Shown: positions 1-36,387 of the stretch, one piece after another | Position numbering within the stretch: the stretch's first letter is position 1 | Layout of the letters: each line of letters begins with the position of its first letter | Assembly: GCA_016935735.1 (NCBI GenBank) | Contig: JAFGQK010000059.1 | Span: 1 to 36,387 of the forward strand | Direction: 5' to 3' | Length of the DNA: 36,387 nt | Source: Spirochaetales bacterium | Lineage (GTDB): Bacteria; Spirochaetota; Spirochaetia; SZUA-6; JAFGRV01 | Position numbers and translations under genes: made by a program | The notes under the pieces: generated by a model | The model's input: the letters and a program-made list of their open reading frames with translations, nothing else | Database searches by the model: none | Told to the model about the DNA's origin: nothing

Positions 1-111
1 AGTTCCTTCCTGCATTGCTTTTTTAAGAAAAAAAAAATTTTTTACTGTTTCAAGCAGGTGTGAAACGCAGGCTTTTTAGACAGCCCCAGTACCTTGTAAA
101 TTACTATTGTG

Positions 112-129
112 CCTCAACGAAAGTTGAGG
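112..129. repeat. Perfect 7-bp stem with GAAA tetraloop
   Basis: CCTCAAC (112-118) and GTTGAGG (123-129) are exact reverse complements around a GAAA loop. The hairpin is followed by AGCGCAGCGATGG with no T-run, so it is not a typical terminator on the plus strand. It may be the end of an upstream transcript or of a small repeat; its function is unknown. Confidence 0.45.
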
Positions 130-322
130 AGCGCAGCGATGGAAGTTTATAACCAGATGGGATCGGGTAGGTTATTTGATAAATTATGGAAACGATTAAT
201 ATTATAATATGTAGATTTATTAGTGCCGATTAGTGAAGATGAGTGGTTACTATCGGGGGAGTAGTTACGGTTTTTTGTTAAAAAAACCTGATTGGAAAAT
301 CGCACCCAGGTAAAGAGAAACC

Positions 323-351
323 TTGACATATCACACCCAATCCTGTAACAA
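323..351 (+). promoter_or_regulatory. Putative sigma70 promoter of the dehydrogenase gene
   Basis: A consensus -35 TTGACA (323-328) is followed after 17 bp by a weak -10 TAACAA (346-351). The -10 is preceded by TG, giving a partly extended form. Transcription would start near 358, about 24 nt before the ATG at 382. The -35 is perfect; the -10 is only fair. Confidence 0.45.
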
Positions 352-381
352 TTGATGGATAACAGGTGAAAGGGAAAGAAT

Positions 382-1485
382 ATGAACAAGGATATTATTT
401 ACATTCCGGTAGATACAATGAAGAAGTTTATGAAAGAGGTTTTTACCGGACTTGGGGTACCGGAGACGGATGCGGATATTTGTACTGATATACTCATTAC
501 CTCGGATCTCCGGGGTATCGATTCCCATGGGGTGGGAAGATTAAAAATGTACTATGACAGGATCAAGGCAGGAATCCAATATCCCGTTACCAATATAACC
601 ATAGTTAAAGAAACCGAAACCACCGCAACCATAGACGGCGGACATGGTATGGGTCATGTTGTTGCCTGTAAAGCCATGAAAATGGCAATTGAAAAAGCCC
701 GGGAATATGGACTTGGAAGTGCAGCGGTACGAAACTCCACCCATTACGGGATTGCCGGTTATTACCCGCTTATGGCGATAAAAGAGGGAATGGCAGGTCT
801 TTCGGTCACCAATGCCCGGCCTTCGATCCCGCCGACTTTCGGGATTGAACCGATGTACGGGACAAATCCTTTGACCATTGGTGTCCCCACCGATGAACCT
901 TTTCCTTTTCTTATCGACTGTGCCACATCAATTTCACAGAGGGGCAAGATAGAACTTCTGGATAGGGCGGAAAAACCGACACCCGAAGGATGGGCGATAG
1001 ATTCGGAAGGAAAGCCTCATACCGATACAAAAAAGCTTTTAAAGGATCTGGTGGACGGGACAGCTGCTCTTCTCCCGATAGGGGGACAGGGAGAAACATT
1101 CGGCGGTCATAAGGGATATGGCTGGGCGGTTATTGTGGAGATACTCTCTGCTGCACTCCAGGACGGTTCATTCTTATCGGATCTTAAAGGCCAGGATTCG
1201 GAAGGCAACAAGGTTCCTTATAAACTGGGCCACTTTTTCCTTGCTATCAATATAGAAAGCTTTATTCCCCTGAACCAATTCAAGCTTATAGCAGGTTCTA
1301 TCTGCCGTGCATTAAGAAACTCAAAAAAGGAACCCGGTCAATCGCGTATCTACACAGCCGGGGAAAAAGAATATGAAGCAGAACAGGAACGGATAAAAAC
1401 AGGTATTCCGGTAAATGCAAACTTACGGAAAAACCTTCAAATAATGGGAGAAGAACTCCATTTGTCCGGATATGATTTTCTTTGA
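382..1485 (+). CDS. Malate/L-lactate dehydrogenase family oxidoreductase (Ldh_2)
   Basis: This 367-residue protein has the usual length of the Ldh_2 family of NAD(P)-dependent 2-hydroxyacid dehydrogenases, which includes type 2 malate/lactate, ureidoglycolate and 2,3-diketogulonate enzymes and is unrelated to classical LDH/MDH. Visible family motifs are DSHGVGRL (catalytic His near residue 49), STHYGIAGYY (His about 121), YGTNPLTIG, and the C-terminal GGHKGYGWA stretch. It is predicted to be cytosolic and to oxidise or reduce a 2-hydroxy/2-keto acid; the substrate cannot be set from sequence. ATG 382 follows a purine-rich AAAGGGAAAGA site and a promoter at 323-351. It appears to be a single-gene unit, since the next gene is on the other strand. 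Confidence 0.88.
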   Translation: MNKDIIYIPVDTMKKFMKEVFTGLGVPETDADICTDILITSDLRGIDSHGVGRLKMYYDRIKAGIQYPVTNITIVKETETTATIDGGHGMGHVVACKAMKMAIEKAREYGLGSAAVRNSTHYGIAGYYPLMAIKEGMAGLSVTNARPSIPPTFGIEPMYGTNPLTIGVPTDEPFPFLIDCATSISQRGKIELLDRAEKPTPEGWAIDSEGKPHTDTKKLLKDLVDGTAALLPIGGQGETFGGHKGYGWAVIVEILSAALQDGSFLSDLKGQDSEGNKVPYKLGHFFLAINIESFIPLNQFKLIAGSICRALRNSKKEPGQSRIYTAGEKEYEAEQERIKTGIPVNANLRKNLQIMGEELHLSGYDFL

Positions 1486-1578
1486 TTTAACAAAGCTTAA
1501 TTAAATTGTAAATTTCTGGAAAAAAAAAGAGGAGCGGCAAAACACTTTGATGGTTCTCATTATTGAACATAAACATAA

Positions 1579-2073
1579 TTAAAATCCGAAGAAATCATTC
1601 AAGGCATATCCGGCAGCGACCCACAGGTGTGGAGTATTTCCGGTAACATAGCCAATTTCCAGGTAAATATCAATAATCGAAACCTTTGCCCCAAACTCGA
1701 CCCCACTCAACCAGGCTTTATCAGTACTCAGGCAATATCCTGCATAACCCTGGGCAAAAAGATCGGATGATCCAAAACGGAATACCGCTCTTAAGGGGAA
1801 ATGAACGAATTCCGTTTCTGTCCTGCCCTCTATTTCCCCTACCACAAAGGCAATTCCCGCTTCTGCTCCCACACTCATTATTGCAGTTAAATTATAGCGT
1901 ACACCGGCAAATGGGAAGAAACCAATCATATAGGATTTATCCGTATCAAAGAATCCCATGGATGTACCGAATCCCATATCCAGACTGATAATCCGGTAGT
2001 TTTTCTGGGCAACAGCAAAAAAGGAACCAATCAGCAGAAATAGTATAGTAAACAGAAAAGCTTTTTTTAACAC
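1579..2073 (-). CDS. Small outer-membrane beta-barrel-like protein
   Basis: The 164-residue product starts with a clear Sec signal peptide (KK, then a hydrophobic run, then AVAQ as a likely cleavage site). The rest alternates hydrophobic and polar residues, is rich in Gly and aromatic residues, and ends in Phe, as small outer-membrane beta-barrels do. The start is GTG (2071-2073), preceded by a strong AAGGAGG (about 2079-2085), so it is well supported despite the non-ATG codon. No enzyme motif is visible, and I do not recognise a named family. The likely place is the outer membrane or periplasm. It is monocistronic by position. Confidence 0.7.
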   Translation of the reverse strand: MLKKAFLFTILFLLIGSFFAVAQKNYRIISLDMGFGTSMGFFDTDKSYMIGFFPFAGVRYNLTAIMSVGAEAGIAFVVGEIEGRTETEFVHFPLRAVFRFGSSDLFAQGYAGYCLSTDKAWLSGVEFGAKVSIIDIYLEIGYVTGNTPHLWVAAGYALNDFFGF

Positions 2074-2155
2074 GAAAAACCTCCTTAATATAATATCTGT
2101 CTTTCACTTTGAATCTATCACGGATTTTGTTAAATATCATTGTTTTTCATAAAAA

Positions 2156-2190
2156 GGGGAAACCGGGAAGCGGGATAATTACGGTTCCCC
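2156..2190. terminator. Terminator-like hairpin between divergent genes
   Basis: GGGGAAACCG (2156-2165) pairs with CGGTTCCCC (2182-2190), with one bulged A. Read on the minus strand the stem is followed by TTTTT (2151-2155); on the plus strand it is followed by CTCTTTT. No intact gene now sits upstream on either strand to need it, so it may be a leftover of a lost gene. Confidence 0.35.
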
Positions 2191-2222
2191 CTCTTTTCAT
2201 AATTTGCCAATTATAGGATTAA

Positions 2223-2255
2223 TTATCTGGCAAAAAATACCTTTTTGCCAGATAA
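2223..2255. repeat. 14-bp perfect inverted repeat (possible operator)
   Basis: TTATCTGGCAAAAA (2223-2236) and TTTTTGCCAGATAA (2242-2255) are exact reverse complements separated by ATACC. The TTTTGCC core recurs at 2203-2209 and 2464-2470 and, inverted, at 2490-2497. This repetition ahead of a regulator gene suggests binding sites, though a hairpin in RNA is equally possible. Confidence 0.45.
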
Positions 2256-2260
2256 ATTGA

Positions 2261-2482
2261 ATGCGAAATTTTATTGACAATGTAAAGAAAGAGTTTTATA
2301 GTGACCCTGACAACCATAACTATGAAGGAAACAGAAGAGTTTTATTAAACACCGCGCGTGTTTTATACTGATAAAGGGAACGATAGCTCCATCGATTGTT
2401 TTCATTTTATGACGGGCTATGAAACAAATACAGGGAAGGATGACCACGAAGCATTTGTGGTACTTTTGCCATTAATTTATCG
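2261..2482 (+). pseudogene. Possible frameshifted gene remnant
   Basis: An ATG at 2261 opens 36 codons ending at TGA 2369-2371. The neighbouring frame (from about 2361) continues for some 40 codons to a stop near 2482. Both pieces read like ordinary soluble protein (RRVLLNTARVLY, then FHFMTGYETNTGKDDHEAF), so a single frameshift could have broken one gene. There is no Shine-Dalgarno site and I do not recognise the family. It could be chance. Confidence 0.2.
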
Positions 2483-2594
2483 GTTTTAAGGGCAAAAACA
2501 AGGAGAAATAGGGATCTTTATTAAGATTTTCCAGCATGATGTGAAAATAATATGTTACGGAAAAAGATGATTCACAACTGTTTCATTTATCATA

Positions 2595-2606
2595 CAAACA
2601 TGTTTG
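2595..2606. promoter_or_regulatory. 12-bp palindrome ahead of the NrpR-like gene
   Basis: CAAACATGTTTG is a perfect palindrome ending 18 bp before the ATG at 2625. Its position fits an autoregulatory operator of the downstream winged-helix regulator. It does not match the archaeal NrpR operator GGAA-N6-TTCC. Confidence 0.35.
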
Positions 2607-2624
2607 ATATCACAGAAGTAGAAA

Positions 2625-3620
2625 ATGGATAAAGAAGCAAGAAAAAAGATGATTTTTATACTAAAGGTTCTCGAGAATAACAACAAAGCAATGAGTTCAA
2701 GGAAGATCGCTTCCCACCTTGCCACATATGGCTATTTCTTGCCAGAAAGAACGATCCGGCATTACCTGAAAATCTGTGATGAGAACGGATTTACTGAAAA
2801 AAACGATTCCAGATCCACCAGGGTGATAACGCAAAAAGGGATCGATGAGATTTCCAATTCCTTTGTTCTTGAAAAAGTGGGCATCATGTCCACCAAGATA
2901 AACACCTTATCCTATGAAATGGATTTTTCCATAAAAAAAAGAAAAGGAACTGTTATTCTTAACATCTCTTTGCTGGAAAAAAAGGTATTTACAAAATATA
3001 AATCGAATATTAAAGAAGTCTTCGAAAATAACTTAAGCATGGGAAAATATCTTTTACTCATGGAAGATTTATCCCGTATCTCACAATTCTCTCACATGGA
3101 AGTAAAAAACAAGCTGGCACTCGGTACAATATGCAGCATTACATTAAACGGGATATTATTACGGCATAATATCTATGTAAACCCGGTCTTTGGGGGGTTA
3201 CTGGAAATGCAAGACCGGCGCCCCTACCGGTTTACCCAGCTTATCAGGTATGACGGTACTTCCCTGGACCCGATTGAAATCTTTTTGCGTGGAAGAATGA
3301 CAAGTATCAATGAATATCTATCAACGGGAAATGGAAAAATTGCAGCAAGCTTCAGGGAAATCCCGGCAATTGCATATTTTGAAGTCCTGAAATTAGAAAA
3401 AACCCTGGAAAAAACAGGGCTGAACGGAATCTTATCCATCGGTAAACCAGGGTTACCGCTTTGCGGGATTTCGGTAAAAGAAGGGATGTGCGGTATGATT
3501 GTTGTTGGCGGTCTGAATCCCTTTGCCCCGCTGGTCGAAAAAAACATTGAAGTGCAAAACTATGCTCTTCATACTCTTATAAATTTTGAAGAGCTCGTTA
3601 TATACAATAAAGTTTTATAA
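2625..3620 (+). CDS. NrpR-family (DUF128) nitrogen-responsive transcriptional regulator
   Basis: Residues about 8-70 form a winged helix of the NrpR N-terminal type: ILKVLENNNKAMSSRKIASH, then LPERTIRHYLKICDENGFTEK, ending ITQKGIDEI. The rest (about 80-331) is one copy of the DUF128 effector domain, opening VGIMSTKINTLSYEMDF. NrpR was described in methanogens as a repressor of nitrogen-assimilation genes that is released by 2-oxoglutarate. Archaeal versions often carry two DUF128 copies; this one has one. gdhA begins 18 bp downstream, so the two are almost certainly co-transcribed, which supports a nitrogen role. The Shine-Dalgarno site before ATG 2625 is weak, suggesting low expression. Family call firm; ligand inferred. 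Confidence 0.82.
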   Translation: MDKEARKKMIFILKVLENNNKAMSSRKIASHLATYGYFLPERTIRHYLKICDENGFTEKNDSRSTRVITQKGIDEISNSFVLEKVGIMSTKINTLSYEMDFSIKKRKGTVILNISLLEKKVFTKYKSNIKEVFENNLSMGKYLLLMEDLSRISQFSHMEVKNKLALGTICSITLNGILLRHNIYVNPVFGGLLEMQDRRPYRFTQLIRYDGTSLDPIEIFLRGRMTSINEYLSTGNGKIAASFREIPAIAYFEVLKLEKTLEKTGLNGILSIGKPGLPLCGISVKEGMCGMIVVGGLNPFAPLVEKNIEVQNYALHTLINFEELVIYNKVL

Positions 3621-4970
<1,350 letters not shown>

Positions 4971-4998
4971 AGAACGATATTCTTAAAACAGGAAAAAG

Positions 4999-5059
4999 AA
5001 AGGTTTCCGGCACTACTGTGCGTACTCCAGTGCGCACTGGAGTGCAGGGAACCTTTTTT
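4999..5059 (+). terminator. Rho-independent terminator after gdhA
   Basis: Outer arms AAAGGTTTCC and GGGAACCTTT close an inner, perfectly self-complementary 20-bp palindrome (5024-5043), and the structure ends in TTTTTT. It sits about 30 bp after the gdhA stop. The A-run on the left side lets it also serve the opposite strand. Confidence 0.8.
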
Positions 5060-5115
5060 ATTAAAATCCTGTTCACTGGCAAACTATACTTTTTATAGTA
5101 ACTCGAAATTCGGCC

Positions 5116-5604
5116 TTATTTGATATTTCCCATTATTGATTTATACAGTTCTCTCACATGTTCATTTTTATGTTGTTTCATTGTTTCTAATTCAGATTTA
5201 CACTCATCTATATCTACTATATTTCTGAAAATCAGATAATCTACTATTCCTGCCCCCCAGATTTGAATTGATTCATCATTATTCTTTAAAAACTCATGAA
5301 CCCATTTCAAAACACTTTTATCCGAAATTATTCTTAAAAGTTCTATAGCGGTGCGTTTTCTTTCAATATTATCATCATTGATGTAAATTTGATAACACCT
5401 ATTCATTGCTGATATTGGGGTAATAATACTTAAAACTAATCGAGCAAGTTCTGAATGTTGTTTTAAATCAATATAATAATCAACTGCGGAAACGATGGCT
5501 TCTTCTCCAATAATCAATTCTAATGCTCTTTTTGCGTGTTCAGATGAATATATCTTATCAATATTTAATTTATCTGCAATTGCTAACCAATCAATATTTT
5601 TCAC
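5116..5604 (-). CDS. Hypothetical protein, HEAT-repeat-like, AT-rich
   Basis: This 162-residue protein is predicted to be almost all helical, with repeated helix pairs (ERKRTAIELLRIISDKSVLKWVHEFL; SIQIWGAGIVDYLI; HVRELYKSIMG) resembling HEAT/ARM repeats. No signal peptide or membrane segment is seen, so it is likely cytosolic. The start is GTG (5602-5604), with GAGGAG about 8 bp upstream. Its codons are clearly more AT-rich than those of neighbouring gdhA and the deacetylase gene, which suggests later acquisition. Small solitary HEAT-like proteins of this sort are sometimes immunity proteins, but nothing here proves that. I do not recognise a named family. Confidence 0.6.
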   Translation of the reverse strand: MKNIDWLAIADKLNIDKIYSSEHAKRALELIIGEEAIVSAVDYYIDLKQHSELARLVLSIITPISAMNRCYQIYINDDNIERKRTAIELLRIISDKSVLKWVHEFLKNNDESIQIWGAGIVDYLIFRNIVDIDECKSELETMKQHKNEHVRELYKSIMGNIK

Positions 5605-5726
5605 AATAAATCTCCTCTATCTGTTAAAACAATAAGCCATTTTTCACACTTTCGTACAACCATTCTTTTTATTCATTCATTTTATTCTTTTTCTTCTTTT
5701 GGGAATTTTATTGATACTATTTCACC

Positions 5727-6773
5727 TCAAAGCCCGTGTATATCCCTTATACGTCTTATCAACTCATCGACTTTTCCCGGTCTTTCCTCATATGCAGGAA
5801 AAGGATCATCGTACACCTTATTCCCGAGAAGCCCCTGCACGATATTCCCGATGCCGGGACCGAGAACGTTCAGGTTATAACCGCCTTCCAGGCAAAAGAT
5901 GATCCTTCCCCGGCAGAGTTCTTCCGCTGTATTTATGAGTGCACGGCATAAAACATTATACCCGGTAAGACTTAATTGAATCGCAGAAAGAGGATCCTCC
6001 CCATGGGCATCAAATCCCACGGAAACAAAGAGAAACCCGGGACGAAATCGCTTTAATGAAGGGACAATCACCTCTTCCAGTGCTTTCTGATACCCCTTAT
6101 CCCCTGTATATGCAGGAAACGGGATATTTATAGTGGTTCCTCTCCCCTCCCCTTCTCCTGTTTCATTCATCTTTCCCGAACCGGGATAATGGGGATACTG
6201 GTGGGTGGAAATATAAAGAACGGAAGGGTCACTATAAAAGATCCACTGGGTTCCATTGCCATGATGAACATCGATATCGACGATTGCCGCTTTTTCTATC
6301 CCGTGATGGAGAATGCATGACCGGACGCCAAGGGCAATGGTATTGAAAAGACAGAATCCCATAGCCCGATTCACTGTCGCATGATGCCCGGGAGGCCTTG
6401 CAAGAACGATACCGTTTGTAAGTTCGTTATCCGCTACTTTCCCTGCGAGGTCTATCATTCCCCCTGCTGCTCTTATCGCTGCCTCGTAAGAAAACTCATT
6501 CATATATGTATCGGGGTCTATATAAGAGAGACCGTTCTTCCCGGATTCTCTAAGCTGAGAAATAAGTTCCTTATCGTGGCAGGTAAGAAGTTCCGTTTCC
6601 GTTGCAGGTCGTGCCGTTACCTTTTCAGGTTCTGCGAAAAGCGACCCCTGTTCTGATTTACCAGGGTGATCTTCCAGGTAGGAAACAATCGCCTTAAGAC
6701 GTCCGGCATGCTCCGGGTGGCCGGGAAGGTTATGCTTTAAAAAAATTTCATCATATAGTAAACCGGTTTTCAT
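5727..6773 (-). CDS. Class II histone deacetylase-like / acetoin utilisation-type deacetylase
   Basis: The 348-residue protein is a full-length member of the zinc-dependent arginase/deacetylase fold. Key motifs are all present: ARPPGHHA (His130-His131), DIDVHHGNGT (metal ligands Asp168 and His170), GFDAH (Asp255) and LEGGY (catalytic Tyr299). Bacterial members remove acetyl groups from protein lysines (AcuC-like), from polyamines or from other acyl-amines; the substrate cannot be told here. It is the last gene of an operon with a TPR lipoprotein and an adenylate cyclase, starting 30 bp after the cyclase stop. The Shine-Dalgarno site before ATG 6773 is weak, so it may rely on upstream translation. 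Confidence 0.88.
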   Translation of the reverse strand: MKTGLLYDEIFLKHNLPGHPEHAGRLKAIVSYLEDHPGKSEQGSLFAEPEKVTARPATETELLTCHDKELISQLRESGKNGLSYIDPDTYMNEFSYEAAIRAAGGMIDLAGKVADNELTNGIVLARPPGHHATVNRAMGFCLFNTIALGVRSCILHHGIEKAAIVDIDVHHGNGTQWIFYSDPSVLYISTHQYPHYPGSGKMNETGEGEGRGTTINIPFPAYTGDKGYQKALEEVIVPSLKRFRPGFLFVSVGFDAHGEDPLSAIQLSLTGYNVLCRALINTAEELCRGRIIFCLEGGYNLNVLGPGIGNIVQGLLGNKVYDDPFPAYEERPGKVDELIRRIRDIHGL

Positions 6774-6803
6774 AACAACAATGATGGATACATCCCCTTT
6801 CTC

Positions 6804-8945
6804 CTATTTTACCGTCATGGTGAATACCCCATCCCAATTAGCAGGCGGGGGATTACTCTTAAACAGTCCGATTCTACGGATAAAGACATTGCTTGTTCTG
6901 TCGTTATACTCTTCATTACACTTTGTAAATACCTTAAGTGCATCATTCCATTTCTTGTTTCTGTACTGTTCAAGACCTTCCTCGAAATATTTCTTTATTG
7001 TAAGAAGTTTCTTATCTGCTTTTTTCTTATCCTGAAGAATCTCGTATATTCTTACCGGGATACTTTTCCCTTTTACTGCTATAAGATCTATTTCCCTGCA
7101 TATATATAAATCCTTTACTTTTGTATAAACAGTTTCTGTCATAAGGGCTTTTGTATGATACACCTTATTCGCCCCTTCCAGGCGTGCGGCGAGATTCACC
7201 GTGTCCCCGATACTGGTAAAATCCATCCTTTCCTTTGCCCCGACACTCCCGAATACCACCGGGCCGGAATTGAGTCCGATCCCTATCTGCACTGCCTTTT
7301 GCTGTTTTTTCTCTCTTTTTTCCCTCTCTTCTGCCATGGCGGTACGAATTTCCATGCTTGCCTTACATGCGTTTTTTTCCTTATCCGGGCCGTCAAACGT
7401 ACCCATAATCTCGTCACCGACAAACTTATCAATATCACCATGATTGTTCATGATTATTGTCGATTGAATATCGAGGTACCGATTAAGGATACTCACCACC
7501 TTGGCGGGAGCCAATCCTTCACAGAGTGTAGTAAATCCCCGGATATCGGTAAACAGAAAACATAATTTTCTGATCTGGGAGACAGGCTTTCCTTCTTCCA
7601 CATGCGTAAAGGTAGAGGAAGAGATATAGGGAATTACCCCTTTTATGACATTTGTCATATCATTGATTTCGGTAGAGAGAGTTTTTATTTCATCCTTTGT
7701 TTTTACGATGTCCCTGTAGGTAAGAAGATCTGCAGAAACCTTCATCTTGCCTTTCAGCATTCTGGAGAGGGTTGTCCCGAGTTTGTTGACATTCATTCTC
7801 AAAAAAAGAAGCGGGAAAACGATTCTACTCCCGAAAATATAGACCAGGATAATCGCCAGGTACATAAAGATAAAGCTGAAAATAATCACTTTTACCTGGG
7901 TCCTGAAATATGCTTCAAAAACGGCATCTTCGGCATATACAGCAAGTGCGTATCCTATTATCCGGTTACTCAGAAAGACAGGTGAAATAAACTCGTATGT
8001 TTTCATTTTACTGTTGTACCGTGCCTGTGTCTCGGTAATGGATGCATAAGAAGGATCAAGCTCATTTCCGAGTATTTCCGTATCTGTACTGACTGCTATA
8101 ACATAATTCTCTGTTTTTCCCTGCTTTTTATAAAACGAGAGAGAATTAAACCTGAATTCGGATGAATTATTTCTTGCTTTCTCCATTGCAAGATAATCAT
8201 TGATTGCAATATCATCGTCTATGTTTGTCTTGATAACCATGGCGCTTCTGCCTGCAAGGGTATTCCCTGTATCGAAAACAGAAGCGAGTACGGTGTTGGA
8301 GAAATCCACCATGAGAATCGAACTTAAGCCCAGAAGAAGGATAAAAATAAGTCCAAGAAAAGATACAAGGAGTTTCTGTTGAATACCTACCTTTATCCCG
8401 ATTTTTACTGATGCATCTTCATCTTTTCTGGATAACCGGCGGAATTCAAGGTACTCCTGGTAATTCTCATTCACTTTCCTGAAGAATTTTACCAGGAATA
8501 CGGAAAATGATACATTATAGATAATAGAAAATCCGCCCAGGATATAGGTATAGAGAGAGAAAGTCTGGAAAAAACGGATATTGATTGCATATGCCTGGAT
8601 ATAAAGAAAAATCAACACAACCAGGCAGGCGGAAGAGATAATATTGAATAAAATCGGGAAAAACCTTTCTGCGGCACAGAGAAAAGCCATTTTCTTCCTG
8701 AAAAACACTGAAATTAACTTGAGTCCGCAAATTACCGGGATTAAAAAGGTGAGTATGGATGCGATTACCAGCATATGGAATTCCCCGCCTTTTATATAAA
8801 TGAGAAAGGGGAGGTCAAAGGATTTTACCTGAAATAATCCCGGCAGATAATAAGGCAAGACATACCAGGTAAGAACGCTCAGGGCATAAAAAATTTCCAC
8901 AATATGCAGAAAAATATGAATTTTGCTCTTTGTTGTATTATCCAA
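6804..8945 (-). CDS. Membrane-bound class III adenylate/guanylate cyclase
   Basis: The 713-residue protein has about five N-terminal membrane helices (roughly 10-33, 55-82, 98-120, 132-154, 192-213), an extracytoplasmic sensor region (about 214-350), a sixth helix (351-372), a HAMP-like linker, and a class III cyclase domain (about 455-620). Catalytic parts are intact: metal Asp467 in FTDIRGFT, Asp511 in DKFVGDEIM, and DFTSIGDTVNLAARLEG with the Asn and Arg of the transition-state pair. Lys507 and Thr577 suggest ATP as substrate, hence cAMP. A short TPR-like tail ends with NPPPANWDGVFTM. The start is TTG (8943-8945), with AGGAGAG upstream. The preceding TPR lipoprotein gene stops 11 bp before it, within the same Shine-Dalgarno region. 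Confidence 0.9.
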   Translation of the reverse strand: MDNTTKSKIHIFLHIVEIFYALSVLTWYVLPYYLPGLFQVKSFDLPFLIYIKGGEFHMLVIASILTFLIPVICGLKLISVFFRKKMAFLCAAERFFPILFNIISSACLVVLIFLYIQAYAINIRFFQTFSLYTYILGGFSIIYNVSFSVFLVKFFRKVNENYQEYLEFRRLSRKDEDASVKIGIKVGIQQKLLVSFLGLIFILLLGLSSILMVDFSNTVLASVFDTGNTLAGRSAMVIKTNIDDDIAINDYLAMEKARNNSSEFRFNSLSFYKKQGKTENYVIAVSTDTEILGNELDPSYASITETQARYNSKMKTYEFISPVFLSNRIIGYALAVYAEDAVFEAYFRTQVKVIIFSFIFMYLAIILVYIFGSRIVFPLLFLRMNVNKLGTTLSRMLKGKMKVSADLLTYRDIVKTKDEIKTLSTEINDMTNVIKGVIPYISSSTFTHVEEGKPVSQIRKLCFLFTDIRGFTTLCEGLAPAKVVSILNRYLDIQSTIIMNNHGDIDKFVGDEIMGTFDGPDKEKNACKASMEIRTAMAEEREKREKKQQKAVQIGIGLNSGPVVFGSVGAKERMDFTSIGDTVNLAARLEGANKVYHTKALMTETVYTKVKDLYICREIDLIAVKGKSIPVRIYEILQDKKKADKKLLTIKKYFEEGLEQYRNKKWNDALKVFTKCNEEYNDRTSNVFIRRIGLFKSNPPPANWDGVFTMTVK

Positions 8946-8956
8946 TATCGTCTCTC

Positions 8957-10219
8957 CTAATGTGTATCAAGCAGTTCTTGCCTGGATTCTGCTTTTTCCA
9001 GGTAATCACCAGCCTGCTGATAATGTGCATCAATATGAACAATCAGTTTCAGCAACTTTATCGCCTCTTTGTAGTTTTCTTGTTTATAGAATTTTAGAGC
9101 ACTCTCATAAATTCCTGCAAGTTCATTCCTTACCTTTTCTTCCCTGGCTTTTAACTCTTTTATACGATTTTTATCATCTGTTTTACTCAAAATACTCTGA
9201 ATTTTATCATATGCAGCAATCAGATCCTTTTTAGCAATCAGGGCATCAATCTCTTCGAGCCATTTTTTAAAAGAATTGGCGAACTCGGTATCCTGTGTGA
9301 TACGTGAAATTTTATTCTTAAGAGCAACGGCTTCATCGGTTCTTTTCGCCCGGAGTGCGGCTTTAATTTTCGCTTCTGCGCCATTATAATCCTTTTTCGC
9401 AAGTAATGTATTTGCCCATTTGTAATACAAATCATACGAAAGTCCGGCAATATCTCCATCATATCCTGCATCCAGTTTTCTGTTTATTTCTTTACAGGCA
9501 TTTAAAAAAGACTCGGTTCCTTTAAAATCGTTTTTTGCAAGGTTTTCCTTTGCATCCTTTAATAATCCTTTTATAATTACCTCCAGGTTTGACTCTATTT
9601 CCTTTTTATCTGATTCCGCCTGCTTATTCCCCGGATCAATCTTTAACACCTTCACGCAATTGTCATAAGCATTCAGGGAAATTTTTGATTTACTTAACAG
9701 ACTGTCATCTTCTTTCATTTTTTTAAGTTCTGCTTCTGCCTGATTCATGTATTTTGCCGCTAATTTTTCTGTTAATCCGGCAGTCTCTTTCTTGAGACGA
9801 ATAACCTCTTCGTTTTCAGGGTCCAGTTCATATGCCTTTCTTACTGCATAGATTAACGTAAAATCCTCCTCTTCGGATCGCTTTTCCTTTTTAAAAAGCT
9901 TCTGGGCAATTACCAGTTTCTCCTCGACTTTTGCAATAGCAAAATTATTTATTTTCCCGAGATATTCCTCTGCTTTCTCGTTTTGAGGATTAAACCGGAG
10001 GGCGACAATAAAGTATTCTTTTATTTCCGTTAGCTTCTGGTAATTCTCCTGTGATTCCAGTTCCGCTTTATAGAGTTTTATCCCTTTTTCCGAGATTACG
10101 TTTGATTTTTCTTCATTATCCAGGTTATTCACCAAAAAAAGGCTGTCCAGAGGAAGCGAAGTACAGTCTATGAAAAAAACCACTGCTATTCCTGTTAGAA
10201 AAAACACCAAAACTTTCAT
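8957..10219 (-). CDS. TPR-rich lipoprotein
   Basis: I place the start at ATG 10219 rather than the longer in-frame 10234, because AAGGAG sits 7 bp before it and the product then opens with a clean signal peptide MKVLVFFLTGIAVVFFIDC. Cys19 follows FID, a relaxed lipobox of the kind seen in spirochaetes. The remaining about 400 residues are helical, with repeated TPR-like pairs (YFIVALRFNPQNEKAEEYLGK; AVRKAYELDPENEEVIRLK; LKLIVHIDAHYQQAGDYLEKA). It is probably anchored in a membrane and faces the periplasm as a protein-binding scaffold. It is the first gene of an operon with adenylate cyclase and deacetylase, so it may feed the cyclase sensor domain; this is inference. Confidence 0.75.
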   Translation of the reverse strand: MKVLVFFLTGIAVVFFIDCTSLPLDSLFLVNNLDNEEKSNVISEKGIKLYKAELESQENYQKLTEIKEYFIVALRFNPQNEKAEEYLGKINNFAIAKVEEKLVIAQKLFKKEKRSEEEDFTLIYAVRKAYELDPENEEVIRLKKETAGLTEKLAAKYMNQAEAELKKMKEDDSLLSKSKISLNAYDNCVKVLKIDPGNKQAESDKKEIESNLEVIIKGLLKDAKENLAKNDFKGTESFLNACKEINRKLDAGYDGDIAGLSYDLYYKWANTLLAKKDYNGAEAKIKAALRAKRTDEAVALKNKISRITQDTEFANSFKKWLEEIDALIAKKDLIAAYDKIQSILSKTDDKNRIKELKAREEKVRNELAGIYESALKFYKQENYKEAIKLLKLIVHIDAHYQQAGDYLEKAESRQELLDTH

Positions 10220-10599
10220 AATACACTCCTTCATTTCAATAATCTGATTTTTTAATTACCTGTAAGCTTTTTTCTTCATGAACACACAAGAAAGTAAAAT
10301 TTTGTAAAGAATCGAGAATTCTCCTACAAACTTCCCTCCCGGGTGATATATTCAATTGATTTTGAGTATTATATCCCTATCTTCCTTACAATTATAATGA
10401 TTAATGATGAGCGTGTAAAGTCATTTTTTATTTTTCTTATCTTTCAATCGATGCCTGGTGACAGTAAAAAACCAAAATGAAACCAGGAACAAAAAGTATT
10501 GTATACACAGCGTTGGGTCCAACTATTTGAACAAAATACTGGAAAAAAACAAAAAGGGAATGGGATATATGATCTATATGGATTCATCCCGGGTGGCTG
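10220..10599. other. Leader and promoter region of the TPR-cyclase-deacetylase operon
   Basis: This 380-bp stretch holds the minus-strand promoter at 10391-10419 and a leader of about 165 nt. The leader contains a 10-bp palindrome GAGAATTCTC (10314-10323). No RNA motif I can name is visible. To the right of the promoter nothing clear is seen. Confidence 0.4.
10391..10419 (-). promoter_or_regulatory. Sigma70-type promoter of the TPR-cyclase-deacetylase operon
   Basis: Read on the minus strand, TTTACA (10419-10414) is followed after exactly 17 bp by a perfect TATAAT (10396-10391). Transcription would start near 10384, giving an untranslated leader of about 165 nt before ATG 10219. Confidence 0.65.
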
Positions 10600-10797
10600 A
10601 TGAAAACAGATGAAAACAGCATGATCCTTTCAAGCCCGGATAATGAAGCAATCATTTATTATCATATTATAAATGCACAAAAATTAACCAGAGCACTCAC
10701 TGTCATGGAAGATGAACTGAAAAAGATTATGAGTTCTATCCGTGTGGTAAATAAACCAGAGCAATTCAGAATAATTATTCGTTATACCGTCCGCTAG
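10600..10797 (+). CDS. Doubtful small ORF
   Basis: This 65-codon frame gives a plausible helical peptide (YYHIINAQKLTRALTVMEDELKKIMSS), but it has no good Shine-Dalgarno site and no promoter I can see. Its stop overlaps the stop of the convergent response regulator inside a 6-bp hairpin (10789-10804). It resembles nothing I know. It may be a small regulatory protein or a chance frame. Confidence 0.22.
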   Translation: MKTDENSMILSSPDNEAIIYYHIINAQKLTRALTVMEDELKKIMSSIRVVNKPEQFRIIIRYTVR

Positions 10798-11489
10798 TGC
10801 GGACAGAATTTATAGCCGATTGTATGAACGGTAATAATATAACGGGGTTGGGACGGATTGTCTTCTATTTTTTGTCTTAATTTGGCAATATGCTGGTCAA
10901 GAGTGCGTGTAGTCCCTTCATAACGTACCCCCCAGATTTCATCAAGAATGGTAAAGCGGTCAAGGACTTTATCTTTATGCTTGATAAAAAACCGGAGCAG
11001 GTTCAATTCACGCAGGCTTATAAGAAAACTCTTTGTCCCTTTTTTCCCTGAATAGGTCTTTACATCAATAACGATATCCCCGAAGGTTATCTTTTCTTCT
11101 TTATCATCCTCCGGCATTACCGATGCACGACGGAAAGCTGCACGAATCCTGGCAAGTAATTCCTGGACCCCGAATGGCTTTACAATATAATCATCTGCGC
11201 CCAGCTCAAGGCCTACCACTTTATCAACCTCCTGGCCTTTTGCAGTTAACATAATAACAGGGGTGACAGGGTCATTTTTCCTGATTTCCCTGCATACATC
11301 ATACCCGCTTTTCCCGGGAATCATAATATCCAGAAGTATGAGACCGGGTTTGCAATCCGCATAGAGACAAAGGGCATTATTCCCGTCCCGGGCAGTAAAA
11401 ACACGATACCCTTCTCCTTCCAGAAGATCAACAAGGCCGGTAAGAATAGGGATATCATCCTCCACAATAAGTATTCGTTCTTTATTCAT
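10794..11489 (-). CDS. OmpR/PhoB-family response regulator
   Basis: The 231-residue protein has an N-terminal receiver domain (about 4-118) with the acidic pocket EDD at 10-12, phosphoacceptor Asp54 in ILLDIMIPG, and the conserved Lys in IVKPF. A C-terminal winged helix of the OmpR/PhoB class (about 133-230) follows, with LRELNLLRFFIKHKDKVLDR, the recognition stretch TRTLDQHIAKLRQKIE, and the closing TVHTIGYKF. It overlaps the upstream kinase gene by 8 bp, so the two are translationally coupled partners. The four 11-bp repeats upstream of the kinase (13543-13586) look like PhoB-type sites and are the best candidate target. The input signal is unknown; phosphate is possible but unproven. Confidence 0.92.
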   Translation of the reverse strand: MNKERILIVEDDIPILTGLVDLLEGEGYRVFTARDGNNALCLYADCKPGLILLDIMIPGKSGYDVCREIRKNDPVTPVIMLTAKGQEVDKVVGLELGADDYIVKPFGVQELLARIRAAFRRASVMPEDDKEEKITFGDIVIDVKTYSGKKGTKSFLISLRELNLLRFFIKHKDKVLDRFTILDEIWGVRYEGTTRTLDQHIAKLRQKIEDNPSQPRYIITVHTIGYKFCPH

Positions 11490-13377
11490 TTTTACCCCCG
11501 GTTTGCAGGACAGGAAGTGTCACCTGGAAGATACTTCCTCCCCCTTCTCGGGGGAAATACCGGATCGTTCCATGATGGGCGGTAATAATCTTTCTCGCTA
11601 TTGCAAGACCAAGGCCGCTGCCCCTGACCCTTGAGGTAAGGGAATCATCCACCCGGAAGAACTCCCTGAATATCTTTTTTGCATACTTTACCGGGATGCC
11701 GATTCCCCTGTCTTTAATATTGATTTGTATATAACCATCCGTTGTTATGAGTTCCAATGTAATCACCTTTTGCAGAGCCGAATACTTTTCTGCATTTGCA
11801 ATTAAATTAAGCAAAGCCTGCTTCAAAGATCCACTGTCCGCATTTACCATTACTTTATCTTTAGATGCAGAAAATTCAATAACAAACCCCTGCTGTTCAA
11901 GCCTCAGGCGCTGATCTTCCATCAATGTATGGCACAGGTGAATGATATCTGTTTTTTCCTTATGGTATTGTTTTTTATTCCGGCCTATTTTTGAAAAATC
12001 AAGAACATTATTGATAAGCCTGGACAGGCGTTCCGTTTCCGATACCATAAGAGTCAGGTACTTTTTCTGTTTGTCCCTATCCGGCAGACGTTCCTCTTTA
12101 AGCATTTCCGCAAACAATCGTATCGAAGTAAGGGGTGTTTTGAGTTCATGGGAAACATTCGATACAAAGGTTGTTTTTTGCTGTGCAAGGATAATCTCCG
12201 AATAAAAGGATTTCAGAATAAGAATACCCCCGGTAATGATTGAAATAATAAATAAAAATATTAAAACCCACATGACAAGGGCAATTGAACGTGCCCTGGA
12301 GGTAATAATATCCGGGTCGGTAAGATATGCAGCGACTTCCCACCGGGGAAGGATTTCACTGATTTCCCGGGAAACAATGGGAATCCTCCAGTTCCTGCTA
12401 TGATTTTCTTCCGGTAAAATGAGTGGAATTCCATCCTCATCAAGGATGGTGAGGATTCTCACACGGGTATAAACATACTGAATACATGTCAAAAGCCTGT
12501 CTTTATAAGCCTCTTCACGAATAATACACCCGGCTATATACCCGGAATCGATTTTTGTCCAGAAATAGAGAACAAGATCATTTTCCATTATACGGGGAAT
12601 GAGTCCGGAATTTTGCCCCTGTGTGATTTCAGAAAAGGAAAGCTGCCTGGATATAAAGACGGATTCGGGAGTTATTTGTTTTTTATCCTTTTTCTGAACC
12701 TGGACAATACTCCTGGGAATAAGCTCATTTCCTTCCTCTATCGCCTGTTCATATACCATATCCCTTACTTCCTCATCCTGCTCAAATTGAATCCGGGCAT
12801 TCTGATTCATGTATTCCTCGTTCAATATATCCGTTTCATTTGATAAAGAATCCGGCTCCCTGTTTTTTTCAACATCACTTGCATTGGACCATAACAGATT
12901 GTTTTTTATCTGTTGCTTATTTACGATGATCTCTTTATACGCAATAGCGATATTTTGATATACCGGGATGGAAACCTTATTGGTCAAAAAGCCATTATGC
13001 TGATGAAAAAACTCCTCATCCTTATTGTCCGGCCAGAGCAGGGTAAAATCTTCTGTAACAAGAAAGGGAATATCTATGAGCATATTCTTTTCTGTAAGTA
13101 ATACAAATTTCTCCCGGGAAGGTTTGTCCCCGGGAAGATTCTCACGAATGGCAGAACGAAACTCATCTTCCAATTCTCTATTTATTTTTTTAAGTTCATT
13201 ATTAATGACAGATATTGCATACATAACATCTGCCAAAAGGGTGTCTTCAAACTGCTTTTCTATATATACTTCTTCCCTGTCAACAGCACGAAGGGCAAAA
13301 TAGCCAAGAAACATACCCGGAATAAGAACAGAAAGGATAAAGAGGATTCCGGCTGTCGGTTTGATCGTTCCCTTCAT
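11482..13377 (-). CDS. PhoR-like sensor histidine kinase with large periplasmic sensor
   Basis: I use ATG 13377 (preceded by GAAGGAG) instead of a longer frame, since the product then begins with a membrane helix (about residues 8-29). A periplasmic region of about 335 residues follows, rich in Glu/Asn/Gln and of no family I recognise, then a second helix (about 365-389). With almost no linker and no HAMP comes HisKA with FVSNVSHELKTPLTS (phosphorylated His410), then HATPase with an N box (NLIANAEKYS), DRGIGIP and GSGLGLAIA. It phosphorylates the coupled response regulator. A perfect TATAAT lies upstream on the minus strand (13516-13511) without a good -35, next to the 11-bp repeats, which suggests activator-dependent autoregulation. 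Confidence 0.9.
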   Translation of the reverse strand: MKGTIKPTAGILFILSVLIPGMFLGYFALRAVDREEVYIEKQFEDTLLADVMYAISVINNELKKINRELEDEFRSAIRENLPGDKPSREKFVLLTEKNMLIDIPFLVTEDFTLLWPDNKDEEFFHQHNGFLTNKVSIPVYQNIAIAYKEIIVNKQQIKNNLLWSNASDVEKNREPDSLSNETDILNEEYMNQNARIQFEQDEEVRDMVYEQAIEEGNELIPRSIVQVQKKDKKQITPESVFISRQLSFSEITQGQNSGLIPRIMENDLVLYFWTKIDSGYIAGCIIREEAYKDRLLTCIQYVYTRVRILTILDEDGIPLILPEENHSRNWRIPIVSREISEILPRWEVAAYLTDPDIITSRARSIALVMWVLIFLFIISIITGGILILKSFYSEIILAQQKTTFVSNVSHELKTPLTSIRLFAEMLKEERLPDRDKQKKYLTLMVSETERLSRLINNVLDFSKIGRNKKQYHKEKTDIIHLCHTLMEDQRLRLEQQGFVIEFSASKDKVMVNADSGSLKQALLNLIANAEKYSALQKVITLELITTDGYIQINIKDRGIGIPVKYAKKIFREFFRVDDSLTSRVRGSGLGLAIARKIITAHHGTIRYFPREGGGSIFQVTLPVLQTGGKNE

Positions 13378-13510
13378 TAGTTTACCACTCCTTCGTGTGC
13401 CGGTATCTATTATGCACTGTTTTCCTGTGCCTTTCAAGCCGGGTTTTTGAACAACAGATTGATGCAACTATATCCTGCTGTTTCATGTCCTGGATTTGGG
13501 CGCAGCCGAC

Positions 13511-13516
13511 ATTATA
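13511..13516 (-). promoter_or_regulatory. Putative -10 box for the kinase/regulator operon
   Basis: TATAAT reads on the minus strand about 134 bp upstream of ATG 13377. The matching -35 position is poor (GTTTCT-like). The Pho-box-like repeats start 27 bp further upstream, so activation by a bound regulator would make sense. Confidence 0.35.
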
Positions 13517-13542
13517 AATTTAGCAAAAAAACAAGAAACAAT

Positions 13543-13586
13543 TGTCACATTGATGTAAAATGATTGTAAAAAAAATGTAAAATGGT
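13543..13586 (+). promoter_or_regulatory. Four 11-bp direct repeats resembling a Pho box
   Basis: TGTNA occurs at 13543 (TGTCA), 13554, 13565 and 13576 (each TGTAA), exactly 11 bp apart, with A/T-rich spacers. This is the layout of PhoB-class operators (tandem 11-bp units of TGTCA plus A/T). A -10-like CATAAT (13599-13604) follows 12 bp after the last unit on the plus strand, where an activator would replace the -35. The array sits between the kinase gene and the divergent M14 peptidase gene. Confidence 0.7.
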
Positions 13587-13684
13587 TACATAGGCCGGCA
13601 TAATTTATAAGCACCTGGATAGCTTGTTAATTGAATTATGGACGTAGCCAACGTTATGATATATATTTAAGAGAGAGGAGAATT

Positions 13685-15013
13685 ATGGCTGTCTCTTATT
13701 CCAGATTATTCTTTCTCCCCTGTTTATTAATCTTACTCGTTTTTTTCTCCTGTAGTCTTCAAAACGATGGGGATGATGATATAAGGATTCTGCCCGGGTA
13801 TATTGAAGAGGAGCTTGTTGCCTTTACCATACGCGCCCCCCTTATTACCGAACTCCGGATAACCGGTTATAGCTCAGGTCCCGTCTCTTACCCTATCTAT
13901 GCATTAAAAATGACAGATAATCCCCAGGAACAGGAAAATGAACCGGAAATCCAGTTTACCGGTGGAATTCATGGAAATGAGCAACTCTCCTGTATAATGG
14001 TCTTGAGAATGATTGAGTATATGATCGATCTTTACGAAGAGGACGATCCGGTTATCACCGGTATCATCAATAACAGTGAACTCCACTTTTCCCCGGTACT
14101 CAACCCATACGGGCTCTCCCGGGATGAACGTTACAATGCAAATTCAGTCGACCTGAACAGGAATTTCAGCTGGGCATGGGTTGATGGCTTGTTCCATGGA
14201 GATGCCCCGATTGACCAGCCTGAATCACAGGCTATCCGGGATGATGCCCTTGAGCATCCCTATGTTCTGGCTGTCCACGGGCATACCGGGGCTGCATGCA
14301 TTAATACCCTGTGGGATTATATCGGGACAACGAAATCCTCCGGCACCCCATCAACCTATACCATCGATGATTTTATAAGCCTTTACCTGCCCTCTTATCC
14401 ATTTATTTCAGAGGAAGCTTTACATTACAAGAATACCGTGAATGCTGCCGGGGATGACGGATTCTGGATGACAGAAGGATATGACTGGTACGCAGCTTTC
14501 GGTACTCTCCAGGACTGGATGTATGGGGTGCGGGGAGCTATAGCGTATACCCTGGAATACGACCTGTCATCCGGTCATACCTTGCTTTACGAAGAACTTT
14601 TCCAGGAGGTTTTTGATAATCACAAGGATGCGCTTATTGACCTGTTCATTGATGCCCGGAAGGGTATTTCCGGTATTATAACCGGGAGTGGGGAACTCCC
14701 GGTGGATGCAAAAGTTGAAGTGACCACTGTCACAAAAAGTGTCTATTGTGATCCTGTTACTTTCAGCCCTTTCTGTTTTACCGATCCCGATGCCGGGGAT
14801 TACCATCTCCCGGTCCAGCCGGGTACCTACAATCTCGAAATAACAGCAGATGGGTACCTGCCGGAAACTATTAATGGAATTGTAGTCCCGGAAGAGACAG
14901 GGATTGTCATCCGTAATATTCAGCTTACTCCGGGTAAGGGTGAAAAAAGTCCCCTGTTCATGCCGCCTGAAATTCCGGCAGATAACATCCCTCCCGATCT
15001 GAGGGAAGAATAA
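13685..15013 (+). CDS. M14-family zinc carboxypeptidase lipoprotein
   Basis: ATG 13685 is chosen over an earlier in-frame ATG (13631) because GAGAGGAG precedes it and the product then begins with a lipoprotein signal (LLILLVFFSC, Cys23). The body (about 50-320) is an M14 metallopeptidase: GGIHGNEQ supplies zinc ligands His96 and Glu99, AVHGHTGA supplies the third His (about 198), SVDLNRNFSW holds the substrate-binding Asn-Arg, and TLEYDL the catalytic Glu (about 291). A carboxypeptidase regulatory-like beta domain (about 330-420) closes it. It would be membrane-anchored outside the cytoplasm and trim peptides or peptidoglycan stems. The Pho-box-like array just upstream makes it a likely target of the divergent two-component system. 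Confidence 0.87.
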   Translation: MAVSYSRLFFLPCLLILLVFFSCSLQNDGDDDIRILPGYIEEELVAFTIRAPLITELRITGYSSGPVSYPIYALKMTDNPQEQENEPEIQFTGGIHGNEQLSCIMVLRMIEYMIDLYEEDDPVITGIINNSELHFSPVLNPYGLSRDERYNANSVDLNRNFSWAWVDGLFHGDAPIDQPESQAIRDDALEHPYVLAVHGHTGAACINTLWDYIGTTKSSGTPSTYTIDDFISLYLPSYPFISEEALHYKNTVNAAGDDGFWMTEGYDWYAAFGTLQDWMYGVRGAIAYTLEYDLSSGHTLLYEELFQEVFDNHKDALIDLFIDARKGISGIITGSGELPVDAKVEVTTVTKSVYCDPVTFSPFCFTDPDAGDYHLPVQPGTYNLEITADGYLPETINGIVVPEETGIVIRNIQLTPGKGEKSPLFMPPEIPADNIPPDLREE

Positions 15014-15063
15014 CAATCAGGGTTTTTCATTAATGAAAAACAATCAGGGTTTTTCATTAATGA
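15013..15063. repeat. 24-bp direct repeat, period 27, at convergent gene ends
   Basis: The same 24 bases occur at 15013-15036 and 15040-15063, separated by AAA. The right copy contains the last codons and stop of the minus-strand nucleotidyltransferase gene (INEKP-stop). The left copy repeats them just past the stop of the carboxypeptidase gene. It is a recent-looking tandem duplication. Confidence 0.85.
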
Positions 15064-16051
15064 TCGATTCTTTAAGGACACGGATAAGAAATGTATTTGC
15101 CCATTCCCTGTCCGGTTCTTCCCGGAGGGTTGATTGAACCGATTGTATTTTTTCATACCATAGTTCATACATTTCGAGTAATTCCCCGTAGCTTGCCTGC
15201 TGGTTCCTGATCTTAAGAATCTGCTTTCTTGCAGCACCCCGGATAGGATAAGAAATCCTGCTCGTGGAAAGCAACTGCCACCCTTCAAAAAGCAGCCGTA
15301 TAAGATGGTAAGCAAACTTTGTATCATATCCGACATTATGAAAACTTTCGGTATGCACACGCCAGCCGTAATTGTCATACTCATCCTTTATTTTTCTGTA
15401 AATCATGGCCACATCCATACCTTTATGAAAACTCTCACAATTCTGTTTTTTTCCTTTATAATATTTTAATATACTATTGAGTTTTCCTGCTTCCCCTTCA
15501 CTGATTTCCCGGTAATAGTTCCTGTTCATTATCCGTGTTACAATATCGCCTGCCGTCTTAATATCATTACCGGTATATTTTTCCGTTTCATGCACAAAAA
15601 TCTGTTTTTCCAGGTAATCGAGACCTTTCCGCAATGAAGTAAACCGTTCCTTTTTTACTACCAGCTTCTTTTTCTGTGAAAACGCATACCCGGTAAAGGT
15701 ATCCCGGACCACCCGGGATACGATCTTTGCATGATTATCCATGAGCTCCCGGGCTTCCGGTTCACACACAAGGATATTTTTCTTGTCTGCAAATAATACC
15801 TCGATAATATTCGGATTATTCCGTAAAAGAAGTTTTAAAAACCTGGATAAGGAAAATGATTTATCATCCACATCATTCTTATTGTTGCGGTTTTGTATAC
15901 CCGGTCTTTTCGTCGATTCATCCCGGTATTCAACAGGATGAAGACCAAGGAGTTCACTGGAATGTGGGATAAATACAGAGAGGAAATCAGTATCAGATTC
16001 TCTGGAAGCGAATCCGTAAAGATGTGAACCTGTTCGTACCTTTAATATCAA
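15044..16051 (-). CDS. Predicted nucleotidyltransferase (COG3541/YcgL-like)
   Basis: The 335-residue protein begins with the polymerase-beta-type nucleotidyltransferase signature GSHLYGFASRESDTDF, where Gly-Ser and the paired Asp bind nucleotide and metal. PNIIEVLFA follows and then a long helical C-terminal half with SQKKKLVVKKE. This matches the stand-alone predicted nucleotidyltransferase family COG3541, often found in phages and bacteria; the acceptor is unknown. The start is uncertain: TTG 16049-16051 with GGGAGA close by is used. AAGGAG lies about 20 nt upstream but has no standard start codon at the right distance. It follows the small gene at 16096-16404 by 44 bp and is likely co-transcribed. 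Its 3' end is duplicated. Confidence 0.75.
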   Translation of the reverse strand: MILKVRTGSHLYGFASRESDTDFLSVFIPHSSELLGLHPVEYRDESTKRPGIQNRNNKNDVDDKSFSLSRFLKLLLRNNPNIIEVLFADKKNILVCEPEARELMDNHAKIVSRVVRDTFTGYAFSQKKKLVVKKERFTSLRKGLDYLEKQIFVHETEKYTGNDIKTAGDIVTRIMNRNYYREISEGEAGKLNSILKYYKGKKQNCESFHKGMDVAMIYRKIKDEYDNYGWRVHTESFHNVGYDTKFAYHLIRLLFEGWQLLSTSRISYPIRGAARKQILKIRNQQASYGELLEMYELWYEKIQSVQSTLREEPDREWANTFLIRVLKESIINEKP

Positions 16052-16095
16052 TCTCCCGGGGATTCTTTCTTCTCCTTAAGTAATACTACCTGATA

Positions 16096-16404
16096 TTATG
16101 CTTCCCGGGTTGACAGAGCCAGGGTACGATTATCTTTTTCCCTGGGACTCATGTTCAGAATCGTTTTACTGAACATCTGCTGCTTTTTTTTGTCCTTTAT
16201 CTTCACCACATTGGCATAACTGTCCACAGGCAATGGGACAAGATGATCATCCACAGAAACAAAAAGGGCATTTATCGGCATTTTAAGGTATTTCTCATGT
16301 TTTGATTCAATAACGTATGTATTACCCTTAAAAGTGAATAATTGAGGGAATTTCTTTAATTTACACCTTCTGTATGCAGCATTTTTGCTATTAGCTTCAT
16401 CCAT
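16096..16404 (-). CDS. Hypothetical basic protein upstream of the nucleotidyltransferase
   Basis: ATG 16404 is preceded by AAGGAG (10 bp). A strong promoter at 16445-16473 rules out the longer frame, which would begin inside the -35. The product of 102 residues is rich in Lys, with a beta-like core (FPQLFTFKGNTYVIESKHEKYLKMPINALFVSVDDHLVPLPV) and a charged tail; there is no signal or membrane segment. I recognise no family. It is the first gene of a two-gene unit with the predicted nucleotidyltransferase, so a helper or antitoxin-like role is conceivable, without direct support. Confidence 0.6.
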   Translation of the reverse strand: MDEANSKNAAYRRCKLKKFPQLFTFKGNTYVIESKHEKYLKMPINALFVSVDDHLVPLPVDSYANVVKIKDKKKQQMFSKTILNMSPREKDNRTLALSTREA

Positions 16405-16444
16405 ATGTATTCTACTCCTTATGTTATTCTCGACGGTATTGTGT

Positions 16445-16473
16445 AAGATAGACTTTATTTTTTTTAGTGTCAA
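16445..16473 (-). promoter_or_regulatory. Sigma70-type promoter of the small protein/nucleotidyltransferase unit
   Basis: On the minus strand, a perfect TTGACA (16473-16468) is followed after 17 bp of A-rich spacer by TATCTT (16450-16445). Transcription would start near 16438, 34 nt ahead of ATG 16404. Confidence 0.7.
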
Positions 16474-16516
16474 GGGGGTTTGGGCTATTTCCGGTAACTC
16501 AAAAAAATAGAAATTG

Positions 16517-16546
16517 TGGACAGGTTACTGTTCCTTCAATTATAAT
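16517..16546 (+). promoter_or_regulatory. Promoter of the YD-repeat-like gene
   Basis: TGGACA (16517-16522), an 18-bp spacer and a perfect TATAAT (16541-16546) lie about 37 bp before ATG 16584. This promoter is divergent from the one at 16445-16473. Confidence 0.6.
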
Positions 16547-16583
16547 TTATAACAAGAAGCATTAATAAAACGAGGAGGACACA

Positions 16584-17489
16584 ATGAAGAAATTGTATAC
16601 ATTGATTCTGCTTTTATTATTCTGCCAATCCATTATTTTTTCCAATCCATACAAACTTTCACCGGACTACAGACCTGTGAAATTAACCATTTACTGGGTC
16701 GGATTTAATGAATCAAGAGAACATATAGATTATGAATATAATAAAAAAGGACAACTTATGAAAACATCAACCTACCGAGGGGAGGATTCTCCTTCCTGGT
16801 ACAGTATTTATGAGTATGATGAAGCAAACCGGCTTATAAAGAAATCAACCTATTCATCTGCCGGACTAAACGCATATACCACCTTAACTTATGTGAACAA
16901 TAATCTGTATGAAGAAGCGGAATTCAATAAAGAGGGAGTATGTACCCAGTCTATAAAGAATGAATATGATAAGAATGGGAACATCATATCCATTTCGATT
17001 AAACAGACTCCTTATGGCGGAACATATCTTTCATGGAGTTCACTGGAATTTTTTATGTATGATTCAGAACAGAAAGTAATAGAAAGCCTGGAATATTACG
17101 ATAGTACCCTGGAAAACCGAACCTCTTATACCTATAATAAAGACAATTTTATAATGAACATCATCACCTATGGAGATAACCATGATACGATTGGCAAAAC
17201 CGTAAAGAGTTTTAAATACCTTACATCAGGGAAAAATAAAGGAAAATTGGAGGAACTCATCAATAACAGGTTTGCCTGTTATGACGGAAAAGAAGAGATT
17301 GAATGCTGTACAACCTATACAATGAAACCTGAATACGAATCGCAAGGGAATATGACAAAACTCATATTTTATAACTGCGAGAATGTAAAATCAGGATATG
17401 CTGTTGTTACCTGGGAAAAAGGTAAAACAGATATGGAGCTTATCAAGAAAATATTCGAACAGATACACTGGTATTTTACCGGCTGCTGA
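16584..17489 (+). CDS. Secreted YD/RHS-repeat-like protein
   Basis: The 301-residue product has a clear Sec signal peptide (KKLYTLILLLLFCQSIIFSNP) and no lipobox. The mature part is built of repeated short beta units of the type YEYDEANRLIKKSTY, YNKKGQLMKTSTY, NEYDKNGNIISISI and YDSEQKVIESLEYYD, which resemble the YD repeats of RHS and other envelope proteins. It is far shorter than an RHS toxin and has no visible toxin domain, so a structural or adhesive surface role is more likely. The start is firm (GAGGAGG, then ATG 16584). The gene is AT-rich, has its own promoter (16517-16546), and ends 6 bp before the convergent hybrid kinase gene. Confidence 0.75.
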   Translation: MKKLYTLILLLLFCQSIIFSNPYKLSPDYRPVKLTIYWVGFNESREHIDYEYNKKGQLMKTSTYRGEDSPSWYSIYEYDEANRLIKKSTYSSAGLNAYTTLTYVNNNLYEEAEFNKEGVCTQSIKNEYDKNGNIISISIKQTPYGGTYLSWSSLEFFMYDSEQKVIESLEYYDSTLENRTSYTYNKDNFIMNIITYGDNHDTIGKTVKSFKYLTSGKNKGKLEELINNRFACYDGKEEIECCTTYTMKPEYESQGNMTKLIFYNCENVKSGYAVVTWEKGKTDMELIKKIFEQIHWYFTGC

Positions 17490-17495
17490 TTTTTT

Positions 17496-19775
17496 TCATA
17501 AAGGACTCTTTACATATCTGTCGAGTAATGATTTTAATTCATCCATACGGAAAGGTTTGGATAAAAAATAATCCATACCGGCATGCAAACACCTTTCTTT
17601 TGTTTCTTTAAAAACGTCCCCGGTAAGGCCGATAATCGGCACATTCAATCCCATTTCCCCCCGGATAATCTTTGTTGCGGAAATTCCATCCATATCCGGC
17701 ATATGGTTATCCATAAGTATTAAGGAATATACCTTTTCCTTAAGCTTTACAAGCGCCTCTTTGCCATTTGTTACCGTATCTACATGATACCCCAGGGTAG
17801 TAACCATTCTTAAAAGCATTTTGCGGTTAAGTTCATCGTCTTCTGCAATAAGAATCATTTTATCGAGGAAATTCCTCTGTATTTCTTCTTTCTTTGCATG
17901 AGAAGCCTTTTCAGATTCCGATTTTCCCGTAACTTCATGAACCTCAAGTTCCGATTTTTCTTTTTGCTGTTTTATGACTTTTAAAGGAATATCGAGATAA
18001 AAAGCAGTTCCATTACTCTCTCTTGACTTAACCCTTATTTTCCCTTTCATAAGAGATATGAGTTTATTGATTATGGCGAGTCCGAGTCCTGAACCGCCAT
18101 ATTTACGTGTTACCGTACCATCTACCTGGTAAAAGGCTTTAAAAATATCTTTCTGCTTGGATAATGGAATTCCGATTCCTGTATCCTCGATGAGAATATG
18201 AATCATATATTTCTTTCCGATGGTATATTTATCTGATCCGCTGACAGAGAGTTTTACATACCCGGTTTCCGTAAACTTTACTGCATTTCCGATCAGGTTC
18301 AGTAAAATCTGTTGAATCCTGATAGAATCACCATTAAACCATTGTGGAATCTTTTTATCATATTCAAATAAAAGCCCGATATTCTTATGTGCTGATTGTA
18401 TATTCTGTTTTTCTATGGTAAATACCGCATGAGAAATATCATAGAGATTAAAATCCGAACAGCTTATTGAAAGCTTTCCCGATTCAATCTGGGCCATGTC
18501 GAGTACATTATTCAATAATCGTAAAAGAATATTCCCGCTATAGGTAATTGCATCAATATACTCTTCATGTTCCGATTCACGCGCAATACGCTTTAACATA
18601 TCACTCATCCCCAGGATAGTATTAAGAGGGGTCCGGATTTCATGTGACATATTGGCAAGGAATTCACTTTTTGCCCTGCTTGCAGCCTCTGATTTCTCTT
18701 TTGCAGCTTTTAAAGCTGCTTCTGCGACCTTCCGTGTTGCTATGTTCCGTACAATACAGATATACCCCGGGCTTGTTGTCCCGTTTACCTGAAAAAAAGA
18801 AAAGATACAACTACAAGGAAGGCTTCCCCTGTCCTTTGTCTTTAAAACGAGATCGAGTTCATAGTCAAGATATTTCTTTAGAATTTCATTCAAATCCACT
18901 GGAGTATAATCTTCCTTAAAAAGAAGATTTTCAAAACAGGTACTTCTTAATTCATTTAAAGAAAATCCTGTAAGGGTAGCGGCAAATTTATTTATAAAAT
19001 GAATAGTATGATCCCGGTCACAGATAAATAATCCATCCTTCATGGTTGCAATTACATGCTCTGATGCAGTCGCAGGATTTAAATAAAAAAACCTGAACCG
19101 GCCAACAGTATAGGTAAGGGTAAAAATCATTAAAAAAACAGCGCCGAAAAAAAAGTATATCTCATAATGCAAAGGAAAGAATTGAAAAACCTTGTTTAAT
19201 AAAGGTACGAGTCCAAGGAGAGGAATCAGGATGAAACTCACGAGTAAAAGAACCGTCTTATCCTGTTCTGTTTTTTTCCCTTTAATAATAAATTTATATG
19301 CAGCCAGAATGATTGAACTCAAAAAAAGAACACCCGCCCAAATTCTTGTAAATAAAGAAAAAGGACTGGACGGATTTATAATATAACCGGCTCCATATTC
19401 CGTAATGTGTATATCCTTAAACCCTGTTATTACTAAAAAGCAAAAAATTATAACCGGCTGACACAGAACAAAGATATGGATAATAAACCGTTTTACCCTG
19501 TCCTGCTGAAAGAGGGGCAGAAATTCCACACTGAAACTTAAAAGGATTGGCGGGATAAACCAGGATATATTCATTATTCTCGCCCAGAATAAAGCGATAT
19601 CCTGATTCTGTAAAAAAGATAATACAAAGTGACAGAAAAAATAGAAAGAAATAAAATATGTTAAAATCGAGAATATTCTGTTGGTTATTCCTTTTCTATC
19701 CAGAAGAAGAACACGTATACCAAAACCAAGGGGGATAATAATTCCTGAAAAAAGAAAAAAAGAACGAATATACAT
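17496..19775 (-). CDS. Hybrid sensor histidine kinase (7TM-type sensor, PAS, HisKA, HATPase, REC)
   Basis: The 759-residue protein opens with about seven membrane helices (1-225) resembling the 7TM/histidine-kinase N-terminal sensor. A PAS domain (about 235-345) follows, then a coiled linker (AALKAAKEKSEAASRAKSEF), HisKA with FLANMSHEIRTPLN (His378), HATPase with NLIGNAVKFTE, EDTGIGIP and GSGLGLAI, and a C-terminal receiver (about 640-755) with AEDD and phosphoacceptor Asp689 in LILMDNHMPDMDG. It would detect a signal in the membrane or cytoplasm and pass phosphate on to an HPt partner or keep it in its own receiver. No partner regulator is adjacent, so it is an orphan. ATG 19775 is preceded by AAGGGG. 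Confidence 0.92.
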   Translation of the reverse strand: MYIRSFFLFSGIIIPLGFGIRVLLLDRKGITNRIFSILTYFISFYFFCHFVLSFLQNQDIALFWARIMNISWFIPPILLSFSVEFLPLFQQDRVKRFIIHIFVLCQPVIIFCFLVITGFKDIHITEYGAGYIINPSSPFSLFTRIWAGVLFLSSIILAAYKFIIKGKKTEQDKTVLLLVSFILIPLLGLVPLLNKVFQFFPLHYEIYFFFGAVFLMIFTLTYTVGRFRFFYLNPATASEHVIATMKDGLFICDRDHTIHFINKFAATLTGFSLNELRSTCFENLLFKEDYTPVDLNEILKKYLDYELDLVLKTKDRGSLPCSCIFSFFQVNGTTSPGYICIVRNIATRKVAEAALKAAKEKSEAASRAKSEFLANMSHEIRTPLNTILGMSDMLKRIARESEHEEYIDAITYSGNILLRLLNNVLDMAQIESGKLSISCSDFNLYDISHAVFTIEKQNIQSAHKNIGLLFEYDKKIPQWFNGDSIRIQQILLNLIGNAVKFTETGYVKLSVSGSDKYTIGKKYMIHILIEDTGIGIPLSKQKDIFKAFYQVDGTVTRKYGGSGLGLAIINKLISLMKGKIRVKSRESNGTAFYLDIPLKVIKQQKEKSELEVHEVTGKSESEKASHAKKEEIQRNFLDKMILIAEDDELNRKMLLRMVTTLGYHVDTVTNGKEALVKLKEKVYSLILMDNHMPDMDGISATKIIRGEMGLNVPIIGLTGDVFKETKERCLHAGMDYFLSKPFRMDELKSLLDRYVKSPL

Positions 19776-19979
19776 TCAAAACCCCTTATTTTTTCATATG
19801 TTATTCTTTATCTATTTATCGAAAATCGACTGTTTCCCCATTATCGCTGCATACTATTCCTTTTCTGTTATAAAATCCTAAAAAAAAAGAATTAATGCAA
19901 TAGCTATAAGTATAATTAATAGTCAATATATCATAAAAAAGTTTTATTTTTCTCCATATATAAACTTCCGGAAACCCGG

Positions 19980-20495
19980 TTATTGTTCACTCTCACTTCT
20001 CGTAAACCTTTTTATTATAACAGAATAACCGGGAAAAAGAGAAAGCAACGTCTCTCTCGCCGGAATCTCAAGATCCGCAAACTCAAATCCCGGGGAAACA
20101 GTACAACCGATAAGTGAATATGATGTGTTATTATCCGGTGCTGCGCCAAAATAGCAACCTGCAGGAATAATAGCCTGGAGAACCTGCCCGGCTTGCATAT
20201 CCCTGCCTAATACTATTCTTGAGTAATATCCTTCCTGGCTGATTATATGAAGAGAGAGAGATGACCCTTCATAAAAATGCCAGATTTCATCCTGGTTTAT
20301 CCGGTGAAAGGCAGAAAAATCGTCTTTATTAAGAAGAAAATAGATTGATGTGGAAAAACATCTGTCCCCCGAAAACCGTGCAGGCAGGTGATTTTTTTTC
20401 ATATACTCAGTGGACCGGTATAGTTCTTTGTAATATCCCCCCTCCGGATGCTTTGACAGATCTAGTTTCTCGATCCATTCCTGCGCAGAAATCAT
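19980..20495 (-). CDS. Cupin-fold DUF985 (Cupin_5) family protein
   Basis: ATG 20495 follows AGGAGG directly and gives 171 residues that begin as the family does (WIEKLDLSKHPEGGYYKELYRS). Characteristic stretches follow: STSIYFLLNKDDFSAFHRINQDEIWHFYEG, LHIISQEG, IPAGCYFGA and GCTVSPGFEFADLEI. Longer frames that extend upstream lack a start signal and run through non-coding sequence. DUF985 proteins are small cytosolic cupins that bind a small ligand or metal; their reaction is not known. The gene stands alone between an orphan kinase and an AT-rich gene. Confidence 0.85.
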   Translation of the reverse strand: MISAQEWIEKLDLSKHPEGGYYKELYRSTEYMKKNHLPARFSGDRCFSTSIYFLLNKDDFSAFHRINQDEIWHFYEGSSLSLHIISQEGYYSRIVLGRDMQAGQVLQAIIPAGCYFGAAPDNNTSYSLIGCTVSPGFEFADLEIPARETLLSLFPGYSVIIKRFTRSESEQ

Positions 20496-20614
20496 ATGCC
20501 TCCTAAATATACACTCTTTCCTTATTTTATCGGTTGATTCCAAAGGAATTGTAACTATTTTGATGTATAATTTTACTCTATTTGGGGACAGGAGAGGCTG
20601 GTTGTGGGTAAATT

Positions 20615-21169
20615 TTAAAGCTTGAATATCCGAAAAGGAGTATAATAACAATCATATACAGTAATCAATTTATTTTGACCTGATAAAAGTTGAAGAATTA
20701 TCCATAATTGTCGTAAGACCTCACGGGGTGTTAGACGGTTTTTCATATTTTCGTCATCCCATTTTTTATATACTTTACCTAATTCCTGTAAAACGTCATC
20801 ACCATATTCCTTTGTCAATTTCAAAAAAAACTCTAAAAAATAACGAATCAATTGAGCAATACTATAAAAGTTCAAATCATGGTGCATTAACTTTAAATGC
20901 CGATACATTTTAGCAGGAAGATATGTATGAATATGTTCCCTTCCTTCATCAGGATTTTGAGATACAAGTCTGTATTGGCTGTTTCTCTGTTTCCTGCATT
21001 TATGTTCCTTTTCAAATACTGGTTTAAGGAGTGAAAGAATTTTAACAATAATGCCTGATATATTTCCCTTTTCTTTATAAATAGTAAGATTTTCAAGATT
21101 TTCTTTCATACTCTCACCTATAACAAAATGAAATTCATGGAATTGTGTTGCTGGAATATTTGTTATCAT
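20615..21169 (-). CDS. Hypothetical protein with a ribbon-helix-helix-like segment
   Basis: The product (184 residues from ATG 21169, AAGGAA upstream; a start at 21109 after AGGTGAG is also possible) carries the segment HTYLPAKMYRHLKLMHHDLN, then SIAQLIRYFLEFFLKL. This has the strand-helix-helix pattern of CopG/Arc-type DNA-binding domains, with a longer helical tail. There is no signal peptide or membrane helix. Base composition is strongly AT-rich compared with the galactokinase and nadK-recN genes, pointing to recent acquisition. No partner gene is adjacent. I do not recognise a named family; a DNA-binding role is inference from pattern alone. Confidence 0.6.
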   Translation of the reverse strand: MITNIPATQFHEFHFVIGESMKENLENLTIYKEKGNISGIIVKILSLLKPVFEKEHKCRKQRNSQYRLVSQNPDEGREHIHTYLPAKMYRHLKLMHHDLNFYSIAQLIRYFLEFFLKLTKEYGDDVLQELGKVYKKWDDENMKNRLTPREVLRQLWIILQLLSGQNKLITVYDCYYTPFRIFKL

Positions 21170-21325
21170 ATAAGTTTCCTTTCAATATTTTTATATAAAT
21201 GTTGTATTTACTTATATAACTAACTAGCGAAAGTGACGTACTGCATTGCATTAAAATTATTTTTTTTTATTTTTTTCTATTCAGGTTTAGATAATTTTTA
21301 TTTATAGTAACAGAGGGAGGTAAAA

Positions 21326-22612
21326 ATGAGGAATAATCCTTTTTTTCCAACATCACCTGGTCATAAAGAGACATTGATAAAGTTATACGAAGATACTAAC
21401 GCCATACTCAATTGGCAAAAGCAACGATATCAACATCTTTTCAATATATTCTCCTCACAGTTTCATACTGAGCCGCATGCCCTGTACAGTACCCCTGGGA
21501 GGATAGAGATCGGGGGTAATCATACCGATCATAATCATGGCAGGGTCCTGGCTGCCGGCATCAACCTTGATTCCATTGCGGCTGTCTCGAAAATCAAAGA
21601 TAATACAATTATTCTCTATTCAGAAGGGTATAAAGAACCGTTTATTATTGATTTATCCAGCCTTTCTCCTGTAAAGGAGGAAACAGGGAACACACAGGCT
21701 TTAATCCGTGGAATTACAGCATATTTAAAGGATTCCGGATATGCAATAGGAGGATTTAATGCAAGCATAACATCTGATGTACTCCGCGGTTCAGGGTTGA
21801 GTTCATCTGCTTCGATAGAAGTTCTTATCGGGAGCATCTTCAATGATCTCTATAATAACAACAGCATCACCCCATTACAGATAGCTATAGCCGGTCAATA
21901 TGCAGAAAATAAATATTTTGGCAAACCGTGTGGTCTTATGGACCAGCTGGCCTGTACAATGGGAGGGATCGTGTTTATTGATTTTGCATTACCGGAAAAA
22001 CCGGTAATTGAAAAGGTGAAATATCATTTTTCTTCCCATCACTATCAGATTGTTGTGGTGAACACAGGAGGTTCTCATTCAGATCTTACCGTTGACTATG
22101 CATCTATACCTGATGAAATGAAAAAGATTGCATCGCTTCTTCATAAGGATGTGTGCCGGAATATTACAAAAAATGATATGGTAACAACAATACAGGAGTT
22201 AAGAGAAAAGGCCGGGGACAGGGCAATCCTAAGGGCGTTTCATTTCCTGGTTGAAAACGAGCGGGTTTTCAACCAGGTTGATGCATTAAAAAAGGATGAC
22301 CTGAAGACTTTTTTAAGGCTTGTTACTGAATCGGGGAATTCTTCCTGGAAATGGCTTCAAAATACTTATTCCCCCTCACATCCCAAGGATCAGGGTATTC
22401 CCCTCGGACTTGCATTAACAGAACAATTCATTCAACAAACCGGTGAAGGGGCATGCAGGGTGCATGGAGGGGGGTTTGCCGGAACCCTGCTTACTTTTTT
22501 GCCTTCCGGTGCAGTAAGTGACTACTCTCTCCTGATGCAGAAGGTGTTTGGAAAAAAAGCAGTGAATGTCCTGACTATCCGTCATACAGGGACAACCAGG
22601 GTCTGGCCTTAG
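21326..22612 (+). CDS. galK: Galactokinase-family GHMP kinase
   Basis: The 428-residue protein has the three GHMP motifs in order: PGRIEIGGNHTDHNHG (sugar-binding signature, about 58-72), GSGLSSSAS (ATP loop, 155-163) and GGGFAGTLLTF near the C-terminus. Asp206 in CGLMDQLAC is the catalytic base. It would phosphorylate galactose or a close relative to the 1-phosphate in the cytosol. In the first motif the usual GEHTDYN reads GGNHTDHN, as in a known subgroup of annotated galactokinases, so the exact sugar is less certain. GAGGGAGG precedes ATG 21326. No other gal gene is adjacent. Confidence 0.88.
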   Translation: MRNNPFFPTSPGHKETLIKLYEDTNAILNWQKQRYQHLFNIFSSQFHTEPHALYSTPGRIEIGGNHTDHNHGRVLAAGINLDSIAAVSKIKDNTIILYSEGYKEPFIIDLSSLSPVKEETGNTQALIRGITAYLKDSGYAIGGFNASITSDVLRGSGLSSSASIEVLIGSIFNDLYNNNSITPLQIAIAGQYAENKYFGKPCGLMDQLACTMGGIVFIDFALPEKPVIEKVKYHFSSHHYQIVVVNTGGSHSDLTVDYASIPDEMKKIASLLHKDVCRNITKNDMVTTIQELREKAGDRAILRAFHFLVENERVFNQVDALKKDDLKTFLRLVTESGNSSWKWLQNTYSPSHPKDQGIPLGLALTEQFIQQTGEGACRVHGGGFAGTLLTFLPSGAVSDYSLLMQKVFGKKAVNVLTIRHTGTTRVWP

Positions 22613-22627
22613 GATTATTATTATATC

Positions 22628-22652
22628 TTTGCTGGAAATTTAACACAGCAAA
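22628..22652. terminator. Possible bidirectional terminator between convergent genes
   Basis: TTTGCTG (22628-22634) and CAGCAAA (22646-22652) form a 7-bp stem between galK and the convergent ferredoxin gene. No strong T-run follows on either side, so efficiency is uncertain. Confidence 0.3.
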
Positions 22653-23372
22653 TTAGAATCCGAATTTTATTGCTTTTTGTGGACAGGTATCAACACAGGA
22701 TCCGCATAATGTACATTCATAATGTTCCATATTGCCTTTTTGAACCAGATCACATACATCAATACTCATCGGGCACGAATCATTACACTTCCTGCATTGA
22801 TTACATAATGTTGAATTTACTTTAAGTCGTAATGAAGGGTAGTTGAATATATTTCTGATTTTTCTTCCAATAATCATAAAAGGACTTATCCAGCACAGGT
22901 ATTTACAAAAGCCCCTTTTCCCGAAAATAAAATTCAATCCGATAATGATGGTGATAACAGCATAGTATATAATATATGCCAGGGGATCGCTTATTGATAT
23001 GCCATTATGAGTACTATAGAAGAAATCGATCCCTTTTAACCTGCCGGATATGATAAAGACAAATACAATCAGCACTATCCATGGTGCCCAGAAAAGGAAT
23101 TTGATCCATGCCCCTTTTTTTATCGGTTTTGTTACCACTTTCATATCAATAAGAGGATTTTGCATACCGGCTCCTGGACACAACCATCCGCAAAAAAACC
23201 TTCCGACCAGAAGGGATGATAGAAACAGCGTGACAAATATGATGAATGATCCCGACACAAGACCCTTGCTTGCTGCATCGATAATGAGATATGGGGAAAA
23301 ATAGAACATCGTTATGGGGTAGAGTAAAAAGGAAATAAAAGTTATACTTTTACGTATCTTTTGCCTGATCAT
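22653..23372 (-). CDS. NapH-like membrane protein with two [4Fe-4S] clusters
   Basis: The 239-residue protein has four to five membrane helices, with FCGWLCP (about 61) and FCKYLCWISP (about 160) at their ends, typical of the NapH/NosR/CcoG polyferredoxin group. A cytoplasmic C-terminal ferredoxin follows, with CNQCRKCNDSCP and CTLCGSCVDTCP. It would carry electrons between the quinone pool and a periplasmic or cytoplasmic acceptor. No nap, nos or cco genes are nearby, so its partner is unknown. ATG 23372 is preceded by AGGTGG. It is convergent with galK and follows the acetyltransferase gene by 37 bp, possibly in one transcript. Confidence 0.82.
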   Translation of the reverse strand: MIRQKIRKSITFISFLLYPITMFYFSPYLIIDAASKGLVSGSFIIFVTLFLSSLLVGRFFCGWLCPGAGMQNPLIDMKVVTKPIKKGAWIKFLFWAPWIVLIVFVFIISGRLKGIDFFYSTHNGISISDPLAYIIYYAVITIIIGLNFIFGKRGFCKYLCWISPFMIIGRKIRNIFNYPSLRLKVNSTLCNQCRKCNDSCPMSIDVCDLVQKGNMEHYECTLCGSCVDTCPQKAIKFGF

Positions 23373-23409
23373 AAAAAGACCACCTATTTTTCAACAATTA
23401 ATTTAAGCA

Positions 23410-23898
23410 TCATTTCAACAATTCCTCGCCCAAAATAGTGCTTTCATCTGCCAATCCAAGGGTTTTATAAAAGTCAATCGCTTTTGGATTCTCTGATGAT
23501 GTACTAACATAAACCTGATTTATTTTCATCTGTTTTGCAAGGGTTTTCATTTTTAGAACCAGTTGCCTGCCTGTTCCCTTACCTTGCAGGTCTTCTGCCA
23601 CAATAAGTTCATTTATAAAAGCAGATCCCCCTTTGTGAAAAAAAGTTTTATAAAAAACAGCAGTTATAAATCCGCACACCCTGTTGTTTATTTCTGCCAC
23701 ATAGTTCTTATACAGATCTTTATTCTTTTCCATTTCAGAATATGTTGCCAGTATTGCTTTTAGAGAAATATCATGCCCGGATTCGAATAACTCCTCCAGT
23801 TTTTCAAGAAGAGTATGAACCTGTGGTATATCTTCCTGTCTCATTTCCCGTATTATCACTTTATCCATAATCACACCATCTTCTTCCTGTCCTTTCAT
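23410..23898 (-). CDS. GNAT-family N-acetyltransferase
   Basis: The 162-residue protein has the GNAT core: VIIREMRQEDIPQVHTLLEKLEE, then ELIVAEDLQGKGTGRQLVLKMKTLA with the acetyl-CoA-binding Q-G-K-G-T-G loop (about 104-109), then VSTSSENPKAIDFYKTLGL. It transfers acetyl from acetyl-CoA to an unknown amine in the cytosol. The start is open: ATG 23898 has AAGGAG only 2 bp away, while ATG 23868 (product starting MDKVIIREM) has a weaker GGTG at normal distance and matches the usual GNAT start. Substrate cannot be inferred from the neighbours. Confidence 0.82.
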   Translation of the reverse strand: MKGQEEDGVIMDKVIIREMRQEDIPQVHTLLEKLEELFESGHDISLKAILATYSEMEKNKDLYKNYVAEINNRVCGFITAVFYKTFFHKGGSAFINELIVAEDLQGKGTGRQLVLKMKTLAKQMKINQVYVSTSSENPKAIDFYKTLGLADESTILGEELLK

Positions 23899-23963
23899 CT
23901 CTCCTTAACTGTCCATTTTTTTCCGGTTTATCACTTCCGGTTTCTCATCTTAACTACCTCTTT

Positions 23964-24785
23964 TTAACGGTAACTTCTGTGCTTTTTCTCCTCTTCCCGT
24001 TTCTTCAAATCAGCTTCCATTTTAGTATTCCACACATCAATCTTCTTCTTAATAATATCCAGGTTCTGTTTCTCATTAAGGGTAAGGTAAAGCCTTTTTA
24101 ATGCTCCAAGATAATTAATTGCAAGTTTCATGTCATCTATCCTCTGGGTCGATAGTTCGTATTTTTCCCTGTATTTATCTGCTGCTTTCTGAAGCATCTG
24201 TTTTACAAGTTCCAGCCAGTTATTCCTTTCTACATACCCCTGTTCACGGGGGTCAAGCTTTTTTATCATCATCTTCAAATCGAGCAAATTTTTGGAAACT
24301 GTGGCATAACGTCCCAGCAACTCCACAAATGACCACTTCCATTTGGAATTTGATCCGAATGAATCTTCTACAGACTGGATTGAATAACCCAGTTTACGTA
24401 TAAGGTTATAGCGTTCAATATCATCAAAGGTCTGAATACTTAATAGATTTTCCTCATACTGGGAATAGGGCATATCAATAAAATTTGTTACCGTTTCTTC
24501 AAGATAAATAATGCATTTGTAAAGGCACTTCCGTGCTTCATTAAGGTAGGATTCATTTTTTACACCGAGCATCGAAACAGAAAGTGAATTCAGTACTACA
24601 TAATAAGAAACCATAGTAAGATTATCCTCTGCAAGGGCCAATCTCTGCATATTCTGGGAAAAATCGCCCCTTTTAAGTGTTAATTTTATCTTTTTTTCTT
24701 TTTCTTTGAGTGTATTGATTTCCTTTTTATATTCATTACTGTGTTCTATGAACCGTTCTCTTGCCTGTTTACTGACTTTTCCCAT
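23964..24785 (-). CDS. Hypothetical helical/coiled-coil protein in the nadK-recN operon
   Basis: The 273-residue product is nearly all helical, with a charged N-terminal coiled coil (about 5-42: NEYKKEINTLKEKEKKIKL), a central hydrophobic helical bundle and a basic C-terminal tail (EADLKKREEEKKHRSYR). No signal peptide or membrane helix is seen. It starts 14 bp after the recN stop, so it is the third gene of the nadK-recN unit. I recognise no named domain; it may be a lineage-specific conserved protein. Its place in a DNA-repair transcript with an SOS-like site hints at a role in stress, but this is inference. Confidence 0.65.
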   Translation of the reverse strand: MGKVSKQARERFIEHSNEYKKEINTLKEKEKKIKLTLKRGDFSQNMQRLALAEDNLTMVSYYVVLNSLSVSMLGVKNESYLNEARKCLYKCIIYLEETVTNFIDMPYSQYEENLLSIQTFDDIERYNLIRKLGYSIQSVEDSFGSNSKWKWSFVELLGRYATVSKNLLDLKMMIKKLDPREQGYVERNNWLELVKQMLQKAADKYREKYELSTQRIDDMKLAINYLGALKRLYLTLNEKQNLDIIKKKIDVWNTKMEADLKKREEEKKHRSYR

Positions 24786-24799
24786 TATATCCTTCCTTA

Positions 24800-26485
24800 T
24801 TATTCGCTATATTTTTTTAATAACTCTTCGGCATGTTTTAACGAGACCTGGTCGTTTTTGTCCCCGGAAAGCATTCTCGAGATTTCCACTTTCACTGATT
24901 TCCCCCGGATGGGATAGACTTTTGTCAATGTACGATTATCCTGTATAATCTTTTCCACTTTTATATGATTATCTGCTCTTACTGCGATTGTAGCAAGGTG
25001 GGTAATACAGAGAATTTGCTTGATCCTGGAAAGTTTTTTCAATTTCTCACCTACAGCTATAGCTACTTCCCCACCGATTCCTGCATCGACTTCATCAAAA
25101 ATTAGTGATGAAATGCGGTCTGCTTCTGAAAGCACCGATTTTAAGGCAAGCATTACCCTTGAAATTTCCCCCCCGGATGCAATCTTTTTAAGAGGTTTAA
25201 ATGGTTCTCCAAGGTTTGGCGAAATAAGAAATTCAACCTGATCGATCCCAAAGGGAGTATACACTGTCTTACCTTCTTCATTTTTCCGGTCAATAACCTC
25301 TACCTTAAACCTGACCCTGGGCATCCCGAGTTCAGTTAATTCCTTTTCCACCTTTTCCTGCAGTAGTGTTGCTGCTTCTCTTCTCTTTTGTGATAATTCA
25401 ACTGCCCGTTTTTTTAAATCATTTTCCAGATTTGAAATTCGAATTTTTAAATTCTTCTTTTCTTCTTCCCAATTCTGGATACCGTCAAGTTCCTCTTCTG
25501 ATTTTCGGCAGAAATCAAGAACTTCCTCAATAGAGTCCCCGTATTTTTTCTGGAGTGTTTTTATAAGCGAAAGCCGCTCTTCGCATTCAGCAAGTCTCGC
25601 GGGATTATACTCTACCCGGGATTTGTACTGCCGGATACTCTGAATAAAATCCTCTATCTCATAGAATGCATCCTGGAGTTGATTGTTCAACCCGGATAAT
25701 TCTGTATCAATATGGATCACTTCTTCCATATCCTCCCTGGTTTTACGCAAAGTCAGGAGTACGCCATTTCTGCTTTCCGACGTATTTTCATATATCTGTT
25801 CAATTAAACGGAACAGCCGTTCATGATTGGAGAGGATATTGAATTCCTTTTCGAGTTTTTCCTCTTCCCCGGGTTTCAGATCTGCATTATGAATCTCTGA
25901 TATTGCATGTTCTAAAAAATCTATTTCCCGCAACCGTTCCCGCTCGGAACTTACCAGTTTTGAAAACTTTTCACGCAACGATGAAAGCTCTTTAAATAAG
26001 GTAAAAAAGGTTTCGGTTAATTCCTCTGTCCCGGCAAACCTGTCTATGAGTTTTCTGTGGTTATCCACCAGCAACAGGGACTGGTGATCATGCTGGCCAT
26101 GGAGATCAAAAAGCAGGGATGCCAGTTCAGCCAGGTCTTTTCGAGTAACAGGAGTGGATTGTATATAGATTGACCCGCGGCCGGTCTGTTTTAATACCCT
26201 TCGGAGTATGATAATACCGTCTTCACCCTTAATCCCATGCGAATCAAGCCACTGCTGTACTTCCTGGTTCATGGAAATATCCACAATCCCGGATACCAGG
26301 GCCTCTGATGCCCCGGTTCTTATGGCAGATGAATCCCCTTTCTGGCCCAGAAGTATTCCAAGTGCACCAACAAGGATTGATTTTCCCGCACCGGTTTCGC
26401 CTGTTAACAGGTTTAATCCTTTGCTGAACTTAACACTCACCCTGTCAATTAACGCATAATTGTGGATATTAAGTTCTTCAAGCAT
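24800..26485 (-). CDS. recN: DNA repair ATPase RecN
   Basis: The 561-residue SMC-like protein has the RecN opening LEELNIHNYALIDRVSVKFSKGLN, Walker A GETGAGKS (29-36), long central coiled coils (about 150-340), the signature KKIASGGEISRVMLALKS, Walker B SSLIFDEVDAGIGG and a closing ITHLATIAVRADNH. RecN works with RecA to hold and repair double-strand breaks. ATG 26485 is preceded by AGGAGAG and overlaps the nadK stop by 8 bp, so the two are coupled. Control probably comes from the promoter and SOS-like box ahead of nadK (27341-27419). Confidence 0.96.
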   Translation of the reverse strand: MLEELNIHNYALIDRVSVKFSKGLNLLTGETGAGKSILVGALGILLGQKGDSSAIRTGASEALVSGIVDISMNQEVQQWLDSHGIKGEDGIIILRRVLKQTGRGSIYIQSTPVTRKDLAELASLLFDLHGQHDHQSLLLVDNHRKLIDRFAGTEELTETFFTLFKELSSLREKFSKLVSSERERLREIDFLEHAISEIHNADLKPGEEEKLEKEFNILSNHERLFRLIEQIYENTSESRNGVLLTLRKTREDMEEVIHIDTELSGLNNQLQDAFYEIEDFIQSIRQYKSRVEYNPARLAECEERLSLIKTLQKKYGDSIEEVLDFCRKSEEELDGIQNWEEEKKNLKIRISNLENDLKKRAVELSQKRREAATLLQEKVEKELTELGMPRVRFKVEVIDRKNEEGKTVYTPFGIDQVEFLISPNLGEPFKPLKKIASGGEISRVMLALKSVLSEADRISSLIFDEVDAGIGGEVAIAVGEKLKKLSRIKQILCITHLATIAVRADNHIKVEKIIQDNRTLTKVYPIRGKSVKVEISRMLSGDKNDQVSLKHAEELLKKYSE

Positions 26486-27332
26486 ATGGCTCTCCTGACC
26501 AGTTCAGCTTTGCTTTTAAAATTCCGTAAAAATTTCTTTTATCGGAATTGATGATATGTGTTTTATAGTCTGATTTCTCGATTATGATCTTATCCCCGGG
26601 CAGAAGATTGACCGTTTCCTGCCCATCAACAGTAAGAATAAGATCGGTTTTTTGTATTCTATCCATCTCTATCCGGACTTTTTCATTGCCGGGAATGACA
26701 ATCGGTCTGTTGGAGAGGGTAAACGGACAAATAGGATTAAGGATCATGGCCTCCATTTCAGGATGGATAATAGGCCCCCCTGCTGCCAGGGAATAAGCCG
26801 TGGAACCGGTAGGTGTTGCAAGAATAACACCATCTGCCCTGTAACCCCCGATATGCGTATCTGAAAAAAAGACGGTAAAACTCATAAGCCTGGAGATTCC
26901 GCATGAATGAATAACAACTTCGTTTAGTCCGTGAAATACGGATATCAACTTACTTTCTCTTGTAAGTGTCACCTTTACCATAAGCCGCTCACTTAAGAAA
27001 AGGCTTCCGGTAATAAATTTCTCGAACACCCTTGTCCATTCATCCCTGGATACTTCTGCAAGAAAACCGAAATTACCCAGGTTTATCCCCAGTACCGGTG
27101 TATGAGTTTCCAGAATAAGCCGGGCTGTATAAAGAAGGGTTCCATCCCCGCCAAGAGAAAAGGCAATATCTGTACAAGACAATATTGAATTGGGGATGGT
27201 TTCGTTATAACCAAAAACATGAACAGCTACATCAATTTTATTAAAATAATCATGTATTTCCCGGATGACTGTTTCTACCTCATTTTTTGAGTAATTTGCT
27301 ATGACAACCACATTCCGGATGGTCCTTATCAT
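26478..27332 (-). CDS. nadK: NAD kinase
   Basis: The 284-residue protein carries the NAD kinase motifs GGDGTLL (61-67), where Asp is the catalytic residue, NLGNFGFLAE, and the NAD-binding stretch VILATPTGSTAYSLAAGGPIIHP. It makes NADP from NAD and ATP or polyphosphate in the cytosol. Its gene is first in a three-gene unit with recN and a helical protein; the nadK-recN pairing occurs in several bacterial groups. ATG 27332 has a weak AGGG site. A good promoter (27391-27419) and a perfect CTGT-N8-ACAG site (27341-27356) lie directly upstream. Confidence 0.95.
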   Translation of the reverse strand: MIRTIRNVVVIANYSKNEVETVIREIHDYFNKIDVAVHVFGYNETIPNSILSCTDIAFSLGGDGTLLYTARLILETHTPVLGINLGNFGFLAEVSRDEWTRVFEKFITGSLFLSERLMVKVTLTRESKLISVFHGLNEVVIHSCGISRLMSFTVFFSDTHIGGYRADGVILATPTGSTAYSLAAGGPIIHPEMEAMILNPICPFTLSNRPIVIPGNEKVRIEMDRIQKTDLILTVDGQETVNLLPGDKIIIEKSDYKTHIINSDKRNFYGILKAKLNWSGEPYA

Positions 27333-27340
27333 ATTTTGCC

Positions 27341-27356
27341 CTGTATATCTATACAG
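27341..27356. promoter_or_regulatory. SOS-box-like operator ahead of nadK-recN
   Basis: CTGTATATCTATACAG is a perfect inverted repeat matching CTGT-N8-ACAG, the LexA box core of gammaproteobacteria, including its A/T-rich centre. It ends 8 bp from the nadK start codon, downstream of the predicted transcription start (about 27384), where a repressor could block elongation. recN is a classic SOS gene. That LexA of this lineage uses this motif is an assumption. Confidence 0.55.
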
Positions 27357-27381
27357 ATACTGTTTTCTTATTTGTATCTGT
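27353..27381. repeat. 8-bp inverted repeat overlapping the SOS-like box
   Basis: ACAGATAC (27353-27360) and GTATCTGT (27374-27381) are exact reverse complements 13 bp apart. The left arm shares ACAG with the box at 27341-27356. It may be a second operator or a leader hairpin. Confidence 0.4.
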
Positions 27382-27390
27382 TATTTCGTA

Positions 27391-27419
27391 AGAATACTGT
27401 ATTACCGTTGTTTTGTAAA
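27391..27419 (-). promoter_or_regulatory. Sigma70-type promoter of nadK-recN
   Basis: On the minus strand, TTTACA (27419-27414) is followed after 17 bp by TATTCT (27396-27391). Transcription would start near 27384, leaving a leader of about 52 nt that contains both inverted repeats. Confidence 0.55.
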
Positions 27420-27492
27420 GTAATTCACGGGAAGTTTTTCTACACCAGATTTTTGTAATAGAGAGTGACACAATTTTGTGTTAAAATTTTTC

Positions 27493-28608
27493 TTATTGTA
27501 TAATTCCTTCCCCTGTTAGACGTGAAAATCCACTCCCACCGCATTGTTTACAGAAGATTTCCCCGTTTTTTCTTACTGCCTTTGATTCCATGAGTTGTTC
27601 CCTGCACCTGTAACAAATGACATTATCAAAAATCGGCGCATATGATGGAAGCATTGTCTTCACTTCTTTACATTCAAACAAAGAATCAAAAGGGATTGAT
27701 AAAAGACCAAAGCAAGCCTCCCTACCTTTTATCTTGAATGCCGCAATATCCTCTTCTGTTCCGGCTCTTTCACGTACAACCCTCTGAAAAAGACGTGAAA
27801 ATTCAGGGTGTTTTTCCTCAAGAATTGTATGAAAATCCGGTTTCATTCGTATACGAAATCCAGTATCCTTTCCCCGTATAAGAAAGGTTGCAGCAGTTTT
27901 CCCGATATCATAAAAAATAAGTCCATTATTTCCAAAGGTACATCCGGTAACCACCTGGATACCATCGGAAAAACAATTGTTTGTTTCCGTAATGACAATC
28001 ATCTTCTCCATTCCATCGGAACAGGTTCTATTGCCGTTCCCTGAATATAGTTTTTTCATCGCCATTACCGAGACATAAACACCGGAAGCCAGACCGGGGC
28101 AAAAATGCCCGTGAATTGTTCCGGCTTTTAACAAACAGGCTTTAATATCCTCTGCCCGTACAAAACGGATTATCTCACTCCGGGGATCAGGGAATGTCCA
28201 TTCTTTTTCCGGGGGTTCTTCCCCGGTCTCATCAAACACGGAGGCATATGGCTTTATATCATAGACAGGAGTGCCGTCCACCGCATCAAGACCGGAAACA
28301 GTGAGTATGTTGTTCTCTATGCCAATAAGTTTTACCGTGGTCACCCCCAGCGGGGAGGGTCTGTTCGGGCTTCTTGATGCAAATACTCCTCTTGTCTCTC
28401 CTGTATATACAGGTCCTTTTAAAGAATACCCGTCCGAGAGATGAAATCCGAAAATAACCTGGATATACGGCACCTCGGATAGCCGGTAAAGACCTTCTGT
28501 ATAATCTATCTCCAGGATGATCCTGCTTACCTGTTTTCTCATAACAAAGGGGTCTTCTTTTTCCTTGAAATTACTTTCCACTTTCCCGATCTGTTTTAAT
28601 GTTATCAT
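27493..28608 (-). CDS. TrmO-like / FmdE-like fusion protein with zinc ribbon
   Basis: The 371-residue protein joins two families. Residues 1-150 match TrmO (TsaA/YaeB; N6-methylation of threonylcarbamoyl-A37 in tRNA), with the signature GVFASRSPNRPSPLGVTTVKL and GLDAVDGTPVYDIKPY. Residues about 155-300 match FmdE, with HGHFCPGLASGVYVSVMAMKKL and CFSDGIQVVTGCTFGNNGL, carrying the conserved His/Cys of that family. A C-terminal ribbon (about 335-360) has two Cys-x-x-Cys pairs (CYRC, CKQC). ATG 28608 has AGGAGG. It lies 55 bp after a metal-type ABC transporter on the same strand. FmdE proteins are often beside metal transporters, so a role with molybdenum, tungsten or another metal is likely; whether the TrmO part still modifies tRNA is unknown. 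Confidence 0.85.
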   Translation of the reverse strand: MITLKQIGKVESNFKEKEDPFVMRKQVSRIILEIDYTEGLYRLSEVPYIQVIFGFHLSDGYSLKGPVYTGETRGVFASRSPNRPSPLGVTTVKLIGIENNILTVSGLDAVDGTPVYDIKPYASVFDETGEEPPEKEWTFPDPRSEIIRFVRAEDIKACLLKAGTIHGHFCPGLASGVYVSVMAMKKLYSGNGNRTCSDGMEKMIVITETNNCFSDGIQVVTGCTFGNNGLIFYDIGKTAATFLIRGKDTGFRIRMKPDFHTILEEKHPEFSRLFQRVVRERAGTEEDIAAFKIKGREACFGLLSIPFDSLFECKEVKTMLPSYAPIFDNVICYRCREQLMESKAVRKNGEIFCKQCGGSGFSRLTGEGIIQ

Positions 28609-28663
28609 AGTATTCCTCCTGTATATTCCTATTGTTCGAATTCTTGTAAAAGCCGATGCTAAA

Positions 28664-29422
28664 CTAATACTGTACCGGGATAATAACAGGGTAGTCTTCA
28701 GTATAATGAAGGATCACGTCTATTCCATATACATCCCGGATCATTTCCCTTGTAATATCCTTTTTTGTACAGATTGTATAAATCCGTTTATCTTTTAAAA
28801 AGATGATTCTGTCTGCGTAATGAATGGCCATATTGATGTCATGAAGGCTTATGACGGCAGAAACATCATGCCCGTCTATTATTATCCGGATGAGCCGGAG
28901 TATTTCCACCTGGTTTTTCAGATCAAGGCTGCTGGTCGGTTCATCAAGGAGTAAGAGACCTGGATCCTGGACAAGTGCCCTGGCAAGACAGACCTTCTGG
29001 AGTTCCCCCCCGCTTAAGTGATCGATATACCGGAGGGATAATTCCTGCATATGTAATTTTTCGATGATTGCGTTCACAGTGAGAATATCATTTTTTGTAA
29101 GCCTGTATTTTATATGGGGGTGTCGTCCCAGAAGGACTGCATCGAATACGGTAAGACGGGCTGTTTCGTTTCGCTGGGCAACATACCCTATGTTTTTCGC
29201 CACTTCTATTTGTGACAGGCGGTGAATATCCTTACCATCGATGAGAATTGATCCCTTTTTGATATCAAGGATTTTATTTATACACTTTAAGAGTGTGGAT
29301 TTTCCAGCACCATTCGGTCCCAGAATAGCGACAATTTCATGTTCCTGAACGCTAAAGGAAATATTCTCCAATACCTGGTTTTTCTGATAATGAAAGGAAA
29401 GGTTATCCGCTATTAATCTCAT
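28664..29422 (-). CDS. ABC transporter ATP-binding protein, FecE/BtuD type
   Basis: The start is ATG 29422, overlapping the permease stop in an ATGA, which gives 252 residues; the longer frame upstream reads through the permease gene. Motifs: Walker A GPNGAGKS (35-42), a Q-loop with NIGYVAQRNE, signature LSGGELQKVCLARAL, Walker B GLLLLDEPTSS, and the switch His in SLHDINMA. It powers import through the FecCD-type permease encoded just upstream. The substrate class is iron-siderophore, haem, cobalamin or another metal chelate. Confidence 0.94.
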   Translation of the reverse strand: MRLIADNLSFHYQKNQVLENISFSVQEHEIVAILGPNGAGKSTLLKCINKILDIKKGSILIDGKDIHRLSQIEVAKNIGYVAQRNETARLTVFDAVLLGRHPHIKYRLTKNDILTVNAIIEKLHMQELSLRYIDHLSGGELQKVCLARALVQDPGLLLLDEPTSSLDLKNQVEILRLIRIIIDGHDVSAVISLHDINMAIHYADRIIFLKDKRIYTICTKKDITREMIRDVYGIDVILHYTEDYPVIIPVQY

Positions 29423-30489
29423 CGTTGATATCCTTTGATAATGAGATAGATAAACACCGGCACACCTAAAAAGGAGGTGAGAATAGCGACCGGGAAGACA
29501 TGTGGTATGAGAATAAGCCGTGCCGCTGTATCTGCTGCCAGGAGAATGATTGCACCGGCCATACATGAACCGGGAATGAGGAAGCGGTGGTCATCCCCGA
29601 TTATCCTTCTTATAATGTGGGGACAGACAAGACCGATAAAGCCGATAATCCCGATAAATGCAATGATGACCGAGGTAACCAGAGAGGCAACAACCATACC
29701 GGTAATCCGGACACGTTCCACAGGAACACCCAGGCTTTTCGCTGTTTCGCTTCCGGCATCAAGGGCATTATACTTCCATCGCTGGGTAATGAAAAAGACG
29801 GTTGATACACTCACCGTGACCATGATAATGAAAAGCTCCTGCCAGCTTGTCCTGCCCACATCCCCGAATGTCCAGAAAACCATGGCTGCAAGCTGTACAT
29901 CATCTGCAAAAAACTGCAGAAACATGGTGCCTGCCTGGAATAAAGATCCGAGTGCAACACCGGTAAGCACCAGAACCACAGGTGATGAGCGTTTCAGTTT
30001 TGATATGCCGATAAGGACACCGGTAGTGAGAAGGCAGCAGATAAAAGCAGCAGTGGTAGTAAGATAGGGGTTGGTAATGGTAATAGCGGCAGTCCCGGTA
30101 GAACGCATAACCCCTGTTCCCAGGAGCATAACGGACAATGCCGCACCGAATGCAGCGGATTGGGAAATTCCCAGGGTAAATGGTGAACCAAGGGGATTCC
30201 GTAAAAGTGACTGCATGGCAACACCACTTATTGAAAGCCCTGCACCTGCAATAAGTGCGGTGATGATCCGGGGAAGCCGTATGTTAAAAATGATGTTATT
30301 CCATTTATCAACCGTATTAATCCTGAACAATGCGGCGATGACATCCGGGACAGGAATGGTAACAGATCCGAAACAGAGGGAAAAAATAAATATAAAAATC
30401 AATAAAAACACACAGACAATAAGAAATACAACTTTTTTCTTTATATAGAGGGAATACTCTTTTGGAAATTCTGCTTTATCGATATGCAT
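29419..30489 (-). CDS. FecCD-family ABC transporter permease
   Basis: The 356-residue protein has about nine to ten membrane helices and the family landmarks LPRIITALIAGAGLSISGVAMQSLLRNPLGSPFTLGIS and GFIGLVCPHIIRRIIGDDHR, the latter being the loop that contacts the ATPase. The N-terminal 17 residues are cytoplasmic. It forms a homodimer channel for a metal chelate. Its gene starts 3 bp after the binding-protein stop and overlaps the ATPase start by 4 bp, so the three are tightly coupled. Confidence 0.94.
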   Translation of the reverse strand: MHIDKAEFPKEYSLYIKKKVVFLIVCVFLLIFIFIFSLCFGSVTIPVPDVIAALFRINTVDKWNNIIFNIRLPRIITALIAGAGLSISGVAMQSLLRNPLGSPFTLGISQSAAFGAALSVMLLGTGVMRSTGTAAITITNPYLTTTAAFICCLLTTGVLIGISKLKRSSPVVLVLTGVALGSLFQAGTMFLQFFADDVQLAAMVFWTFGDVGRTSWQELFIIMVTVSVSTVFFITQRWKYNALDAGSETAKSLGVPVERVRITGMVVASLVTSVIIAFIGIIGFIGLVCPHIIRRIIGDDHRFLIPGSCMAGAIILLAADTAARLILIPHVFPVAILTSFLGVPVFIYLIIKGYQR

Positions 30490-30492
30490 GAA

Positions 30493-31611
30493 TTAGAACT
30501 CCAGCTTTTTGAAAGCCATATAATGAAAAGATTCATTCATTTGCTCAAATGCTGGCACACCTACAAGGAATTCATAAATCTCATCTGCCTTTTTCACAGG
30601 ATCGATATCGGTGAATCTATCCGGATAGAGAACTTTGCCAATATAGTAAGCATTTGCAAGAGTAGAACCATGATTCTGGGAATACGAGTTATAGGGAAGA
30701 ACCCCGTAAATCTCCCCGGAAACGACTGCCTTAAGAGATTTGTATGCCGGATCTGTTTGTAATTCGTACAATGCATGAGCCTGGGGATCGGTCTGAAGGG
30801 TGGCAAGATCGATAAAAATTATATCCGGGTCCCATTCCACAATCTTTTCTTTGGAAACATCCATATGGGAAAGTTCGGAGTCCTGTGGTTCAATAGCCGC
30901 ATTGTTCGTATTAAGGAACCGGAAAGGGGGATACCCGGGTTCTGTGGATTGTAATCCATGGGGGCCCCTGTATGCAATACCGCCGACAAAACAGGTTTTT
31001 CGTTCCTTAATATCTTCTGTCCGTTTATCAAGGTCATCAATAAGAGCATCTATGAATTGTTTTAAAGAAGCTGTCCTTTGTTCCTTTTTCATTATTTTTC
31101 CGATAACTTCAAGTGATGTATAAAAAGAGGATTTGTTTTTCCCCAGGTCCCCGTAATCCAGGACGCACACGGGAATAGAGGTTTTTTCCTGGAGTTCCTC
31201 CGGATTAAACCCCGTTTCAGCATAGGTTTTAAAAATAAGATCCGGCTGCGGGCTTAATGCCGCTATTAATTCAGGATTATCATATCCCCTGAATTCACCG
31301 AATAAAGGTAATGCATGAAATTGCGGATTTGCAAAGGCATAAGGACGTGCATCGAATTGCTGTCTTTCTTTTTCAATATCATCCACTGCAATGACTCTGT
31401 CCTGACATTGCATATAGGTGATATAACGGAGTGCCCCGGCACCTGAACAGATAATACGCTTAACGGATTCGGGTATTGTTATTTCCCTGTTCATACTGTC
31501 CTTTACCTGTATGACGGAAACCGTGCTTATTCCCTCATCCTTTTTTGTACAGGAAAAAAAAACAAGGAAAAGTATCAATACCAATAACATCCCCCTGGAG
31601 TGTAATACCAT
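30493..31611 (-). CDS. Substrate-binding lipoprotein of the metal/siderophore ABC transporter
   Basis: ATG 31611 is preceded by GGAGG (7 bp) and gives 372 residues with a lipoprotein signal (LVLILFLVFFSC, Cys about 21). The mature part is a class III periplasmic binding fold (Peripla_BP_2), with RIICSGAGALRYITYMQC, LSPQPDLIFKTY and an extended region YRGPHGLQSTEPGYPPFRF. It is anchored outside the inner membrane and delivers ligand to the FecCD-type permease. The GPHGLQSTEPGYPPF type is seen in binding proteins annotated for iron, but the neighbouring FmdE-domain protein leaves molybdenum or tungsten open. A strong promoter precedes it (31660-31689). Confidence 0.9.
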   Translation of the reverse strand: MVLHSRGMLLVLILFLVFFSCTKKDEGISTVSVIQVKDSMNREITIPESVKRIICSGAGALRYITYMQCQDRVIAVDDIEKERQQFDARPYAFANPQFHALPLFGEFRGYDNPELIAALSPQPDLIFKTYAETGFNPEELQEKTSIPVCVLDYGDLGKNKSSFYTSLEVIGKIMKKEQRTASLKQFIDALIDDLDKRTEDIKERKTCFVGGIAYRGPHGLQSTEPGYPPFRFLNTNNAAIEPQDSELSHMDVSKEKIVEWDPDIIFIDLATLQTDPQAHALYELQTDPAYKSLKAVVSGEIYGVLPYNSYSQNHGSTLANAYYIGKVLYPDRFTDIDPVKKADEIYEFLVGVPAFEQMNESFHYMAFKKLEF

Positions 31612-31630
31612 AATTATTCCTCCACGACTT

Positions 31631-31639
31631 TGTGTCACA
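31631..31639. promoter_or_regulatory. Possible operator TGTGTCACA
   Basis: TGTGTCACA is a 9-base palindrome in the leader of the transporter operon, and GTGTTAC recurs about 20 bp away (31652-31658). The spacing and place, between promoter and first codon, suit a metal-responsive repressor. The evidence is thin. Confidence 0.25.
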
Positions 31640-31659
31640 ATATTTAGAATCGTGTTACT

Positions 31660-31689
31660 AATATACCTTCATTTCATATGTATTGTCAA
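31660..31689 (-). promoter_or_regulatory. Sigma70-type promoter of the ABC transporter operon
   Basis: On the minus strand, a perfect TTGACA (31689-31684) is followed after 18 bp by TATATT (31665-31660). Transcription would start near 31653, 42 nt ahead of ATG 31611. Confidence 0.65.
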
Positions 31690-31710
31690 GGGTATTGCAA
31701 GAATTTATTT

Positions 31711-32733
31711 TTACGGCAGGGTAGAAAGAATTCGTGCAATCATTTCAATATTTTTATTTCCCAACAATGGATACAGGGGAAAGAGAAGACACCGCATAAG
31801 TATCTTTTTAGCATCGGGCACATCGATATTAAGATCTCCCCCGACAGAAATAATAGAATCCCAGAATGCCGGTATGGTTTCTATATTTTTTCGTCTCGCA
31901 TATTTTCTCACATCATTCATGCCCGAAGTAAGCATGACGGGAAAAGAATAATGGGGGGGATCATAACTATCACGTTGCTTAAGAGTGGTATGCCGGGATT
32001 TCATTAATGACCGGGAATAGATATTCTCTATTTCTTTTCTCCTGGCTATATAGGTATCTATCTCTTTTAATTGTGCAAGTCCAAGGCTGGCATTAAGGTC
32101 AGGAAGAAGCAAGTGTCTCCTTCTGTTTTCGATACAATCTTTCATCTTGCTGTACAGGGTACGCTTGGGTGTAAGGACAAGCCCCCCACCGCCCGTGGTA
32201 ATGATGTTTTCCGGTTCCATAGAAAGAATAATGAGAAGGGCGTCGGAACCGCATTGAATATCCGTTTTTTTTGCTCCTAATGCATGTGAAATATCCGCGA
32301 TAACAGGAATTCCAAACTGCAAAATACTTTCCATATCAGGGATATAACCCAGATGGAAATGAAGGAGAATCGCTTTCGGGTTTTCCGCCAGGTTTTTTTC
32401 TATTTCACCGGGTACTATGGTGCATGAATCACTATCAACATCAACAATAACAGGAATAAGTCCTTTTTCATGGAGAACGGAAAGATAAAACCTGGGAGCC
32501 AGGGCAGATACAATGACTTTAGATGTCGGTTCCAGATCCAGGGCTTCGCATGCAAGAGAGAGTGTATGATAATAACTCGAGACGGCGATTCCATTATAAA
32601 CACCTGCATAAGAACTCATTTTCGAGGCAAATTGATGTGAAAGATTCCCGGCGCCTATTTCTTCGGAAACCATACAGGTAAGGACACTATCCATATCTTT
32701 TCTTTTAACTGTCGGTTTGAATACTGATATCAT
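31711..32733 (-). CDS. DegT/DnrJ/EryC1-like protein lacking the PLP lysine
   Basis: The 340-residue protein aligns by eye with DegT-type sugar aminotransferases: the Asp that contacts PLP is kept (Asp147 in ADISHALGAKK), as are the family's GGGG loop and C-terminal layout. However, the segment that should read S-F-x-x-x-K-x-I-T-T-G-E-G-G reads SMEPENIITTGGGG, with Asn176 where the Schiff-base Lys belongs. The usual SGTxAL phosphate-binding motif is SSYYHTL. It is therefore probably inactive as an aminotransferase, or uses other chemistry. ATG 32733 has no clear Shine-Dalgarno site and lies 18 bp after cheW, so coupling to cheW is likely. No sugar-pathway genes are near. Confidence 0.75.
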   Translation of the reverse strand: MISVFKPTVKRKDMDSVLTCMVSEEIGAGNLSHQFASKMSSYAGVYNGIAVSSYYHTLSLACEALDLEPTSKVIVSALAPRFYLSVLHEKGLIPVIVDVDSDSCTIVPGEIEKNLAENPKAILLHFHLGYIPDMESILQFGIPVIADISHALGAKKTDIQCGSDALLIILSMEPENIITTGGGGLVLTPKRTLYSKMKDCIENRRRHLLLPDLNASLGLAQLKEIDTYIARRKEIENIYSRSLMKSRHTTLKQRDSYDPPHYSFPVMLTSGMNDVRKYARRKNIETIPAFWDSIISVGGDLNIDVPDAKKILMRCLLFPLYPLLGNKNIEMIARILSTLP

Positions 32734-32751
32734 ATGCTATTATAACCTGAT

Positions 32752-33231
32752 CTACTGGCTTATTTTATTGAGTTGCTGTAACTCAGTTGGATCAAAAAGC
32801 TTTTTAATATTAAGAATAATAAGGTATTCACCATTTTCATTTACTACACCCTGTATATACTCTGCCCCAATTCCGGAGATGATCTGTGGTGGAGGCTGGA
32901 TTGATTCAGGATCGATTGAGATAACCCTGGAGACTTTATCAATAATAATACCAATCTGCATACTACTTACATTAATAATGACAAATCCACTCAAAAGTTT
33001 ATCATCTTCAGTTAGATTGGCTTTCTCTATCTGAAATCGCTTATGAAGATCAATAATGGGGAAAATCATACTCCTGATTTTGAGAATTCCTGCAACATAG
33101 GGGGGAACATTTGGAATGGGTCTTATTGGTCTGATCCCTACAATTTCCTTTACTTCCATAATATCTATTCCATATTTTTCATTTCCCAATTGAAATGTCA
33201 CTAATTGTATTCTTAATTCAGACTCAGCCAT
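32752..33231 (-). CDS. cheW: Chemotaxis coupling protein CheW
   Basis: ATG 33231 is preceded by GAAGGAG, giving 159 residues; the longer frame adds an unlikely N-terminus. It is a single CheW domain: LRIQLVTFQLGNEKYGIDIMEVKEIV, RPIRPIPNVPPYVAGILKIRSMIFPIIDLHKRF, then IGIIIDKVSRVISI and GEYLIILNIKKLF. CheW links chemoreceptors to the kinase CheA in the cytoplasm. No cheA, receptor or flagellar gene is close, so this is an orphan copy, followed by the DegT-like gene 18 bp on. A TATAAT lies about 30 bp upstream on the minus strand with a weak -35. Confidence 0.93.
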   Translation of the reverse strand: MAESELRIQLVTFQLGNEKYGIDIMEVKEIVGIRPIRPIPNVPPYVAGILKIRSMIFPIIDLHKRFQIEKANLTEDDKLLSGFVIINVSSMQIGIIIDKVSRVISIDPESIQPPPQIISGIGAEYIQGVVNENGEYLIILNIKKLFDPTELQQLNKISQ

Positions 33232-33363
33232 TTTAAACTCCTTCTCATAATTATAACATAATATCACCAGGTTTCTAAAGCCATGTTAAATAAAAAAACA
33301 AAATATTTTTTTGTTTTTTATAGATGGATATCTTATCGGCTCAAAAAACATGGAAACCCTCAT

Positions 33364-34017
33364 TTATTCATCAGTAAATGCATATTTTCCTATCAATGGA
33401 ACAAACCTGCATCCAATACTTTCCCTGGTTTCGAACCTGGTACCTGTCCGTTGTATTACTTTTAATACCTGGTACGAATGATAATCACCTACCGGAATTA
33501 CAAGGATGCCATTATCGGCAAGCTGATTCTTAAGTTCTTCCGGGATAAATGGTGCAGCAGCTGTTACGATAATTCTATGAAAAAGTCCTTCATCTGACCA
33601 CCCCACTGTTCCATCACCTTCACGAAAATATATATTCACATATCCCAGGCTGTTTAAAATCATTTTCGCACGTTTTAAAAGTTCCGGGATTCGTTCTATC
33701 GTATATACCTCTTCTGCCAATTCAGCTAATAAAGCTGTCTGATACCCGCTTCCTGTCCCGATTTCCAATATTCTATTCGTTTCCCTTATCTGAAGTAAAT
33801 CTGTCATAAGTGCAACAATATAGGGTTGAGAAATGGTCTGTCCATGCCCAATGGAGACTGGATAATCCCCATATGCCCTTTGTTTTGCAGATCCGGAAAT
33901 AAAAAGATGACGCGGTATCCGTTTCATAGCTTCACATATTCTCTCATTATAAATACCCCGGGATTTAATCTGTGTTCTTATCATCTTTTCTGCCAGTTCT
34001 TTATTATCAAAAAGCAA
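33364..34017 (-). CDS. pcm: Protein-L-isoaspartate O-methyltransferase
   Basis: The 217-residue protein matches PCMT in length and motifs: MIRTQIKSRGI, RAYGDYPVSIGHGQTISQPYIVALMTDLL, SAM-binding motif I LEIGTGSGYQTALLAEL, then YTIERIPELLKRA, and IIVTAAAPFIPEELKNQL with DNGILVIPVG. It methylates isoaspartyl residues in damaged proteins, using SAM and releasing SAH. The start is TTG (34015-34017), with AGGAGAGG upstream. It follows the SAH/MTA nucleosidase-like gene by 38 bp and probably shares its promoter, which fits removal of the product SAH. Confidence 0.95.
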   Translation of the reverse strand: MLFDNKELAEKMIRTQIKSRGIYNERICEAMKRIPRHLFISGSAKQRAYGDYPVSIGHGQTISQPYIVALMTDLLQIRETNRILEIGTGSGYQTALLAELAEEVYTIERIPELLKRAKMILNSLGYVNIYFREGDGTVGWSDEGLFHRIIVTAAAPFIPEELKNQLADNGILVIPVGDYHSYQVLKVIQRTGTRFETRESIGCRFVPLIGKYAFTDE

Positions 34018-34055
34018 GACCTCTCCTCTTCATTTTCTCATTTTCTTCCATTTTA

Positions 34056-34787
34056 TTAATAATTTATCTGAATCGCTTCTCTATCCCATAATTGTAAAAA
34101 CTCACGAAACGTTCCCTTATCTATAAAGTCTTTTATCAAGCTGTACAACCCGGATAGAACACCGGAAATGTTTTTTTTATAATCCAGGAATGTATTCTCA
34201 TCCGCCATATCTGATACCGCTCTTATACTCAGACAGGGTTTTTTACGGTTCAGTGCCCCTAAAAAAACACCGGCGCTTTCCCAATTGCATGCATCTGCGT
34301 CAAATAGCTTTCTTAACAGCATTTTATCTTTATTCTCTTTAATTATATACTCACCGCATGCCTGTATTCCAATCATAATTTCTCTTTTATTATTATATAA
34401 ATTTTGTACAATTCTTACAATGTTTTTATTAAATCCTGAATGAATCTCCATCATTTTTTGTTTTATTTGCGGCAGACCAAATCCGGAAATATCATACTCA
34501 AAACAATGATAACTTATAATCACGGTTCCAGCGGATATATCATTGTTGAGTCCGCCGCATGAACCGGTATCCAGTACAAAATCCGGTCTAAAATACTCAA
34601 TTCCAGAGACCGTTGCAATACCTGCTCTCGCTTTTCCAGGGCCGGTTTGCACTATCATTATCTCATTATCATTCATTTTCTTGCAAGCTGCTTTAAAATC
34701 ATAACAGCTGGTTTGTTCAGTTATATTGAATTCTCTTAAAGCCTTTCTATACTCATATTTCAGAGGGCAAATAATAAGAATTTTCAT
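34056..34787 (-). CDS. MTA/SAH nucleosidase-like protein (PNP/UDP phosphorylase superfamily)
   Basis: ATG 34787 is preferred over GTG 34796, because the Shine-Dalgarno site GAGGTG overlaps that GTG and stands at the right distance from the ATG; the product has 243 residues. Superfamily motifs are TGPGKARAGIATVSGIEYF, the glycine-rich VLDTGSCGGLNNDISAGTVIIS, ACNWESAGVFLGA (Glu for ribose binding) and IRAVSDMAD, with the catalytic Asp. These fit 5'-methylthioadenosine/SAH nucleosidase or futalosine hydrolase types; sequence is divergent, so substrate is not certain. It lies directly upstream of pcm and has its own strong promoter (34820-34848). Confidence 0.78.
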   Translation of the reverse strand: MKILIICPLKYEYRKALREFNITEQTSCYDFKAACKKMNDNEIMIVQTGPGKARAGIATVSGIEYFRPDFVLDTGSCGGLNNDISAGTVIISYHCFEYDISGFGLPQIKQKMMEIHSGFNKNIVRIVQNLYNNKREIMIGIQACGEYIIKENKDKMLLRKLFDADACNWESAGVFLGALNRKKPCLSIRAVSDMADENTFLDYKKNISGVLSGLYSLIKDFIDKGTFREFLQLWDREAIQINY

Positions 34788-34819
34788 TATCTTCACCTCA
34801 TATACGGTTTTGTATCATG

Positions 34820-34848
34820 ATTATAGCATATGGTTGGACGTACTACAA
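34820..34848 (-). promoter_or_regulatory. Sigma70-type promoter of the nucleosidase-pcm unit
   Basis: On the minus strand, TTGTAG (34848-34843) is followed after 17 bp by a perfect TATAAT (34825-34820), with TG just before it in the ATGC context. Transcription would start near 34813, 26 nt ahead of ATG 34787. Confidence 0.65.
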
Positions 34849-34902
34849 CCCGGTTATTTTTTTTATAATAATTATTTCAACTTATCTCATCATAACCCTT
34901 AA

Positions 34903-34932
34903 AATAGGGGATAGATGAGTCTATCCCCTATT
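34903..34932. repeat. 13-bp perfect hairpin with 4-nt loop
   Basis: AATAGGGGATAGA (34903-34915) and TCTATCCCCTATT (34920-34932) pair fully around TGAG. On the minus strand only a short TTTT overlaps the stem end, so a weak terminator is possible; on the plus strand there is no T-run. Confidence 0.5.
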
Positions 34933-35155
34933 GGTATGGGGTTCGAGGGTAAGGAAAGGAGGTAAAACTCACCCTTGCAATGGCAATACATTTAAAACAG
35001 CCAGAACCTGCAATAGTTACAATAAGCAGAGATTTTTATAACCGGTTTTATGTCACAGGAAATTATGGATTTGTCCCGAATTTACGACTATAATCGATAT
35101 CATGCATTTTATTTGAAATGATTTTCACTATTAATAAAAATATCCTTGATTATTG

Positions 35156-35204
35156 AGCCTCTTGCAAAAATCCAATAGTATTTAAGGAATTTTTGCAAGA
35201 GGCT
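35156..35204. repeat. 16-bp inverted repeat, 17-nt loop (first of three)
   Basis: AGCCTCTTGCAAAAAT (35156-35171) and ATTTTTGCAAGAGGCT (35189-35204) are exact reverse complements. The CTCTTGCAAAA end resembles terminal inverted repeats of some insertion sequences, so a miniature element or its scar is possible, but no transposase or target duplication is seen. Confidence 0.6.
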
Positions 35205-35206
35205 TC

Positions 35207-35251
35207 GGAGTATTTTTATTTTATTATATTAAAAGGAAATAAAAATACTCC
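35207..35251. repeat. 15-bp inverted repeat, 15-nt loop (second of three)
   Basis: GGAGTATTTTTATTT (35207-35221) and AAATAAAAATACTCC (35237-35251) are exact reverse complements. It starts only 3 bp after the first repeat. Confidence 0.6.
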
Positions 35252-35266
35252 ACTGTTGTTAAGGCT

Positions 35267-35302
35267 GGTTCTTGCAGTAAATATAGTATTTTTGCAAGAA
35301 CC
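35267..35302. repeat. 10-bp inverted repeat, 16-nt loop (third of three)
   Basis: GGTTCTTGCA (35267-35276) and TGCAAGAACC (35293-35302) are exact reverse complements. The right arm with its flank (TTTTTGCAAGA) repeats the right arm of the first element. Confidence 0.6.
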
Positions 35303-35989
35303 TCTATTAAAAAAATATTTTAATGTTTATTATGATAGGCCTGCTGAAAGGAGGGATAATGAAAAAAATTTCTGTTTTTTTAATTTGTATTTTCTTTCTT
35401 ATGTCCTGTTCTACTACCCAGTTTTACCTGGAAGATTTTAATCCAGATGAACATAAAAACATAGTAGAAGAATGGTGCCCTCATCAGGACGTGATTGAAT
35501 GGTGGTATGTAACAGGAATTCTTAAAGATAGTAATGAAACGCTTTATCTCTATCAGTTTACCATATTTCACAAGCATTTATTCGGTATTGTTGAAGGTTT
35601 TGTGCTTCATCTTGCTTTGACCGATATTCATAACAAAAAGCATTATTTTTTTGAGAATCAATCATTGCAAAATAAAAGTGTCTACGGAAATAAGAACGAG
35701 ATTATCTTTAAAAACAGTAAAATTATTCCTGTATTGATTAATGGAAAAATTAAAGCTTTAGAATTGGAAGGTCATGCACCGGATTTTTCATTTTTTCTTA
35801 CCACATATCTTAATAAACCGGCTGTTTGGCACGGCAAGAATGGAATTATTACCATGGGGCACACAGATAAAAGGAAACAACGCAGCTTTTATTATTCATT
35901 TACCGCTATGGAAAGCAAAAATCGTTTCACTCATTGCACAAGCTGCTGTGCATCTTGTGCTTGTAATTTCTTTGACTTTCTTTCAGAAA

Positions 35990-36035
35990 GCAAAAAAGTA
36001 ATCCCTGTTAAAGATCGCTTCGCTCCTTTAACGGG
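35990..36035 (-). terminator. Rho-independent terminator of the rRNA operon
   Basis: Read on the minus strand, CCCGTTAAAG (36035-36026) pairs with CTTTAACAGGG (36013-36003), with one bulge. It is followed by ATTACTTTTTTGC (T-run at about 35997-35992). It lies just past the 5S 3' end and a preceding hairpin, as expected for the end of an rRNA transcript. Confidence 0.65.
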
Positions 36036-36064
36036 TATTTTTTTGTTCTACGAACAAAAAAATA

Positions 36065-36066
<2 letters not shown>
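36034..36066 (-). repeat. 15-bp perfect hairpin abutting the 5S 3' end
   Basis: GGTATTTTTTTGTTC (36034-36048) and GAACAAAAAAATACC (36052-36066) pair fully around a 3-nt loop. It touches the last bases of 5S rRNA and precedes the terminator, so it may guide 3' processing or form the first half of a double terminator. Confidence 0.6.
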
Positions 36067-36212
<146 letters not shown>

Positions 36213-36305
36213 TAAATTATTTTTTCTCATTCGTCATTCAACTGCAACCATGGATACTCACTCTCATTTGTGATTATCCGTGGTTTGAACCAGGGGAATT
36301 AGTAA
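36213..36305 (-). other. 23S-5S internal spacer
   Basis: This spacer of about 93 bp separates the two rRNAs. It contains a short region that could pair with leader sequences for processing, but no tRNA. Confidence 0.6.
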
Positions 36306-36387
36306 TATGGTCAAGCCTCACGGTAAATTAGTACTGGTCGGCTGAACATGTTACCATGCTTATACCTCCAGCCTATCAACCAGATCA
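36306..36387 (-). rRNA. rrl: 23S ribosomal RNA, 3' end (partial)
   Basis: Read on the minus strand, the sequence has the universal 23S 3'-terminal pattern GGTTGATAGGCTGGAGGTATAAG and, later, CAGTACTAATTTACCGTGAGGCTTGACC. The 3' end is set near 36306-36311 by comparison with the E. coli terminus. The rest of the gene lies beyond the window, and order 23S-5S shows a leftward operon. Confidence 0.9.

Follow-up and report, generated by a model that had tools for sequence, protein, structure and literature searches.

A four-unit TGTNA array as a predicted autoregulatory operator of a WalR/PhoB-clade two-component system in Spirochaetales

Related operators and two-component systems

The WalR/WalK system of Firmicutes (also named YycF/YycG or VicR/VicK) has the operator TGTWAH-N5-TGTWAH (PMC4168254). 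Tandem 11-bp units upstream of a -10 likewise form the Pho boxes of PhoB-class regulators (PMC4415409), and the envelope-linked two-component system CreBC/BlrAB is associated with the cre/blr tag TTCACnnnnnnTTCAC, whose two units are direct repeats of TTCAC with an 11-bp period (PMC3660660). Here we compare these systems with an array of four TGTNA units in a stretch of 36,387 nucleotides from a Spirochaetales bacterium (the window), where it lies between a divergent WalR/PhoB-type regulator-kinase operon and the gene of an M14 lipoprotein (Table 1). The genome also encodes FlaA, which 14 control genomes lack, making a spirochaetal origin very probable. One further kinase-regulator pair, the proteobacterial dedicated sortase system PdsS/PdsR, is tied to secreted vWA/VIT proteins.

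Table 1. Features of the window discussed in the text
Feature	Coordinates	Strand	Remark
Operator, four half-sites at 11-bp spacing	13543..13580	-	Towards the kinase operon: TTACA(13580)-TTACA-TTACA-TGACA(13543)
-10 hexamer TAAATT at the conserved position	13517..13522	-	Follows the TGACA half-site at a distance of 20 bp
TATAAT, alternative -10	13511..13516	-	Abuts the conserved -10 position
CATAAT, -10 of the M14 gene in the earlier note	13599..13604	+	No counterpart on the M14-like side of other sites
Sensor histidine kinase, HisKA and HATPase_c	11482..13377	-	Likely start ATG 13377 behind AAGGAG
OmpR/PhoB-class response regulator, Response_reg and Trans_reg_C	10794..11489	-	Presumed array binder
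M14 zinc carboxypeptidase lipoprotein, divergent neighbour	13686..15013	+	ATG 13686; role as main target unsupported

On the plus strand the units TGTCA, TGTAA, TGTAA and TGTAA begin at 13543, 13554, 13565 and 13576, with a period of exactly 11 bp, and TGTCA is the unit closest to the kinase gene. These positions match exactly those given in an earlier note on this DNA, whose reading of a PhoB-class operator with doubled one-turn spacing is supported by the array geometry and by its conservation in relatives: the units are direct repeats that stand upstream of a -10, as in PhoB-class tandem operators. The orientation of the half-sites relative to the promoter is opposite to that of the E. coli CTGTCA Pho box.

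The window regulator combines a receiver with a Trans_reg_C winged helix, as is typical of the OmpR/PhoB class, and its recognition helix reads RTLDQHIAKLRQKIE. Its best NCBIfam model is YycF/WalR (226.7 bits, cut-off 340); the PhoB (203.5 bits, cut-off 296.2) and CreB (161.2 bits, cut-off 273) models score lower, and for none of the three is the cut-off reached. The kinase scores best, although below cut-off, against WalK, and matches this model in the core region only; it does not reach the PhoR cut-off and has no PAS domain according to Pfam. In a structure model of the kinase (pLDDT 72), structural matches are limited to the kinase core. The closest full-length solved regulators are the actinobacterial RegX3 and MtrA, which differ from the window regulator in their recognition helices (KTLDVHV, RLVNVHV). 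The PdsR model is outside the best 25 models for the window regulator, and regulators of Neptuniibacter and Riflebacteria that accompany related operons (see below) score about 136 bits against a PdsR cut-off of 335.7. By model cut-offs, the window pair belongs to none of the compared equivalogs.

With WalRK the window system shares the TGTAAA half-site, the 11-bp period, an A at the seventh position and the best scores of both regulator and kinase core. The three distal units read TGTAAA-N5-TGTAAA and thus agree with the WalRK operator, whereas the proximal TGTCAC departs from it (motif of PMC4168254). The window array also differs in having four units, a distinct promoter-proximal TGACA and a rigid 20 bp to the -10; furthermore, its predicted targets are exported vWA, ARPP-1, DUF4139 and SIMPL proteins of unknown function. 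WalRK itself controls cell-wall hydrolases. The CreBC/BlrAB repeat TTCAC is close to TTACA, but that tag has two units and other targets, and the window units TTACA/TGACA do not match TTCACnnnnnnTTCAC. The Pho boxes share with the array the tandem 11-bp units, a PhoB-class regulator and the location upstream of a -10; in contrast, the regulon predicted here contains no pst genes, and a separate PhoBR is present.

Conservation of the array and its promoter spacing

In order to compare the array with chance expectation, its own genome (6.75 Mb) was scanned with patterns and reversed-pattern controls. Three TGTNA units at 11 bp gave eight matches, including two overlapping pairs, against none in the control; the four-unit pattern with up to three mismatches gave 12 against 6, and only two perfect four-unit arrays exist, that of the window and one on contig C396. 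When a TAnnnT hexamer 20 bp downstream (N20) was built into the pattern, three sites were found against none in the control, and the two outside the window precede a vWA gene (C396) and a DUF4140/DUF4139 gene (C22). The occurrence of the array is far beyond chance. Three-unit matches on C25 and C55 were set aside as another motif: they consist of the near-palindromic halves TGTTACA/TGTAACA, have no -10 at N20 and probably belong to a different regulator. The TGTTACA/TGTGACA arrays at C25:4691-4717 (L030) and C55:5285-5311 (L031) precede genes of secreted proteins that by eye resemble glycoside hydrolases.

Across the order the kinase-regulator pair is kept, and four-unit arrays precede orthologous kinase operons in several families. 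Upstream of the kinase, G002 (TGTCA-TGTAA-CGTAA-TGTAA) and G003 (TGTCA-TGTCA-TGTAA-TGTAA) retain the 11-11-11 spacing, so that the loss of this spacing in relatives, named in the earlier note as a finding that would speak against its reading, is not what we see. Four units spaced 11-10-10 occur in G004 and G017 and two to three units spaced by 10 in G007, while G005 retains the register with one unit degenerate or lost. In three genomes (G008, G024 and G025) the array stands one gene further upstream, before a gene that precedes the kinase in the same operon and encodes ARPP-1, an assignment that comes from Pfam for G008 and from similarity for the other two. G010, G012 and G013 have a kinase orthologue with no pattern-matching array adjoining it. 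No site was found in the eight genomes of two families (f3 and f6) that have no kinase orthologue. Like the missing arrays in G010, G012 and G013, the assembly of G001 counts against this association: it contains a site and lacks a kinase orthologue. This assembly is 87% complete, and its M14 contig ends at the expected operon position.

When the pattern TGTCA-N5/6-TGTNA-N5/6-TGTAA was run against 26 genomes of the order, it matched 17 sites against one in the control, and the constancy of the TGTCA unit among them is partly built in because the pattern required it. Adding the -10 at N20 to the pattern gave 18 sites against none. Among 18 sites retrieved with no -10 in the search pattern, TAnnnT lies exactly 20 bp past TGACA in 14, and two more carry CATAAT or CATATT there, so that 16 of 18 have a -10-like hexamer at this position. 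At any other offset from 8 to 39, TAnnnT occurs in at most two sites, and the best of 20,000 shuffles reached six. No conserved -10 peak is present on the M14-like side of this site set. The genomes compared are mostly draft assemblies and all evidence is comparative; the upstream reads of kinase orthologues, the N20 offset counts and the cross-phylum matrix scan described below are independent of the feature they test.

In the window itself, the earlier note had assigned a perfect -10 to the kinase promoter. The hexamer in question, TATAAT, is indeed present and is by sequence the best -10 at this promoter, but the conserved position is held by the adjacent TAAATT. TATAAT sits 6 bp past that position, which counts against the explanation that we favour.

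Several other sites in the order look like chance matches (G008:C35, G008:C82 on the acetate kinase side, G018:C8 and G003:C120:72836). The longest array seen, about six TTTTACATCTA-like 11-bp repeats, lies before a gene for a 430-aa lipoprotein at G007:C19:41902 (L115). Other spirochaete families carry sites of the form TTACA-N6-TTACA-N6-TAACA-N20-TAnnnT (L208-L213), in which TAACA replaces TGACA. One of these sites (L213, G047) precedes a response regulator gene, and they may represent the box of a related regulator.

Regulon and occurrence in other phyla

Nearly all of the 17 sites in the order have, on their TGTCA side, a nearby gene whose product is exported. These products are vWA proteins in G000, G001, G002 and twice in G003, where one is followed by a VIT-vWA gene; further sites face genes for DUF4140/DUF4139 (G000), ARPP-1 (G017, G024), SIMPL (G002) and DUF4349 (G003) proteins. 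Divergent from the SIMPL gene and its array, G002:C125 encodes a protein with DUF1707 and LiaF-like C-terminal domains, of the cell-wall stress type (L088:3760-4398).

Kinase relatives outside the order were retrieved via two protein motifs. Operons composed of vWA, kinase and regulator genes exist in Neptuniibacter, Amphritea, Nitrospina, Riflebacteria, Planctomycetaceae, Hydrogenedentes and others, and a Verrucomicrobia MAG carries a related operon in the order further gene, vWA, kinase, regulator. Arrays precede these vWA-kinase-regulator operons in Gammaproteobacteria, Nitrospina, Riflebacteria and Planctomycetes, as well as the related operon of Verrucomicrobia. When a matrix was built from the spirochaete arrays only, the -10 being left out, its score upstream of most cross-phylum operons exceeded all 200 shuffles on the expected strand. 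Over 75 loci the threshold of 12, which was set after the scores had been seen, was reached on 16 forward strands and one reverse strand. TAnnnT is present at N20 in 8 of the 13 retained cross-phylum sites and in no more than two at any other offset.

The regulators of the array-bearing operons share the recognition helix RTLDQH across phyla, and an LDQH helix goes along with an array in 8 of 11 loci, compared with 3 of 38 for other regulators (Fisher p 5e-5). Motif and recognition helix travel together, which makes the local regulator the likely binder. That some other OmpR-class regulator of the genome occupies the sites is a very improbable reading: the genome does encode many two-component kinases, and TGTAA-type half-sites are common to WalR-, PhoP- and MtrA-class regulators, but in most of the relatives that carry this very operon, as in several phyla, the array stands at its promoter, together with one recognition-helix signature.

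Predicted mechanism and alternative readings

The array is, with high probability, an autoregulatory class-II activator operator of a WalR/PhoB-clade two-component system that controls a small exported-protein regulon, a reading that draws on sequence comparison. Two dimers of the phosphorylated regulator would bind the four half-sites in head-to-tail arrangement and occupy one helix face just upstream of the -10 at N20 from TGACA. Array-bearing promoters have poor -35s. The bound regulator would substitute for a good -35 and recruit RNA polymerase to the kinase-regulator operon, creating positive feedback. In the same cell, a small exported-protein regulon may be turned on from the same type of site; it would comprise vWA and DUF4140/DUF4139 proteins here, and vWA, ARPP-1, SIMPL and DUF4349 proteins in relatives. 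The identity of the binding protein and the sign of the regulation, activation instead of repression, are what we infer from these comparisons. The kinase has a large extracytoplasmic part flanked by two transmembrane stretches, so the signal probably lies outside the cytoplasm; this domain may sense an envelope-related signal.

A bidirectional array, which would activate the M14 carboxypeptidase gene together with the kinase operon as the earlier note had proposed, is an unlikely reading, albeit the best of the alternatives. Its share concerning the own operon stands, given the conserved arrays and the N20 -10, while the share concerning M14 is opposed by the orientation. Array orientation and the -10 at N20 indicate that the site points at the kinase operon and not at M14. 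M14 is the divergent neighbour, and CATAAT was placed 12 bp after the last unit, a figure that is right when counted from the end of the 11-bp period at 13586 and becomes 18 bp when counted from the end of TGTAA. A clear M14 orthologue (57% identical) is found only in the congener, where the same arrangement is possible; since the gene there abuts a contig end, the upstream regions can be compared over about 36 bp only. Against this reading, the site set has no conserved -10 on the M14-like side, M14 and the operon lie apart in the other genera examined, and other candidate -10s (TATGAT/TATATT near 13655-13667) lie nearer to the M14 start. M14 is therefore probably not the main target; it may be a secondary one. 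Next to M14, positions 15044-16051 of the window encode a RlaP-type nucleotidyltransferase of the RNA repair DNA polymerase beta family (E 6e-20). Elsewhere in the window, an adenylate/guanylate cyclase-domain protein (6804-8945) is encoded beside a histone-deacetylase-family protein (5727-6773).

It is still less probable that the regulator turns these promoters off when it occupies its sites upstream of the -10. Some genes are repressed by WalR-type regulators, and sites alone do not give the sign; yet the array lies upstream of the -10 and does not overlap it, and poor -35s with rigid spacing are as expected for class-II activators. Sites upstream of the -35 tend to go with positively regulated genes (PMC4168254).

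The phosphate signal considered in the earlier note finds no support in the own genome. One contig (C208) carries pstS, pstC, pstA, pstB, phoU, phoB and phoR consecutively, and a second pst locus is present on C321; at both, the pst genes, as opposed to phoU, phoB and phoR, were named by eye from sequence. The C208 regulator matches PhoB best (240 bits) and the C208 kinase PnpS/PhoR, and the recognition helix of this PhoB, RSVDVLIFGLR, is unlike that of the window regulator. Not so much as a pair of TGTNA units spaced 10-11 bp occurs in either pst region, and none of the array sites found has a pst or phosphatase gene. At C321:4505-9423 (L082) the pst operon has two pstB-like ATPase genes and phoU, with no adjoining phoBR. 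Despite the geometry of 11-bp TGTNA direct repeats that Pho boxes share (PMC4415409) and the match of the window regulator to PhoB (203 bits), it is scarcely credible that this pair is the organism's PhoB/PhoR, with phosphate as its signal and the array as a true Pho box, given this separate pstSCAB-phoU-phoBR locus without arrays, a pair that best matches WalR/WalK, and a kinase that is neither PAS-bearing nor a PhoR by cut-off.

Beyond the autoregulatory operator, we lean towards a cross-phylum system of envelope surveillance, in which a kinase with an extracytoplasmic sensor and an RTLDQH regulator would act through (TTACA)3-TGACA-N20-TAnnnT on their own operon and on genes for exported vWA, VIT-vWA, ARPP-1, DUF4139 and SIMPL proteins. 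These genes would form one operon or, as in these spirochaetes, be scattered over the chromosome. Literature searches on ARPP-1 or vWA proteins with kinases, on vWA-kinase operons and on spirochaete Pho boxes found no prior description of the system; devices of this kind are known, and neither the system nor its regulon nor the N20 promoter rule seems to have been described in the literature searched.

Altogether, the comparison provides a promoter code that can be tested, for a two-component system encoded beside exported vWA proteins in several phyla. A single predicted regulon would link DUF4139, ARPP-1, SIMPL, DUF4349 and vWA, families of unknown function. The locus also illustrates that PhoB-like sequence and spacing do not by themselves imply control by phosphate.
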